DNA from: Sphingobium quisquiliarum P25
GTDB lineage: Bacteria; Pseudomonadota; Alphaproteobacteria; Sphingomonadales; Sphingomonadaceae
Direction: 5' to 3'
DNA: 64,000 nt
Assembly (NCBI RefSeq): GCF_000445065.1
Contig: NZ_ATHO01000009.1
Span: 1 to 64,000, forward strand
The notes below the pieces were generated by a model that was given only the letters and a program-made list of their open reading frames with translations, had not been told where the DNA came from and made no database searches. The position numbers and the translations under genes are program-made. Below are positions 1-64,000 of this stretch, piece after piece; within the stretch, counting starts at the first letter, position 1, and each line of letters begins with the position of its first letter.

Positions 1-982
1 CCTCATCTTCGCGCCCGACCAGTTCGAGGGCGCGCGCGCGCATCTGGTGGGTCATGCACCAGTGGAGCAGCGCTTCTTCCCGGCCGTGGGTGATCCAGGT
101 TTCCGATGGCGCGACCTCGCGGATGGTGGCGGTCAGTTCGTCCCAGTCGGCATGGTCGGAGATGACGAGCGGCAGTTCGACATTCTTCTGCCGGGCGCGC
201 TGGCGCACGCGCATCCAGCCTGACGCCATGGCGGTGATCGGATCGGGCAAGCGGCGGCTCCAGCGGTCGTTGAGCGCCGATGGGGGCGAGACGATGATGT
301 GGCCGCGCATCTCCCTGGCGGGGACCCCCGTGGCTGGACGCAGTTCGCCAAGGTCGATGCCGAAGTCCCTGTAGAGCGCGCACATGCGTTCCAGCGCGCC
401 GTGGATGTAGATGGGGTCATGGTGGCCCCGCGCACGCACTTCGCAGATAAGGCGCTGCGCCTTGCCCAGCGCATAGGCGCCCACAAGGACGCAGCGGCCG
501 GGATGCGCATGGAGCGCGGCGAGCAGGCGGTCGACCTCGCTGCCGGTTTCGGGGTGACGGAAGACGGGAAGGCCGAACGTCGCTTCCGTGACGAAGATGT
601 CGCAGGGGACAGGCTCGAACGGCTTGCAGGTGGGGTCCGGGCGGCGCTTGTAATCGCCGGTGACGATCACCCGCTCCCCCGCATGTTCGAGCAGGATCTG
701 CGCGGAGCCCAGCACATGCCCCGCCGGGATGTAGGATATGTCCACGCCGCCCATGCGGACCTGCTCGCCATAGCCCACGGCCGTGCCGCTGGCGGTGCCG
801 TAGCGCAGCGCCATGATGGCAAGGGTTTCTTCCGTCGCCCATACATGGCCATGGCCGCCGCGCGCATGATCGGCATGGCCGTGGGTGACGAGCGCCCTTT
901 CGCAGGGCTGGGACGGATCGATCCAGGCATTGGCGGGGCGGACGTAAATTCCGGTGGGGTGCGGTTCGATCCAGTGCGGCAT
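1..982 (-). CDS. Ligase-associated DNA exonuclease, MBL fold (3' end cut by window edge)
   Basis: Metallo-beta-lactamase / beta-CASP-fold nuclease of the type encoded beside ATP-dependent DNA ligases and helicases in bacterial repair clusters. Translation from the ATG at 982 begins MPHWIEPHPTG and carries the metal-binding motif HGHADHARGG near residue 35, then the AGHVLGSAQ and VTGDYKRRPDP segments typical of the family. At least 327 codons are open down to base 1 with no stop, so the C-terminus (and probably the ligase gene) lies outside the window. Function in DNA end processing is inferred from family membership. The plus-strand reading frame over this region is a shadow. Confidence 0.85.
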   Translation of the reverse strand, partial: MPHWIEPHPTGIYVRPANAWIDPSQPCERALVTHGHADHARGGHGHVWATEETLAIMALRYGTASGTAVGYGEQVRMGGVDISYIPAGHVLGSAQILLEHAGERVIVTGDYKRRPDPTCKPFEPVPCDIFVTEATFGLPVFRHPETGSEVDRLLAALHAHPGRCVLVGAYALGKAQRLICEVRARGHHDPIYIHGALERMCALYRDFGIDLGELRPATGVPAREMRGHIIVSPPSALNDRWSRRLPDPITAMASGWMRVRQRARQKNVELPLVISDHADWDELTATIREVAPSETWITHGREEALLHWCMTHQMRARALELVGREDE

Positions 983-1113
983 GTCTGGGAGAAGGTGGAT
1001 GGGCGGGGTTGGTTCCGCAAGGGCTTCACAAAGCCGTAACCTGATCGACATGCGGCCGACATGCCGCTGCCCTAGCGGGAGCGCCACGACCCGGCAGCGA
1101 GGAGGCGCGGCAT

Positions 1114-2331
1114 ATGGCATCTGTGGCACATCGGAACATCACCCGCGCCGTACACCGGCATCGGCGCCTGTCGAAACAGGGGCTGCTGGAGCGGGCCTTC
1201 ACCTTCGCCTTTCGCGGGCTTGTCTATGCGCAGATCTGGGAGGACCCGGACGTGGACATGGAAGCGCTGGCGATCACGCCCGACAGCCATGTCGTCACCA
1301 TCGCTTCGGGCGGCTGCAACGTGCTGAGCTACCTGACGGCGGACCCGGCCAGGATCACGGCGGTGGACCTGAACACCGCCCATATCGCGCTCAACCGTTT
1401 GAAGCTGGCGGCGGCGGGCGCCTTGCCCGATCATGACGCGTTCCATCGCTTCTTCGCCAGGGCGGATTGCCGGGAGAATGTGAGCGCGTACCGGCAGTTC
1501 GTAGCGCCGGTGCTGGACGATGCGACGCGGCGCTATTGGGAGGGGCGCGACTTTACCGGGCGGCGGCGGATCGGCGGCTTTGCGCGGGGCATCTACAAGC
1601 ATGGCCTGCTGGGGCGCTTCATCGGCGCGGCGCATCTGCTGGCGCGGCTGCATGGCGTCAATCCGCGGCGGATGCTGGACGCGCAGTCGCTGGACGAGCA
1701 GCGCGCCATATTCGAGGCGGAACTTGCGCCAGTGTTCGACAGCGCCTTCACGCGCTGGCTGACGAGCCAGCCTGCCTCTCTGTTCGGCCTGGGCATTCCG
1801 CCCGCGCAATATGAGGCTCTGGCGGGCGACGAGCGGATGGACAGCGTGCTGAAGGCGCGGCTGGAAAAGCTGGCGTGCGGCTTTGACCTCAAGGACAATT
1901 ATTTCGCGGTGCAGGCATTCGGGCGCGGCTATGCGGGCGGCGAGGGGCCGTTGCCACCCTATTTACAGGCGGGGAACCATCAGGCGGTGGTCGAGCGTGC
2001 CGGGCGGGTGGACGTGCGGCATGTAAACTTCACCGACTTCCTCGCTTCGCAGGAGGCGGGATCGGTGGACCGCTATGTGCTGCTGGACGCGCAGGACTGG
2101 ATGGACGATGCGCAGCTCAACGCGCTTTGGGCGCAGATCACGCGGACGGCGCGGCGGGGGGCGCGGGTGCTGTTCCGCACGGCGGGGGAACCGAGCATCC
2201 TGCCCGGCCGGGTCGATGACGCCATGCTGTCGCGCTGGGACTATCGGGCGGAGGAATCGCTGGATCTCACGGCGCGCGACCGATCGGCCATTTATGGCGG
2301 CGTCCACCTTTATGTGCGGAAGGACGCGTGA
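1114..2331 (+). CDS. btaA: BtaA-like 3-amino-3-carboxypropyltransferase (DUF3419)
   Basis: DUF3419 family protein, 405 aa. Family members of the BtaA type transfer the 3-amino-3-carboxypropyl group of S-adenosylmethionine to diacylglycerol, giving the homoserine head group of betaine lipids. Visible features are the N-terminal YAQIWEDPDVDMEAL block, a SAM-binding-like segment IASGGCNVLSYLT at about residues 63-75 followed by AVDLN, and the C-terminal DAQDWM and RVLFRTAG segments. It is followed with a 1-nt overlap by a SAM methyltransferase gene, the expected BtaB partner. The two-gene arrangement is what supports the specific assignment; DUF3419 alone would be less certain. Start is the ATG at 1114. 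Confidence 0.78.
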   Translation: MASVAHRNITRAVHRHRRLSKQGLLERAFTFAFRGLVYAQIWEDPDVDMEALAITPDSHVVTIASGGCNVLSYLTADPARITAVDLNTAHIALNRLKLAAAGALPDHDAFHRFFARADCRENVSAYRQFVAPVLDDATRRYWEGRDFTGRRRIGGFARGIYKHGLLGRFIGAAHLLARLHGVNPRRMLDAQSLDEQRAIFEAELAPVFDSAFTRWLTSQPASLFGLGIPPAQYEALAGDERMDSVLKARLEKLACGFDLKDNYFAVQAFGRGYAGGEGPLPPYLQAGNHQAVVERAGRVDVRHVNFTDFLASQEAGSVDRYVLLDAQDWMDDAQLNALWAQITRTARRGARVLFRTAGEPSILPGRVDDAMLSRWDYRAEESLDLTARDRSAIYGGVHLYVRKDA

Positions 2332-2978
2332 TGAGCGGCGGGCATGGCGGGCTGATGGACAGCGTGTACCGGCATCAGCGGCATATCTACGACCTGTCGC
2401 GCAAATATTATCTGCTGGGGCGGGATGGGCTGATCGCCGATCTGGCCCCTCCACGCGGCGGGGCCGTGCTGGAGATTGGCTGCGGGACGGGACGGAACCT
2501 GATCGCGGTGGGCAGGGCGTGGCCGGAAGCGCGGCTTTATGGCGTCGATATTTCAGAAGCCATGCTGGAAACGGCGCGCAGGGCGGTGGCGAAGGCGGGC
2601 ATGGCGGACCGCGTGGTGCTGGCGCGGGGAGATGCCTGCGGTTTCGATGCGGTGACGCTGTTCGGACAGGCCGCGTTCGAGCGGGTGTTCATCAGTTACG
2701 CGCTGTCAATGATTCCGAGATGGGAAGGCGCGTTGCGGCATGCGGCGTCTTGCGTCGCGGCGGGCGGCAAGCTGGAGGTGGTGGATTTCGGCCAGCAGGA
2801 AGGGTTGCCGGCATATTGGAAGCGGGCGCTGTTCGCATGGCTGGCGAAGTTTCACGTTTCGCCGCGTGCCGGGATCAGGCAGGTGCTTGAGGGGTTGGCG
2901 GCGGAAACGGGGGGCTTTCCGCACAGCCGGACGCTGTACCGCGGCTATGCGGTGAGGGGCGGGTTGATACGGGTTTGA
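2331..2978 (+). CDS. btaB: BtaB-like SAM-dependent N-methyltransferase
   Basis: Class I methyltransferase, 215 aa, with motif I VLEIGCGTGRNL (about residues 45-56), motif II YGVDISEAML and an acidic post-motif ARGDACGFD. In the betaine-lipid pathway BtaB trimethylates the homoserine head group made by BtaA to give diacylglyceryl-N,N,N-trimethylhomoserine. The gene starts at ATG 2331, sharing one base with the btaA stop (TGATG); a GTG at 2328 is an alternative. A GGAAGG motif lies about 7 nt upstream. A phosphatidylethanolamine N-methyltransferase role is possible for this family, so substrate assignment rests on the neighbour. Confidence 0.75.
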   Translation: MSGGHGGLMDSVYRHQRHIYDLSRKYYLLGRDGLIADLAPPRGGAVLEIGCGTGRNLIAVGRAWPEARLYGVDISEAMLETARRAVAKAGMADRVVLARGDACGFDAVTLFGQAAFERVFISYALSMIPRWEGALRHAASCVAAGGKLEVVDFGQQEGLPAYWKRALFAWLAKFHVSPRAGIRQVLEGLAAETGGFPHSRTLYRGYAVRGGLIRV

Positions 2979-2993
2979 GTGGGTGCAGTGAGT

Positions 2994-3013
2994 CTGCTCC
3001 TGCGCAGGAGCAG
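2994..3013. terminator. 20-nt perfect palindrome between convergent btaB and hemA
   Basis: CTGCTCCTGCGCAGGAGCAG is a perfect inverted repeat located between the btaB stop (2978) and the hemA stop (3054), which converge. A hairpin here could end transcription from both sides. There is no U-run on either strand, so Rho-independent function is only a possibility. Confidence 0.4.
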
Positions 3014-3053
3014 GCGTCCAACCATTGGTCGTGACGAGCCGGAGAATGGCCGC

Positions 3054-4274
3054 TCAGGCCGCCTTCTTGAATTCCAGTTCCAGCCGGTCCCAGATTTCCA
3101 CCAGCGCCTGCACCAGTTCCTCCATCATCTCCACCGTGTGCGCCGGACCCGGCGTGAAGCGCAGGCGTTCCGTGCCACGGGGGACGGTGGGATAGTTGAT
3201 GGGCTGCACATAGGCGCCATATTCGGCGAGCAATATGTCGCTGATCCGCTTGGCCTTCACGGGATCGCCGACCATCAGCGGAACGATATGCGTGACCGAC
3301 GGCATGACCGGAAGGCCGGATTCCGCCATCAGCCGCTTCAAGGTCGCGGCGGCCGCCTGCTGGCCTTCGCGTTCCTCGTTCGATTGCTTGAGGTGCCGGA
3401 CGCTCGCCAGCACGCCCGCGACCAGCACCGGCGACAAGGAGGTGGTGAAGATGAAGCCCGGCGCATAGCTGCGGATCACGTCGATGATCATCTGGTCAGC
3501 CGCGATATAGCCGCCCATGACGCCGAACGCCTTGCCCAGCGTGCCTTCGATGATGGTCAGGCGGTGCGCAACATCGTCCCGCTCCGAAATGCCGCCGCCA
3601 TGCGCGCCGTACATGCCGACAGCATGGACTTCGTCCAGATAGGTGAGGGCGTTGAACTCGTCAGCCAGATCGCAGATTTCAGCGATCGGCGCGACGTCGC
3701 CATCCATGGAATAGACGCTTTCGAAGGCGATCAGCTTGGGCGCGTCGGGATCTTCGGCGGCCAGCAGTTCGCGCAGATGATCGACGTCATTGTGGCGGAA
3801 GACGCGTTTTTCGCAGCCCGAATTGCGGATGCCCGCGATCATGCTGGCGTGGTTCAGTTCGTCGGAAAAGACGATGCAGCCCGGCAGCAGCTTGGCGAGG
3901 GTGGACAGCGCTGCTTCGTTCGACACATAGCCCGAAGTGAACAGCAGTGCGGCTTCCTTGCCATGCAGACCGGCCAGTTCCGCTTCCAGATCGACATGAT
4001 AATGGGTGTTGCCGCCGATATTGCGTGTGCCGCCCGATCCCGCGCCGACATCATGCAGCGCCTCTTCCATCGCGGCGACGACCTTGGGATGCTGCCCCAT
4101 GGCGAGATAGTCGTTGGAGCACCAGACGGTGATGGGCTTGGGACCATTATGGCCGTGAAAGCAGCGGGCGTTGGGAAATGCGCCCTTGTTCCGCAGGATA
4201 TCGATGAACACGCGGTAGCGGCCCTCGCTATGGAGCCGGTCGATCGCCTGCGCGAAGATATGCTTGTAATTCAC
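3054..4274 (-). CDS. hemA: 5-aminolevulinate synthase
   Basis: PLP enzyme condensing glycine with succinyl-CoA to 5-aminolevulinate, the first step of tetrapyrrole synthesis by the Shemin (C4) route used by alphaproteobacteria. It is 406 aa, the normal family length. Visible motifs: [13 protein letters not shown] (78-89), the PLP-contacting [10 protein letters not shown] (214-223) and the Schiff-base lysine in GTLGKAFG, Lys248. The start is GTG at 4274. The gene is monocistronic here: btaB converges on its 3' end and murI lies upstream on the same strand with a gap of about 155 bp. Succinyl-CoA made by the propionyl-CoA module in this window would be one source of substrate. Confidence 0.97.
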
Positions 4275-4429
4275 GTAACCGCCCTAGTCCCTTAGTGGCC
4301 CGCATCCCCTCTTTGGGGGCGTTTACCCGCTGCGCCGCCTCATTACCAGCGATAACCGTTCGCAGCGTTAGGGAGAAATACCTATCACAATGATAGAGGC
4401 GGTTGAGAGTGGACCAAAGGTCCTACCCG

Positions 4430-5245
4430 TCACAATGCTTCCATCTGGGTGAGGCCATAGTCCGCCAGCGCGGGAGCAAGCGCCGCGACGCTGTTGTCGA
4501 GGCGCGTGAAGACCGCTTTCCCGGATGGGTTGGAGGCTGGCCAGTCCTGCCCCTGCGTCAGATAGGCGATGCGGCGCGCAATGCCGTCGCCGCCATGGAC
4601 GAAGGTGAGCGGCCGGGGCGCGGCGGCGGCCAGTTCGGCCTCCACCAGCGGGAAATGGGTGCAGGCGAGGACGACCGTATCCATCCGGTCGCCAGCGGGT
4701 TGATCGAGCAGGCCCGCAAGCGCATCCCGCGCGATGCCGGGGTCGAGGGGTTCGCCGCGCAGCTTGGCTTCGGCAAGCTGCACCAGCGCGGCGGAGCCAT
4801 GGCGCAGGACGGTGCAGTCAGCGCCGAACTCTGCGGTCAGGCGATCGACATAAGGCTGGCGCACGGTCGCATCGGTGCCAAGGACGCCGAACACGCGGCT
4901 TTTCGAAAGGAGCGCCGCTGGCTTGATGGCGGGAACGGTGCCGACGACGGGGATGTCGAGCGCGGCGCGAACGGCCGACAGCGCGATGGTCGAGGCGGTG
5001 TTGCAGGCAATGACGGCGAGGCGCGGGCGGTAGCGTTCGACAAGGCGGCCGAGCAGCGCGGGGACGCGGGCGGCGATTTCCGCCTCGCTCTTGGTGCCAT
5101 AGGGGAAACCGGCGCTGTCCGCCGCGTAGACGATGGGCGCGTTCGGCAGCGCGGCGCGGGCCGGGATGAGGATGGAAAGCCCGCCTACGCCGGAATCGAA
5201 GAACAGCAGGGGGGCGGACGGGGCGGCTTTCATTATGCGGCACAT
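4430..5245 (-). CDS. murI: Glutamate racemase
   Basis: Interconverts L- and D-glutamate for peptidoglycan. 271 aa with the FFDSGVGGLS signature at residues 15-24 and both catalytic cysteines: Cys81 in CNTAST and Cys195 in CTHFPL. Start ATG 5245; a second ATG at 5233 (MKAAPSAP) is equally plausible because neither has a strong Shine-Dalgarno. Divergent from plsY across about 220 bp that should hold both promoters. Confidence 0.96.
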   Translation of the reverse strand: MCRIMKAAPSAPLLFFDSGVGGLSILIPARAALPNAPIVYAADSAGFPYGTKSEAEIAARVPALLGRLVERYRPRLAVIACNTASTIALSAVRAALDIPVVGTVPAIKPAALLSKSRVFGVLGTDATVRQPYVDRLTAEFGADCTVLRHGSAALVQLAEAKLRGEPLDPGIARDALAGLLDQPAGDRMDTVVLACTHFPLVEAELAAAAPRPLTFVHGGDGIARRIAYLTQGQDWPASNPSGKAVFTRLDNSVAALAPALADYGLTQMEAL

Positions 5246-5463
5246 CTCGCGGGAGAGGCGGGGGCTGTCAATATCGGGCTTCCCGATCCGCCCTGTGCCG
5301 GTGGCGCGGGAGGCGGAGGTTGCGCCAGTTCCCCTCCACCAGCCTTTGGCTGGTCACGCTCCCCATGACGAGCATGGGAGGATTTGTTGCGGCTGGATCA
5401 GCTTCGCCATTGCCCCTTGCGGCGGCAACGCTATGGTCCGCGCGCAATCATCTTGGCGAGATC

Positions 5464-6063
5464 ATGAATCCTCCCTGGCTCCTTCCCGCATCCGTCCTGC
5501 TGATGTCCTATCTTCTGGGGTCGATTCCCTTCGGCTTGCTGCTGACGCGGCTCACCGGGGCGGGCGACCTGCGCAAGATCGGGTCGGGCAATATCGGCGC
5601 GACCAATGTGTTGCGGACGGGACGGAAGGGGCTGGCGGCGGCGACTTTGCTGCTGGACTTGCTCAAGGGCGTGGCGGCGGTGCTGATCGGCGCGGCGCTG
5701 GTGGATGGCGGCGGGCCGATGGCGGGGGCGATGGCCTTTATCGGGCATTGCTACCCGGTCTGGCTGCGCTTTGCGGGTGGCAAGGGCGTGGCGACGATGA
5801 TGGGCGTGGTGACGGCGCTGCATTGGCCTGCCGGGATCGTGTTCGCACTTGTTTGGCTGGGGGCGTTGTTCGGCACGCGATGGTCGTCCGTCGGCGGCAT
5901 GGCGGCGGGGATCAGCGCGCCAGTCGCTTTGTGGTTCATGGGGCGGATCGACCTGGTGCCGGCGACCTTGGCGCTGACGCTGATCCTGTTGTGGCGGCAC
6001 CGGGGCAATATCGCGCGGCTCGCCAAGGGGACGGAGCCCAGGATCGGAGCGTCGAAGGGGTGA
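5464..6063 (+). CDS. plsY: Acyl-phosphate:glycerol-3-phosphate acyltransferase
   Basis: Membrane acyltransferase making lysophosphatidate from acyl-phosphate, first step of phospholipid synthesis. 199 aa, very hydrophobic, with the family motifs SYLLGSIPFG at the N-terminus, GSGNIGATNVLR (about 39-50) and GGKGVATMMG (about 102-111). Start ATG 5464 is chosen from these motifs, although the reading frame is open far upstream. Its TGA overlaps the GTG start of dprA by two bases, so the two are translationally coupled. Confidence 0.95.
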   Translation: MNPPWLLPASVLLMSYLLGSIPFGLLLTRLTGAGDLRKIGSGNIGATNVLRTGRKGLAAATLLLDLLKGVAAVLIGAALVDGGGPMAGAMAFIGHCYPVWLRFAGGKGVATMMGVVTALHWPAGIVFALVWLGALFGTRWSSVGGMAAGISAPVALWFMGRIDLVPATLALTLILLWRHRGNIARLAKGTEPRIGASKG

Positions 6064-7142
6064 GCGAGCAGGAGCGGTTCGACCGCCTGCGCCTGATCCG
6101 TTCGCCCCGCATCGGCCCGGTCACCTTCCGGCAGTTGATGGCGCGCTTCGGCAAGGCGGGCGACGCATTGCGGGCCGTGCCCGAACTGGCGGCGCGCGGC
6201 GGTGGCAAGGCGAGCGTGGCGGATGCTGCGGTGGTCGAGAAGGAGATCGCCCGCAGCAAGGCGCTGGGCGCGCGTTATCTGCTGATGGGCGACAAGGACT
6301 ATCCTTTCCTGCTGGAGCAGATGGACGGTTCGCCGCCAGCGCTGATCGTCCGGGGCGATGTGGGGCTGACGGCAAGGCCGTGCGTGGCGATGGTCGGCGC
6401 GCGCAACGCTTCGGCCGCCGCTTGCCGCTTCGCCCGCACGCTCGCGCAGGAATTGGGGCAGCAGGGCGCTGTGGTCGTGTCGGGGCTGGCGCGCGGCATC
6501 GACACGGCGGCGCATCAGGGGGCGGTCGCGACCGGGACGATCGCGGTCATCGCCTGCGGCATCGACATCGTCTTTCCGCCGGAAAATGCCGGGTTGCAGG
6601 AGCAACTGGCGAGCCAGGGGCTGCTGGTGACGGAGCATCCTCCGGGCACGCAGCCGCTCGCCAGGCATTTCCCTGCGCGCAACCGGATCATCGCCGGGCT
6701 CGCCGCCGGAACCGTTGTGGTGGAGGCTGCGCCCAAGTCGGGATCGCTCATCACCGCACGGCTGGCGGTGGAGGCGGGGCGTGAGGTCATGGCGGTGCCG
6801 GGTTCGCCCGCCGATCCCAGGGCGCAGGGCTGCAACCAGTTGATCCGTGAAGGCGCAACGCTGGTGCAGAATGGCGCTGACGTGATCGAGGCGATCGGCG
6901 GGCTGGATGGGCGGATGGTGCGGCAGGGGCGGTTGAACTTCGATGCGGAGCCTGTATCGCCGGATGTGGAGGGACGCGACAGGGACCTTGTGTCGGGGCT
7001 GCTGGGTCATGCGCCGGTGCCGGTGGACGAGGTGATCCGCCTATCTGCGTTGAGCCCGGCGATCGTGCAGACGGTATTGCTGGAGCTGGAGCTTGCGGGC
7101 CGCCTCGAACGCCATGCGGGCGGAAAGGTGAGCCTGTCGTGA
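6060..7142 (+). CDS. dprA: DNA-processing protein DprA
   Basis: DprA/Smf binds incoming single-stranded DNA and loads RecA during natural transformation. Read from the GTG at 6060 (GTGA overlap with plsY) it has 360 aa. An N-terminal helical/SAM-like domain is followed by the Rossmann DprA core: VAMVGARNAS, VSGLARGIDTAAH, HFPARNRIIAGLA and the SGSLITARLA segment. A C-terminal winged-helix (DML1-like) domain follows from about residue 300. The frame is open upstream of 6060 to about 5133, but that part is antisense to murI and overlaps plsY, so it is not coding. Confidence 0.93.
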   Translation: MSEQERFDRLRLIRSPRIGPVTFRQLMARFGKAGDALRAVPELAARGGGKASVADAAVVEKEIARSKALGARYLLMGDKDYPFLLEQMDGSPPALIVRGDVGLTARPCVAMVGARNASAAACRFARTLAQELGQQGAVVVSGLARGIDTAAHQGAVATGTIAVIACGIDIVFPPENAGLQEQLASQGLLVTEHPPGTQPLARHFPARNRIIAGLAAGTVVVEAAPKSGSLITARLAVEAGREVMAVPGSPADPRAQGCNQLIREGATLVQNGADVIEAIGGLDGRMVRQGRLNFDAEPVSPDVEGRDRDLVSGLLGHAPVPVDEVIRLSALSPAIVQTVLLELELAGRLERHAGGKVSLS

Positions 7143-7216
7143 CGCTCTTGACGCGGGCCGCCAGCGCCTTCCAGACTCGCGCGTGTACGTGAGAGCACTC
7201 AAGAACCGGGGCATGA

Positions 7217-9805
7217 ATGCAGCTTGTCATCGTTGAATCGCCAGCCAAGGCGAAGACCATCGAGAAATATCTGGGCGGGGATTTCCACGTCCTCGCCAGC
7301 TATGGCCATATCCGCGACCTGCCGCCCAAGGACGGATCGGTGGACCCCGACAATGGCTTTGCCATGCAGTGGGAAAATTATGGCGACAAGGGCAAGCAGC
7401 TCAAGGCCATTGCCGACGAGGCCAAGAAGGCCGATCGCCTGATCCTGGCCACTGACCCTGACCGCGAAGGGGAGGCGATCAGCTGGCATGTGCAGGAAGT
7501 GCTGCGCGCGAAGAAGGCGCTGCCGCAGAAGGTGGACCGCGTCACCTTCAACGCGATCACCAAGCAGGCGGTGACCGAGGCGATGGCGCAGCCGCGTGCC
7601 TTGGATGAGGACCTGATCGACGCCTACCGGGCGCGGCGGGCGCTTGACTATCTGGTGGGCTTTACGCTTTCGCCGGTGCTGTGGCGCAAGCTGCCGGGGG
7701 CCAAGTCGGCCGGGCGCGTGCAGTCCGTGGCGCTGCGGCTGGTGGTCGATCGTGAGCGCGAGATCGAGAGCTTCGTCGCTCAGGAATATTGGTCCGTCGC
7801 GGCGGAGATGGAGCAGGGCGGGCAGGGCTTCACCGCGCGGCTGGTGCGCTGGCGCGGGGAAAAGATCGACCGGCTGACCATCGGCAAGGAAGGCGACGCC
7901 ATGGCCGCCAAGGCGGACGTGGAGGCTGGGCGCTTCACCGTCGAGAAGGTCGAAACCAAGCCGGTTTCGCGCAATCCTCCGCCGCCGTTCACAACGTCGA
8001 CCTTGCAGCAGGAGGCGGCGCGCAAGCTGGGCTTCTCGGCCAGCCACACGATGCGGATCGCGCAGCAGCTTTATGAGGATGGCGCGATCACCTACATGCG
8101 TACCGATGGCGTGCAGATGGACGGCAGCGCCATTTCCGCCGCGCGCAAGGCTATCGCGGAGCGCTATGACGGCGGATACCTGCCGGAAAAGCCGCGCCAA
8201 TATCAGACCAAGGCCAAGAATGCGCAGGAAGCACATGAGGCGATTCGTCCTACCGAGTTCGGGCGGGACAAGGTCGGCAGCGGCGATCATGCGCGGCTCT
8301 ACGACCTGATTTTCAAGCGGGCGCTGGCGAGCCAGATGGCTTCCGCGCGGCTGGAGCGGACGACGATCGATCTGGTCGACGGCACCGGCCAGCACGGCCT
8401 GCGCGCGACCGGTCAGGTGGTGATCTTTCCCGGCTTCCTCGCGCTCTACGAAGAGGGCCGCGACGACGTTAATGTGAACGACCCCGGCAAACATGCCGGG
8501 TCTGGGGAGGATGACGACAGCAAACTGCTGCCGCGCATGGCGGAGGGCGACGCCCCGGCCAAGAAGAAGGTGACGGCAGAGCAGCATTTCACCCAGCCGC
8601 CGCCGCGCTATTCCGAAGCATCGCTGGTCAAGAAGCTGGAGGAACTGGGGATCGGGCGTCCTTCCACCTATGCCTCCACGCTCCAGGTGCTGAAGGACCG
8701 CGACTATGTGCGGATCGAGAAGAACCGCTTCTTCGCCGAGGAGAGCGGGCGGCTGGTGACGGCGTTCCTTGAGCGCTTCTTCGAACGCTATGTCTCTTAC
8801 GATTTCACAGCGGGGCTGGAGGACGAGCTGGACGATATTTCCGGCGGCCGGGCGCAATGGCAGGCGGTGCTGGAGGCCTTCTGGCGTGACTTCAAGCCCA
8901 AGACAGCAGAAGTCATGGAACAGAAGCCATCCGACATCACGGCGGAACTGGACAAGTTCCTTGAACCGATGCTGTTCCCGCCCAAGGCGGACGGCAGCAA
9001 TCCGCGCGCCTGCCCGATGTGCGGCGACGGACAATTGTCGCTGCGAGGCGGGCGGTTCGGGGCGTTCATCGCCTGCTCAAACTATCCCGAATGCAAATAT
9101 ACGCGCAAGTTCGGCCAGCCGGGCGGCAGCGACGGCGGGGAAGACAAGGGGCCGGAGGTGCTGGGGCAGCATCCCGAAACCGGGCAGGACATCGTACGGA
9201 AATCCGGCCGTTTCGGTCCCTATATCGAAATGGGCGAGGGCAAGGAGGCCAAGCGCGGCTCCATCCCCAAGGACCTGCCCGATGGCGAATTGACGCTGGA
9301 TTGGGCGGTGAAGCTGCTCAGCCTGCCGCGCGAAGTGGGGCTGCACCCGGAAACCGGCAAGCCGATCGTGGCGAATATCGGGCGTTTCGGGCCTTATCTG
9401 CTGCATGACGGCAAATATGGGCGGCTGTCCTCCACCGCGGAGATTTTCGAAGTCGGGATGAACAGCGCCGTCGCGAAGCTGGCGGATGCGGCGAACAAGG
9501 GCGGGCGCGGCGGAGCATCGCGCGAGCCGCTCAAGCTGCTGGGCAAGCATCCGCGTACCGAGGCGGAGATCAAGCTGATGGCTGGGCGCTATGGTCCTTA
9601 TGTGACCGATGGCACCACCAACGCGACCTTGCCCAAAACGATTGAGCAGGATGCCTTGACGCTGGAGGAAGCGGCGCAACTGATCGATGCGCGGGCTGCT
9701 GCGGCACCTGCGAAGAAGGGGAAGAAGGCTGCCCCGAAAAAGGCGGCGGCGAAGAAGCCTGCTGCGAAGAAGGCGCCTGCCAAGAAGAAGGCTGCGGCTG
9801 AGTAA
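7217..9805 (+). CDS. topA: DNA topoisomerase I
   Basis: Type IA topoisomerase that relaxes negative supercoils. 862 aa. The TOPRIM domain begins VIVESPAKAKTIEKYL and includes the DPDREGE acidic triad. The catalytic tyrosine lies in AITYMRTDG (Tyr293). Around residues 595-625 is a four-Cys zinc ribbon (CPMCG then CSNYPECKY), followed by further topo C-terminal repeats (GPYIEMG, GPYLLHD, GPYVTDG). The protein ends in a roughly 30-residue Lys/Ala/Pro tail, a basic DNA-binding extension common in alphaproteobacterial TopA. A GGGG motif precedes the ATG at 7217. Confidence 0.97.
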   Translation: MQLVIVESPAKAKTIEKYLGGDFHVLASYGHIRDLPPKDGSVDPDNGFAMQWENYGDKGKQLKAIADEAKKADRLILATDPDREGEAISWHVQEVLRAKKALPQKVDRVTFNAITKQAVTEAMAQPRALDEDLIDAYRARRALDYLVGFTLSPVLWRKLPGAKSAGRVQSVALRLVVDREREIESFVAQEYWSVAAEMEQGGQGFTARLVRWRGEKIDRLTIGKEGDAMAAKADVEAGRFTVEKVETKPVSRNPPPPFTTSTLQQEAARKLGFSASHTMRIAQQLYEDGAITYMRTDGVQMDGSAISAARKAIAERYDGGYLPEKPRQYQTKAKNAQEAHEAIRPTEFGRDKVGSGDHARLYDLIFKRALASQMASARLERTTIDLVDGTGQHGLRATGQVVIFPGFLALYEEGRDDVNVNDPGKHAGSGEDDDSKLLPRMAEGDAPAKKKVTAEQHFTQPPPRYSEASLVKKLEELGIGRPSTYASTLQVLKDRDYVRIEKNRFFAEESGRLVTAFLERFFERYVSYDFTAGLEDELDDISGGRAQWQAVLEAFWRDFKPKTAEVMEQKPSDITAELDKFLEPMLFPPKADGSNPRACPMCGDGQLSLRGGRFGAFIACSNYPECKYTRKFGQPGGSDGGEDKGPEVLGQHPETGQDIVRKSGRFGPYIEMGEGKEAKRGSIPKDLPDGELTLDWAVKLLSLPREVGLHPETGKPIVANIGRFGPYLLHDGKYGRLSSTAEIFEVGMNSAVAKLADAANKGGRGGASREPLKLLGKHPRTEAEIKLMAGRYGPYVTDGTTNATLPKTIEQDALTLEEAAQLIDARAAAAPAKKGKKAAPKKAAAKKPAAKKAPAKKKAAAE

Positions 9806-9815
9806 CTAACATATT

Positions 9816-9889
9816 CCGTTCGCTTCGAGCGAAGTCGAGAAGCGCATAGGACGCACTTGCTGTTTCTCGACTACGCTCGAAACGAACGG
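9816..9889. repeat. Palindromic repeat element, family A, copy 1
   Basis: Two-armed inverted repeat between convergent topA and era. The left arm begins CCGTTCGCTTCGAGCGAAGTC and the right arm ends CTCGAAACGAACGG, separated by about 20 non-conserved bases. Its core is shared with the copies at 20147-20220 and 22404-22477. It may also serve as a transcription terminator here, since it lies just after the topA stop and the era stop. Confidence 0.8.
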
Positions 9890-9910
9890 AGATTGGAACT
9901 GCGGTGAGTC

Positions 9911-10819
9911 TTATTCCACCCAATCCAGCCCGATATCGCGGTAGATGAAGCGGTCATCCTCCCAATCTTCCTTTACCTTGACGTGGAGGTAAAGGTGGAC
10001 CTTGACGCCCAGCAGGCTGGCGAGTTCAGCGCGCGCCTTTGATCCGATTTCCTTGAGCCGCTGGCCGCCCTTGCCCAGCACGATGGCGCGCTGGCTGGAG
10101 CGTCCGACGAGGATCTGCTGGTGGATTTCGACCGAGCCGTCCTCGCGCTCGCTATATTTCTCGGTGTCCACCGCTGCGGCATAGGGTAGTTCGGCATGGA
10201 GCTGATGGTAGAGCTGCTCGCGCGTGATTTCGGCTGCCAGCATACGGTCGGTGGCGTCGGAAACCTGATCCTCCGGGAAGTGCCAGGGGCCTTCTGGCAT
10301 GGCATTGGCGAAGGCGGTCTTGAGTTCGGCAAGGCCATCACCTGTTGCCGCGCTGATGAAGAAGGTTTCCTCGAAACCCAGCGCGTCATTCAGCTTCTGC
10401 GTGTGGACGAGCAGCTTGTCCTTGGCGGCGATGTCGACCTTGTTGAGGATCAGCCATTTGCGTTCGGGCCGCGATGAAAGCGCTTCGATTATCGGTTCGA
10501 TCTTGGGGCCCAGACCCGCCTTGCCATCCACGATGAGCGCGATCAGGTCAGCCCCCTGCGCGCCGCCCCACGCGGCCTGCACCATGGCGCGATCAAGGCG
10601 GCGCTTGGGCTGGAAGATGCCGGGGGTATCGACCAGCACGATCTGCGCGTCCCCTTCGATCGCCACGCCCATCACCCGCGTGCGGGTGGTCTGCGCCTTG
10701 GGACTGGTGATGGCGACCTTCTGGCCGACAAGGGCGTTCACCAGCGTGGATTTGCCCGCGTTGGGCGCGCCAACAATGGCGACGACGCCGCAGCGTTGAG
10801 ATTCAGTATCGACCGTCAA
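9911..10819 (-). CDS. era: GTPase Era
   Basis: Essential GTPase for 16S rRNA maturation and 30S assembly. 302 aa: G1 GAPNAGKST, G3 DTPG, G4 NKVD, and a C-terminal KH domain with VGRSSQRAIVLGKGGQRLKEIG. The start is TTG at 10819; no ATG or GTG in frame lies nearer the conserved region. Its Shine-Dalgarno GGAG (10827-10830) is the end of a repeat element ending CGAACGGAG. It follows lepB-rnc on the same strand, the usual gene order, but is separated from rnc by a 300-bp stretch holding a decayed GIY-YIG gene. Confidence 0.96.
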   Translation of the reverse strand: MTVDTESQRCGVVAIVGAPNAGKSTLVNALVGQKVAITSPKAQTTRTRVMGVAIEGDAQIVLVDTPGIFQPKRRLDRAMVQAAWGGAQGADLIALIVDGKAGLGPKIEPIIEALSSRPERKWLILNKVDIAAKDKLLVHTQKLNDALGFEETFFISAATGDGLAELKTAFANAMPEGPWHFPEDQVSDATDRMLAAEITREQLYHQLHAELPYAAAVDTEKYSEREDGSVEIHQQILVGRSSQRAIVLGKGGQRLKEIGSKARAELASLLGVKVHLYLHVKVKEDWEDDRFIYRDIGLDWVE

Positions 10820-10826
10820 TCACTAT

Positions 10827-10857
10827 CTCCGTTCGCCCTGAGCTTGTCGAAGGGCTT
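10827..10857. repeat. Palindromic repeat element, family A, single-arm copy
   Basis: Single-arm version of the intergenic repeat: on the minus strand it reads CCCTTCGACAAGCTCAGGG then CGAACGGAG, with a CCCT/AGGG stem. It abuts era, and its last four bases GGAG lie 7 nt before the TTG start of era. Motifs of this form recur in many sphingomonad and xanthomonad intergenic regions (known from general experience, not checked here). Confidence 0.65.
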
Positions 10858-10865
10858 CACTGTCC

Positions 10866-11095
10866 TTGTTCGAGCGGGCTAAGCTGGAGATCAGCTTCCA
10901 ATCCTCGCGGATCAAGCCAGCTTTTCGCCCGGCTCCAGCCTTTGATTTGGCGCTCTGCTTCAAGCGCCTCCATACGCGCGCCGAACTGCTGCGGCCAGAC
11001 CAGTTTTATCGGGCGGCGGTTTTGCGTGTGTCAGGGGATTGCGCCAGCTTCATGCTGTGCGATGCGGGTTTGGAGATCGTCCGCGTAGGGAGGGG
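10866..11095 (-). pseudogene. GIY-YIG endonuclease remnant
   Basis: Reading the minus strand, codons from about 11087 give DDLQTRIAQHEAGAIP, then an in-frame TGA (11031-11033). HTQNRRPIKLVW, ALEAERQIKGWSRAK follow and, after a frame change near 10920, LIREDWKLISSLARSN. This is the middle and C-terminal part of a small UPF0213/YhbQ-type GIY-YIG nuclease. The in-frame stop, a frameshift and loss of a recognisable N-terminal GIY...YIG catalytic part mark it as a pseudogene. It sits between rnc and era. An 85-codon plus-strand reading frame over it is only its antisense. Confidence 0.75.
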
Positions 11096-11119
11096 TGGGG
11101 AATGGCAGCGAGGCGCCGT

Positions 11120-11791
11120 CTAGCCCGTCAGCTTGTCCAGCAGCGCCTTTGCCGCCGCCGTCTCCGCTTCCTGCTTCGACCCACCCGTCGCGCTCGCCTC
11201 GCCTGCGCCCTTGATCGATACCGTTACTGTAAAGCGCAACGCATGGTGCGGCCCCGACCGGTCGGTCATGGCATATTCGGGCGGCTTGCGGCGGTTGGCG
11301 GCGGCCCATTCTTGGAGCGCGGACTTCGGGTGCTTGGGCGCGCTTTCCTGCGTGTCGACGCGGTCGGCCCACAGGCGGCGGACGAGGGCGCGCGCTTCAT
11401 CCAGCCCCGCCTCCAGATAAAGCGCGCCGATCAGCGCCTCCATGACGTCGCCCAGCACATTGTCGCTGTCCGCCGCGCCATCGTCGCGCGCCTGCTTGCC
11501 CAGGATGAGATGGGCGGGGACGCCAGCGGCGCGCGCCACCTCTGCGCATGTCTCACCCGACACAAGCGCGTTGAAGCGGCGGGACAGCTTGCCTTCGGGC
11601 TCGCCCGCGAAACGTTCATAGAGCCATTCGGCCATGATCAGGCCAAGGATGCGGTCGCCCAGAAACTCCAGCCGCTCATAATTGACCGCGTTGGCGCTGC
11701 CATGAGTCAGCGCCTGCTGGAAGGGCGCGGCGTCCCTGGGCGCTCGCCCGATCAGCCCGGCGAGCCAGCCTGCCGTGCCGGGCTTGCTCAA
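11120..11791 (-). CDS. rnc: Ribonuclease III
   Basis: Double-strand-specific endoribonuclease for rRNA and mRNA processing. From the TTG at 11791 it has 223 aa: the RNase III signature ERLEFLGDRILGL near residue 38, the second acidic cluster DVMEALIGALYLEAG, then a C-terminal dsRNA-binding domain (PKSALQEWA ... ATGGSKQEAETAAAKALL). The TTG overlaps the TGA of lepB (TTGA) and a GGAAGG lies just upstream. A longer open frame over lepB is not used. Confidence 0.95.
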   Translation of the reverse strand: MSKPGTAGWLAGLIGRAPRDAAPFQQALTHGSANAVNYERLEFLGDRILGLIMAEWLYERFAGEPEGKLSRRFNALVSGETCAEVARAAGVPAHLILGKQARDDGAADSDNVLGDVMEALIGALYLEAGLDEARALVRRLWADRVDTQESAPKHPKSALQEWAAANRRKPPEYAMTDRSGPHHALRFTVTVSIKGAGEASATGGSKQEAETAAAKALLDKLTG

Positions 11792-12612
11792 AAACCTTCC
11801 CCGATGCGGTTCCAGCGGGCGGCGGTGAACCATGTCCAGGGGAGCAGCCAGTTGGCGCTGCCATCGGTTGAGAAGACGGAGATCATCGCCTTGCCCACCA
11901 GATTTTCCTGCGGGACGAGGCCGATGCCGCCGCCTTCCACCGCCGGGAAACGGCTGTCGGCGCTGCGATCCCGATTGTCGCCCATCATGAAGAGATGGCC
12001 TTCGGGCACCAGCACCGTGTCGCGATCGTCGGCCGCGCCATCGGGCACCAGATCGAGCACATTGTAGCTGCGCCCGCCCGGCAGAGTCTCGCGATATTGG
12101 GGATAGCGGCACTGGCGGCCACCGCCCGGCGCATTCTCTTCGAATTTGGGACGGAAACAGGGCGAGGGGCTGCCTTCCTTGTCTGCGGCCAGGAGCATGT
12201 TGGGTGACACCGGGATGACGAGGTCCGCGACCCGCTGCTTGGGAATGGCCTGGCCGTTCAGGTAGACGGTTCCCCCGCGCACCGAGATCATGTCGCCCGG
12301 CAGGCCGATGACGCGCTTGATATAGTCATTCTTCTGATTTGGCGGCGCCTTGAACACCACCACATCGCCCCGCTGAGGCGTCGACGCGAAGATGCGGCCG
12401 GGGATCAGCGGCAGGTTGAAGGGCAGCGAGTAGCGCGAATAGCCATAGGGCCATTTTGCGACGAGCAGATAGTCCCCGATCAGCAGGCGCGGCTGCATCG
12501 ATTCAGATGGTATGTTGAACGGTGAGACGATGAAGCTGCGCAGGATGAAGACGAACACCGCCAGCTTTGCGAGAAACCAGAGGAAGTCCCGCGTTTCGGA
12601 TTTTGCGCTCAT
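11788..12612 (-). CDS. lepB: Signal peptidase I
   Basis: Membrane serine peptidase that removes signal peptides of secreted proteins. 274 aa: one N-terminal membrane segment (about residues 12-30), then box B with the catalytic Ser38 in PSESMQP, and the general-base Lys99 in DYIKRVIGLPGD. Box E is GDNRDRSADSR. Overlaps rnc by 4 nt, forming the lepB-rnc-era unit. Divergent from pgi across about 180 bp. Confidence 0.96.
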   Translation of the reverse strand: MSAKSETRDFLWFLAKLAVFVFILRSFIVSPFNIPSESMQPRLLIGDYLLVAKWPYGYSRYSLPFNLPLIPGRIFASTPQRGDVVVFKAPPNQKNDYIKRVIGLPGDMISVRGGTVYLNGQAIPKQRVADLVIPVSPNMLLAADKEGSPSPCFRPKFEENAPGGGRQCRYPQYRETLPGGRSYNVLDLVPDGAADDRDTVLVPEGHLFMMGDNRDRSADSRFPAVEGGGIGLVPQENLVGKAMISVFSTDGSANWLLPWTWFTAARWNRIGEGF

Positions 12613-12790
12613 GCCAGCTCGTCTAGTCCTTCGATTTGCCCTGAAAACAGGCCGCTGCGGCTTTTGCTGTGTTGGAAACCCGCCGTCAAGCGCATGGGGC
12701 GGTGCATTGGCCGTGCCGCTTGGCTAAGAGAGGCGAGAATCGACAGTGCAGCGTCGGTATCGATCAACGGAAAAGAGGATACGCCCTTCC

Positions 12791-14293
12791 ATGTCCAGCC
12801 CTGCACTGAAGGCCATTGCAGCCCTTGCGCGGCCTGAATTGAAATCCGTCTTCACGGCGGATCCGAACCGGCTGAGCAAGTTCACGATGACGCAGGGGCC
12901 TCTCCGTTTCGACTGGTCGAAAACGCATCTGACCAGCGATATTCTGGACGGGTTCCTCAAGCTGGCCGGGGATATGGACTTCGCCAAGTGGCGCGACGCC
13001 CTTTTCGCGGGCGAGCCGATCAACAACAGCGAAGGCCGGGCGGCCGAACATCCCGCCGAACGGGGCGAGGGCAATGCGCAAAGCGTGTCCCGCGCCAAGA
13101 TGCTGCACGCCCGCATGCGCGCGCTGATTGACGCGATCGAGGGGGAAGCGCTGGGCTCGATCCGGCACATATTGCACATCGGCATCGGCGGGTCGGCGCT
13201 TGGTCCCGACCTGATCATCGATGCGCTGGGCGGCGACGGCGCGCGTTATGACGTGGCGATCGTGTCCAATGTCGACGGCACGGCGCTGGAGCGGGCGATT
13301 TCCCGCTTTGATCCCGAAGCGACGCTGATCGCCGTTGCCTCCAAGACCTTCACCACCACCGAAACCATGCTGAACGCGGCGAGCGCGATCAACTGGCTGG
13401 TGGAGGCGGGCGTGGACGATCCCTATGGCAAGGTGATCGCGCTGACCGCCAATCCTGAAAAGGCGATCGAATGGGGGATCGACGAAACCCGCATATTGCC
13501 TTTTTCCGAAACGGTGGGCGGGCGCTATTCGCTCTGGTCCTCCATCGGCTTTCCCGCGGCGCTGGCGCTGGGCTGGGATGCGTTTGAAAGCCTGCTGGAG
13601 GGCGCGGCGGCGATGGACCGGCATTTCCGCCTGTCCGCCCCGGCGCAGAACGCGCCACTGATCGCCGCCTTTGTGGATCAATATTATACGCGCGTCATGG
13701 GATGCCAGACCCGCGCCCTGTTCGCCTATGACGAGCGGTTGAGGCTGCTGCCTTCTTATCTCCAGCAACTGGAGATGGAGAGCAATGGCAAGAGCGTGAC
13801 GCGGGATGGCCAGCCGGTGGACGGCCCCACCGCTCCCATCACCTGGGGCGGCGTGGGCACGGACGCACAGCATGCGGTGTTCCAATTGCTGCACCAGGGC
13901 ACGATCCTGACACCTGTCGAGTTCGTCGCTTCGATCGAGCCCGGCCATGCGCTGGACCCGGCGCATCACCGCGCGCTGCTGGTCAACTGCTTCGCGCAGG
14001 GCGCGGCGCTGATGCGGGGGAAGGACAATGCGGACGACCCGGCGCGCGCCTATCCGGGCAACCGGCCTTCGACCACCATCCTGCTGGACGATGTCACGCC
14101 CGACGCCTTGGGCGCGCTGATCGCCTTTTACGAGCATCGGACTTTCGCCAACGCCGTGCTGATGGGGATCAATCCGTTCGATCAGTTCGGTGTCGAACTG
14201 GGCAAGGAGATCGCCAAGTCGATCGAGGCGGAAGGGACGAAAGGGTTTGATCCTTCCACCATGGCGCTGATCGACCTGGCGCTGGGGGCGTAA
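12791..14293 (+). CDS. pgi: Glucose-6-phosphate isomerase
   Basis: Interconverts glucose-6-phosphate and fructose-6-phosphate. About 500 aa from the ATG at 12791 (MSSPALKAI); an in-frame ATG at 12746 would add 15 residues with no homology. Visible PGI motifs: HIGIGGSALGPDLI, VASKTFTTTETM, GGRYSLWSSIG and the second signature around NRPSTTILLD. In sphingomonads, which often lack phosphofructokinase, this enzyme would feed the Entner-Doudoroff and pentose phosphate routes (inference). Confidence 0.96.
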   Translation: MSSPALKAIAALARPELKSVFTADPNRLSKFTMTQGPLRFDWSKTHLTSDILDGFLKLAGDMDFAKWRDALFAGEPINNSEGRAAEHPAERGEGNAQSVSRAKMLHARMRALIDAIEGEALGSIRHILHIGIGGSALGPDLIIDALGGDGARYDVAIVSNVDGTALERAISRFDPEATLIAVASKTFTTTETMLNAASAINWLVEAGVDDPYGKVIALTANPEKAIEWGIDETRILPFSETVGGRYSLWSSIGFPAALALGWDAFESLLEGAAAMDRHFRLSAPAQNAPLIAAFVDQYYTRVMGCQTRALFAYDERLRLLPSYLQQLEMESNGKSVTRDGQPVDGPTAPITWGGVGTDAQHAVFQLLHQGTILTPVEFVASIEPGHALDPAHHRALLVNCFAQGAALMRGKDNADDPARAYPGNRPSTTILLDDVTPDALGALIAFYEHRTFANAVLMGINPFDQFGVELGKEIAKSIEAEGTKGFDPSTMALIDLALGA

Positions 14294-14306
14294 GCCGCGA
14301 GGCAGA

Positions 14307-14327
14307 CCCCTTCCTTTCAAGGGAGGG
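14307..14327. repeat. CCCTTCC...GGGAGGG hairpin repeat, family B
   Basis: CCCCTTCCTTTCAAGGGAGGG lies just after the pgi stop. The same kind of short GC hairpin with a TTNAA-type centre recurs after gor, pccB, proS and between hslV and hslU. Confidence 0.5.
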
Positions 14328-14390
14328 CTAGGAAGATTGTAACTCGGCCCGTCTCCCGCCATATCCCGCCACATCCACAGGGAGACCAGC

Positions 14391-15737
14391 ATGAGCGACT
14401 ATGACTTCGACCTTTTCGTCATCGGCGCGGGTTCGGGGGGCGTTCGCGCTTCGCGGGTGGCGGCGGCGCATGGGGCGAAGGTCGCCGTGGCGGAGGAATA
14501 TCGCGTCGGCGGAACCTGCGTCATTCGCGGATGCGTGCCCAAGAAGCTGCTGATCTACGGCGCGCATTTCGCGGAGGATCTGAAGGATGCGCGGCGCTTC
14601 GGCTGGAACGTGCCGGACTGCGGTTTCGAATGGAAGGTGCTGCGCGACAATGTGCTGGCGGAGGTGGACCGGCTGGAAGGGCTCTACAAGAACACATTGT
14701 CGAGCCATAAGGCCGAACTGATCCCGGAGCGCGCCACGATCACGGGGCCTCATTCGGTCAAGCTTGCGAGCGGGCGGGAGGTGAGCGCCAAATATATACT
14801 GGTTGCGACCGGCGCCTGGCCCGCGGTCCCGCAGATCGAGGGCGCGGAACATGGCATCACGTCCAACGAAGTCTTTCATCTGGAGGATGCGCCGGGACGG
14901 ATCGTCATCGTCGGCGGCGGCTATATCGCCAATGAATTTGCGGGGATTTTCCATCAGCTTGGCAGTCATGTGACGATCGTCAACCGGTCATCCGCCCTGC
15001 TGCGCGGATATGACGAGCAGATCCGCGACCGGCTGCTGCAAATCTCCACCATCAAGGGCATCCAGTTCCGGTTCAATGCGGAGATGGAGCGGATCGAGAA
15101 GAATGCCGACGGAACGCTGTGCATGCATTTCAGCAATGGCGATCCGATCCCCTGCGACACGGTCCTGTTCGCGACCGGGCGGCAGCCGCATGTCCATGGG
15201 CTGGGCCTGGAAAGCGCGGGCGTGGAACTGGACGAGAAGGGCGCGATCAAGGTCGATGATTACAGCCGCACCAGTTGCGAGAGCATCTATGCGGTCGGCG
15301 ACGTCACCAACCGGCTGCAACTGACCCCCGTCGCCATTCGCGAAGGCCATGCCTTTGCCGACACCGTGTTCGGCGACAATCCGCGCACCGTTGATTATAA
15401 CTGCGTGCCATCGGCCGTGTTCAGCCATCCGCCGCTGGCCGGAGTGGGGCTGACCGAAGCGCAGGCGAAGAACAAGCTGGGCACGGTCAAGGTCTATACG
15501 TCCGACTTCCGCCCGATGAAGAATGTGCTGGCGGGCCGGGACGAGCGGGCGCTGTACAAGATGGTGGTGGATGCGACGACGAACCGCGTCGTCGGGCTGC
15601 ACATGATCGGGCCGGATGCGCCGGAAATCCTGCAAGCGGCGGCCGTCGCGGTGAAGGCGGGCCTCACCAAGGAGCAGTTTGACGACACCGTGGCGCTGCA
15701 CCCCAGCATGGCGGAAGAATTGGTGCTGCTGAAATAA
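14391..15737 (+). CDS. gor: Glutathione-disulfide reductase
   Basis: FAD/NADPH flavoenzyme that reduces GSSG. 448 aa: FAD motif VIGAGSGGVRAS near the N-terminus, the redox disulfide Cys43/Cys48 in GGTCVIRGCVPKK, the NADPH motif IVIVGGGYIANEFAG, the YAVGDVTN FAD segment and the C-terminal ALHPSMAEE with the catalytic His. GGGAGA lies 5 nt before the ATG. The NADPH-binding arginines cannot be checked by eye. Confidence 0.95.
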   Translation: MSDYDFDLFVIGAGSGGVRASRVAAAHGAKVAVAEEYRVGGTCVIRGCVPKKLLIYGAHFAEDLKDARRFGWNVPDCGFEWKVLRDNVLAEVDRLEGLYKNTLSSHKAELIPERATITGPHSVKLASGREVSAKYILVATGAWPAVPQIEGAEHGITSNEVFHLEDAPGRIVIVGGGYIANEFAGIFHQLGSHVTIVNRSSALLRGYDEQIRDRLLQISTIKGIQFRFNAEMERIEKNADGTLCMHFSNGDPIPCDTVLFATGRQPHVHGLGLESAGVELDEKGAIKVDDYSRTSCESIYAVGDVTNRLQLTPVAIREGHAFADTVFGDNPRTVDYNCVPSAVFSHPPLAGVGLTEAQAKNKLGTVKVYTSDFRPMKNVLAGRDERALYKMVVDATTNRVVGLHMIGPDAPEILQAAAVAVKAGLTKEQFDDTVALHPSMAEELVLLK

Positions 15738-15743
15738 TCGCCG

Positions 15744-15759
15744 CTCCCTTCAAGAGGAG
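15744..15759. repeat. CTCCCTTCAAGAGGAG hairpin, family B
   Basis: Short imperfect inverted repeat just after the gor stop and before the convergent dioxygenase gene. It is related to the other family B hairpins and could act as a weak terminator. Confidence 0.35.
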
Positions 15760-15769
15760 GATCTGACGG

Positions 15770-16486
15770 TTATCGCTCCCTTGCGAAGGTCACCACCAGC
15801 GCGTCGCGCCAGGCGGGAAGGCCGGGCTTCACCGCATGGATTTCGGTGACGCCGTGCAGGATGCGCCGGTCGTCGATCAGCACCGCGTCCCCCGGCCGGG
15901 CCAGCGTGAATTCGCCCAGCGGCGTGCCATCAGGCGCGCCGATCCGGGTCACGCCTTCGCGGACGTTGCGGCGCTCGATCAGCATCACGAACACCCAGTC
16001 CACGCCGTCCCGGTGCAGCCCTTCCGGCGTCGGACGGCCGATTTCGCCATCGCCAGTCTCGATGCGGAACTGATGCATTTCGACATGCCAGCCATCTGGG
16101 ATCGCTTCGCCGAAACTCGCTGCGCAAAAGGCGAAGACCGCCTGCATGACGGGATTGTCGATAACGGCCTGATGCACCGGATCGAACCAGCGCTGCACAT
16201 CGCCATTCAGGGGATTATAGTCGCGGCTCTGAAAGTGCGGCTGATGCGGCTTGCGGGTGAAGCGGCCCTGCGCGCAATGGAAGGCGGCATGCCTCCTGCG
16301 CCGGTAGCGGCCTCCATCCGCCATATAAAGGTCCGGGCCAAGATCATCCCAGCTTTGCGCGAAGGCGCGCCACGCCTGTTCCCTGGCGTCCAGCATCGCC
16401 AGCATCTCACGCCCCGCGACGCGCGCGAAACCATGCCGGGCGAGATCGGTCCGAAGATCGGGGACGGTAAGGGTGGCGTTATCCAT
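15770..16486 (-). CDS. 2OG-Fe dioxygenase family protein
   Basis: Looks like the PF10014-type 2-oxoglutarate/Fe(II) dioxygenases, a family that includes amino-acid hydroxylases such as L-isoleucine 4-hydroxylase. 238 aa from the ATG at 16486 (MDNATLTVP). The metal-binding HRDGVDWV (His-X-Asp) lies at about residue 155, and a distal His in ILHGVTEI with a following basic residue would complete the facial triad. LTVPDLRTDLARHGFARV is the usual N-terminal opening. Substrate unknown. A longer frame upstream of 16486 is rejected as low-complexity Arg/Pro-rich sequence. Confidence 0.75.
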   Translation of the reverse strand: MDNATLTVPDLRTDLARHGFARVAGREMLAMLDAREQAWRAFAQSWDDLGPDLYMADGGRYRRRRHAAFHCAQGRFTRKPHQPHFQSRDYNPLNGDVQRWFDPVHQAVIDNPVMQAVFAFCAASFGEAIPDGWHVEMHQFRIETGDGEIGRPTPEGLHRDGVDWVFVMLIERRNVREGVTRIGAPDGTPLGEFTLARPGDAVLIDDRRILHGVTEIHAVKPGLPAWRDALVVTFARER

Positions 16487-16563
16487 GGGTCCCCTCTTAG
16501 GCCGCCGGGTAAACGAGCGACAGGGCCAGTTTCCGCAAGCTGGGTGGCTGCGCAGCCGCTGCC

Positions 16564-17979
16564 TCAACCGATCCAGTAGGGGACGATCTGCCGGTTGTCG
16601 GGATCGACGCGGATCGGACGGTCCGCCGGAGGGAAGGCGCGCTGATCGCAACCCTGGCGCGAGCAGAGGCGGCAGGTGATGCCGATGGGCGTCGCCGCGC
16701 CCTCCATCTCCAGTTGAAGGCCATCGGCATAGACGAAGTTCGCCGCATGCGCGATTTCGCAGCCCAATACCACGGCGTAGCGGCGCGGCGTGCGCGAATA
16801 GCTGCCCGACGGCTTCACCAGCCCCTTCGCCATGGAAACATAGCGGACGCCGTCGGGGGTTTCACCCAGTTGCACGTTGATGCGGTCGGGAATGGCGACC
16901 GCTTCATGCACGTTCCAGAGCGGGCATGCGCCGCCGAAGCGGGCGAATTGCAGGCGGGTGGCGCTGTGCCGCTTCGTGATATTGCCAGCCATGTCGACGC
17001 GGCAGAAGAAGAAGGGAATGCCGCGCAGGCCGGGCCGCTGGAGCGTCGAAAGCCGATGGCATGCCTGTTCGAAGCTCACACCGAAACGGCGGGCCAGCCG
17101 GTCGATATCGTGGCGAACTTCCCGCGCCGCCGCGCGGAATTGCGCATAGGGCATCAGCAGCGCGCCCGCGGCATAATTGCCAAGGCCGATGGCGAGCAGC
17201 CGGTCCGCGCCCTCGACGGGCAGGGCGGCACGGTTCACCACATCGGCGATCACTGCCTGCCCCTCCAGCATCATAAGCTGGTGCGACAGCATGAACTTGC
17301 GGCTTTCGGTGGGCAGCGCCGCATTCACGAACAGCCGCCGGTCCGCCGAGGAATAAGCGCGCAGGGCGGAATCGGGCGTGTCCGCGATCAGCGTTTCGAT
17401 GCCATGACGCCGCGCCAGCGCTTCGACCAGCATGCCTTCGTCCAACACCTGCCCGGCGGTGAAGCTGGACGCCATGTCCTCCGCCAGGCAATCGAGCGCG
17501 TGGACATAATTGCCCGCCTCATGAAACCAGTCCCGCGCCGCTTCCCAGGGGAGGCGGGCCTGCACCTCATGATCGTTGGCGATCGCTTCCTCGATCATGT
17601 TGATCCGCTCATTGGCGCGCATATGAGCGTTGTAGAGATCGATGTAGCGGGCGGCGAATTCCGGGAATTGCAAGTGCAGCTTTTCGATCCGTTCCGGCTC
17701 CATCAAAGGACCGGGCAGTTCGGGGTGGGCAAGCGCATAGGTAAAGGCGCCGAGAAGCTGCTCCTCCTCCCGGCTGTCGAAGCTTGCCCAGTCGGTGGGA
17801 AAGGCGCTGGCGACGGCGGCCTTCACCTTGGCGGTCAGGGGGCGATCGTCGTTTTCAAGCTGGCTGAGATAGGACACGGAAATGCCCAGCGCCTGCGCCA
17901 TGGTGGCCTGATCCATCCGGTGGTCCAGACGGAGCTGGCGCAGCCGCGGTCCTGCGAAAATGCGATTGCCTCGTGCCAT
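16564..17979 (-). CDS. pccR: ScfR-family (PccR-like) transcriptional regulator of propionyl-CoA genes
   Basis: XRE-type helix-turn-helix at about residues 10-64 (MDQATMAQALGISVSYLSQLEN). It is followed by a long IrrE-N-like region and a C-terminal ScfR domain (short-chain fatty acyl-CoA regulator) with a cysteine cluster CRLCSRQGC near the end. 471 aa from the ATG at 17979; the frame is open 17 codons further up, but that extension is translated from the operator cluster and starts without a ribosome site. It is divergent from pccB, as is PccR of Rhodobacter sphaeroides, which activates pccB in response to propionyl-CoA status. Ligand and mode here are inferred. Confidence 0.85.
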   Translation of the reverse strand: MARGNRIFAGPRLRQLRLDHRMDQATMAQALGISVSYLSQLENDDRPLTAKVKAAVASAFPTDWASFDSREEEQLLGAFTYALAHPELPGPLMEPERIEKLHLQFPEFAARYIDLYNAHMRANERINMIEEAIANDHEVQARLPWEAARDWFHEAGNYVHALDCLAEDMASSFTAGQVLDEGMLVEALARRHGIETLIADTPDSALRAYSSADRRLFVNAALPTESRKFMLSHQLMMLEGQAVIADVVNRAALPVEGADRLLAIGLGNYAAGALLMPYAQFRAAAREVRHDIDRLARRFGVSFEQACHRLSTLQRPGLRGIPFFFCRVDMAGNITKRHSATRLQFARFGGACPLWNVHEAVAIPDRINVQLGETPDGVRYVSMAKGLVKPSGSYSRTPRRYAVVLGCEIAHAANFVYADGLQLEMEGAATPIGITCRLCSRQGCDQRAFPPADRPIRVDPDNRQIVPYWIG

Positions 17980-17992
17980 GTCTCGCCCATAA

Positions 17993-18037
17993 TTTGCGAA
18001 ATGGTGATTTGCAAATTGGCAAATTTGCATTTGCGAA
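17993..18037. promoter_or_regulatory. Cluster of TTTGCAAA-like operators between pccR and pccB
   Basis: Within 45 bp are TTTGCGAA (17993), TTTGCAAA (18008), TTGGCAAA (18016), TTTGCATT (18024) and TTTGCGAA (18030). R. sphaeroides PccR is reported to need TTTGCAAA-type boxes upstream of pccB. The location between the divergent regulator and its presumed target, and the AT-rich composition in an otherwise GC-rich region, support this as the PccR binding site, with autoregulation likely. Confidence 0.75.
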
Positions 18038-18099
18038 AATTGTAAAAAGCGGGAAGGGGCAGATATAGCCGTCCGCCGTCACCGGAGAGATATTCTAAT

Positions 18100-19632
18100 A
18101 TGTCGAAGCTCGCCATCATCGAACAGCTGGAAGCCAAGAGGGACGCCGCGCGCCTGGGCGGCGGCCAGCGCCGCATCGACGCGCAGCATGCCAAGGGCAA
18201 GCTGACCGCGCGGGAGCGCCTGGAAGTGCTGCTGGACGAAGACAGCTTCGAAGAACTGGATATGTATGTCGAGCATAATTGCATCGACTTCGGCATGGAC
18301 GAGCAGCATATCCCCGGCGACGGCGTCGTCACCGGATCGGGCACGATCAACGGCCGCCTTGTTTATGTCTTCAGTCAGGATTTCACGGTCTATGGCGGTG
18401 CTGTGTCGGAACGGCACGCCATGAAGATCTGCAAGATCATGGACATGGCGCTGAAGGTCGGCGCGCCGGTCATCGGCCTCAACGATTCCGGCGGCGCGCG
18501 CATTCAGGAAGGCGTGGCTTCGCTCGCGGGCTATGCCGAAATCTTCCAGCGCAACGTGCTGGCGTCGGGCGTGGTGCCGCAGATCAGCGTCATCATGGGG
18601 CCCTGCGCGGGCGGCGCGGTCTATTCGCCTGCCATGACCGACTTCATCTTCATGGTGAAGGATTCGAGCTTCATGTTCGTGACCGGTCCGGACGTGGTGA
18701 AGACCGTTACCAACGAGCTGGTGACCCAGGAGGAACTGGGCGGCGCGGTGACGCACACGACCAAGTCGGGCGTCGCGGACGTGGCGTTCGAAAATGATAT
18801 CGAAGCGCTGCTGTCGGTCCGTGATTTCGTGGACTTCCTGCCCGCCTCCAACAAGGAGCCTGTGCCGGAGCGTCCCAGCGCCGATCCGTGGGACCGCATC
18901 GAGGAAAGCCTGGATACGCTGATCCCCGCCAATGCGAACCAGCCCTATGACATGCATGAGCTGATCCGCAAGGTCGTGGATGAAGGCGACTTTTTCGAGG
19001 TGCAGCCCGCCCATGCCGCCAACATCATCTGCGGTTTCGGCCGGATCGAAGGCAAGACGGTGGGCATCATCGCCAACCAGCCGATGGTGCTGGCGGGCGT
19101 GCTCGACATCAACTCGTCGAAGAAGGCGGGCCGCTTCGTGCGCTTCTGCGATGCGTTCGAAATCCCGATCGTGACCTTCGTCGACGTGCCGGGATTCCTG
19201 CCGGGCACCGCTCAGGAACATTCGGGCATCATCAAGCATGGCGCGAAGCTGCTGTTCGCCTATGCCGAAGCGACCGTGCCGAAGATCACCGTCATCACGC
19301 GCAAGGCCTATGGCGGCGCCTATGACGTCATGTCGTCAAAGCATCTGCGCGGCGACCTCAACTATGCCTGGCCCACCGCCGAAATCGCGGTGATGGGCGC
19401 GAAGGGCGCGGTGGAGATCATCTTCCGCGGCAAGACGCCGGAAGAGATCGCGGAGAAGACCAAGGAATATGAGGACCGCTTTGCCAACCCCTTCGTGGCG
19501 GCTAGCAAGGGCTTCATCGACGAGGTGATCCAGCCGCACTCGACCCGCAAGCGGATCGCCCTTGGCCTGCGCAAGCTGCGCAACAAGGCGCTGGAGAATC
19601 CGTGGAAGAAGCACGACAATATTCCGCTGTGA
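18100..19632 (+). CDS. pccB: Propionyl-CoA carboxylase beta (carboxyltransferase) subunit
   Basis: Carboxyltransferase half of biotin-dependent propionyl-CoA carboxylase, producing methylmalonyl-CoA. 510 aa with the crotonase-like N- and C-domains: [24 protein letters not shown] and, in the C-half, [13 protein letters not shown] and [22 protein letters not shown] lies upstream of the ATG. First gene of the module that continues mce-mcm-bioB-pccA and is probably activated by the divergent PccR. Confidence 0.95.
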
Positions 19633-19639
19633 TAGTCCG

Positions 19640-19657
19640 CCTCCCGCAAGCGGGAGG
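19640..19657. repeat. CCTCCCGCAAGCGGGAGG hairpin, family B
   Basis: Perfect 8-bp stem with an AA turn, in the 65-bp pccB-mce gap, followed by GGTTAGGGCAGGG. It may attenuate readthrough or stabilise the upstream mRNA. Confidence 0.5.
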
Positions 19658-19697
19658 GGTTAGGGCAGGGCAGGTTCCTGCCAAGGGGTGACAGAAG

Positions 19698-20138
19698 ATG
19701 AAACTCGGCCGCTTGAACCATATCGGCGTGGCGACGCCCTCTCTGGAGGCATCGCTGGCTTATTATCGCGATGTGATGGGCGCGACGCTGACGCACGAAC
19801 CCTTCGACCTGCCCGCGCAGGGCGTGAAGGTCTGCTTCGTCGATACGCCGGGTGAGAATGGCACCCAGGGCACGCAGATCGAACTGATCGAGCCGCTGGG
19901 TGAGAACTCGCCGATCCACGGCTTCATCGCCAAGAACCCGGCGGGCGGGCAGCATCATATGTGCTATGAAGTGCCCGACATTCACGAGGCCAAGGCCTGG
20001 TTCGAAGGGCTGGGCAAGAAAGTGCTGGGCGAACCGCGCATCGGGGCGCACGGGACGCTGATCTTCTTCGTCCACCCCAAGGACATGAACGGGGTGCTGA
20101 CCGAGATCATGGAAACGCCGAAAGAAGGGGCGCACTGA
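19698..20138 (+). CDS. mce: Methylmalonyl-CoA epimerase
   Basis: Converts (S)- to (R)-methylmalonyl-CoA, the substrate of the mutase encoded next. 146 aa of the vicinal-oxygen-chelate fold: [20 protein letters not shown] at the N-terminus (metal His), [13 protein letters not shown] (second metal His) and [15 protein letters not shown] with the terminal metal Glu. Normal length and expected pathway context. Confidence 0.95.
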
Positions 20139-20146
20139 ACCAACAT

Positions 20147-20220
20147 CCGTTCGTGTCGAGCGAAGTCGAGACACGGACAGGGCGCATATAACGTCTCTCG
20201 ACTTCGATCGAGACGAACGG
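20147..20220. repeat. Palindromic repeat element, family A, copy 2
   Basis: Two-armed inverted repeat filling the mce-mcm gap: starts CCGTTCGTGTCGAGCGAAGTC, ends ATCGAGACGAACGG. The next bases AG complete GGAG, which lies 7 nt before the GTG start of mcm, so the repeat end doubles as the ribosome binding site. Confidence 0.8.
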
Positions 20221-20229
20221 AGAATGGAA

Positions 20230-22383
20230 GTGACCGACAAGCCGACGCTGGACCAGTGGGCCGCCGCCGCCGCCAAGGAGGTGAAGGGCAAGGACCTGAA
20301 CTGGGAAACCCCGGAAGGGATCACCGTCAAGCCGCTCTATACGGCGCAGGACGTGACCGTCGACCCCGGCCTGCCCGGCTTCGCGCCCTTCACGCGCGGC
20401 GTGCGCGCATCCATGTATGCGGGCCGTCCGTGGACCATCCGCCAATATGCGGGCTTTTCCACCGCCGAGGAATCCAACGCTTTCTACCGCCGCAACCTGG
20501 CCGCAGGTCAGAAGGGCCTCAGCGTCGCCTTCGACCTTGCGACGCATCGCGGCTATGACAGCGACCATCCCCGCGTCGTGGGCGACGTCGGCAAGGCGGG
20601 CGTCGCGATCGACACGATCGAGGACATGAAGATCCTGTTCGACGGCATTCCGCTCGACCAGATGTCGGTTTCCATGACGATGAACGGCGCGGTGATCCCG
20701 ATCCTCGCCTTCTTCATCGTCGCGGGCGAGGAGCAGGGGGTCGAGCGCAAGCTGCTGGACGGGACCATTCAGAACGACATTCTGAAGGAGTTCATGGTCC
20801 GCAACACCTATATCTACCCGCCCGAACCGAGCATGCGGATCATCTCGGACATTTTCGGCTATACCAGCCGCGAGATGCCCAAGTTCAACAGCATTTCCAT
20901 TTCCGGCTACCATATGCAGGAAGCCGGTGCGACGCAGGTGCAGGAACTGGCCTTCACCATCGCCGATGGCATTGAATATGTGAAATATGGCGTGGCGTCG
21001 GGCCTTGACATCGACAAGTTCGCCGGGCGCCTCAGCTTCTTCTTCGCGATCGGCATGAACTTCTTCATGGAGGTGGCCAAGCTGCGTGCCGCGCGCGTGT
21101 TGTGGCACCGCGCCATGACGAAGCTGGGCGCGCAGGATGAGCGCAGCAAGATGCTGCGCACGCACTGCCAGACGTCAGGCGTGTCGCTGACGGAGCAGGA
21201 CCCCTATAACAACGTCATCCGCACCACGATCGAGGCGATGGCGGCGATGCTGGGCGGCACCCAGTCGCTGCACACCAATGCGCTTGACGAAGCGATCGCG
21301 CTCCCGACCGACTTTTCCGCCCGGATCGCGCGCAACACGCAGATCGTGATCCAGGAAGAGACGGGGATGACCAAGGTCGTCGATCCCCTTGGCGGCAGCT
21401 ATTATGTCGAAGCGCTGACCCAGCAACTGGTCGACGCCGCGCAGGAAATCATCGACCGCGTCGAGAGCGAAGGCGGCATGGCCAAGGCCGTGGCGGCAGG
21501 CTGGCCCAAGGCGATGATCGAGGAAGCGGCGGCGGCGCGGCAGGCGCGGGTCGACCGTGGCGAGGATGTCATTGTCGGCGTCAACAAATACCGCCTTGCT
21601 AATGAAGACCTGCTGGAAACGCTGGAGGTCGACAACAGCAAGGTTCGGGAGGCGCAGATCGCCCGCATCAACAAGGTGAAGGCGGAACGCGACGAAGCTA
21701 GGTGCCAGGCGGCGTTGCAGGCGCTGCGCGACGGTGCGGCCCGGCCTTCCAGCATCGAGAATAATCTTCTCGCCCTGGCGGTGGAATGCGCCCGCGCCCG
21801 CGCTACGCTGGGTGAGATTTCCTCCGCCATGGAGGACAGCTTTGACCGGTATGGCACGGTGCCGACGCCTGTGAAGGGCGTCTATTCCAAGCCTTACGCG
21901 CAGGACAGCCGCTGGAAACAGGTTCTTGACGGTGTGCAGGCCGTCGAGCGGCGCCTCGGCCGCAAGCCGAAACTGCTCATCGCCAAGATGGGACAGGACG
22001 GCCACGACCGGGGCGCCAACGTGATCGCCTCCGCCTTCGGAGACATGGGCTTTGACGTGGTGTCGGGTCCGCTGTTCCAGACGCCAGAGGAAACGGTTGT
22101 GCTGGCGCTCGACAGCGGCGTGGACGTGGTGGGCGCGTCATCGCTGGCGGCCGGTCACAAGACGCTGATCCCCGAACTCATCAGGCAGCTTCGGGAAAAG
22201 GGCCGCAACGACATCAAGGTGATCGCGGGCGGCGTCATCCCGCCGCAGGATTACGACTTCCTCCGTGACGCGGGCGTGCAGGGCATTTATGGACCAGGCT
22301 CCAATGTCGTGGAATGCGCAGCCGATGTGCTGCGCCTCCTCGGCCACAACATGCCCCCGGCGGGGCTGGAGGAAGCCGCTTGA
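20230..22383 (+). CDS. mcm: Methylmalonyl-CoA mutase
   Basis: B12-dependent isomerase turning (R)-methylmalonyl-CoA into succinyl-CoA. 717 aa, a single-chain mutase with the substrate TIM barrel ([21 protein letters not shown]-type region, [14 protein letters not shown]) and a C-terminal cobalamin domain with DGHDRGA; His592 is the lower axial ligand. GTG at 20230 is preferred ([10 protein letters not shown]): GGAG is exactly 7 nt upstream, whereas the ATG at 20224 would leave only one base after GGAG. Lies between mce and bioB. Confidence 0.95.
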
Positions 22384-22403
22384 ATAGTCTCACTACCCAA
22401 GCC

Positions 22404-22477
22404 TCGTTCGTTTCGAGCGTAGTCGAGAAACGACATATGGGCACTTTCCGCTTCTCGACTTCGCCCGAAGCGAACGG
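22404..22477. repeat. Palindromic repeat element, family A, copy 3
   Basis: Two-armed inverted repeat in the mcm-bioB gap: starts TCGTTCGTTTCGAGCGTAGTC, ends CCCGAAGCGAACGG. The trailing GGAGG overlaps its end and is 7 nt (from GGAG) before the ATG of bioB. Confidence 0.8.
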
Positions 22478-22486
22478 AGGTGGAAA

Positions 22487-23488
22487 ATGACCGCTACAGC
22501 TCCCCGCACCGACTGGACCCGCGACGAGATTGCCGCGCTGTTCGACCTGCCCTTCAACGACCTGCTGTTCGAGGCGCAGTCGATCCACCGCGCGAACTTT
22601 CCGCGCAATGAGGTTCAGCTTTCCACCCTGCTGTCGATCAAGACCGGTGGATGCCCGGAGGATTGCGGCTATTGCAGCCAGTCCACCGAGGCGGAAAGCG
22701 GGCTCAAGGCCACCAAGCTGATGGACGTGCAGGCCGTGCTGCAAGCGGCGGCGCAGGCCAAGGATCACGGCTCGGGCCGTTTCTGCATGGGCGCGGCGTG
22801 GCGCAATCCCAAGGAACGCGACATGCCCAAGCTCATCGAGATGGTGAAGGGCGTGCGCCAGATGGGCATGGAAACCTGCATGACGCTGGGTATGCTGTCG
22901 GCCGATCAGGCGAAGCAACTCGCAGATGCGGGGCTCGATTATTATAATCATAATATCGACACCTCGCCGGAAAATTACGCCAACGTCATCACCACGCGGA
23001 CCTTCGCGGACCGGATCGAGACGCTGGAAAATGTGCGTACGGCAGGAATCAACGTCTGCTGCGGCGGGATCGTCGGCATGGGCGAGACGCGGTCTGACCG
23101 CATCGGGTTCCTCCATGCGCTCGGCACCATGCCGCATCCCGAAAGCGTGCCGATCAACGCGTTGGTGCCGGTGGCCGGAACCGTGTTGGGCGACATGCTG
23201 AAGGACACGCCGCTCGCCAAGATCGACGAGGTGGAGTTCGTCCGCACGGTCGCGGTGGCACGGATCGTGATGCCGCAGTCGATGGTACGGCTTTCCGCCG
23301 GGCGTGAAAGCATGAGCGAAGCCTGTCAGGCGCTCTGCTTCATGGCGGGGGCGAACAGCATCTTCACTGGCGACAAGCTGCTGACGGCGGCCAATGCTGG
23401 CGATGACAAGGACAGCGCGCTGCTTTCGAAGCTCGGGCTGACGCCGATGATGGCGCAGCCGCATGGGCATTTGGAGGCTGCTGAATAG
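22487..23488 (+). CDS. bioB: Biotin synthase
   Basis: Radical SAM enzyme inserting sulfur into dethiobiotin. 333 aa with the CxxxCxxC cluster site in [14 protein letters not shown], the ASRSQ-like [2Fe-2S] and substrate segments ([24 protein letters not shown]) and the conserved Arg in VRLSAGRE. It stands alone, without bioF, bioD or bioA, between mcm and pccA, the gene for a biotin-carrying subunit. The logical reading is co-expression of cofactor supply with the carboxylase (inference). Confidence 0.95.
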
Positions 23489-23500
23489 TTTCTCCTCTTT

Positions 23501-23590
23501 CGTCATGCTGAACTTGTTTCAGCATCCATCGCGCCTCCGCAGCCTTCGGTTGAGGGGGGAAATGGACCCTGAAACAAGTTCAGGGTGACG
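23501..23590. repeat. BIME-like pair of inverted palindromes (family C) between bioB and pccA
   Basis: Two small hairpins face each other: ATGCTGAACTTGTTTCAGCAT at the left and CCCTGAAACAAGTTCAGGG at the right. Their 15-nt cores CTGAACTTGTTTCAG and CTGAAACAAGTTCAG are exact reverse complements, so they can fold singly or as one long stem bounded by CGTCA and TGACG. This is the architecture of REP doublets. It occupies the gap before pccA. Confidence 0.75.
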
Positions 23591-23652
23591 TTGAGGGATG
23601 GTGATGGGTTAGCCCGACTGGGCGACAAAATAGGACTGGGCAAGGACAGATA

Positions 23653-25638
23653 ATGGCAATCACCAAGATCCTGATCGCAAACCGTGGCGAAATTGCGTGC
23701 CGTGTCATCCGCACCGCGCGGAAGATGGGCATCAAGACCGTGGCGGTCTATTCGGACGCGGACGCGCGCAGCCCTCATGTCCTGATGGCGGACGAAGCCG
23801 TGCACCTTGGCCCGCCGCCTGCCGCGCAGTCCTATCTGCTGGCCGACAAGATTATCGAGGCCTGCAAGGCGACCGGCGCCGATGCGGTGCACCCGGGCTA
23901 TGGCTTCCTGTCGGAGCGTGAGAGTTTCCGCAAGGCGCTGGACGAGGCAGGGATCATCTTCGTCGGCCCTCCCGCCAACGCCATCGCCGCCATGGGCGAC
24001 AAGATCGAGTCGAAAAAGCTCGCCAAGGCAGCGGGCGTCAATGTCGTCCCCGGCTTTGTCGGTGTGATCGAGGACACCGAACATGCCGTCCGCATCTCTA
24101 ACGAGATCGGTTATCCGGTGATGATGAAGGCGTCGGCGGGCGGCGGCGGCAAGGGCATGCGCCTTGCTTATTCCGAGCAGGACGTCCGGGAGGGCTTTGA
24201 GGCGACGAAGCGTGAAGGCCTCGCCAGCTTCGGCGATGACCGCGTGTTCATCGAGAAGTTCATCGAAAGCCCGCGCCACATCGAAATCCAGATATTGGGC
24301 GATCAGCACGGCAATATCGTTTACCTGAACGAGCGCGAATGTTCGATCCAGCGCCGCCACCAGAAGGTGGTCGAGGAAGCGCCTTCGCCCTTTGTCAGCC
24401 CCGAAATGCGCAAGAAGATGGGCGAGCAGTGCGTCGCCCTGGCGCGCGCGGTCGGCTATTTCAGCGCGGGCACGGTCGAACTGATCGTGTCGGGCGCGGA
24501 CAAGACGGGCGACGGCTTCTACTTCCTGGAAATGAACACCCGTTTGCAGGTCGAGCATCCGGTGACGGAAGAGATCACCGGCCTTGATCTGGTCGAGCAG
24601 ATGATCCGCGTCGCCAATGGCGAGGAACTGTCCTTCCGTCAGGAGGATGTGAAGATCAACGGCTGGTCGATCGAGAACCGCGTCTATGCCGAAGATCCCT
24701 ATCGCGGCTTCCTGCCTTCCACGGGCCGCCTGATCCGCTACAATCCGCCCGAAGCGGTCGATGGCGTGCGCGTCGATGACGGCGTGGTCGAAGGCGGCGA
24801 AGTGTCGATGTTCTACGACCCGATGATCGCCAAGCTGATCACCTGGGCTCCCACCCGCCTGGAAGCGATCGACAAGCAGATCGCGGCGCTCGACCGGTTC
24901 GAGATCGAAGGGCCGGGGCACAATATCGACTTCGTGTCCGCGCTAATGCAGCATGAGCGTTTCCGTTCCGGCAACATCACCACCGGCTTTATCGCGGAGG
25001 AATATCCTGAAGGCTTCACCGGCGCGCCCGCATCCGAAACGTTGCTGAAGCGGCTGTCGGCCATCGGTGCCTTCGCCGCCATGGCACAGGCGGACCGCGC
25101 GCGCCGTATCGACGGTCAGCTTGGCAAGAAGCTGCGCGCACCGACCGGCTGGCAGGTGAAGATCGGCGACGCGGTGCATGATGTCGTCATCAATGGCGAT
25201 GACGTCACTGTTGATGGCGAAGCGGTTGACATGGCGCTGGAATATACCCCCGGCGATCGCCTGATCGAAGCGGAGTTTGGCGAGGAGCAACTGGCGGTCA
25301 GGATCGCGCCGGTGCGGGCCGGGTTCGTGCTGACGGCTCATGGCGCCAGCCACAAGCTGCGTATCCTGCCCGCTCATGCGGCGCCGCTTGCCAAACATAT
25401 GATCGAAAAGATCCCGCCGGATCTTTCGCGCTTCCTGATTTGCCCTATGCCCGGCCTGCTCGTCGCGCTCAATGTCAAGGAAGGCGACAAGGTCGAGGTT
25501 GGTCAGCCGCTGGCGGTGATCGAGGCGATGAAGATGGAAAATATCCTGCGCGCGCAAAAGGCGGGTGTGGTGAAAAGCGTGTCGGCGGCACAGGGCGAGA
25601 GCCTGCCGGTGGACGCGATCATTCTGGAACTGGAATAG
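23653..25638 (+). CDS. pccA: Propionyl-/acetyl-CoA carboxylase alpha subunit (biotin carboxylase + BCCP)
   Basis: Carries the biotin carboxylase domain (ILIANRGEIACRVIRTA start; ATP-grasp KASAGGGGKGMR; EMNTRLQVEHPVTE) and a C-terminal biotinyl domain with EAMKMEN, biotinylated Lys627. 661 aa, the usual length for PccA. AAGGA sits 6 nt before the ATG. The partner PccB is encoded 4 kb upstream in the same direction. Confidence 0.95.
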   Translation: MAITKILIANRGEIACRVIRTARKMGIKTVAVYSDADARSPHVLMADEAVHLGPPPAAQSYLLADKIIEACKATGADAVHPGYGFLSERESFRKALDEAGIIFVGPPANAIAAMGDKIESKKLAKAAGVNVVPGFVGVIEDTEHAVRISNEIGYPVMMKASAGGGGKGMRLAYSEQDVREGFEATKREGLASFGDDRVFIEKFIESPRHIEIQILGDQHGNIVYLNERECSIQRRHQKVVEEAPSPFVSPEMRKKMGEQCVALARAVGYFSAGTVELIVSGADKTGDGFYFLEMNTRLQVEHPVTEEITGLDLVEQMIRVANGEELSFRQEDVKINGWSIENRVYAEDPYRGFLPSTGRLIRYNPPEAVDGVRVDDGVVEGGEVSMFYDPMIAKLITWAPTRLEAIDKQIAALDRFEIEGPGHNIDFVSALMQHERFRSGNITTGFIAEEYPEGFTGAPASETLLKRLSAIGAFAAMAQADRARRIDGQLGKKLRAPTGWQVKIGDAVHDVVINGDDVTVDGEAVDMALEYTPGDRLIEAEFGEEQLAVRIAPVRAGFVLTAHGASHKLRILPAHAAPLAKHMIEKIPPDLSRFLICPMPGLLVALNVKEGDKVEVGQPLAVIEAMKMENILRAQKAGVVKSVSAAQGESLPVDAIILELE

Positions 25639-25648
25639 GGCGGACTAG

Positions 25649-25670
25649 CCGCGCTGCCTTGGCGGCGCGG
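25649..25670 (+). terminator. GC hairpin after pccA
   Basis: CCGCGC-T-GCC-TT-GGC-G-GCGCGG forms a near-perfect stem about 10 nt after the pccA stop. No U-run follows, so it may protect the mRNA end or act with Rho rather than be an intrinsic terminator. The rest of 25671-25900 holds no convincing gene; a short GTG frame (25734-25889) is discussed under rejected items. Confidence 0.4.
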
Positions 25671-25921
25671 ACCGTTCCATATGAGCGGGCGCAATAAGTC
25701 CGTTGCCGGTGCGACAATCCCGGAGGCGAGGTAGTGGCGCTCGGCTTATCCCGGCGGGGTTTCCTGTGCTTCGCCTCCGCTCAGCAGAACCCTTCGACTT
25801 CGATCAGTGCGAGTCTAGCGGCAACACTCATCCATAACCTGTCGCCGGCATCGTCCGGCACTTATTGCCGCCGGTTCCTTTTTCTCTAAAAGCAATCGCT
25901 CATGGAGGGGAGCGGGGGCAG

Positions 25922-27514
25922 ATGGGCGAGGGGACAGGCAGCGCCGATTATGTGATGAATGCGAAGCGCGACCGGCTGGTCATCACCGCGTCGGCTCTGG
26001 GCACCGTATTCGAATGGTATGATTTCTACATCTATGGCGTGCTTGCGCCCATCATCGGACGCACATTCTTTCCGACCGATAATCCCACGGTCGAGCTGCT
26101 CTATTCCCTTGCCGGATTCGCCATCGGCTTCGGCTTCCGTCCATTGGGAGCGGCGCTGTTCGGCTATCTGGGTGACCGGCTGGGACGCAAATATACTTTC
26201 CTCGCCACGATCGTCCTGATGGGCGGAGCGACGGCGGGTGTCGGGCTGACGCCGTCTGCCGCCAGCATCGGCATTGCCGCTCCCATCATCCTCATCCTGC
26301 TCCGCATCGCCCAGGGGCTGGCGCTGGGCGGCGAATATGGCGGAGCAGCCATCTATGTCGCGGAACATGCGCCGCCCGGAAAGCGCGGCTTCTATACCAG
26401 CTTCATCCAGGCGGGCGTGATTGGCGGATTCATCCTGTCGCTGGTGGTGGTCGTCGTCACCCAATGGCTGGTGGGCGCGGAGGTATGGGACAGCTGGGGC
26501 TGGCGCCTGCCCTTCATCTTTTCCCTCGCCTTGCTCGCGATTTCGCTCTGGATGCGGCTGATGCTGCGCGAAAGTCCGGTCTTCGCGGCGATGAAGGCGG
26601 CGGGGGAACAATCCCGCAATCCCCTCAAGGAGGCATTCACCTTTCCCGGCAACAAGCGCCGGATGCTCGTGGCGATGATCGGCATTGCGGCGGGCTTCAC
26701 CGTCATTGCCTACACCGTGATGTTTCAGGCGCTGTATTTCCTGCAAAGCGGGCTTCATGTCGCGCCGGGTATCGCCCAATTGCTCGTGGGCGGCAGCGCC
26801 TTCGCGGGCATGGGGGCATTTGTCTTCTTCGGCTGGCTTTCGGACAGGATCGGGCGCAGAAAGCCGATCATCGTCGGCTATGCGCTGGTGCTGCTTCTTC
26901 TCATTCCGATCTATCAATTCATGGGAAGCATGGCCAATCCAGCCCTGACCCAGGCAGCGGCGAAGGCTCCGGTAGTGGTGCGCGGCCCTGACTGCTCGTT
27001 CGATCCTTTCGCCAAGGTCCAGCCAACGGCGTGCGGCAAGCTGCTCGACCATTTTTCGAAGCGCGGCATTCCCTATGACGCCGTTGCGGGCAGGGAACCG
27101 TCCGTAACCATCGGCGGCGATCCGGTCGCCGGCCTCAGCAGCAAGGGGATCGAGGCTGCGCTTGCCGCCAATGGCTACTCCACGGGGCAAGTCACGCCGG
27201 ATTGGCCCCGCGCGGCACTGGTGTTCGTCGCGCTGCTCCTGCTGTGGACGCTGTCGGGCGCGACCTATGGGCCGGTGGCCGCGCTTCTTTCCGAATATTT
27301 TCCCGCGCGCATCCGTTACAGTTCGCTGTCCATCCCCTATCATATCGGGACGGGCTATTTCGGCGGGTTCCTGCCGCTGGTCAGCCAATATATCGTCGCG
27401 CGCACGGGTGATCCCTATGCGGGGCTGTGGTACACGATTACGGTGGTCGCGGCGGCGCTGGTGACCTGCCTTGCCGCGCTGCCGGAGACGCGCGGAGCGA
27501 AACTCGACGCGTGA
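25922..27514 (+). CDS. MFS transporter, metabolite:H+ symporter (MHS) family
   Basis: 530-aa member of the ShiA/ProP/KgtP-like MHS family. N-terminal TM1 region VFEWYDFYIYGVLAP, the family loop GYLGDRLGRKYTF between TM2 and TM3, and GGEYGGAAIYVAEH. The C-half repeats the loop as FFGWLSDRIGRRKP. After about TM9 there is an unusual hydrophilic stretch of roughly 85 residues (about 350-440, with two cysteines) before the last membrane segments. Start ATG 25922 follows a purine-rich GGAGGGGAGC. Substrate unknown; organic acids are typical. Alanine racemase follows on the same strand, which does not by itself indicate the substrate. Confidence 0.88.
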   Translation: MGEGTGSADYVMNAKRDRLVITASALGTVFEWYDFYIYGVLAPIIGRTFFPTDNPTVELLYSLAGFAIGFGFRPLGAALFGYLGDRLGRKYTFLATIVLMGGATAGVGLTPSAASIGIAAPIILILLRIAQGLALGGEYGGAAIYVAEHAPPGKRGFYTSFIQAGVIGGFILSLVVVVVTQWLVGAEVWDSWGWRLPFIFSLALLAISLWMRLMLRESPVFAAMKAAGEQSRNPLKEAFTFPGNKRRMLVAMIGIAAGFTVIAYTVMFQALYFLQSGLHVAPGIAQLLVGGSAFAGMGAFVFFGWLSDRIGRRKPIIVGYALVLLLLIPIYQFMGSMANPALTQAAAKAPVVVRGPDCSFDPFAKVQPTACGKLLDHFSKRGIPYDAVAGREPSVTIGGDPVAGLSSKGIEAALAANGYSTGQVTPDWPRAALVFVALLLLWTLSGATYGPVAALLSEYFPARIRYSSLSIPYHIGTGYFGGFLPLVSQYIVARTGDPYAGLWYTITVVAAALVTCLAALPETRGAKLDA

Positions 27515-27554
27515 CGGCCTCGACGCGCCGGATGGATGAGGCTATCGCGGCGCG

Positions 27555-28601
27555 ATGACGGATTTCACTGCTCCGCTGCGCCTTCGCCTGGATGGCGATG
27601 CGCTTGTGTCAAACTGGTCCTGGCTGAATGCGCGCAGCGGAAAGGCCGCTTGCGGGGCCGCGATCAAGGCGGACGGATATGGCACGGGCGCGGCCGAAGT
27701 GATGCGCCGCCTGATGAAGGCCGGGTGCCGCGATTTTTTCGTGTCCAACTGGGGCGAGGCGATCGCGGTCGAGCCGCTGCTGGAACAAGGGGTTTCGCTG
27801 GCCGTGCTGCATGGCGTTCGTGCGGAGGACATGGCGGCCGCGCTGCAATCGCGTGCGCGGCCGGTGCTGAACAGCCCGGCGCAGATAGCGCGATGGAAAG
27901 GCGCAGGCGGCGGCGCTTGCGACGTGATGGTGGATACCGGGATGAACCGCCTTGGCCTCGACTGGCGGCAGGATGTCGTAGCCGAAACGGAGGAGCTGGA
28001 GGTCGTGACGCTGCTAAGCCATCTCGCCTCGGCGGATGAGGATACGCCGCTTACCGCCACGCAGTTGAACCGGTTCCAAGACATCAAGAACATCGTGCCT
28101 GCCGCCCGCTACAGTCTGGCCAACAGCGCTGGCATATGCCTGGGCGAAAGCTACGCCTTCGATCTGACCCGTCCGGGGCTGGCGCTCTATGGCGGCGTTC
28201 CTCGCGCGCAAGCGGCTGGCGCGATCCGGCAGGTCGTCTTTCCACAGGCGCAGGTGTTGCAAAGACGGCGCGTGCTGGCTGGCGACACCATCGGGTACAA
28301 CGCCACCCATATCGCGGAGCGCGACATGGAGGTTGCGGTCCTCAATCTCGGCTATGCGGACGGATATTTGCGCGGCTTTTCTGGGCGCGGCAGTGTTGCC
28401 TTCGAAGGCGAAAGCCTGCCGGTCGCCGGACGCGTTTCGATGGACCTCGTGGCGGTCGATGCCAGCCGCTCGCCTCATGTCGCTGAGGGCGATTGGGTGG
28501 ATATAGACTATGCGCTTCCATCGGCCGCTGCGGCTTCGGGATTGTCCCAATATGAGTTGCTGACGGGTCTCGGAGCCCGATTTGATCGCGTTTGGTACTG
28601 A
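27555..28601 (+). CDS. alr: Alanine racemase
   Basis: PLP enzyme supplying D-alanine. 348 aa, at the short end for the family. The PLP lysine is in AAIKADGYGTG (about residue 37), the N-terminal barrel contains VDTGMNRLGL and LANSAGI, and the C-terminal domain has DTIGYNATHIAERD (catalytic Tyr) and RVSMDLVAVD. Located 40 bp after the MFS gene, so probably co-transcribed. Confidence 0.92.
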   Translation: MTDFTAPLRLRLDGDALVSNWSWLNARSGKAACGAAIKADGYGTGAAEVMRRLMKAGCRDFFVSNWGEAIAVEPLLEQGVSLAVLHGVRAEDMAAALQSRARPVLNSPAQIARWKGAGGGACDVMVDTGMNRLGLDWRQDVVAETEELEVVTLLSHLASADEDTPLTATQLNRFQDIKNIVPAARYSLANSAGICLGESYAFDLTRPGLALYGGVPRAQAAGAIRQVVFPQAQVLQRRRVLAGDTIGYNATHIAERDMEVAVLNLGYADGYLRGFSGRGSVAFEGESLPVAGRVSMDLVAVDASRSPHVAEGDWVDIDYALPSAAAASGLSQYELLTGLGARFDRVWY

Positions 28602-28612
28602 ACGCGGGCCAT

Positions 28613-28649
28613 AAAAAAGGCCGCCAATCCCGTTGGGAGATTGGCGGCC
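28613..28649 (-). terminator. Rho-independent terminator of the thiolase gene
   Basis: GGCCGCCAATC and GATTGGCGGCC form a perfect 11-bp stem; on the minus strand it is followed by TTTTTT. It lies just beyond the stop of the minus-strand thiolase gene (28671) and also between it and convergent alr, so it may stop both. Confidence 0.88.
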
Positions 28650-28670
28650 CGGTCAGTTCAGCAATAGAGA

Positions 28671-29843
28671 TCAGCGTTCAATGCACATCGACACGCCCAT
28701 GCCGCCGCCCACGCAGAGGGTGGCGAGGCCCTTCTTGGCGTCCCGCTTCTGCATCTCGTAGAGAAGCGTGGTAAGGACGCGCGCGCCGGATGCGCCGACG
28801 GGATGGCCGATGGCGATCGCGCCGCCGTTCACATTCACCTTTTCCGGGTCCCAGCCCAGTTCCTGCCCGACAGCCAGAGCCTGGGCAGCGAAGGCTTCAT
28901 TGGCCTCGATCAGGTCGAGATCGGCAAGCGACCAGCCCGCCTTGGCGAGAGCGTTGCGAGTGGCCGGGGCCGGGCCGATGCCCATGATGGCGGGATCGAC
29001 GCCGCAGGTCGCGAAGCTGGCGATACGGGCGAGGACGGGCGCGTTGCGGCGGGCCGCTTCCTCCGCGCTCATCACCACCAAAGCGGCCGCGCCATCGTTG
29101 ATGCCGCTGGCGTTACCCGCAGTCACGGTGCCGTCCTTCTTGAAAGCAGGACGCAGCGACTGAACAGCCTCCAGCGTCGCACCGGCGCGGATATATTCGT
29201 CGGCGTCCACGACCGTGTCGCCCTTGCGGCCCTTGATCGTCACGGGGACGATTTCATCCTTGAAGCGGCCGGAAGCGCGCGCCGCCTCTGCCTTGTTCTG
29301 GCTGCTCACGGCGAACTGGTCCTGCGCCTCGCGGCTGATCTGATATTTTTCCGCCAGATTTTCGGCGGTGACGCCCATGTGGTAATTGTTGAACGCGTCG
29401 GTCAGCCCGTCATGGGTCATGGTGTCGATCAGGGTGATCGGCCCCATCTTGGCGCCAGCGCGCAGATATTGGGCATGCGGGGCGAGCGACATGCTTTCCT
29501 GTCCGCCAGCGACCATGATGCGCGCGTCGCCCGCCCTGATCGCCTGCGCCGCCAGAGCGACTGCGCGCAGGCCGGAGCCGCAAAGCTGATTGAGCCCGAC
29601 GGCGGTCCTTTCAACCGGGATGCCCGCGTTCACGGCCGCCTGCCGCGCCGGGTTCTGACCCTGTCCGGCCGTCAGGATCTGGCCCAGAATGACTTCATCC
29701 ACCTCTTCGGGTGAAACGCCCGCTTGCTCCAGCGCGGCGACGATGACGGCGCGGCCAAGCTCATGCGCCGGGGTGGAGGCGAAAGCGCCCATGAAACTGC
29801 CAACAGCGGTGCGCTTGGCTGCGGTGATGACGATGTCTGACAA
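28671..29843 (-). CDS. phaA: Acetyl-CoA acetyltransferase (beta-ketothiolase)
   Basis: Condenses two acetyl-CoA to acetoacetyl-CoA. 390 aa from the TTG at 29843 ([11 protein letters not shown]), which has AAGGA 8 nt upstream; the frame is open further up but adds residues without homology. Active-site Cys in [12 protein letters not shown], and C-terminal [17 protein letters not shown] plus CVGGGMG with the catalytic His and Cys. The neighbouring PhaC-like gene and phaR suggest a role in PHB synthesis; a degradative thiolase role cannot be excluded. Confidence 0.9.
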
Positions 29844-29889
29844 CGGCCCAATCCTTCGGTCTGGTGACGAATTTGGCGCCGCCTTACCA

Positions 29890-30978
29890 TCATCCCCCAT
29901 GGGTGGAAAGCCATTCGGACAGCGGTTTCCACAAGAGATTGCGCGACTTGCCGCCCACGATCATGCCCACATGGCCCAGGTCCAGAGTGAAGCCGCCGTC
30001 AAGCGCCGGGGCAGCACCGGCAGGCACGATCCTGTCCGTCGAGGAGCGTATCGACAGGGTGGAGCAGGCAAGCGCGGCGGGGTCAGCGATCTGGTCCGCG
30101 ACCCGCCATTGCAGTTGTCCGGGCAGGTTGGCCGCATAGAATTTTTCGAACAGGTCCTCACCCGCCGCGAATGTCAGAGGCGCTCCGCCATTGGCCCAAT
30201 CCTCCACCGCCAGAAAGGCGCGCTCCGCTTCGGAGCCCGTCTCCATCGACGCGAAAGCGGCATATTTCTGAATCGTCCGCGCCGGATCGAGCGCCCAGAA
30301 GCCGGATTGAAGCACCTCCATCGGAACATAGCCCAGCCGCTCGCAAGTCGGCTTTGCATTGTTCCAGAGGGATGCGATCAATTCCCTGTCAGCGGGAGGG
30401 AAGCCGTCAAACTGCCATGGCGCTGCAATGGTGGCGACCGCCTGAACCTCCATGAGCGCTGCCGCGCCGATCGCCAGGCTGCCGCCAAGGCAATAACCCA
30501 CCAGGATCGGCGGCCGGGGCAGGGCAGCGAGCATGGGGAGCAGGCGGCCGGTGACATGGCCGTCCAGTCCCAAATGCCTGTCTTCGCTGGCGGGGTGTCC
30601 CCAATCGACCAGATAGGCGTCATGTCCTGCTGCGGCCATGTGGCGCAGCATGGACCGGCCTTCCGACAGGTCGAGCACCTGCGGCGGATTGATCAGCGAA
30701 GGGATGAAGATGACGGGCGCGCGGCCATTTTCGCGTCCGAAACGCAGCAATCGTGCGCTTCCTGCGGATGCGAACGGCGCTGGAACGGGCGGCGGCGCGG
30801 GGCGAACCGTCTCCTGATATCTGCGTAAGCCGCGGAACGCCGATTGTCTCAAATCGGGATTCCCTTCGGTTTCCCGCCACAAAATGCTGAGAAACAGGGG
30901 TAAAGGCCGTGGGCCATGTTGCGGTGCGGCAACGCCCTGTGCTAATGCGGAAACTACAGGTGTGGGAGAGGAATCCAT
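29890..30978 (-). CDS. PhaC-like alpha/beta hydrolase (polyhydroxyalkanoate synthase-type)
   Basis: About 362 aa. The nucleophile elbow is GYCLGG, i.e. Cys in place of Ser as in PHA synthases. [11 protein letters not shown] and AYLVDWGHP match the PhaC fold. Asp in SSTDRIVP and His in GHVGMIVGG would complete the triad. Together with downstream phaA and divergent phaR it probably belongs to PHB metabolism, though it is not a standard class I PhaC (shorter). The start is uncertain: ATG 30978 lacks a ribosome site and would overlap the first bases of phaR on the other strand, so a shorter start near 30880 is possible. Confidence 0.72.
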
Positions 30979-31582
30979 GGCCAAAACCAAGACCGCGAAC
31001 CTTTCAGAACCGGTCATTATCAAAAAATATGCGAACCGGCGTCTCTATAACACGGAAACATCGAGTTACATCACGCTCGATCTGCTGTCCCAGATGACTC
31101 GTGAGGGGCGCGAGTTCGTGGTCGTGGACGCAAAGACGGGTGAGGATATCACCCATAATGTCCTGACGCAGATCATCATGGAAGAGGAACAGCGAGGCAA
31201 GAACATGCTGCCAGTGAACTTCCTGCGCCAGCTGATCGCCATGTACGGCGATTCCATGCAGTCGATGGTGCCGCAATATCTGGAAGCGTCAATGGATGCT
31301 TTCCGCAAGAACCAGATGCAGTTTCAGGAAGCGATGAAGGGCGCGTTTGGCGGCGGCCCTCTGGCGGAGATCGCCAAGCGCAACATGCAGATGTTCGAAG
31401 CGGCCGCCAGCGCCTTTGGCAATGTGCCGGGGATGCCGGCGATGCCGGGCGCGTCCGGGACGGCTTCTGCGCCCACTCCAACGCCAACGCCCGCCGCATC
31501 GGAGGGCAGCAAGGATGACGAGATCGCGCAGTTGAAGGCGCAGCTTGCAGCCCTCAACGCGAAGATCGACAAGCTGAACTGA
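30977..31582 (+). CDS. phaR: Polyhydroxyalkanoate synthesis repressor PhaR
   Basis: DNA- and PHB-binding repressor of phasin and PHA genes. 201 aa from the ATG at 30977, preceded by GGAGAGG. The PHB/PHA accumulation-regulator DNA-binding domain is evident as IKKYANRRLYNTETSSYITL, then VVDAKTGEDITHNVLTQII. The middle has PHB_acc-type helices (NFLRQLIAMYGDSMQ) and the end is an Ala/Pro-rich linker followed by a short coiled coil (DEIAQLKAQLAALNAKIDKL). Divergent from the PhaC-like gene. Confidence 0.93.
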   Translation: MAKTKTANLSEPVIIKKYANRRLYNTETSSYITLDLLSQMTREGREFVVVDAKTGEDITHNVLTQIIMEEEQRGKNMLPVNFLRQLIAMYGDSMQSMVPQYLEASMDAFRKNQMQFQEAMKGAFGGGPLAEIAKRNMQMFEAAASAFGNVPGMPAMPGASGTASAPTPTPTPAASEGSKDDEIAQLKAQLAALNAKIDKLN

Positions 31583-31662
31583 GGCGCGGGTTCGGGGTCG
31601 ACGGAAGGGCGCGCTTGGCTTATGGCGCGCCTTCCTTTCAAGAAGATCAAGGTCTGTCCCAA

Positions 31663-33189
31663 GTGAAGCACGCGCTTTCCGTCACCCGCGAACAGGATTT
31701 TGCAGCCTGGTATCAGGCCGTCATTTCCGAAGCCGATATGGCCGAGGAAAGCGGCGTGCGCGGATGTATGGTGATCCGGCCATGGGGCTATGGCATCTGG
31801 GAACGCATCCAGAAGCTGCTGGACGATCGCATCAAGGCGACGGGCCATGAAAATTGCTATTTCCCGCTGTTCATCCCGCTGTCCTATTTCGAAAAGGAAG
31901 CGGAGCATGTCGACGGCTTCGCCAAGGAAATGGCGGTCGTCACTCACCATCGCCTCGTCCAGAAGGACGGCAAGCTGGTGCCCGACCCCGAAGCGAAGCT
32001 TGAGGAGCCGCTGGTCGTCCGTCCCACGTCGGAAACAGTCATCGGCGCAGCCTTTTCGCGCTGGGTGCAAAGCTGGCGCGATCTGCCGGTCCTGATCAAC
32101 CAGTGGGCCAATGTCGTCCGCTGGGAAATGCGCACGCGCATGTTCCTGCGCACCGCCGAATTTCTCTGGCAGGAAGGGCATACAGCTCATGCCAGCGCGG
32201 AAGAGGCGGTGGAAGAAACGATGAAGATGCTGGAAGTCTATCGCAGCTTCGCCGAGGAATGCGTCGCCATGCCGGTGATTGCGGGCGAAAAGCCGGAAAA
32301 TGAACGCTTCCCCGGCGCCGTCGCCACCTATTCGATCGAAGCGATGATGCAGGATGGCAAGGCGTTGCAGGCGGGCACGTCGCACTTCCTGGGCACCACT
32401 TTCTCATCGGCGCAGAATATCAAGTTCCAGAATGCCGAAGGGCAGCAGGAACTGGCCCAGACGACGAGCTGGGGCATGTCGACCCGCATGATCGGCGGCC
32501 TCATCATGGTGCATGGCGACGATGACGGGCTGCGCGTGCCGCCGCGCATCGCCCCCTATCAAATTGTCGTCGTGCCGATGCTGCGCGATACGGAAGAGGA
32601 TGCCGCGATCCTTGCCTATTGCGGTGAACTGGTGACGGAACTGAACAAGCAGGATGTGTTCCGCGAACCCGTTCGCGCATTGCTCGACCGCCGTGCGGCG
32701 AAGGCAGCGAACAAGCGCTGGAGCTGGGTGAAGAAGGGCGCGCCGCTCGTGATCGAAGTGGGCGGCCGCGATGTCGCGGGCGGCAATGTGTCGGTGATCC
32801 GGCGCGATCGCCTCTATCGCGAGGATGGCAAGCTCGACAGCCAGATTGTCGCGAAGGACGCCTTTGTGGCGCAGGCGGCGGCGATGCTGGAGGAGATTCA
32901 GCAGGCGCTGTTCGCGGACGCCCATGCGCGGCTGCATGGCGGCATCGATCGCTCCATCACTTCGCTAGACGCGCTGAAAGCCTATTTCGCGGCGAGCAAG
33001 AAGCAGGGCTGGGCACTGGTGCAATGGGCCAAGCCGACGGGGGCTCAACTCGACAAGGTGGTCGAGTGGCTCAAGGGCGAAAAGCTGACGCTGCGCAATG
33101 TGCCGGTCGATGCGGAAGTGGCTGACGGCGTCTGTATCTTCACCGGCGGGAAAGCGGTCGAGCGGGTGCTGGTCGGGCGGAGTTATTGA
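31663..33189 (+). CDS. proS: Prolyl-tRNA synthetase (archaeal/eukaryote-like, ProS type 3)
   Basis: Charges tRNA-Pro. 508 aa from the GTG at 31663 with AAGG upstream. Class II core: GCMVIRPWGYGIWERIQ, VVRPTSETVIG, VVRWEMRTRMFLRTAEFLWQEGHTAH, and the C-terminal domain ending in Tyr (GRSY), as in the type 3 family. This is not the shorter form I would expect in most alphaproteobacteria. The C-terminal zinc ribbon of archaeal enzymes appears degraded: CIFTGGKA retains one Cys where CxxC is usual. Ends convergent with hslU. Confidence 0.92.
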   Translation: MKHALSVTREQDFAAWYQAVISEADMAEESGVRGCMVIRPWGYGIWERIQKLLDDRIKATGHENCYFPLFIPLSYFEKEAEHVDGFAKEMAVVTHHRLVQKDGKLVPDPEAKLEEPLVVRPTSETVIGAAFSRWVQSWRDLPVLINQWANVVRWEMRTRMFLRTAEFLWQEGHTAHASAEEAVEETMKMLEVYRSFAEECVAMPVIAGEKPENERFPGAVATYSIEAMMQDGKALQAGTSHFLGTTFSSAQNIKFQNAEGQQELAQTTSWGMSTRMIGGLIMVHGDDDGLRVPPRIAPYQIVVVPMLRDTEEDAAILAYCGELVTELNKQDVFREPVRALLDRRAAKAANKRWSWVKKGAPLVIEVGGRDVAGGNVSVIRRDRLYREDGKLDSQIVAKDAFVAQAAAMLEEIQQALFADAHARLHGGIDRSITSLDALKAYFAASKKQGWALVQWAKPTGAQLDKVVEWLKGEKLTLRNVPVDAEVADGVCIFTGGKAVERVLVGRSY

Positions 33190-33196
33190 TCAAAAC

Positions 33197-33223
33197 AGCC
33201 CCTCCCTTTTTAAAGGAGGGGCT
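33197..33223. terminator. Hairpin between convergent proS and hslU
   Basis: AGCCCCTCC pairs with GGAGGGGCT around a CTTTTTAAA loop. It lies in the 42-bp gap between the two stops, so it is a probable bidirectional terminator. It belongs to the family B hairpins. Confidence 0.65.
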
Positions 33224-33231
33224 GGTGCGCA

Positions 33232-34533
33232 TCACAGCACATATTTGCTGAGGTCGGTGTTCCGCGCCACTTCGCCCAACTGCTTTTCGACATAGGCCTG
33301 ATCGATCACCAGCGTTTCGCCCGCCCGATCCTCGGCATCGAAGCTCACATCTTCCAGCAGCTTTTCCATGACGGTCTGCAACCGCCGCGCGCCGATATTC
33401 TCCACCTCGCTGTTTACCTCCGCCGCGATGCGGGCGATGGCGCGGATGCCGTCCGCGGTCAGGTCGATGGTGACGCCCTCGGTCGCCAGCAGCGCGCGAT
33501 ATTGCTCGACCAGGCTTGCCTTCGTGTCGGAAAGGATGGCGACGAAGTCATCCTCCGTCAGCGCCTTCAGCTCCACGCGGATCGGCAGGCGGCCCTGAAG
33601 TTCGGGCAGCAGATCGCTGGGCTTCGCCACATGGAACGCGCCCGATGCGATGAAGAGGATATGGTCGGTCTTGAGCGGCCCATATTTGGTGGAAACCGTC
33701 GTCCCTTCGATCAGGGGCAGCAGGTCGCGCTGCACACCCTCGCGGCTGACGGATCCGCCGCGCACGTCGCTGACCGCGATCTTGTCGATCTCGTCCAGGA
33801 ACACGATGCCGTTCTGTTCGGCGCTGGCAATGGCGACGCGGGCGACATCATCCTGGTCCAGCCGCTTGTCCTGCTCCTCCTCCACCAGCTTGTCCCATGC
33901 TTCGGCGACGCGCAATTTGCGCCGCTTCTTCTGGGTCTGGCCGAAAGCCTTGGACATCATATCGCTAAGGTTGATCATGCCGATCTGGCCGCCCATGCCG
34001 GGAATCTCCATCGGCATGGAGGGGCTGTCGGCGACTTCCACTTCCACCTCGACATCGTTCATCTGGTCATTTTCGATGCGCTGGCGGAAGGACAGGCGCG
34101 TGGCCTCGCTCGCCTCCTTGCCGGTCAGCGCATCCAGCAGGCGGGACATGGCCGCTTCGGACGCGGCTTCCCGCACGGATTCGCGGCGGCGATCGCGCTC
34201 CAGGCGGACGGCTTCCTCCACTAGATCGCGCACGATCTGCTCCACGTCGCGGCCGACATAGCCGACCTCGGTGAACTTGGTCGCCTCGACCTTCACGAAC
34301 GGCGCATCGGCCAGTTTCGCCAGGCGGCGGCTGATCTCCGTCTTGCCGCAGCCGGTGGGCCCGATCATCAGGATGTTCTTGGGCGTCACCTCGTCGCGCA
34401 GATCGGGCGAGAGGCGCTGCCGCCGCCAGCGGTTGCGCAGGGCGACCGCGACCGCGCGCTTGGCTTCGGACTGCCCGATGATGTGCGCGTCGAGCGCGGA
34501 AACGATGGCTTTGGGGGTCAGGTTGTCGTTCAT
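33232..34533 (-). CDS. hslU: HslUV protease ATPase subunit
   Basis: AAA+ unfoldase partner of HslV. 433 aa from the ATG at 34533 ([10 protein letters not shown]), with AAGGAAAG upstream. Walker [10 protein letters not shown], the GYVGRD pore loop (residues about 90-95), a 50-60 residue I-domain with acidic VEVEVEV, Walker [13 protein letters not shown], sensor GRLPIRVEL and the C-terminal DLSKYVL tail that docks on HslV. Downstream of hslV. Confidence 0.97.
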
Positions 34534-34545
34534 CTCTTTCCTTGT

Positions 34546-34667
34546 CCCTTCCAAGGGAGGGCAGGGGGTGGGAGCGATTGCGTTGGCAAGCGCCTGCAAC
34601 GGTCGAAGGGACAGGCCAGAACGCGTGCCGCGCGACCCATCCCAACCCCTCCCTTGAAAGGGAGGAG
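34546..34667. repeat. Composite family B repeat between hslV and hslU
   Basis: Two GC hairpins, CCCTTCCAAGGGAGGG (34546) and CCCCTCCCTTGAAAGGGAGG (34647), face each other about 85 bp apart within the 143-bp hslV-hslU gap. The first is followed by GGGGGTGGGA and the second preceded by TCCCAACCCC, giving a composite mosaic. It could set different mRNA stabilities or levels for the two subunits. Confidence 0.6.
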
Positions 34668-34676
34668 CCAGAAAAA

Positions 34677-35243
34677 TCAGGTGGCGCTCGCCAACTCCTC
34701 GACCACCAGTTCGTCGTTGGTATAGACACAGATGTCAGCGGCGACCTTCATCGCCTTGCGAGCGAGCGTTTCGGCGTCCTCTTCATATTCGACCAGGGCG
34801 CGCGCGGCGGCCAGGGCGAAATTGCCGCCCGATCCTATCGCGGCCACGCCGCCAATCGGTTCCAGCACATCGCCGTTTCCGGTCAGGATCAATGTCACAT
34901 CCTTGTCGGCGACGATCATCATCGCTTCCAGATTGCGCAGATATTTGTCCGTGCGCCAATCCTTGGCCAGTTCGACGGCAGCGCGCATGAGTTGGCCATT
35001 ATGCCGCTCCAGCTTTGCCTCCAGCCGTTCGAACAGGGTAAAGGCGTCGGCGGTCGCGCCCGCGAAGCCGCCGATCACCGATCCGTCATGCAGGCGGCGG
35101 ACCTTGCGGGCGTTGGGCTTCATGACGGTCTGGCCCATGGATACCTGGCCATCGCCAGCGACGATCACCTTTCCATTCTTGCGCACCGACATGATGGTGG
35201 TGCCGTGCCACACGGGAAAGCTGCTGGAATGTTGGTCGTTCAT
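34677..35243 (-). CDS. hslV: HslUV protease peptidase subunit
   Basis: N-terminal-nucleophile threonine protease, 188 aa from the ATG at 35243. Catalytic Thr is exposed after removal of about 14 residues: the conserved [19 protein letters not shown] follows [14 protein letters not shown]. Further motifs are [22 protein letters not shown] and [12 protein letters not shown]. The pro-extension is longer than the single Met of E. coli HslV, as is common in alphaproteobacteria. Starting further upstream would add unrelated sequence. Confidence 0.95.
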
Positions 35244-35413
35244 GGCGCGGCATATGGGATCGGCCGCCGTTCCGCGCAAGCGTGGAGCGGCCTCGCGCCG
35301 GAACGTTCCATTAAGAAGGTGAAATATGACAATCCGTTCAGGAACCAACTCCGGTTAATTGACATTGTGCACCGCGACATGAATCATGACCGACCAATGA
35401 CTAGAGGTAGCTT

Positions 35414-35602
35414 ATGTCTCTGAAGGCCAGAGCCAGGGAGAAGGTCGAAAGGGCGGGAATCTCCAACTATTCCTTCGATCACGATGTGCTGGTGATGTGC
35501 GGCGTGCGCTACACCCTGGCCGCATGCAGTTGCGGGGAGCCGGACTGCGACGGCGTTCGTCTGGAACGAAGCCCTGGGATGCCCCACCACATCCTGCAAT
35601 GA
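35414..35602 (+). CDS. Small Cys-containing protein of unknown function
   Basis: 62 aa, start ATG 35414 with AGAGG 6 nt upstream. The C-half has closely spaced cysteines (CGVRYTLAACSCGEPDCDGV), enough for a metal site or disulfides; no signal peptide or membrane segment. Not recognised as a named family. The 170 bp upstream to hslV is less GC-rich than the surroundings and should hold its promoter and that of hslV; it contains the perfect 10-mer palindrome GGAACGTTCC at 35300-35309. Confidence 0.6.
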   Translation: MSLKARAREKVERAGISNYSFDHDVLVMCGVRYTLAACSCGEPDCDGVRLERSPGMPHHILQ

Positions 35603-35628
35603 TCAGATGGAGCGATGCGCTCCTTATG

Positions 35629-35757
35629 TCAGTGCATTGCATCCTTGCCCGCGCGGCCCACGGATTCGATGTCGCGCCCCACACCCTGTACCGTATTGCA
35701 GGCGGCGAGGGTGGACAGGATCAGCCCGGCAAGCAGCAGGGTGGCGGTCTGGCGCAT
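35629..35757 (-). CDS. Entericidin A/B family small lipoprotein
   Basis: 42 aa: MRQTATLLLAGLILSTLAAC then NTVQGVGRDIESVGRAGKDA. The lipobox LAAC with mature Cys20 and the NTVQGVGRDI(E)..GRA pattern are typical of entericidin/EcnAB proteins, tiny membrane-anchored lipoproteins linked to stress or envelope effects. AAGGAG lies about 9 nt before the ATG. Only a toxin-like member is visible, with no antidote partner. Converges with the preceding small gene. Confidence 0.88.
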   Translation of the reverse strand: MRQTATLLLAGLILSTLAACNTVQGVGRDIESVGRAGKDAMH

Positions 35758-35890
35758 GAATGACACTCCTTGATAGCCCGCTTTCTATAGACAGCAGCGG
35801 ACCGCCGGATAAAGTGATTTTCAGCGGCTAATCGCGTCCCTGCTTGACAGGAGGGGATGCGGGTGCCAATGGCCGCATCCTCCTTTCAGG

Positions 35891-35965
35891 GGGCGCGTAG
35901 CTCAGCGGTAGAGCACACCCTTCACACGGGTGGGGTCACAGGTTCAATCCCTGTCGCGCCCACCA
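35891..35965 (+). tRNA. tRNA-Val (CAC)
   Basis: Acceptor GGGCGCG/CGCGCCC, D arm TAGCTCAGCGGTAGAGCA, anticodon stem CACCC/GGGTG with loop TTCACAC (anticodon CAC) and T arm containing GGTTCAATCC. Discriminator A and encoded CCA at 35963-35965. Confidence 0.96.
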
Positions 35966-35982
35966 TGACATCCTTGTCATGG
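35963..35982 (+). terminator. Hairpin abutting the tRNA-Val 3' end
   Basis: CCATGACA-TCCT-TGTCATGG is a perfect 8-bp stem whose first three bases are the tRNA CCA. AT-rich sequence with TTATTTCT follows. It probably ends the tRNA transcript or marks its 3' processing site. Confidence 0.5.
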
Positions 35983-36086
35983 CAGGAAATATTATTTCTC
36001 CACATTGATCTTTTTGTCCGCAGCGGGCTAATCTTTCGTTTGTAAAACATGGCTGCTCGCCGGGCGGCCTAGGTGAAAGGTTGACC

Positions 36087-38315
36087 ATGTCCGCAGCCAT
36101 GAAAAGCGGCGTTGCCATAGGCGCTTTGCTGGCGCTGTCCCAAATGCCGGCGCAGGCGGGTGAGGCGCTGACGCTGGAGCGGGTCTTCGCCAGTCCCGAT
36201 CTTTCGGGACCTCAGCCGCGCGCCCTCAAAATCTCCCCCGACGGCAGCCTCGTAACCCTGCTGAAGCCGCGCCCGGATGAGAAGGAACGGCTGGACCTGT
36301 GGGCGATCGACAGCGCCACGGGCGCCGAACGGATGCTGGTTGATTCGAAGAAAACCGGCAGCGGGGCGGAATTGTCGGAAGCCGAAAAGATGCAGCGTGA
36401 ACGTGACCGCTCAGTCGCGGGCAGCACCGGCATCGTCAGCTATGACTGGGCGCCGGACGGCAAGTCCATCCTCGTTCCCGTCGACGGCGACCTTTACCTC
36501 GCAAAGCTGGACGGGCAGGTCACCCGCCTCACCCAGACTCCCGATGGCGAGCTGAACGGCGTCGTCAGTCCCAAGGGCGGCTTCGTGTCCTTCGTGCGCG
36601 GCGGCAATCTGTTCGTGCAGCCCATGGACGGACAGGAGCGGCAACTGACGGACGGCGCGAGCGATACCGTCAGCTGGGGCGTTGCTGAATTCGTCGCGCA
36701 GGAGGAAATGGATCGCCGCACCGGCTATTGGTGGTCGCCCGATGACCGGATGATCGCTGTCGCCCGCGTGGATGAAAGCCCTGTCGGCATCGTCACGCGC
36801 ACGGCGATCGGCGGCGAAGGCACCAGGGTCTATCAGCAACGCTATCCAGCGGCAGGCTCTCCCAACGCACTCGTTGACTTGTACGTCATGAAGCCGGACG
36901 GGTCGGGCAAGGTCAAGGTCGATCTAGGCCCGAATGCGGACATCTACCTCGCCCGCGTGGATTGGTCGAAGGATGGCAGGACGCTCTATGTCCAGCGCCA
37001 GAGCCGGGACCAGAAGACGCTGGACCTGCTGGCCGTAGATCCCGCAACGGGCAGGGGGAGGATCGTCCTCACCGAAAAGGCGAAAAGCTGGATCAACCTC
37101 TCCAATAATTTCCACAGCCTTGGCGATGGCAGCTTCCTCTGGTGGTCGGAAAAGAGCGGCCATGGCCACCTTTATCATGTCGATGGCTCCCGCTGGACGG
37201 CGCTCACCAGCGGCGATTGGGAAGTGCGCGACCTTATCGGCGTGGACGAGGCTAACGGGAACGTCTACTTCACGGGCAACAAGGAAACGCCGCTGGAGCA
37301 GCAGCTCTATGCCGTCCCGCTGCGGGGCAAGGGTCCGGTCCGGCAGCTTACCAGCAGCGGTTGGTGGAACGATGCCGTCATGGACGGCGCGGCGACCCGG
37401 CTTGTCGTGTCACGCAGCAATGTGGATCAGCCCAAGCAGGTCTATCTCGCCGATCGGGAAGGCAAGCGCGTGCGCTGGCTCTCCGAAAATGCGATCGCGG
37501 GGAATCATCCCTACGCGCCCTATCTCGCCATCCATGCCAGGACGCGCTTCGGCACGTTGAAGGCTGCCGATGGGGCCACCCTCTATACCCGGATCATGAC
37601 GCCGCCGCTTGAGCCGGGCAAACGCTATCCGGTCTTCATGCTGCATTATGGCGGGCCGGGCGCGGGGCGCGTCGTCACGAACCAGTGGAGTTCGCCCATC
37701 TACCAATATCTGGTCGATCGCGGCTGGATCGTCTTCGCGGTGGACAATCGCGGCACGCCCGACCGGGGCAAGGCTTTCGAGGACCAGTTGTACCGCGCCA
37801 TGGGAACGGTCGAGGTCGATGACCAGCTAAAGGGCGTGGAGTGGCTGAAGACGCAGCCCTATGTCGATCCGCGGCGGATCGCGACTTATGGCTGGTCCTA
37901 TGGCGGCTATCTGTCGCTCAAGCTGCTGGAAAAGGCGCCCGGCGTCTTTTCCGCCGCGATCGCCGGAGCGCCGGTCACGCGATGGGAGCTTTATGACACC
38001 CATTATACCGAACGTTATCTCGGCATGCCGCAGGATAAGCCCAGCGCCTATCCGGCTTCGGGCGCGTTGGAGGATGCGGCGAAGATCAGCGATCCGCTCC
38101 TCATCATCCACGGCATGTCGGACGACAATGTCGTGTTCGACAATGCGACGGCGCTGATCGCGAGGATGCAGGCGGCAGCCGTCCCGTTCGAGATGATGGT
38201 CTATCCGGGGCAGACGCATCGGGTCGGCGGTCCGGGCGTCAGCGTTCACCTGTGGCGGACGATAGAAGACTTTCTGTCGCGCCACGGGAATGGGGAGGAG
38301 GATCCCGGCAAATAA
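36087..38315 (+). CDS. S9 family peptidase, dipeptidyl peptidase IV type
   Basis: Secreted or periplasmic prolyl dipeptidase, 742 aa. An N-terminal signal peptide (MSAAMKSGVAIGALLAL, cleavage near QAG) is followed by a beta-propeller (DPP_IV N-term) and an alpha/beta hydrolase domain. The double-Glu motif QEEMDRRTGYWW binds the substrate amino terminus. Catalytic Ser604 is in GWSYGGY, with Asp in GMSDDNV and His in QTHRV. ATG 36087 is chosen because AAAGG lies 6 nt upstream; a TTG two codons earlier is possible. Confidence 0.92.
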   Translation: MSAAMKSGVAIGALLALSQMPAQAGEALTLERVFASPDLSGPQPRALKISPDGSLVTLLKPRPDEKERLDLWAIDSATGAERMLVDSKKTGSGAELSEAEKMQRERDRSVAGSTGIVSYDWAPDGKSILVPVDGDLYLAKLDGQVTRLTQTPDGELNGVVSPKGGFVSFVRGGNLFVQPMDGQERQLTDGASDTVSWGVAEFVAQEEMDRRTGYWWSPDDRMIAVARVDESPVGIVTRTAIGGEGTRVYQQRYPAAGSPNALVDLYVMKPDGSGKVKVDLGPNADIYLARVDWSKDGRTLYVQRQSRDQKTLDLLAVDPATGRGRIVLTEKAKSWINLSNNFHSLGDGSFLWWSEKSGHGHLYHVDGSRWTALTSGDWEVRDLIGVDEANGNVYFTGNKETPLEQQLYAVPLRGKGPVRQLTSSGWWNDAVMDGAATRLVVSRSNVDQPKQVYLADREGKRVRWLSENAIAGNHPYAPYLAIHARTRFGTLKAADGATLYTRIMTPPLEPGKRYPVFMLHYGGPGAGRVVTNQWSSPIYQYLVDRGWIVFAVDNRGTPDRGKAFEDQLYRAMGTVEVDDQLKGVEWLKTQPYVDPRRIATYGWSYGGYLSLKLLEKAPGVFSAAIAGAPVTRWELYDTHYTERYLGMPQDKPSAYPASGALEDAAKISDPLLIIHGMSDDNVVFDNATALIARMQAAAVPFEMMVYPGQTHRVGGPGVSVHLWRTIEDFLSRHGNGEEDPGK

Positions 38316-38488
38316 CCTGCCCTGTTTCCGCTACGGCAGGAATCCAGTTCAGCCCTCTCAATCATCCCCAAAACGCCGTTGCGACAAGCACAGCTTTGCC
38401 GCGCCAAAGGTGCTTCACGCTGGACAAACGGCGCAATGCCGCTATGGCGCGCACTTCCGCAATTTTGCACGGAGTGGAGTCTTTAGTC

Positions 38489-39514
38489 ATGGGTTACAAG
38501 GTCGTCGTCGTTGGTGCCACGGGCAATGTGGGCCGCGAAATGCTGACCATTCTCGCCGAGCGCGAGTTCCCGATTGACGAGATCGCGGCGGTTGCTTCGC
38601 CCCGGTCGCAGGGCACCGAAATCGATTTCGGTGAAACCGGCAAGACGCTCAAATGCAAGAATATCGAACATTTCGATTTTACCGGCTGGGATATCGCCCT
38701 GTTCGCCGCGGGTTCCGGCCCGACGGCGGAATATGCGCCCAAGGCGGCTGCGGCCGGTTGCGTGGTGATCGACAACAGCTCGCTCTACCGCATGGACCCG
38801 GACGTGCCGCTGATCGTGCCGGAAGTGAACCCGGACGCGATCGATGGCTATACGAAGAAGAACATCATCGCGAACCCCAACTGCTCGACCGCGCAAATGG
38901 TCGTGGCGTTGAAACCGCTGCATGACGCAGCGACGATCAAGCGTGTCGTCGTTGCGACCTACCAGTCGGTTTCCGGTGCGGGCAAGCAGGGCATGGACGA
39001 ACTGTTCGAACAGTCGCGCAACATCTTCGTCGGCGATCCGGCCGAGCCCAAGAAGTTCACCAAGCAGATCGCCTTCAACGTGATCCCGCACATCGACGTC
39101 TTCCTGGAGGACGGCTCCACCAAGGAAGAGTGGAAGATGGTCGCGGAAACCAAGAAGATCCTCGATCCCAAGGTGAAAATCACCGCGACCTGCGTGCGCG
39201 TTCCCGTCTTCGTCGGCCACTCCGAAGCGCTCAATATCGAGTTCGAAAAGGAGATTTCGGCGAAGGAAGCACAGGATATCCTGCGGGAAGCGCCGGGCGT
39301 GATGCTCGTCGACAAGCGCGAGGATGGTGGTTACGTCACTCCCGTCGAGTGCGTGGGCGACTATGCCACCTTCGTCAGCCGCGTGCGTGAGGATTCGACG
39401 ATCGACAATGGGCTGTCGCTCTGGTGCGTCAGCGACAATCTTCGCAAGGGCGCTGCGCTGAACGCGGTGCAGATCGCCGAACTGCTGGGCCGCCGCCACC
39501 TCAAGAAGGGCTGA
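38489..39514 (+). CDS. asd: Aspartate-semialdehyde dehydrogenase
   Basis: Makes aspartate semialdehyde for Lys, Thr, Met and diaminopimelate. 341 aa from ATG 38489 (MGYKVVVVGATGNVG), preceded by a GGAG. Catalytic Cys in IIANPNCSTAQ, glycine-rich VSGAGKQGMDE, and HSEALNIEFE with the active-site His region. The frame is open far upstream but that part lies partly inside the peptidase gene. The 170-bp gap before it carries a CCTGCC/GGCAGG hairpin (38316-38340) just after the peptidase stop. Confidence 0.95.
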   Translation: MGYKVVVVGATGNVGREMLTILAEREFPIDEIAAVASPRSQGTEIDFGETGKTLKCKNIEHFDFTGWDIALFAAGSGPTAEYAPKAAAAGCVVIDNSSLYRMDPDVPLIVPEVNPDAIDGYTKKNIIANPNCSTAQMVVALKPLHDAATIKRVVVATYQSVSGAGKQGMDELFEQSRNIFVGDPAEPKKFTKQIAFNVIPHIDVFLEDGSTKEEWKMVAETKKILDPKVKITATCVRVPVFVGHSEALNIEFEKEISAKEAQDILREAPGVMLVDKREDGGYVTPVECVGDYATFVSRVREDSTIDNGLSLWCVSDNLRKGAALNAVQIAELLGRRHLKKG

Positions 39515-39523
39515 GCCCTTTTG

Positions 39524-40249
39524 ATGATCCCCGGCGCTGCTGCTGTCTGGAAAAGCCTTCCAGCCGCGCAGCGCCGGATGATCCTGATCCTGATCGCCGC
39601 CATCGCCGTGGCTAATATCGATCAGCCTTTTCCCGAACTTGCTCCGCTACAGCATGGGCCGACCCTTGCCCTTGCCCTCGCGGCCCCATGGCTGCTGCGT
39701 CGATGGCCATTGTCCAATGGCGCGGTTGCGTGCGTTCTGGCGTTCCTCCTTCTCCACACTTTGGGCGGCCGCTACATCTATTCCTACGTGCCTTATGATG
39801 ATTGGGCGCGAGCGATCAGCGGACATGACCTGTCAAGCAGCCTAGGCTGGCGGCGCAACGGCTATGACCGGCTCGTCCATTTCGCTTTCGGCGCGCTGCT
39901 GACGGCGCCGATCGCTCAGGCCGCATATCGCCATGGAGCCATGCGCCGCCGCTGGAGCCTGTGCTTCGCCTTCGTTACAGTGGGCTTCGTCGGCGCTGCC
40001 TATGAGATATTCGAATGGCTGCTGACGATCATCGCCGCCGGGGAAACCGCAGACTGGTATAATGGCCAGCAGGGCGACATATGGGACCCGCAAAAGGATC
40101 TGCTGGCGGCTCAAGCCGGCGCGGCGCTGGCGTTGCTGCTTCCGGTCGTGCGCCGTATCGGGCAGGCGCAAAGTCCCGTCCTGATCAATCCCAATCATCC
40201 CGGAGGCCAAGCCGATGACCGACCTGAACTTCGAAAAGCGCGAGATTGA
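39524..40249 (+). CDS. DUF2238 (YjdF-like) membrane protein
   Basis: 241 aa with about six hydrophobic segments. The DUF2238 signature is seen in VPYDDWARA, YDRLVHFAFGALL and AYEIFEWLLT, and in WYNGQQGDIWDPQKDLLAAQAGA. Function of the family is unknown. Its C-terminal tail is hydrophilic and the last 35 bases overlap the next gene in another frame, so the two are probably co-expressed. Confidence 0.85.
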   Translation: MIPGAAAVWKSLPAAQRRMILILIAAIAVANIDQPFPELAPLQHGPTLALALAAPWLLRRWPLSNGAVACVLAFLLLHTLGGRYIYSYVPYDDWARAISGHDLSSSLGWRRNGYDRLVHFAFGALLTAPIAQAAYRHGAMRRRWSLCFAFVTVGFVGAAYEIFEWLLTIIAAGETADWYNGQQGDIWDPQKDLLAAQAGAALALLLPVVRRIGQAQSPVLINPNHPGGQADDRPELRKARD

Positions 40250-40976
40250 AGGGCTGGGCGGCGTTCCCATCGCCGTCCATATCGCGGGCGAGGGGCGGGA
40301 CCTGGTGCTGATCCACGGCTATTTTTCCAACGCCTACACCAATTGGGTTCGCTATGGACATGCAGCGAAGCTGGTGGAGGCTGGCTTTCGCCTCATCCTG
40401 CCCGACCTGCGCGGGCATGGTGAAAGCGGAAAGCCGCATGATGCAGCCGCCTATCCGCCCGATGCGCTGACGGAAGACAATCTGGCGGTGGTGGCTCAAC
40501 TTGGCCTCACCGATTATGATCTGGGCGGCTATTCGCTGGGCGCGCGGACGACGGTGCGGATGCTCGCCCATGGCGCAACGCCGCGCCGCGTGATCCTGGC
40601 GGGCATGGGGCTGCGGGGGCTGGTCAATACGCTCGACAAGGGCGGCTATTACCGCAACGTCCTGACGAACCTCGGCAGTTTCGAGCGGGGCACGTCGGAA
40701 TGGATGACGGAGGCTTTCCTCAAGACGACGAAGGGTGATCCCGTCGCCATGCTCCACATCCTCGACACGTTCGTCGATACGCCCGCCGAAACGATCAGCA
40801 GCTTCACCCAGCTCACGGAAGTCATTTGCGGCGCTGACGATCAGGACAATGGCGTGGCGCAGGAACTGGCCGATATCCTGCCCAACGGCCGCTATGTGGA
40901 AGTGCCCGGCAATCACATGAACGCTGTGACTCGCAAGGAACTGGGGCAGGCGATGGTTGATTTTCTGACGGCCTGA
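40215..40976 (+). CDS. Alpha/beta hydrolase
   Basis: 253 aa. Oxyanion segment LVLIHGYFSN, conserved LPDLRGHGESGKP, nucleophile Ser in GGYSLGART, acid in CGADDQDNG and His in PGNHMNAV. GGAGG precedes the ATG by 8 nt, confirming that this frame is used despite overlapping the DUF2238 gene by 35 nt. Substrate not predictable; esterase or epoxide-hydrolase-like. Confidence 0.88.
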   Translation: MTDLNFEKREIEGLGGVPIAVHIAGEGRDLVLIHGYFSNAYTNWVRYGHAAKLVEAGFRLILPDLRGHGESGKPHDAAAYPPDALTEDNLAVVAQLGLTDYDLGGYSLGARTTVRMLAHGATPRRVILAGMGLRGLVNTLDKGGYYRNVLTNLGSFERGTSEWMTEAFLKTTKGDPVAMLHILDTFVDTPAETISSFTQLTEVICGADDQDNGVAQELADILPNGRYVEVPGNHMNAVTRKELGQAMVDFLTA

Positions 40977-41007
40977 TGCCCCCTGCCTTGACGGGAGGGC
41001 GCCGCAT

Positions 41008-42462
41008 TTACCGGAATGGCGGCTCGTTGAAGGCGCGCAGCTTGCGGCTGTGGAGCTTGGGGCCTTCCTTCCGCAGCAGTTCGCATGTCATCAGCCCGAC
41101 GCGAAGATGCCCGGCGATCGCCTCTTCATAGAAGCGGTTCGCCTGTCCGGGCAGCTTCAATTCGCCATGGATCGGCTTGTCCGACACGCAGAGCAAGGTT
41201 CCGTAAGGCACGCGAAACCGGTATCCTTGCGCGGCGATCGTCGCCGACTCCATGTCGATGCCCACCGCGCGCGAAAGGCTGAAGCGCAGCGCTGAACTGG
41301 AGTAGCGCAACTCCCAATTGCGGTCGTCCGTGGTGACGACAGTGCCCGTGCGAAGGCGGCGCTTGAAATCCTCCTCGCTGCTTCCGCCCAGCACCGCCTC
41401 CGCCGCCTTGGCGAGGGCAACCTGCACTTCCGCGATGGCGGGCACGGGGATTTCGGGCGGCAGCATGTCGTCCAGCACCTTGTCATCGCGCAGATAGGCG
41501 TGGGCCAGCACATAGTCGCCGATGCGCTGGCTGGGCCGCAGCCCGCCGCAATGCCCGATCATCAGCCATGCTTCGGGGCGGAGCACGGCCAAATGGTCGC
41601 AGATCGTCTTGGCATTGGCGGGGCCGACGCCGATATTGACCAGCGTGATGCCGCTGCGATTGGGGGCGATCAGGTGATAGGCGGGCATCTGATGCCTGCG
41701 CCACGCGCTGTCGGCGATCATCTGTGCCGGGTCCGCCGTCTCACGCGTCACATAGACGCCGCCCGCGCCGGAAAGAGCCGTATAGCTGCTGTCGGCCCGC
41801 TGCAATTCGCGGCACGCCCAGTCCACGAACTCGTCGACATAGCGGTGATAGTTGGTGAACAGTATGTAGCGTTGCACATGCTCGGGCGGCGTGCCGGTAT
41901 AATGTTTGAGGCGCGCCAGCGAAAAATCGGTGCGCAGGCCATCGAACAGGGCAAGCGGCCGCTGACCATTCGCATCGGGCATGAACAGGCCGTCAGCGAT
42001 CTCGTCTCCGATCTCCGCCAGTTCGGTCGCGGGGAAATGACGCGCCAGCTCGGTCGGCGGTATGCCGTCCAGCGCCGTGACGTCGAGCCCGTCGAGAACA
42101 TAGGGAAAGGGGATGGGCTGGCCGCTGACCGCCGTTTCGACATCCACCCCATAGTCGCGGACCAGCAAGTCGATCTGTTCGGCCAGATAATCGCCGAACA
42201 TCTCCGGCCGCGTGACGGTGGTCACATAAAGGCCGGGCTTCGACAGGCGGGCGAAAGACCGGCCGGGCGGCGGCGCGTCCGTCTCCGCCTTATGGATGAT
42301 GCGCAGTTCGGGATAGCAAAAGCGCCTGTCCTGCCGCGCTTCGGGCGGAGGAATGCTGCCGTCGAGCGCATAGGCCTGCATCGCCTCGCGCAGATTTTCG
42401 ATGGAGGCCTGGTAAAGCTGCTCAAGTTGCGCGACGGTCGCGCTGCCGATGCTTTTCGTCAT
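41008..42462 (-). CDS. amn: AMP nucleosidase
   Basis: Cleaves AMP to adenine and ribose-5-phosphate, helping set adenylate pools. 484 aa: N-terminal AMN domain (FCYPELRIIH ... GLYVTTVTRPEMFGDYL) and C-terminal PNP_UDP-type phosphorylase fold with LVNIGVGPANAKT, MIGHCGGLRPSQ and the ribose/phosphate site VGIDMESATIAAQG. AAGGA precedes the ATG closely. Downstream of the peroxiredoxin gene on the same strand. Confidence 0.94.
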   Translation of the reverse strand: MTKSIGSATVAQLEQLYQASIENLREAMQAYALDGSIPPPEARQDRRFCYPELRIIHKAETDAPPPGRSFARLSKPGLYVTTVTRPEMFGDYLAEQIDLLVRDYGVDVETAVSGQPIPFPYVLDGLDVTALDGIPPTELARHFPATELAEIGDEIADGLFMPDANGQRPLALFDGLRTDFSLARLKHYTGTPPEHVQRYILFTNYHRYVDEFVDWACRELQRADSSYTALSGAGGVYVTRETADPAQMIADSAWRRHQMPAYHLIAPNRSGITLVNIGVGPANAKTICDHLAVLRPEAWLMIGHCGGLRPSQRIGDYVLAHAYLRDDKVLDDMLPPEIPVPAIAEVQVALAKAAEAVLGGSSEEDFKRRLRTGTVVTTDDRNWELRYSSSALRFSLSRAVGIDMESATIAAQGYRFRVPYGTLLCVSDKPIHGELKLPGQANRFYEEAIAGHLRVGLMTCELLRKEGPKLHSRKLRAFNEPPFR

Positions 42463-42501
42463 CGATCCTTGCTACCGCAGATGGATGACCGAAGGAAGTC
42501 A

Positions 42502-42528
42502 GCCGCGCCAGAACTGCCCCGGCGCGGC
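42502..42528 (-). terminator. GC hairpin between prx and amn
   Basis: GCCGCGCC pairs with GGCGCGGC around an 11-nt loop in the 74-bp gap between the peroxiredoxin stop and the amn start. There is no U-run on the minus strand; function as terminator or attenuator is uncertain. Confidence 0.35.
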
Positions 42529-42536
42529 CATGATGA

Positions 42537-43019
42537 TCAAAGCTGGCCGAGCAGATGGTCGGCGGACGAGAGCTTGAAATCGCCCGGTTCCTCGACGTTC
42601 AGTTCGGTCACGACGCCGTCCTTGACGATCATGGAAAAGCGCTGGCCGCGCGTGCCCAGCCCGAACTTGCTGCCATCCATGGTCAGGCCGACAGCTCTGG
42701 CGAAATCGCCATTGCCATCCGCGAGCATCGTCACCTTGCCGCCAGCACCGGCGGCCTTGCCCCATGCGTCCATGACGAACACGTCATTGACGGCGGTGCA
42801 AGCAATCTCGTCAACGCCTTTCTGCTTCAATTCTTCGGCCTTCTCGACAAAGCCGGGCAGGTGCCGCGCCGAACAGGTAGGCGTGAAAGCGCCGGGCACG
42901 GAGAACAGGGCGACCGTGCGGCCAGCGAAAAATTCGTCCGAAGACAGTTGCTGCGGGCCGTCCCCGGTCATTATGGTGAAAGTGACGCTGGGAACCCGGT
43001 CCCCCTTGGCGATGGTCAT
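42537..43019 (-). CDS. Peroxiredoxin (Prx5/AhpE-like redoxin)
   Basis: Thiol peroxidase reducing hydroperoxides. 160 aa from ATG 43019. Peroxidatic Cys49 is in PGAFTPTCSARHLPGF with the Pro-Thr/Cys-Arg context of the Prx5 family. A second cysteine (CTAVND) at about residue 73 may act as resolving Cys. RFSMIVKDGVV in the C-half carries the conserved Arg. GAGGA lies upstream. Confidence 0.93.
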   Translation of the reverse strand: MTIAKGDRVPSVTFTIMTGDGPQQLSSDEFFAGRTVALFSVPGAFTPTCSARHLPGFVEKAEELKQKGVDEIACTAVNDVFVMDAWGKAAGAGGKVTMLADGNGDFARAVGLTMDGSKFGLGTRGQRFSMIVKDGVVTELNVEEPGDFKLSSADHLLGQL

Positions 43020-43153
43020 GATCTCTATCCTCGCATGTGAGGGCCGCGAGGTTGTGGCTCGCGCGGCTCCTGTCAAGGGAAGCGGAACGTGCCGCGCCGC
43101 CTTTTCCCGGCGATGGGCGCCATTGGAAAAGATACGAAGCGGCGTATATTCGC

Positions 43154-43717
43154 ATGATGAACCAGTCTCGTTCCTATGTGGGTCAGTTTCTTCTCGCGCT
43201 TCCGGGCATGGAGGACATGCGCTTCGATCATTCGGTGGTCGCGATCTGCGTCCATGATGAAAGCGGGGCGCTGGGTATCGCCGTCAGTGACGAGATTGAC
43301 GGCGTCGGCCTCCACGACCTGCTGGAAAGTTTCGACATCGATCCCGCCAATGTACCTGACGTTCCGGTTCTGCGCGGCGGGCCGGTGGAGCCACGCCGGG
43401 GCTTTGTGCTCCACTCGCTCGACTGGCAGGAACATGACATGGTGCAGGTCGGACCTGATTGGGGCTTGTCAGGATCGCTTGAGATATTGAAGGCCATTGC
43501 CGAAGGCCGGGGACCAAGCCGCTACATCGTCGCGCTCGGCTATGCCGGTTGGGGCGCGGGACAGCTTGATCAGGAGATGACGGGCGAAAGCTGGTTTCCC
43601 GCCGAATGCACTGCGGAGCTTTTGTTCGACGTGCCGGCGGACCGCAAATGGGCGGCGGCCTATGCGGCGGCCGGAGTCGACGCCTCCCATCTGGTCAGCG
43701 GCGCGGGTTCGGCGTGA
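43154..43717 (+). CDS. YqgE/AlgH family protein
   Basis: DUF179 protein, 187 aa, beginning SYVGQFLLALPGMEDMRFDHSVV with the GPV-EP-RGFVLH segment characteristic of the family and the closing SRYIVALGYAGWGAGQLDQE. Role uncertain: reported connections are to alginate and motility regulation or oxidative response. It diverges from the peroxiredoxin gene across about 135 bp. The start is unsure (ATG 43154 or 43157, no clear Shine-Dalgarno). Confidence 0.9.
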   Translation: MMNQSRSYVGQFLLALPGMEDMRFDHSVVAICVHDESGALGIAVSDEIDGVGLHDLLESFDIDPANVPDVPVLRGGPVEPRRGFVLHSLDWQEHDMVQVGPDWGLSGSLEILKAIAEGRGPSRYIVALGYAGWGAGQLDQEMTGESWFPAECTAELLFDVPADRKWAAAYAAAGVDASHLVSGAGSA

Positions 43718-43865
43718 AAAATCAGCCTGCCGCTGCCAGTTGATGTTCGATCCGACAACGAAACGACAGCCGTGCGCAACGCTTGTTGCTGTATCGTAAC
43801 TGAACCGATAGCGGTAAAAGCCCGCTAACCCACTTCATTGACATAGCCGCAAGCGGCGGCGCGCA

Positions 43866-43895
43866 CCCTCTCCGTCACAATGGGAGGGGGTTTTT
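43866..43895 (+). promoter_or_regulatory. Hairpin that would sequester the Shine-Dalgarno of the following gene
   Basis: CCCTCTCC (43866-43873) pairs with GGGAGGGG (43883-43890, one G-U) and a TTTTT follows. The 3' arm is the purine-rich ribosome site of the secreted protein gene. It could be a terminator or attenuator, or a translational switch; the sequence does not decide. Confidence 0.45.
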
Positions 43896-43899
43896 GTCG

Positions 43900-44451
43900 A
43901 TGAAGAAAATTCTGACGGCGGTGATTGCCGCGGTGATGCCGCTTGCGCCTGCCACGGCGGCAACATGCTGGAAAACGACTGCGGTCGAGGCGGCTCAGAT
44001 CCGCGATTTCGAAATGATGCTGATGGTGTCGGCGTTGCGGTGCCGCGCGACCGGAAACAACTTCCTTGCATCCTACAATGAATTCATCCGGGACAAGCGT
44101 GATGCGCTGACGCAGGTGAATGACGAACTGCGGGAGCATTTCCGGTCGGTTGCCGGGCCGGTGGGTGCGTTGGGAGCCTATGACAACTATGTCACCGCGC
44201 TCGCCAACGTCTATGGCGCAGGGGCGGACGGGCTTGCCTGTCGCGATCTCCAGTCGATCACCGATGCCGCCAACGCGCTGCCTGCGACGCGCGCGGCGTT
44301 GCTGGAACTGTCGGACGCGGCGGGGATCACGCCGCATCTGTCCGGGCCGCGCTGCGACGTGGTCATGGCTGTAGCCAAGGGCGATCAGCGGGACGGTGAA
44401 CAGGCGCGGCAGGCCCCCGTCACGGTCGCGGCGCGTGGCCCTGCCAACTAA
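43900..44451 (+). CDS. Secreted hypothetical protein with signal peptide
   Basis: 183 aa from ATG 43900 (a TTG at 43894 is nearer the ribosome site). Sec signal MKKILTAVIAAVMPLAPATA with cleavage likely before ATCWKTT. The mature part is about 160 aa, mostly helical, with four cysteines (C in ATCW, LRCR, LACRD and PRCD) that could form two disulfides. No family recognised. It stands between yqgE and ahcY; an A/T hairpin ATAAAG-AAAA-CTTTAT follows its stop (44455-44470). Confidence 0.8.
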   Translation: MKKILTAVIAAVMPLAPATAATCWKTTAVEAAQIRDFEMMLMVSALRCRATGNNFLASYNEFIRDKRDALTQVNDELREHFRSVAGPVGALGAYDNYVTALANVYGAGADGLACRDLQSITDAANALPATRAALLELSDAAGITPHLSGPRCDVVMAVAKGDQRDGEQARQAPVTVAARGPAN

Positions 44452-44483
44452 CACATAAAGAAAACTTTATATCGAAGTTGCCT

Positions 44484-44521
44484 TCATCGGCGGCGGTTGG
44501 TAAAGCGCAGCCATCGCCGCC
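44484..44521 (+). promoter_or_regulatory. GC stem-loop in the ahcY leader
   Basis: GGCGGCG (44489-44495) pairs with CGCCGCC (44515-44521) across a 19-nt loop; GTTCGGCTTTT follows. It is in the 125-bp leader of ahcY. It may end the upstream transcript or regulate ahcY; I find no match to SAH or SAM riboswitch consensus. Confidence 0.35.
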
Positions 44522-44575
44522 GTTCGGCTTTTCCTGAGCGGCTCCGGCACATTCTAAACCGATGGAGACACGCTC

Positions 44576-45985
44576 GTGGCCACCGCACCCGCCACCCAGG
44601 CGCAGGACTATGTGATCGCCGATATCAACCTTGCCGCGTTCGGCCGCAAGGAAATTGAGATCGCCGAAACCGAAATGCCCGGCCTCATGGCGCTGCGCGA
44701 CGAGTTCGGCGCTGCCAAGCCGCTCAAGGGCGCGCGCATTACCGGATCGCTGCACATGACGATCCAGACCGCCGTGCTGATCGAAACGCTGGCCGAACTG
44801 GGCGCTGAAATCCGCTGGGCCTCGTGCAACATCTTCTCGACCCAGGACCATGCCGCCGCCGCAATCGCCGCGCGCGGCATTCCCGTCTTCGCCGTGAAGG
44901 GCGAGACGCTGGAGGAATATTGGGACTATGTCATCCGCATCTTCGACTGGGGTGACACCACCTGCAACATGATCCTGGACGATGGCGGCGACGCCACCAT
45001 GTTCGCCCTGTGGGGCGCGCGTGTCGAGGCGGGGGAGGAACTCTTCACCCCCGGTAACGAGGAAGAGGAAATCTTCGTCGCTACGCTCAAGCGCTTCCTC
45101 GCCGAGCGTCCGGGCTACCTCACCAAGACGGTCGCCGCGATCAAGGGCGTGTCGGAAGAAACCACCACCGGCGTCCATCGCCTTTATGAGCTGGCGAAGA
45201 AGGGCAAGCTGCCTTTCCCGGCGATCAACGTGAACGACAGCGTCACCAAGTCGAAGTTCGACAATCTCTATGGCTGCAAGGAATCGCTGGTCGACGCCAT
45301 CCGCCGCGCCACCGACGTGATGCTGGCGGGCAAGGTCGCCTGCGTTGCTGGCTTCGGCGATGTCGGCAAGGGATCGGCGGCCTCGCTGCGCAACGGCGGC
45401 GCGCGCGTGCTGGTCACTGAAATCGACCCGATCTGCGCCTTGCAGGCGGCGATGGAAGGCTATGAAGTCGTGACGATGGAGGAAGCGGCGACCCGTGCTG
45501 ACATCTTCGTCACCGCGACGGGCAACGAAGACGTCATCACCGTCGAGCATATGCGCGCGATGAAGAATATGGCGATCGTCTGCAACATCGGCCACTTCGA
45601 CAGCGAGATCCAGATCGCTGGCCTCAACAATATGAAGTGGACCGAAATCAAGCCGCAGGTCGATGAAGTCGAATTCGCCGATGGCAAGAAGATCATCGTT
45701 CTGGCCAAGGGCCGCCTGGTGAACCTGGGCTGCGCCACTGGCCACCCCAGCTTCGTCATGTCCTCCAGCTTCACCAACCAGGTGCTGGCGCAGATCGAAC
45801 TGTGGACCAAGTCGGACGAATATAAGAACGACGTCTATGTCCTGCCTAAGCATCTGGACGAGAAGGTCGCGGCTCTCCACCTGGAAAAGCTGGGCGTGAA
45901 GCTGTCCAAGCTGACGCCGAAGCAGGCGGCCTATATCGGCGTAACGCCGGAAGGTCCGTTCAAGCCGGATCACTACCGCTACTAA
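44576..45985 (+). CDS. ahcY: Adenosylhomocysteinase
   Basis: Hydrolyses S-adenosylhomocysteine, product of methyltransferases such as BtaB, to adenosine and homocysteine. 469 aa, starting at GTG 44576 with GGAG 8 nt upstream. Visible: [33 protein letters not shown], the NAD-binding [29 protein letters not shown] with the catalytic Lys, [10 protein letters not shown], and the C-terminal KPDHYRY tail of bacterial enzymes. Confidence 0.97.
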
Positions 45986-45996
45986 GCGCATTGATG

Positions 45997-46021
45997 GGGG
46001 AGGCGAAAGTCTCCCCTTTTT
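45997..46021 (+). terminator. Rho-independent terminator of ahcY
   Basis: GGGGAG-GCGAAAGT-CTCCCC followed by TTTTT, 12 nt after the ahcY stop. Confidence 0.9.
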
Positions 46022-46217
46022 GCATCTGGGGCCAAGCGCGGCTTCTTCCTCCTTCGTCATGCCGAAGCAAGTGAGGCGTGACGCTGGCAGACAAGCCCTT
46101 GCGCTCATCACCGATATTTCTTCCATCTGCCCGCTTCACGCTGCTGCCGACTTCGGTTAGTCCCCTGATAATCATGCAAGGGGGCGGGCAGTTCGTGATG
46201 AGGGGTGAGCAGGCGCG

Positions 46218-48566
46218 ATGACGTCATTGACCCCCTTTGCGGCGGTTATATTCGGGATTGTCCTGGCCGGCTGGCTCGCCGCCGCCATTTGGGCGCTCTC
46301 CACTGGCCAGCGCATGCGGCGCGAAGGGATGCAGGCGCAGGGCAGGCTTGACCGGCTCACCAGCCTGCTTGCCTCCGCCCCCGCCGCTCCCGTCATCATC
46401 CATCCTGACGGCCGTCTGGAAGCGGCGGACCGCCTCGCCAAATGGCTGGGGAAGGACCGTGTGCCTTCCTTCGTCTCCGAACTGACGGCGCCTGATGGCG
46501 GGCTGGAGCAAGCCGACGCCGCCGCCCTGGCGCAGGAGATCGCCGCCACGCAGCGCGCCGGGCGCAGCTTCGCGCTGCCGGTCCGGGGAGAGGGATCGTC
46601 CCGCCTGCTGCTGGTGCGCGGCGCGCCCGCGGGGCCGGTGCTGGCGGAAAGCGGCGGGGTGGTCCTGTGGATCTTCGACGCGACCGACAGCCAGTCCGAA
46701 ATCCAGTCGCTCAAGGCGCGGGTCGAACAGTTGCGCGACGCTCTTGAAGCGCTGGCGGGACTGGTGGAGGCAGCGCCCTTCCCGATGTGGCACCGCACCC
46801 CCGACATGCGCCTCAGCCTTGTGAACGCGGCCTATGTGCGGGCGGTGGACGGAGAGAGCGCGGGTGAGGTGATCGCCAGCGGGGCCGAACTTGTCGAAAC
46901 CATTGGAGGACTGACGCCGCAGGCCGCTGCGGAACAGGCGTTGAGCGAAAGCCGTCCGGTCGAGCGCATCGTCCCGGCGACCATAGACGGCGAGCGGCGG
47001 ACCATGCGCGTGGTGGACGTGCCGCTGGGGGACGCTGGAGTTGCCGGCTTTGCCATGGACCAGAATGAGCTGGAACAGGCGCGGGTCGAGCATCGCAGGC
47101 TGGAAGCGGCGCAGCGCGACCTGCTCGACCGCTTGTCGGCGGGCGTGGCGCGGTTCGGCCCGGATCGCACGCTGCGTTTCTGGAACCAGCCCTTTATGAG
47201 CCTGTTCGGGCTGGATCAGGACCATCTGGCCGACCAGCCCGTGTTCGAACGCGTGCTCGACCGCATGCGGGAAACCCGCCGCCTGCCGGAACATCGCGAC
47301 TTCCCCGCATGGCGGGCGGAGCGGCGGGGCTGGTTCCTTTCGCCCGATCCGCTGGAGGAAAACTGGCTGCTGGCCGACGGCACGCATCTGCGCGTCTATG
47401 CCCAGCCGCTGCCCGATGGCGGCCTGCTGCTGATCTTCGAAGACCGGACGGAGCAGGTCCAGCTATCGAGTGCCCGCGACACGCTGCTGCGGGTGCGCAC
47501 GGCGACCTTCGACAATCTGTTCGAATCGATCGGCGTCTTTTCCTCCGATGGCCGCCTATCCCTGTGGAACAGCCGCTTCCGCACCATCTGGGACATTTCG
47601 GAAGATGTGCTGGCGAAGCACCCCCGCATCGATGAACTGATGCGCGCGGTCCAGTCCCGCCTGGCCAAGCCGCAACAGGCCAACCTCGTCCGCGAACTGG
47701 TGCGCGCCGCGACCGTGGAGCGTAAGCAGCGCGTCGGCCATGTCGGTTTTGCCGATGGGCGCATCTTCGAATTCGCCGCCATCCCGCTGCCGGACGGCAA
47801 CGCGCTTTTCACCATGCTGGACGTGACCGACAGCCGCCGGGTCGAACAGGTGCTGCGCGACCGCAACGAAGCGCTGGAGCATGCCGACCGGGTCAAGACC
47901 GCCTTCGTCACCAATATGAGCTATGAATTGCGCACGCCGCTCACCACCATCGCCGGTTTCGCCGAGATGATGAGCGCGGGCTATGCCGGTGAGTTGGGCG
48001 ATTCCGCCAAGGAATATGTCGACGGCATCTTGCAGAGCACGAACCGGCTGGCGATGCTGATCGAAAATGTGCTGGACCTGACGCAGGGCGAGGCGGGGAC
48101 GCTGCCCATCGACCGCAGTCCCGTCGACCTCGCGGAACTGGCACGCGAAAGCCTGGCGCGGGTCAAGGGCGACGCCTTGGCCAAGGGGATCGACCTTGCT
48201 TTGTCACTGCAAGGCTCGCTGGGGACGGTGCAGGGTGACCGGCGCAGGATCGGCCAGGCGCTCGATCATCTGCTGGAAAATGCCGTCTGCTATAGCGGCC
48301 GGGGCGCGCGTGTGCTGCTGCATGGGGATGGCACTGCCGACAGCGCCCGGCTGGTCGTGTCCGACAATGGGCCGGGCATCAGCCTTCAGCGGCAGGCGAC
48401 GATATTCGACGCCGCCGCGCGCGCTGAACAGGCGCGCAGTGGGGAAAAGGCGGGCATCGGCCTGCCGCTCGCCAAGCAATTTGCCGAGGCGCATGGCGGC
48501 AGCCTGCAACTTGTGTCGGAACCGGGGCAGGGCACCATGGCCGTGATCGATCTGCCCCGTGGCTGA
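46218..48566 (+). CDS. divL: DivL-type PAS sensor pseudo-histidine kinase (Tyr in the H-box)
   Basis: 782 aa. One N-terminal membrane segment (about residues 8-27), several PAS-like regions between about 180 and 540, then a DHp domain and a CA (ATPase) domain. The H-box reads FVTNMSYELRTPLTTI: Tyr569 stands where other kinases have the phosphorylated His, the hallmark of Caulobacter DivL (Tyr550). N-box (LLENAV), G1 (DNGPGI) and G2 (AGIGLPLAK) look intact, so ATP binding is plausible. DivL controls CckA with DivK in cell-cycle signalling. The adjacent tsaE gene overlaps its end. Orthology is inferred from the motif, the architecture and this context. Confidence 0.9.
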   Translation: MTSLTPFAAVIFGIVLAGWLAAAIWALSTGQRMRREGMQAQGRLDRLTSLLASAPAAPVIIHPDGRLEAADRLAKWLGKDRVPSFVSELTAPDGGLEQADAAALAQEIAATQRAGRSFALPVRGEGSSRLLLVRGAPAGPVLAESGGVVLWIFDATDSQSEIQSLKARVEQLRDALEALAGLVEAAPFPMWHRTPDMRLSLVNAAYVRAVDGESAGEVIASGAELVETIGGLTPQAAAEQALSESRPVERIVPATIDGERRTMRVVDVPLGDAGVAGFAMDQNELEQARVEHRRLEAAQRDLLDRLSAGVARFGPDRTLRFWNQPFMSLFGLDQDHLADQPVFERVLDRMRETRRLPEHRDFPAWRAERRGWFLSPDPLEENWLLADGTHLRVYAQPLPDGGLLLIFEDRTEQVQLSSARDTLLRVRTATFDNLFESIGVFSSDGRLSLWNSRFRTIWDISEDVLAKHPRIDELMRAVQSRLAKPQQANLVRELVRAATVERKQRVGHVGFADGRIFEFAAIPLPDGNALFTMLDVTDSRRVEQVLRDRNEALEHADRVKTAFVTNMSYELRTPLTTIAGFAEMMSAGYAGELGDSAKEYVDGILQSTNRLAMLIENVLDLTQGEAGTLPIDRSPVDLAELARESLARVKGDALAKGIDLALSLQGSLGTVQGDRRRIGQALDHLLENAVCYSGRGARVLLHGDGTADSARLVVSDNGPGISLQRQATIFDAAARAEQARSGEKAGIGLPLAKQFAEAHGGSLQLVSEPGQGTMAVIDLPRG

Positions 48567-49017
48567 CGCGGCGATCCTGCTGGCGGATGAAGCCGAAATG
48601 CTCGCGTTGGGCAGCCGCCTCGCCGCCGTTGCCGGAATCGGCGACGTCATTGCACTGGAGGGTGGGCTGGGCGCGGGCAAGACGACGCTCGCGCGCGGCA
48701 TATTGGAAGGGCTGGGCCTGGAGGGGGAAGCGCCGAGCCCCAGCTTCGCGATCGTCCAGCCCTATGACGTGCCAGAGGTGCGCTTGCCCGTCGCGCATGT
48801 CGACCTCTACCGCCTCGACACGCCGGGAGAGGTGGAGGAACTGGCTCTGGACGACTACCGGATGGACAGCCTGCTGATCGTCGAATGGCCGGATAGGCTT
48901 GGCGAAGATGCCTGGCCCGATGCGTTGCGGCTCCACATCGGCATCGAACCCGATGGCGCTAGGCGCTTGACAGCGTGCGTGCCGGACGCTTGGACGGAGC
49001 GATGGTCGCAGATATGA
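48559..49017 (+). CDS. tsaE: tRNA threonylcarbamoyladenosine biosynthesis protein TsaE
   Basis: ATPase helping TsaBD make t6A37 in tRNAs. 152 aa, GTG start overlapping the divL stop by 8 nt. Walker A in LEGGLGAGKTTLARG, conserved SPSFAIVQPY (switch region) and HVDLYRLDTPGEVEEL. Overlaps the next gene by ATGA. Confidence 0.93.
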   Translation: MADAAILLADEAEMLALGSRLAAVAGIGDVIALEGGLGAGKTTLARGILEGLGLEGEAPSPSFAIVQPYDVPEVRLPVAHVDLYRLDTPGEVEELALDDYRMDSLLIVEWPDRLGEDAWPDALRLHIGIEPDGARRLTACVPDAWTERWSQI

Positions 49018-50003
49018 TCCCGCCCGCCGATGCTCCTGCTTTCCTCGCGCGCGCGGGGTGGGAGCATGCGGCGATCCTGCCGCTTGCAGGCGACGCTTCC
49101 TTTCGCCGCTATTTCCGGGTGGTGGACGGCGCGCGGCGGGCCGTGCTGATGGATGCGCCGCCCCCGCATGAGGACCCGCGCCCCTTCATCTCCGTCGCGG
49201 AGCATCTCCAGACGCAGGGGTTCGCCGCGCCTCGCATCCTGGCGCGGGACCTTGCGCAGGGTCTGGTGCTGATAGAGGATTTCGGCGACCTGCGCCTCAA
49301 GGAACATCTGGAGGACGCGCCCGCCGATGAGGCCGGGGTCTATACCCGCGCGGTCGATCTGCTCGCCGACCTTCACCGCCTGCCCGCCGCCAGCAGCCTG
49401 CCACCCTATGACCGCGCCGTCTATCAGCGCGAAGCAGCCCTGCTGACGGAATGGTATTGCCCCGCCATAGGCCTGTCCGCCGATGCCGAAGGCTACGCCC
49501 GCGCATGGGATGCCGTGCTGCCCATAGTGGAACAGTCCGCTAGTCCCCCCGTCACCGTGCTGCGCGATTATCATGCTGAAAATATCATGTTGATCAACCG
49601 GCCGGAGGCGCGCGGGCTGGGCCTGCTCGACTTTCAGGATGCGCTGGCGGGGCACCCCGCCTATGACCTCGTTTCACTGTTGCAGGATGCCCGGCGCGAC
49701 GTTTCCCCCACGCTGGAGGCCGCGATGCTGGATCATTATCGCGCGATCGCCCAGCCGCCCGCCGATTTCGACGCCGCCTATGCGGTGCTCGGCGCGCAGC
49801 GCAACGCGAAGATCATCGGCATCTTCACCCGCCTGTGGAAACGCGATGGCAAGCCGCGTTACCTGTCCTTCCTTCCCCGCATGTGGGGGCTGCTGGAACG
49901 GGACCTTGCTCACCCGGCGCTCGCCCCGGTAGCGGATTGGTTTGCCGCCAATATCCCGGCGGACAAACGCCATGATGCGCTGAAGGACCAAGTGCCCGCA
50001 TGA
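49014..50003 (+). CDS. amgK: Aminoglycoside-phosphotransferase-like sugar kinase (AmgK: MurNAc/GlcNAc anomeric kinase)
   Basis: 329 aa of the APH fold. GDASFRRYFRV near the N-terminus, hinge LVLIEDFGDLRL, Brenner motif LRDYHAENIML (catalytic Asp) and LLDFQDALAGHPAYDLVSLLQDARRDV (metal Asp). AmgK phosphorylates MurNAc at C1 in cell-wall recycling and the following gene matches its usual partner MurU. ATG 49014 overlaps the tsaE stop; a GTG/ATG further up is possible. Confidence 0.85.
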   Translation: MIPPADAPAFLARAGWEHAAILPLAGDASFRRYFRVVDGARRAVLMDAPPPHEDPRPFISVAEHLQTQGFAAPRILARDLAQGLVLIEDFGDLRLKEHLEDAPADEAGVYTRAVDLLADLHRLPAASSLPPYDRAVYQREAALLTEWYCPAIGLSADAEGYARAWDAVLPIVEQSASPPVTVLRDYHAENIMLINRPEARGLGLLDFQDALAGHPAYDLVSLLQDARRDVSPTLEAAMLDHYRAIAQPPADFDAAYAVLGAQRNAKIIGIFTRLWKRDGKPRYLSFLPRMWGLLERDLAHPALAPVADWFAANIPADKRHDALKDQVPA

Positions 50004-50710
50004 TCGACACGGCGATGTTGATGGCGGCCGGGCTTGGCAAGCGGATGCGCCCGCTGACGGCGACTCGTCCCAAGCCGCTGGTGAAGGTGGCGGGCAAGGC
50101 GCTGATGGACCATGCAATCGATCGTCTGGCAGCGGGCGGCATCAGGAAAGTGGTGGTCAATGTCCACTATCTGGCCGACACGGTCGAAGCGCATCTGCGG
50201 GCCGACCGCCACGGGATAGAGCTTCTGGTGTCCGACGAACGGCAAAAGCTGCTGGAAACGGGTGGCGGCCTCATGCATGCACGTGAATTGCTGGGGGATC
50301 AGCCCTTCTTCTGCGCCAACAGCGACAATCTGTGGGTAGACGGCGCGCAGGAAACGCTGGGCATGATGCGGCGCATCTGGGACCCGGACCGGATGGACGC
50401 GCTGCTGCTGCTCGTGCCGCTGGCCCGCGCCCATTGCCACAACGGGCAGGGCGACTTCCATATGTCCCCCTGCGGCCAGCTCAGCCGCCGGAAGACCGCG
50501 CATGTCGCGCCGTTCGTCTTCACCGGGGTGCAGATCATGTCGCCCAGACTGCTGGTCGATCCGCCGTCCGACGTATTTTCCACCAACATCTTCTGGAACC
50601 GGGCGATCGAGGCCGGGCGTCTCTATGGCGTATCGCATCAGGGGCTCTGGTTCGACGTAGGCACCCCGCGCGCCATCCCCGTGGTGGAGGCCATGCTCGC
50701 TCATGGGTGA
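50000..50710 (+). CDS. murU: Nucleotidyltransferase MurU (MurNAc-1-P uridylyltransferase)
   Basis: Forms UDP-MurNAc from MurNAc-1-phosphate in the salvage pathway that bypasses MurA. 236 aa with AAGLGKRMRPLT and KPLVKVAGKALMDHAID of sugar nucleotidyltransferases, and a substrate site CANSDNLWVDG. 4-nt overlap with amgK and 8-nt overlap with addB. Assignment relies on the amgK partner. Confidence 0.85.
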   Translation: MIDTAMLMAAGLGKRMRPLTATRPKPLVKVAGKALMDHAIDRLAAGGIRKVVVNVHYLADTVEAHLRADRHGIELLVSDERQKLLETGGGLMHARELLGDQPFFCANSDNLWVDGAQETLGMMRRIWDPDRMDALLLLVPLARAHCHNGQGDFHMSPCGQLSRRKTAHVAPFVFTGVQIMSPRLLVDPPSDVFSTNIFWNRAIEAGRLYGVSHQGLWFDVGTPRAIPVVEAMLAHG

Positions 50711-53678
50711 GCGCAGCCGCCCAGCCTTGTTCAACATCCCCGCCCATCGCGCCTTTTCGGATGCGCTGGCGGCCGGTATCCTCGCCCAGTATGGCGGCGA
50801 CGTCCTGCGCCTCGCTCAGGGCATGATCCTGCTGCCCAGCAACCGCGCGGTCCGGGCTGTCAGCGACGCATTCGTGCGCAGGTCCGGCGGCGGATTGCTG
50901 CTGCCGCGCCTCGTGGCGATCGGCGATCCCGGCCTTGGCGAGCAGGTTGGCGGCGCGCTCGACCTGCTGGGCGAGGGGGACGCCATTCCTCCCGCCATCG
51001 CTCCCGTGCGGCGGCAGATGATCCTCGCCCGCATGGTGCAGCAAAGCGCCAGCCAGCCGATCGACGCAGGGCAGGCGTTGAAGCTAGGGCAGGCGCTGGG
51101 CACCGTGCTGGACCAGATGCAGGTGGAGCGCGTGCCCGTCACCGCGCTTGCCAGCCTGTCGCTGACCGAGGAACTGTCCGCTCATTGGCAAAGGTCGCTG
51201 GACCTCTTTTCCATCCTCATCATGCGCTGGCCTGAGGAACTGGCGCGGCTGGGCGTGATCGACCTGGCCGACCGCCGCAACCGCCTGTTCGACCGGATAG
51301 CGGCACGGTGGAGCAGCGAACCGCCGCCCGGATTCGTGATCGCGGCGGGCATATCGACGACAGCGCCCGCCATCGCCAGCCTGCTCCGCCGCATCGCCGT
51401 CATGCCGCAGGGCAGCGTCGTTTTCGCCGGTCTGGATCAGGAGATGGATGCTCAGGCCTGGGACGCGATCGGCCCGTTCGATCCCGATCCGCTGACAGGC
51501 CGCGCGCCCGCTGGCCATGAAAGCCATCCCCAATATGCGCTGAAGCTGCTGCTCGACCGCATGAGCGCCACACGCGACGATGTGGCGGCATGGCGCTGGG
51601 GAAGCGAGCATGATGCGCGCGCGGTGCGCAGCCGGAACATTTCCAACGCCATGCTGCCGCCTCGCCTGACGAGCCGCTGGCGAGACCTGAAATCCGCCGA
51701 CCGGTCGCTGTCCGGCGTGGAAGCGCTGGAGGTCGCCACTCCGGGCGAAGAGGCGCAGGCGATCGCGATCGCCCTGCGCGAAGCATTGGAGGAACCCGGC
51801 CGCACCGCTGCGCTCGTCACGCCCGACCGGCAGTTGGCGACCCGCGTGTCGGCGCATCTGGCGCGCTGGGGGATAGAGGCGGACGATTCGGCGGGCCTGC
51901 CTCTGTCACGCTTGCCGCCCGGAACATTGCTGATCGCCATGGCCGAAGCGGTGGCGGAGCGGTTTGCCCCGGTCGCCCTGCTGACCCTGCTCAAGCATCC
52001 GCTGGTGATGCGCGGGGAGCCACGCGTGGCTTGGCTGGAGGGGGTCCGATCGCTGGACCTGCTGCTGCGCGGCCCCCGGCCTCCCGCTGGTTTGCAGGGC
52101 ATCGACCTGCTGCTCGATCCGCGCGACGGGGAGGACAGGCAGGCAGCGTTGCGCGCATCGGCGCGGGCGTGGTGGCCGCAGGCGCGCGCCTTGCTGGAGC
52201 CGCTGGAGCGTGCCTTTTCGGGCAGCCCGGCGCTGGCGCAGCAGTTCGCGGCCATTCGCGAGCAGGCGGGGGCGCTCACGCTCGATGCCATATGGGCCGG
52301 GCATCAGGGCCATGCCGCCGCTGAACTTTTCGCCGAAATAGAGGCATCGGCGGAGGAAGGGCCGCGTCAGGCGGATGTCCGCGCGCTTCCCGCCCTGTTC
52401 GACCATATGCTTGGCGGTGTCGCAGTGCGGCCGCCGCAGGGGGGGCATCCCCGCATCGCCATATTGGGCCTGATCGAGGCGCAGCTCGTTCAGGCCGACC
52501 TCATGATATTGGGCGGCCTCAATGAAGGCGTCTGGCCCGGCCTGCCCGCGCCTGACCCCTGGCTTGCCCCCCGCATAAGGCGGGAGCTTGGCCTTCCCGG
52601 CCTTGAAAGCCGCATCGGCCTTGCCGCGCACGACTTTGCGAGCGGGCTGGGCGCGCCGCATGTGTTGATCACGCGGGCGAGGCGCGGGTCCGGCGGACCG
52701 GCGATCGCTTCGCGCTTCTGGCTACGGTTGAAGGCGATGGCGGGGCCGCATTGGAAGCAGGCGGATCGCTATGCGGCTCTGGCGCAAGCGCTTGACCGTC
52801 CCTCCGGCCACCGTCCGGCCAGCCGCCCCGCGCCGGTGCCTCCCGCATCGGTCCGCCCCAAACTCATCCCCGTTACTGATGTCGACCGCCTCAAGGCCGA
52901 CCCTTATGCCTTCTATGCAAAGCGCATCCTGCGTCTCGCCCGGCTCGATCCCGTCGATGCGGACGCTGGTCCCGCCTGGCGCGGCACGGCGGTGCATGAA
53001 ATCCTGCAACATTGGGCGGAGTCCGCCGCGCGCGATCCGGCTGACCTGGAAAGGCGCGCCCGCGCGATGTTCGACCGGCCCGATGTTCATCCGCTGCTGA
53101 AAGCATTATGGCAGCCCCGCTTGATCGAGGCGATCCGCTGGATCGCGGCGGAGGTGATGGCTGACAAGGCCGCCGGACGCACCATATTGGCGGTGGAGGC
53201 GGACGGCCGGGCGGATGTCGCTGGCGTGACGCTGACGGGCAAGGCGGACCGCATCGACCGCATGCCAGACGGGCCGCTCGGCATTGTGGATTACAAGACC
53301 GGAAAGCCCCCCAGCGCCCGGCAGGTGCGGGCGGGATATGCGCTCCAGCTTGGGCTCCTTGGCCTGATAGCGGAACAGGGCGGCTTTCCCGGCGTCGAAG
53401 CACCGCTCAAAGCAGGTAGCTTCGAATATTGGTCGCTCGCGAAGAAGAATGATGCGTTCGGCTATCGCGACAGTCCCGTCGACCCGCTGGGCAAGCGGGA
53501 CAAGATCGTGACGGCGGATTTCACCGATTGGGTTCACGCCCAGTTCGAGCAGGTAGCCGCAGCCTATCTGACCGGCAGCGCCCCCTTCGACGCGCAGGTG
53601 AACCCGGAAGTCGCCAGCTATGGCGATTATGACCAGCTGATGCGGCTGGAGGAATGGTATGGCCGCGACGATGGCTAG
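50703..53678 (+). CDS. addB: Double-strand break repair protein AddB
   Basis: Alphaproteobacterial AddB, 991 aa: an inactivated UvrD-like helicase N-half (AQGMILLPSNRAVRAVSDAF) and a C-terminal RecB-type nuclease. Nuclease motifs are GTAVHEILQHW, LTGKADRID and GIVDYKTGKPP (DYKT). Together with AddA it processes broken ends for RecA loading. It is translated in overlap with murU and with addA (20 nt). Confidence 0.93.
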   Translation: MGERSRPALFNIPAHRAFSDALAAGILAQYGGDVLRLAQGMILLPSNRAVRAVSDAFVRRSGGGLLLPRLVAIGDPGLGEQVGGALDLLGEGDAIPPAIAPVRRQMILARMVQQSASQPIDAGQALKLGQALGTVLDQMQVERVPVTALASLSLTEELSAHWQRSLDLFSILIMRWPEELARLGVIDLADRRNRLFDRIAARWSSEPPPGFVIAAGISTTAPAIASLLRRIAVMPQGSVVFAGLDQEMDAQAWDAIGPFDPDPLTGRAPAGHESHPQYALKLLLDRMSATRDDVAAWRWGSEHDARAVRSRNISNAMLPPRLTSRWRDLKSADRSLSGVEALEVATPGEEAQAIAIALREALEEPGRTAALVTPDRQLATRVSAHLARWGIEADDSAGLPLSRLPPGTLLIAMAEAVAERFAPVALLTLLKHPLVMRGEPRVAWLEGVRSLDLLLRGPRPPAGLQGIDLLLDPRDGEDRQAALRASARAWWPQARALLEPLERAFSGSPALAQQFAAIREQAGALTLDAIWAGHQGHAAAELFAEIEASAEEGPRQADVRALPALFDHMLGGVAVRPPQGGHPRIAILGLIEAQLVQADLMILGGLNEGVWPGLPAPDPWLAPRIRRELGLPGLESRIGLAAHDFASGLGAPHVLITRARRGSGGPAIASRFWLRLKAMAGPHWKQADRYAALAQALDRPSGHRPASRPAPVPPASVRPKLIPVTDVDRLKADPYAFYAKRILRLARLDPVDADAGPAWRGTAVHEILQHWAESAARDPADLERRARAMFDRPDVHPLLKALWQPRLIEAIRWIAAEVMADKAAGRTILAVEADGRADVAGVTLTGKADRIDRMPDGPLGIVDYKTGKPPSARQVRAGYALQLGLLGLIAEQGGFPGVEAPLKAGSFEYWSLAKKNDAFGYRDSPVDPLGKRDKIVTADFTDWVHAQFEQVAAAYLTGSAPFDAQVNPEVASYGDYDQLMRLEEWYGRDDG

Positions 53679-56600
53679 GAAGGCCGCCCCCTTGCAGAAG
53701 CTGCTGGGCGATCAGGCGCGCGCGTCGCAGCCGGACGCCCATGTCTGGCTGTCGGCCTCGGCGGGCACGGGCAAGACCCATGTGCTGACCGCCCGCGTCT
53801 TCCGCCTGCTGCTCCAGGGCGTCCGGCCGGAAAACATCCTCTGCCTCACCTTTACGACGGCGGGGGCGGCGGAAATGGCCGATCGCATCCATGATCGTCT
53901 GGCAGCCTGGGTTCAGATGGATGAGAAGGGGCTGTTCGAGGATCTGGAGGCGCTGGGCGAGGAATCCGGCCCCGATGCGCGCGACCGGGCGCGGCGGCTC
54001 TTTGCGGAAGTGCTGGAATCGACGGGCGGCGGCCTTCGCATCCAGACCATTCATGGCTTTTGCCAGCAACTGCTGACCACTTTTCCGCTTGAGGCCGATC
54101 TACCCCCCGGCTTCCGTCCGCTCGACCAGCGGGAGCAGGCCGCCCTTGCCCGGCAAACGCTGGCGGACATGGCCGTCCGCGCGCAGGAGCAGGGTGATGG
54201 CGCACTCATCGGCGCGCTTCAGGCTCTCAGCCTCAGGCTGGGGGAAGGGGGCGCGGAGCAGTTCCTGCTGCGCTGCGCATCGCAGCTGGATGCGCTTGAG
54301 CAGATTCCGCAGGACATTACGGCATGGCTGCACCGGGAACTTGGCCTGCCCGAAGGAGACATGGCGGAATATATTGCGGAACAATGCGGCGACGCGCTGT
54401 TCGACATGAGCACGCTGGCATGGATCGCCAAAGCTAACGCGGATTGGGGGAAGGACCGGGCGCTGGAGCGCTGCGACCGTATCGCCAAATGGCGCGCGCT
54501 CGACGCCGCCGGACGCGCGGAGAAGCTGGCGGAACTTCATCTCGCCTGGTGCAAGTCTGACGGCTCCATCCTTTCGGCCAAGGGCTGGGTCCCGCCCGTC
54601 GACGGCTATGCCGAAGCCTCCGCGAAACTGCATGGCCGCTGCGCCGAGCTTCTGGGCCTTCAGGCGCTCGCCGCCTATGCCGGCCTGCTGGGCCAGGCGC
54701 TCCAGGCCGGGCGCGCCTATGCCCGCGCCTATGCGGAGGCCAAGGCGCTGGCGGGCGTGGTCGATTTCAACGACCTCATCGCCCGCACCGCTTCGCTGCT
54801 GGGGCAACCTGGCATAGCCGACTGGATACGCTACAAGCTCGATCAGCGCATCGACCATATCATGGTGGACGAAGCGCAGGATACGAATTCTGCCCAATGG
54901 AGGATCGTACGGTCCATTGCGGAGGAATTTTTCACGAGCGAGTGGGAAGTCAGCGAAAAGGTGCGGACCATCTTCGCTGTGGGAGATTTCAAGCAGGCGA
55001 TCTTTGGTTTCCAAGGAACAAGCCCGCAGAATTTTGCAGCGGCGCAGATACTGTTTGAGCGTGACGCGAAGCGGGCTGAGCACCCCTTCCACGACCTTTC
55101 GCTGGAACGCAGCTTCCGCTCCACCCCCGCCGTGCTCGAAGTGGTGGACCAGACGATCGCCACCCTCAGCGCCGAAAGGCTGGGGCTTCCCTCCGGCGCG
55201 GTGCGGCATGTCAGCGCCAACCGTTTTCCGGGCGAAGTGCTGTTGTGGAAACCGATCGTCGCGGGCCTGTCCGACGAAGCCGAAGGCGAAGAGGATTGGG
55301 CCGCCGATCAGGAGCGAGTGCTGGCGCAGACCATCGCGCGGCAGATTCGCCAATGGATCGACGACGGCATGATGCTGGAAAGCAGGGGCCGCCCTGTCAC
55401 TGCTGGCGACATCATGATCCTGGTCCGCCGCCGCAGCGAACTGGCGCGGCTGATCGTCGCGCGCCTCTATGAGGAAGGGGTGGCGGTCGCCGGGATCGAC
55501 CGGCTGCGGCTGAACGCGCCGCTGGCGGTGCGCGACCTGCTAGCCGCGCTGCGTTTCGCCGTGCAGCCGGAGGATGACCTGAACCTCGCATCGCTGCTGG
55601 TCTCGCCGCTGATCGGCTGGTCGCAGGATCAGTTGATGACGCGCCTCGCCGGGCGGCGCACAGGGCTGTGGCGTCACCTGACGGCGACGCTGGACGAGGC
55701 GGAACTGGCGCCGCTCCGCACCCTGCTGGCGCGGGCCGACTTCACCACGCCTTACCGCTATCTGGAGGCGATCCTGTCCGGCCCGGCGCAGGGCCGCGAG
55801 CGGCTGGTCGAGCGGCTGGGCGCGGAAGCGCTCGATCCGATCGAGGAACTGCTGAACGCCGCCCTGACATTCGAGACCGATGATCATCCGTCGCTGCAAC
55901 GCTTCATCGACTGGTTCGACCGGGGAGAGGTGGAGATCGTCCGCGACGCGGCGGCGCAGACGGACTCGCTGCGCCTGCTGACGGTGCATGGGGCCAAGGG
56001 GTTGCAGGCGCCGGTCGTGATCCTGGCCGACGCCTGCCTTGACCCCGATGCAGGCACGCGCACCGACTCGCTCGAATGGAACGGCATCCCGATCATCGCG
56101 CCGCGCAAGCCTGAGCGGCAGGGCCCCATAGGTGAAGCACTGGAGCAGGCGCGCGCGGCTGAACGGGAGGAGCATTGGCGCCTGCTCTACGTCGCCCTGA
56201 CCCGCGCGGAGGAGAAGCTGGCCGTCGCCGGTTCGCTTGGCCCCCGCGCGAAGGGCGCGCCGCAGCCGGAAAGCTGGTTCACGGCGGTCGAAAATGCGAT
56301 GGCGGCGCTGGGCGCGGAATGGGATGCGGACCCGCTGTGGGGCGCGCGGCGGAGTTGGCGCGGGACGGAAGCCTTGCCGCCGCGCCGCGCGGAACAGGCG
56401 GCCGCTGCGGAAACCGCCGTCCATCCCGAACCGGCATGGCTGCGGCAACCCGCCCCGGCGGAATCGCGCCCGCCTCGTCCCCTCGCGCCGTCAGCACAGG
56501 TCGAGGATGACATTCCCTATCCTCCGCCGACGCCCGCCATGCGTCAGGCGGCCGAACGCGGCCGGTGGCTCCATGCCTTGTTCGAGCGTCTGCCCGGCAT

Positions 56601-57099
56601 CGCGCCCGATCAGCGGCACGCGCGCGCTGACAGCTGGTTGCAGCAGCAGGGGCTTGCCGACCCCGAATCCAGGCAGGAAGTGGTCGTTCAGGCGTTGCGC
56701 GTGATCGATCATCCGCAATTCTCCGCCCTGTTCGCGCCGGGAGCGCTGGCCGAAGCGCCCATTGCCGCTGTCGTCGGCGAAATGGTGATTGCGGGCACTG
56801 TCGACCGGCTGTGCGTCGACGATGACCGGGTGCAACTGGTGGATTTCAAGACCGGGCGCGTGGCCCCCATGTCCGCCGGGGAAGTGCCCGTCGCGCACGT
56901 GCGGCAGATGGCCGCCTATGCCGCCGCGCTGGAGGTGATCTTTCCCGGCCGGCAAGTGGAAGCCGCCTTGCTCTATACCAGCGCGCCGCGCCTGATCCCG
57001 CTTTCGCCCGATCTGCTCGCGCCTCACAAGCCCGGCTTTGTAGCCGCGCAGGAGAATTTGCCCTATTCGACCGTTGAGACGGATGCGTTGCGGCCTTAG
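53659..57099 (+). CDS. addA: Double-strand break repair helicase AddA
   Basis: 1146 aa UvrD-family helicase plus RecB-like nuclease. Walker [27 protein letters not shown] motif [14 protein letters not shown] motif III, RSTPAV motif [18 protein letters not shown] motif [14 protein letters not shown] motif VI and a C-terminal nuclease site [14 protein letters not shown] 5 nt before ATG 53659 supports this start; ATG 53671 is the alternative. Confidence 0.94.
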
Positions 57100-57128
57100 A
57101 TACGCGTCCAACTGAAGGAGAATTCGAT

Positions 57129-57449
57129 ATGGCTACCAAGGCAGTCACTGACCTCAGCTTCAAGGCGGACGTGATCGACGCCGACAAGCCCGTGCTTGTC
57201 GATTTCTGGGCGGAATGGTGCGGCCCCTGCAAGATGATCGGACCGGCCCTGGAGGAAATCTCCGAGGAGTTGGCGGATAAGTTGACGATTGCCAAGATCA
57301 ACATCGACGAAAATCCCGATGCGCCCGGTCAATATGGCGTCCGCGGCATTCCGACGATGATCCTGTTCAAGAATGGCGAAGCGGCCGCGACCAAGGTCGG
57401 CGCCGCGCCCAAGAGCGCGCTCAAGGGCTGGATCGAAAGCGTCCTCTGA
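57129..57449 (+). CDS. trxA: Thioredoxin
   Basis: 106 aa with the classic WCGPCK site (Cys31, Cys34), VDFWAEW and the cis-proline segment [20 protein letters not shown] precedes the ATG. Placed right after addA (30 bp gap) and probably co-transcribed. Confidence 0.97.
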
Positions 57450-57460
57450 CCACGTTATCG

Positions 57461-57492
57461 CGCGCCCCTTCCTTGGTGGGAGAGGGCGCGCA
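57461..57492. terminator. GC hairpin between convergent trxA and the IMPase gene
   Basis: GCGCGCCC pairs with GGGCGCGC around a 16-nt interior that is itself partly paired. It lies between the two stops, so a bidirectional terminator is likely; no clear U-run. Confidence 0.5.
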
Positions 57493-57500
57493 ATATGCTT

Positions 57501-58298
57501 TCACGCAAACAGCTTTTCCGCCGCAAGATCCCATAGCCGCGGCGAAGACGCGCCCAGCAGCCCCCGCCGCAGATCGCCCACGCGATAGGGCGACCCGTTC
57601 AGCCTCTGACAGCATCCGCCAGCCTCGTTCACGAACAGGGTTCCGGCTGCATGGTCCCAGGGCAGGGTGCGCGCGAAAACCGACACGTCATTCTGCCCCA
57701 GGACCAGCCGGGGATATTGCTCGGCTGCGCAGCGGGGTATGTCCACCAGCGCGAAATTGCCTGCCGATCGCTGCTGAATGTCGGCCCGCTCCTCCGGCGT
57801 CATGAAGTAGACGGCTAGCGCCGCCACGGGCAGGGCGTCGCCGCTCTCACGCGCATGCACCTGCGCGCCGTCGATATGGCTGCCCGCTCCCAGGATGGCG
57901 TGACACAGCCTTCCGGTCAGCGGGTCCAATATCCACCCGGCCAGCGTCGTTTCCGCATCGGCAAGCGCGATCATGATGCCGAAAGGCGGGCGTCCGGCCG
58001 CAAAATTGCCGGTCCCGTCGATCGGGTCGATGATCCAGTTCAGTCCGTCGCCCGCCCGCTCCAGGATCGCCGGGTCAGCCGCGCAGGCTTCTTCACCGAT
58101 GATCCCTGCTTCCGGCAGGATGCGCGCAAGCCCTTCCGCCAGCCTGATTTCGCTTTCCTTGTCGGCGATGGTGACAAGGTCGTCGGCGGCCTTCTCGCTG
58201 ATCTCCTCCGTCCGCAGATTCTGATAGCGCGGCATGACGATGTCACGCGCCACGTCACGCATCAGCGCGACGACGGTTTCGTGCAGTTCGATTGGCAT
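57501..58298 (-). CDS. Inositol monophosphatase family protein
   Basis: 265 aa from ATG 58298, which overlaps the argJ stop (ATGA). Metal-site motifs GEEACAADP and WIIDPIDGTGNFAAGRPPFG, and the C-terminal WDHAAGTLFVNEAGG match IMPase/CysQ/HisN-type phosphatases. In sphingomonads members of this fold act on inositol phosphate or histidinol phosphate. Cell role not fixed by sequence; coupling with argJ hints at amino-acid metabolism but does not prove it. Confidence 0.9.
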   Translation of the reverse strand: MPIELHETVVALMRDVARDIVMPRYQNLRTEEISEKAADDLVTIADKESEIRLAEGLARILPEAGIIGEEACAADPAILERAGDGLNWIIDPIDGTGNFAAGRPPFGIMIALADAETTLAGWILDPLTGRLCHAILGAGSHIDGAQVHARESGDALPVAALAVYFMTPEERADIQQRSAGNFALVDIPRCAAEQYPRLVLGQNDVSVFARTLPWDHAAGTLFVNEAGGCCQRLNGSPYRVGDLRRGLLGASSPRLWDLAAEKLFA

Positions 58299-59524
58299 CA
58301 GCTGCGGTAATCCGCATTGATCGAAATATATCCATGCGTCAGGTCGCAGGTCCACACCGTCGCCCGGCCATCCCCCAGGCCAAGGTCAACGCCGATCTGG
58401 ATGTTCTGGCCCTTGAGGTGTGCGGCAACCGGCGCTTCGTCATAGCCCTCGACGGCCAGCCCGCCCGACGCCACCTGCGTCGCGCCGAAGCGGATCGACA
58501 GCTTGTCGCGGTCCGCCGGTTCGCCAGCCTTGCCCACGGCCATGACCACGCGGCCCCAATTGGCGTCCTCTCCCGCTATCGCCGTCTTGACCAGCGGGGA
58601 ATTAGCGATGGACAGGGCGATGCGGTGAGCGCTTGCATCGCTCTCCGCGCCTTCGACCGTGATCTCGATGAACTTCGAAGCGCCCTCGCCATCGCGCACG
58701 ACAAGATGCGCCAGCTGGCGGCAAAGGTCGCTCAACGCCGCATGAAAGGCGTCCGCGCCCGGATCGTCCATGAAGGTGAGGGGGGCATTGCCTGCCTTGC
58801 CCGTGGCGAAGGCCAGCACCGTGTCGCTGGTGGACGTGTCGCTGTCCACCGTGATGCAGGAAAATGTGTGCCTGTTCGCCGCCGACAGCATCTGCTGCAA
58901 CAGCTTCGGGTCGATCGCGGCATCGGTGAAGATATAGCCCAGCATCGTCGCCATGTCGGGCGCGATCATGCCCGAACCCTTGATGATCCCCACCAATTCT
59001 ACCCTGGTGCTGCCGATCATCGCGCTGACATGGGCGCCCTTGGCGAAGGTATCGGTCGTGCCGATCGTGTTCGCCGCATCCTCCCACCCGCAAGGTTCGG
59101 CGGAAAAGGCGTCCTCCAGCCCCGCTTCGGCCTTGTCCACCGGCAGCGGCACGCCGATCACGCCCGTGGAGGAAATGAAGATGTCCGATGGCAGGCAATG
59201 CAGATGATTGGCGGCTTTCGCCGCGATCGCTTCCACGGCCGCACGGCCCCGGTGCCCGGTGAAGGCGTTGGCGTTGCCTGCATTGACCACCAGTGCGCGC
59301 GCTGATCCCAGCGGTATGGCGTCGCGGCACCATTCGACTTCGGGCGAGGGGCATTTGCTCTGCGTCGTCACGCCCGCGACCACGGTTCCTTCCGAAAGCT
59401 CGACGAAGGTCAGGTCGCAGCGATCCCAATTCTTGTAACGTGCGCGAGCAACGCGCGTCGTGACGCCCGCGATCGGCGGAAGATCGGGAAAAGCGGCGGG
59501 GGCGAGGGGAGAGCGCTGAATCAT
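58298..59524 (-). CDS. argJ: Bifunctional glutamate N-acetyltransferase / amino-acid acetyltransferase
   Basis: ArgJ, 408 aa, carries out the first and fifth steps of arginine synthesis through acetyl transfer from acetylornithine. Self-cleaves at Thr193 in MIAPDMATMLGY. Other motifs: VVNAGNANAFTG (80-90), CITVDSDTSTSDTVLAFATG and a C-terminal GRATVWTCDLTHGYISINADYRS. Divergent from secA. Confidence 0.95.
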   Translation of the reverse strand: MIQRSPLAPAAFPDLPPIAGVTTRVARARYKNWDRCDLTFVELSEGTVVAGVTTQSKCPSPEVEWCRDAIPLGSARALVVNAGNANAFTGHRGRAAVEAIAAKAANHLHCLPSDIFISSTGVIGVPLPVDKAEAGLEDAFSAEPCGWEDAANTIGTTDTFAKGAHVSAMIGSTRVELVGIIKGSGMIAPDMATMLGYIFTDAAIDPKLLQQMLSAANRHTFSCITVDSDTSTSDTVLAFATGKAGNAPLTFMDDPGADAFHAALSDLCRQLAHLVVRDGEGASKFIEITVEGAESDASAHRIALSIANSPLVKTAIAGEDANWGRVVMAVGKAGEPADRDKLSIRFGATQVASGGLAVEGYDEAPVAAHLKGQNIQIGVDLGLGDGRATVWTCDLTHGYISINADYRS

Positions 59525-59585
59525 GTCCGTCGATTAGCGCAATATGGCGGCCGGTCAATGATGGCGCCTTGCAGGCTCCGTCTGA

Positions 59586-59614
59586 TTGACTAAAGCCCGC
59601 CTCCTCCCTAAATC
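59586..59614 (+). promoter_or_regulatory. Candidate sigma70 promoter of secA
   Basis: TTGACT, 17 nt, TAAATC, about 60 nt upstream of the secA ATG. Reasonable match to TTGACA/TATAAT. Confidence 0.5.
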
Positions 59615-59676
59615 GCGGCGCATGTCTGTGCGTGTCGCCTCAAGGGGTGCGCGTTTCCCTTTTGTCAGGATGTTGC

Positions 59677-62409
59677 ATGTTCGGCGCACTCGCCAAATCC
59701 CTCCTCGGATCGTCCAATGACCGTTATGTGAAGTCGCTGGGCAAGATCGTCGAACGCATCGCTTCTTTCGAGCCCGCGATTTCGGCGATGAGCGATGACG
59801 AGCTTGCGGCGCAGACGGTGCGTTTCCGCGAGCGTCTGGCGCAGGGTGAAACGCTGGACGACCTGCTGCCCGAAGCTTTCGCCACTGTGCGCGAAGCGGC
59901 CAAGCGTACCCTCGGCCAGCGCCATTATGATGTGCAGATGGTCGGCGGCATCGTCCTCCATCGCGGCGAAATCGCCGAAATGCGCACGGGCGAGGGCAAG
60001 ACGCTGGTCGCCACGCTCGCCACTTATCTGAACGCGCTGGAGGGGAAGGGCGTCCACGTCGTCACCGTGAACGACTATCTCGCCAGCCGCGACTGCGAGT
60101 GGATGGGGCAGGTCTATCGCTTCCTTGGGCTGACCACCGGCGTGATCGTCCCCAATCTGTCGGAAGATCAGCGCCGCGAGGCCTATAATGCCGACATCAC
60201 CTACGCGACGAACAACGAACTCGGCTTCGACTATCTGCGCGACAATATGAAATATGACCGCGCTTCGATGGTGCAGCGGCCCTTCAACTTCGCCATCGTC
60301 GACGAAGTGGACTCGATCCTGATCGACGAAGCGCGCACTCCGCTGATCATCTCCGGTCCCACCGACGACAAGTCGGAACTTTATGTCGCCGTCGACGCCA
60401 TCGTGAAGCGGCTCGATGATGCGGATTATGAGAAGGACGAGAAGCAGCGCACCGTCACCCTGACCGAGGACGGCACCGAAAAGATCGAGCGCATGCTGGA
60501 GGAAGCGGGCCTGCTGGAAGGCGCGAACCTCTATGATTTCGAAAACACCGCCGTCGTCCATCATGTGAACCAGGCGCTGCGGGCGAACGTCATGTTCCGC
60601 CGCGACATCGACTATATCGTTAAGGACGGGAAGGTCATCATCATCGATGAGTTCACCGGCCGCATGATGGACGGCCGCCGCTGGTCCGATGGCCTGCACC
60701 AGGCGGTGGAAGCCAAGGAAGCGGTGAATATCGAGCCGGAAAACCAGACGCTCGCCTCCATCACTTTCCAGAATTATTTCCGCATGTACCCCAAGCTGGC
60801 CGGCATGACCGGCACGGCCGCGACCGAAGCGACCGAATTCTATGAAATCTACAAGATGAACGTCGTCACTATCCCGACCAACCGGCCGGTGCAGCGTGTC
60901 GATGAGGAAGACAGCTTCTACAAGAATCTGGAAGACAAGTTCCGCGGCATCGCCAGGACGATCAAGGTCCATGCGGAAAAGGGGCAGCCGGTGCTCGTCG
61001 GCACCGTTTCGATCGAAAAATCGGAAATGCTGTCCGAATTCCTGACGCAGGAAGGCGTGAAGCACGCCGTCCTCAACGCCCGCTTCCACGAAAGCGAAGC
61101 GCATATCGTCGCGCAGGCGGGTCGCAAGGGCGCTGTCACCATCGCCACCAACATGGCCGGGCGCGGCACCGACATCAAGCTGGGCGGCAACCTGGAATTC
61201 CGCGTGGAGGATGAACTGCGCGACATGCCCGAAGGGCCCGAACGCGAAGCCGCCATCGCCCGGATCGAGGCCGAGATTGAAGCGGAAAAGCAGGAAGTGC
61301 TCGCCGCGGGCGGCCTGTTCGTGCTTGGCACAGAGCGTCACGAAAGCCGCCGCATCGACAACCAGTTGCGCGGCCGTTCCGGGCGTCAGGGTGACCCTGG
61401 CCTGTCGCGCTTCTATCTCAGCCTTGACGATGACCTGATGCGCATCTTCGGACCGGACACGATGTTCGCCAAGATGATCCGCTCCAATCTGGAGGATGGC
61501 GAGGCGCTGCCTCCGTCCAAATGGCTCAGCAAGGCGATCGAGACCGCGCAGAAGAAGGTCGAGGCGCGCAACTACGACATCCGCAAGCAGGTCGTCGAAT
61601 ATGACGACGTGATGAATGATCAGCGCAAGGTCATCTACGAACAGCGCAGCGACATCATGGACGCCGACACAGTGGACGATGTCGTCACCGACATGCGCCG
61701 CGAAACCGTCAACGATCTGGTCGGCGCGTCCTGCCCGCCCGGCACTTACCCCGAACAATGGGACATGGATCGCCTTAAGGCGCGCACGTCCGAAATTCTT
61801 GGCCTTGAACCCGATTTCGACGCATGGCTGGCGGAAGACGCCGTCGATCCAGAGATGATCGAGGAGCGGCTGAACGCCCTTGCGGATGAAGCCGTGGCGG
61901 AGAAGGTCGGCCAGATCGATCCTGAAAACTGGCACATGATCGAAAAGTCGATCCTGCTCCAGAGCCTGGATCATCATTGGAAGGAGCATCTCTCCACCCT
62001 CGACGCGCTGCGTCAGGTCGTTCACCTCCGCGCCTATGCGCAGAAGACGCCGATCAACGAATATAAGCAGGAAGCCTTCGCCCTGTTCGAACGCATGCTG
62101 AGCAATATTCGTGAGGATGTGACCGGCTCCATCGCGCGGGTCCAGTTCCGCATGGAAGAACCGCTGCCGGAATTTGAACTGCCCGTCCTGCCGGACTTCA
62201 TCACCACCCATATCGACCCCTTCTTCGGGGAAGATAACAGCGCGGATATCGATGCCGGGCAGCTTGGCGGCATCACCACGACCTTGCCGCGCCCGCCGAT
62301 CGGCAATGCGGCTCCGGGCGAGTTTGCCAACCTCAACATCAGCCGGAATGCGCCCTGCCCCTGTGGATCAGGGCAGAAGTATAAGCATTGCCATGGCGCG
62401 CTGAGCTGA
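59677..62409 (+). CDS. secA: Preprotein translocase ATPase SecA
   Basis: 910 aa motor of the Sec export pathway. From ATG 59677 ([11 protein letters not shown]), AGGA about 7 nt upstream. Walker [44 protein letters not shown] and [13 protein letters not shown]. The end has a linker and the zinc motif [17 protein letters not shown] (three Cys, one His). Normal length. Confidence 0.97.
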
Positions 62410-62424
62410 TCATCGGCCATCATG

Positions 62425-62451
62425 AAAAAAAGGGGCGTTGCACACGCCCCT
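62425..62451 (-). terminator. Hairpin with a T-run for the minus strand (DUF983 gene end)
   Basis: GGGGCGT-TGCAC-ACGCCCC, preceded by seven A on the plus strand, so on the minus strand it ends in TTTTTTT. It lies after the secA stop and before the DUF983 stop; it should terminate the latter and may also stop secA. Confidence 0.75.
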
Positions 62452-62505
62452 TCAGCCCTTTCCCCACGATCTTGTAAAAGGGCCCCGGATCGCCAGCCGG
62501 TGGTC

Positions 62506-62958
62506 CTAGCGGTTGCTGTTTCGCTCCGCTGCGTCACCGTGCAGCTTCGCCCATAGCTGCGCTGTCCCGGCTTCCTGCGCCTTGTTCACATATTGCGCCG
62601 CGATCAGCCATCCTTTGATCGGCCGCAGCGGCAGGACCGTGGTCAGGATCAGCACCGGAATTCCAACGGCGATATGCACCCACAGCCCCGGCCGCGCCAG
62701 GATCTCCAGCATCACGATGAAGATGACGCCCGGCACACAGGCGAACAGCTGAACGAACACCGCAGGACCATCCGCCGGATCAGCGAAGGAATAGTCTAGG
62801 CCGCAGACCTCGCACCGGTCGCGGACGGTCAGGAAGCCGTGAAAGATATGCCCTGTCCCGCACCGGGGACAGCGCCCTAGCGCGCCGGTTTCAATGGCGG
62901 AACGCGGGCGCCACATCTCCTGGTCCTGCGGGGCGGGCGCCTTTTCCTGTTCGTTCAT
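62506..62958 (-). CDS. DUF983 family membrane protein
   Basis: 150 aa from ATG 62958 (AAGGA 9 nt upstream). Two zinc-ribbon CxxC pairs (CPRCG and CEVCG) followed by two membrane segments (VFVQLFACVPGVIFIVMLEIL and HIAVGIPVLILTTVLPL region). The DUF983 family is conserved but its job is unknown. Confidence 0.85.
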   Translation of the reverse strand: MNEQEKAPAPQDQEMWRPRSAIETGALGRCPRCGTGHIFHGFLTVRDRCEVCGLDYSFADPADGPAVFVQLFACVPGVIFIVMLEILARPGLWVHIAVGIPVLILTTVLPLRPIKGWLIAAQYVNKAQEAGTAQLWAKLHGDAAERNSNR

Positions 62959-63004
62959 GATCACCGGTCCTTATATGCAGACGGCCTATGTGATCATCGA
63001 AAAG

Positions 63005-63018
63005 CCAATTGCAATTGG
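63005..63018. promoter_or_regulatory. 14-nt perfect palindrome CCAATTGCAATTGG
   Basis: Perfect self-complementary sequence 47 bp upstream of the DUF983 start, in the 250-bp gap to the small helical gene. It could be a dimeric regulator site for DUF983. The rest of the gap also holds the strong hairpin at 63165-63191. Confidence 0.4.
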
Positions 63019-63164
63019 GCGTTTCGTCCTATCTTCCCGATCCACTTCACAGTGCGGTACGGGGAGCAGGAAAACCGGCGTTACCGTAGCGGCATTGCCG
63101 ATCGCCTTCGACTTTGCTAAGTCGCTTTCCGATTTGATTGCCCGACAGCAAGCAGATCACGCCC

Positions 63165-63191
63165 CCGGCAGTCCCTTGCCCGGGGGCGTTT
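63165..63191. terminator. Strong GC hairpin downstream of the 63216-63452 gene
   Basis: CGCCCCCGG pairs with CCGGGGGCG around 9 nt. It is 25 bp beyond the stop of the minus-strand small gene. On the plus strand TTTCC follows, on the minus strand TGATCT, so neither is a classic U-run. Confidence 0.5.
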
Positions 63192-63215
63192 CCATTTGCT
63201 GGATCAGTGCGGCGT

Positions 63216-63452
63216 TTATTGCGGGCGAGGGCTCGCGGCGCGATTTTCGGGCGAGGTGAATTTTTCCATCGCATCGTGCAGCACCTGATCAGGCGCGGCG
63301 GCGGCCAGCGCCCGCACCTTGTACCGCAGTGCAAGTTCGCGATGTGCTGCAATCTCCGCTTCCGAAGCGCGCCGCGCCAATGCAGCATCGGCTTTCGCGG
63401 CTTCTTCCCGCGCGCGCCGGAACAGGTAACGCGCGTCTGTATCGGCTGACAT
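63216..63452 (-). CDS. Small helical hypothetical protein
   Basis: 78 aa from ATG 63452, with GGGAGG 5 nt upstream. The sequence (MSADTDARYLFRRAREEAAK ... AEIAAHRELALRYKVRALAA) is Ala/Arg/Glu-rich and predicted helical, without membrane or signal segments. No named family recognised. Codon composition and good ribosome site make it a real gene. Confidence 0.65.
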   Translation of the reverse strand: MSADTDARYLFRRAREEAAKADAALARRASEAEIAAHRELALRYKVRALAAAAPDQVLHDAMEKFTSPENRAASPRPQ

Positions 63453-63688
63453 CCCAACCTCCCATTTGGAGAGACTTCGATATAGCACGCTAATCCGCCA
63501 CCAGCCTTAACTCAGTTTAACTGGCGAACCGTGCTTTTCTCCTCTTCTGTTAAGCTTCGAAGCTCCATTTAATGAACAAGCATGTCTGACCCGTATCAGG
63601 GATTGCTCCCTTATGGATGTACCGATTTGCTTGAAGGCGGCCTTAGAAGCGCTTTCTTAAGCAAGGATCTTCAGCTTTGCTGCCGCCT

Positions 63689-63718
63689 TTGTCCCAAAAA
63701 AACACTTGGGCGTATACT
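63689..63718 (+). promoter_or_regulatory. Candidate promoter of the right-edge gene
   Basis: TTGTCC, 18 nt, TATACT in an AT-rich stretch about 70-100 bp before the ATG at 63788. The remaining bases of 63453-63787 hold no gene. Between promoter and gene is the hairpin TCGCAC-AATAA-GTGCGA (63759-63775), which directly abuts the AAGGGGG ribosome site. Confidence 0.4.
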
Positions 63719-63787
63719 TTCCATTTGATGGCTATTTCTTTTTAACTCTCGATATATATCGCACAATAAGTGCGAAGGGGGATTCTC

Positions 63788-64000
63788 ATGCGATCAGACG
63801 CCGCTCATCTGCTTGCCCGGCTCGGGCGGAAGGATTTCCGCTACCGGGAGTTTACCGACAATTTCGCGGATATGGAGTTGTGGCCCGTTTTCGAGGCGCT
63901 GCTCACTGACGAGCGGGTCGTGGGCAAGCCGCTATCCGCGCTGGAATCCCGGAATGTGGAAGATTTCATTCCTGAAACGAAAGTTCAGCCCGCGCGGCCC
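63788..64000 (+). CDS. N-terminal fragment of an unidentified protein (cut by window edge)
   Basis: 71 codons open to the window end from ATG 63788, with AAGGGGG 6 nt upstream. The start, MRSDAAHLLARLGRKDFRYR, is followed by acidic FTDNFADMELWPVFEALLTDE and a Pro-rich stretch. It lacks a signal peptide or membrane segment in the visible part. Not assigned to a family. Confidence 0.7.
   Translation, partial: MRSDAAHLLARLGRKDFRYREFTDNFADMELWPVFEALLTDERVVGKPLSALESRNVEDFIPETKVQPARP

Follow-up and report, generated by a model that had tools for sequence, protein, structure and literature searches.

Carter and Alber (2015) reportedly described, upstream of pccB in Rhodobacter (Cereibacter) sphaeroides, a PccR site made of two TTTGCAA boxes 4 nt apart. 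PccR of this organism is an ScfR regulator that controls the propionyl-CoA carboxylase genes (PMC12632250, PMC10370305). It carries a tryptophan at the position of Phe155 of the Mycobacterium tuberculosis PrpR (MtPrpR), and it was proposed that a clash of propionyl-CoA with this gating residue activates the protein (PMC6765138). In the case of MtPrpR, DNase I protection was reported over TTTGCAAA-N-TTTGCgAA (PMC3420887). In Sphingomonadaceae, propionyl-CoA arises when pollutants or drugs are degraded, e.g., ibuprofen in Rhizorhabdus; full growth of Rhizorhabdus wittichii MPO218 on ibuprofen requires pccB, and the pcc gene set of R. wittichii is reported to occur in other members of the family as well (PMC9195938).

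Within the open literature that we searched, neither a PccR operator in Sphingomonadaceae nor a link between PccR and sucC was found; an earlier prediction may be contained in the primary R. sphaeroides paper, which lay outside the search.

The pccR-pccB locus and its box array

The window, i.e., the whole stretch of 64,000 nucleotides from Sphingobium quisquiliarum P25 that was analysed, carries a gene for an ScfR-family regulator and, in the opposite direction, a set of propionyl-CoA and methylmalonyl-CoA pathway genes, with an array of short boxes in between:

16564..17979, - strand: pccR, ScfR-family regulator (HTH_3, IrrE-like M78 domain, ScfR C-terminal domain)
17993..18000, + strand: box 1, TTTGCGAA (TTCGCAAA on the - strand), closest to pccR and followed by a 7-nt spacer
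18008..18015, + strand: box 2, TTTGCAAA, directly joined to box 3
18016..18023, + strand: box 3, TTGGCAAA
18024..18029, + strand: half-box or spacer TTTGCA, which is TTCACA in many relatives
18030..18037, + strand: box 5, TTTGCGAA; the starts of boxes 2-3-5 (0/8/22) resemble those of the sucC array (0/8/21)
18100..19632, + strand: pccB, propionyl-CoA carboxylase beta (carboxyltransferase) subunit (PF01039, 5.7e-200)
19698..20138, + strand: mce, methylmalonyl-CoA epimerase (TIGR03081, above cut-off)
20224..22383, + strand: mcm, methylmalonyl-CoA mutase (NF006944, above cut-off)
22487..23488, + strand: bioB, biotin synthase (TIGR00433, above cut-off)
23653..25638, + strand: pccA, propionyl-CoA carboxylase alpha subunit (biotin carboxylase, PCC_BT and biotinyl domains; PF18140, 1.8e-25, and others)

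The regulator matched PF09856 (7e-67), PF06114 (3.1e-21) and PF01381 (2.8e-8), and the domain set of the ScfR/IsaR family (HTH_3, IrrE-like and ScfR C-terminal) is complete in it. Among solved structures, the sequence search gave a single relative, M. tuberculosis PrpR (1.7e-78). In the alignment to MtPrpR, a C-x2-C-x4-C motif at residues 436-444 (Cys436, Cys439 and Cys444) and a fourth cysteine, Cys352, match the cluster cysteines described for MtPrpR (PMC6765138) and would be the ligands of a predicted [4Fe4S] cluster. The bulky residue expected of a PccR at the propionyl-CoA gating position is present as Trp145, which is aligned to Phe155 of MtPrpR (position counted from the alignment). Against the RamB profile NF038139, PccR scored 401.5 bits, under the equivalog cut-off of 700 bits. 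The ScfR domains and the profile matches of the pathway genes thus bear out an earlier note on this DNA, which had placed here a regulator of the PccR kind together with the pathway pccB-mce-mcm-bioB-pccA. In most of the Sphingomonadaceae loci fetched, pccR likewise lies next to pccB and the methylmalonyl-CoA pathway genes.

A second bioB copy, 59% identical to the first, was detected elsewhere in the genome (G000:C129), adjoining a BioY-like gene (by eye). Among close loci (L035-L087), some have an operon bioB that is 92-98% identical to that of the window, whereas in others the value is 82-84%; the latter loci keep pccB and mcm at about 89-98%, which looks like an exchange of bioB.

The longest pccR ORF (16564-18030, - strand) starts at 18030, within the array. 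As the alignments of relatives begin with the first residue of MARGNR, we set the start of pccR at ATG 17979 instead, and the array is therefore intergenic, as had been claimed, between the divergent pccR and pccB; its pccR-side edge is 13 nt from the pccR start and its other edge 62 nt from the pccB start (ATG 18100). Automatic start calling could bury an operator placed like this one in coding sequence. In two other loci (L053 and L089), an inverted repeat whose arms resemble CTCGACTTCGCTCGA was seen by eye between box 1 and pccR, the boxes being intact.

The same note had counted five boxes. All of its positions are exact, but the fourth box, TTTGCATT at 18024-18031, has two mismatches to TTTGCAAA, shares 18030-18031 with box 5, and its slot in the 85 distinct 45-mers of relatives is mostly TTCACATT (36, versus 12 with TTTGCATT). 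It is thus a half-box at best, and the array consists of four boxes plus a half-box, with start-to-start distances of 15, 8 and 14 nt between the four. Among the same 45-mers, the slot of box 1 holds TTTGCAAA in 52/85 and TTTGCGAA in 16/85, while that of box 3 holds TTGGCAAA (14), TTAGCAAA (12), TTCGCAAA (10) or TTTGCAAA (9). In boxes 1 and 5 the sixth base is G, which had been taken for a special variant but lost that standing: TTTGCGAA is TTCGCAAA on the other strand, so that this G corresponds to the C at position three of the common variant TTCGCAAA, and TTTGCgAA lies within the footprinted MtPrpR site (PMC3420887).

All four boxes are at most one mismatch from TTTGCAAA inside 45 bp. At the same threshold, the whole window has 11 matches versus 14.2 expected, and three simulated 4.17-Mb sequences, built on the dinucleotide frequencies of the window, contained 868 to 917 boxes each and a maximum of 2 per 45 bp. 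The unusual signal is the clustering of the boxes, without a general excess in the window.

A promoter scan gave no sigma-70-like pccB promoter, so that the place of the array relative to this promoter is a predicted one. The sole + strand match (17966-17993, 9 of 12) shares its last base with the start of box 1 and was not accepted as the pccB promoter. By eye, TTGTAA/TATAGC at 18040-18069 is a possible promoter in the window, but its TATAGC is not conserved in several relatives.

Conservation of the array and its co-occurrence with PccR

We compiled 109 loci of the family with pccR (L006-L034 and L035-L114), which gave 103 pccR-pccB intergenic stretches, or 104 with the window; six loci were dropped, at which pccB was absent from the fetched stretch (L034, L084 and L085) or pccR was cut or near the end (L079, L080 and L106). 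For a box-7nt-box-box pattern, which was picked after the sequences had been viewed, 101 of the 104 stretches exceeded the 95th percentile of their own dinucleotide shuffles. When spacings were searched without a preset pattern, 15/8 was among the best triples in 85/104. In 40 relatives whose PccR is at least 90% identical, the identity to the window is 91% for the array versus 55% (left) and 49% and 32% (right) for the flanks, flank values that are depressed by insertions as they were counted ungapped. The array is near-invariant in 41 close stretches. Dense multi-box arrays are usual in relatives, which does not support the unusual density that had been supposed for the array of the window.

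Two of the dropped loci have a thiolase-like gene opposite a PccR-like gene. In L085 this gene, and not pccB, is divergent to the PccR-like gene and the 15/8 array is still present; in L084 it stands in the place of pccB and the 15/8 array is weaker.

For the co-occurrence of boxes with PccR, 119 genomes of the family were drawn, with an ScfR match in 105 and pccB (E 1e-200) in 109. The PccR-lacking set comprised the genomes with the best-ranked pccB, 40 of about 69 that have pccB but no ScfR match of at least 40% identity, save for one genome with a match of 41% or lower if any was overlooked by eye. Box pairs (two boxes in 45 bp, within 300 nt upstream of pccB) were found in 22/28 stretches with PccR versus 0/40 without it, for which the Fisher value of 9e-13 ignores relatedness; since the presence of PccR tracks lineage, these are not independent events. 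A single box was present in 4/40 of the PccR-lacking stretches, and at least one box in 26/28 of the PccR-bearing stretches of the same draw, the other two being without any. When all 104 PccR-bearing stretches were considered, 89 had two boxes within 45 bp and 100 had at least one. Six of the 28 and 15 of the 104 stretches with PccR did not reach two near-perfect boxes in 45 bp, and therefore the motif drifts.

At the class level, we examined the upstream stretches of the best-ranked 40 ScfR relatives outside the family. In 10/40, pccB lies within about 3 kb; all ten have at least one box, and five have two boxes per 45 bp with differing spacings. Four have a true isocitrate lyase neighbour, with one box in 3/4 and two boxes in 0/4. 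Two boxes were also found in 8 of the 26 that have no pccB and no true isocitrate lyase nearby, and thus ScfRs linked to pccB are not the only ones with the box. Since multi-box arrays are seen at this level in pccB-linked and other ScfR loci, they are common; the spacing of the window array was found, among the stretches examined, in Sphingomonadaceae only. Three loci from other Alphaproteobacteria (L133, L143 and L147) have ScfR genes without a nearby pccB and carry TTTGCGAA/TTCGCAAA arrays upstream.

The genome has a second ScfR (G000:C45), which is 33% identical to PccR and adjoins isocitrate lyase; because of this neighbour, we refer to it as RamB-type. It scored 350.2 bits against NF038139, below the 700-bit equivalog cut-off. 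Within 250 nt upstream of the RamB-type genes of the family, whose RamB orthology rests on match score and not on a tree, a TTTGCRAA or TTYGCAAA box was found in 0/20. The upstream stretch of this genome's own RamB-type gene has one TTTGCACA, and several of the RamB-type stretches show, by eye, ACTTTACA and TGTAAAG-like runs in place of boxes.

A second array upstream of sucC

The earlier note had proposed to search the genome for the same box. Our search took in tandem sites, and at one mismatch or less only one further strong site came up, upstream of sucC. Both TTTGCRAA-N0-12-TTTGCRAA and TTYGCAANTTNGCAA occur at two places in the genome each, between pccR and pccB and upstream of sucC (contig C97). 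The sucC array reads TTTGCAAT TTTGCAAA GTCCG TTTGCAAA and ends 75 nt upstream of the sucC ATG (G000:C97:22784-22812, - strand; also L115 and L208), with etfB and then etfA downstream of sucC. At two mismatches, two other tandem sites were taken as chance: one (C113) lies in a plasmid-like stretch with ParA-like and replication-initiator-like genes (by eye), and the genes neighbouring the other (C144) have no evident link. The reversed-pattern control at two mismatches gave 1 match.

Across the genus, TTTGCAANTTTGCAAA was present in 38/41 genomes, with 0 matches for the reversed control, and the full 29-nt sucC array (at most 3 mismatches) in 39/41, again with 0 matches for the control; a few genomes showed one extra weak match. 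In 28/30 of the fetched loci, sucC lies downstream and the third box follows five nt on; in the remaining two (L201 and L202), sucC is outside the fetched stretch. The box pair was found before sucC in 0/28 stretches from other genera (L164-L191), seven of them from PccR-bearing genomes and one of them belonging to a 30%-identical paralogue.

The box starts of the sucC array (0/8/21) nearly coincide with those of boxes 2-3-5 before pccB (0/8/22), and TTTGCRAA comes last in both. This suggests that boxes 2-3-5 and the sucC array could be a shared activation module, to which box 1 was added on the pccR side. We lean towards a two-operon PccR regulon in this genus, in which the array TTTGCAAT TTTGCAAA N5 TTTGCRAA would have been added before sucC-etfB-etfA, with a predicted propionyl-CoA-driven rise of succinyl-CoA synthetase and electron transfer flavoprotein. 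If so, this lineage would have extended the switch of the pathway to the following metabolic step, and the sucC array makes growth of the regulon a concrete prediction for the whole genus.

Probable regulation by PccR, alternatives and comparison with described systems

Two or more TTTGCAAA-type boxes lie between regulator and target here, as in operators of the PccR type, and the array is an ordinary member of this known operator type. With a probability of about 0.87, we read it as the predicted PccR operator, i.e., a putative activator site for pccB-mce-mcm-bioB-pccA that would also serve the autoregulation of pccR. By likeness to MtPrpR and R. sphaeroides PccR, PccR would be an Fe-S, CoA-ester-sensing HTH activator, and the accumulation of propionyl-CoA would lead it to activate transcription. 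Several of its subunits may bind together, as a multimer, to boxes 2, 3 and 5 a short way before the pccB promoter; they would switch on pccB-mce-mcm-bioB-pccA, while box 1, beside the pccR start, may control pccR itself. In the genus, PccR probably also binds the array of sucC-etfB-etfA, which would couple the formation of succinyl-CoA to its consumption.

It is very unlikely that the RamB-type paralogue is the main protein bound to the array and that PccR acts elsewhere. Although the two ScfR proteins are 33% identical, and the icl1 promoter is bound by both MtPrpR and MtRamB (PMC3420887), the paralogue adjoins isocitrate lyase, and the 20 RamB-type upstream stretches have none of the TTTGCRAA/TTYGCAAA boxes, several showing TTTACA/TGTAAA-like runs instead (by eye). 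Moreover, most of the 40 genomes without pccB box pairs do have a lower-scoring RamB-like ScfR, and the array is found upstream of pccR even without a pccB neighbour (L085). The same locus, together with the weaker boxes of L084, both without pccB in the fetched stretch, would fit an array that serves the autoregulation of pccR only, with pccB controlled otherwise, and so would the closeness of box 1 to the pccR start. This reading, too, we regard as very unlikely: boxes 2-5 are on the pccB side, the spacing of 8 and then 13/14 nt recurs before sucC, in the direction of transcription and without pccR, and control of pccB by PccR has been reported in R. sphaeroides (PMC12632250). As for chance, the boxes are AT-rich and lie within an intergenic stretch, as AT-rich promoter sequence would; this origin is next to negligible in view of the simulations, with at most 2 boxes per 45 bp, the near-invariance in the 41 close stretches and the lack of box pairs in the 40 PccR-lacking genomes.

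A defined operator with conserved spacing and a paralogue promoter without the motif together provide a ready test of site choice by ScfR proteins. Compared with the two-box site that is said to precede pccB in R. sphaeroides, the Sphingobium array has four boxes at 15, 8 and 14 nt, and the operon also includes mce and bioB. The regulators themselves are alike, R. sphaeroides PccR being an ScfR regulator of propionyl-CoA carboxylase genes with the gating Trp (PMC6765138). RamB of Paracoccus denitrificans also belongs to the ScfR family, and its class 2 site has two near-identical boxes, but with an 18-bp spacer and a glyoxylate-cycle target (PMC10370305); the 20 RamB-type loci examined in Sphingomonadaceae are without TTTGCAAA boxes. 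R. wittichii MPO218 has one region with a hypothetical pccR, pccB, mceE, mutB, a biotin gene and pccA, as in the window; its biotin gene is named bioC, whereas it is bioB here, and the available part of that paper does not mention an operator (PMC9195938). The MtPrpR site between prpR and prpD shares with the Sphingobium locus the divergent regulator, the TTTGCAAA and TTTGCgAA boxes and an Fe-S/CoA-binding protein; it differs in that its two boxes are 1 nt apart and its target is the methylcitrate cycle rather than the methylmalonyl-CoA pathway.
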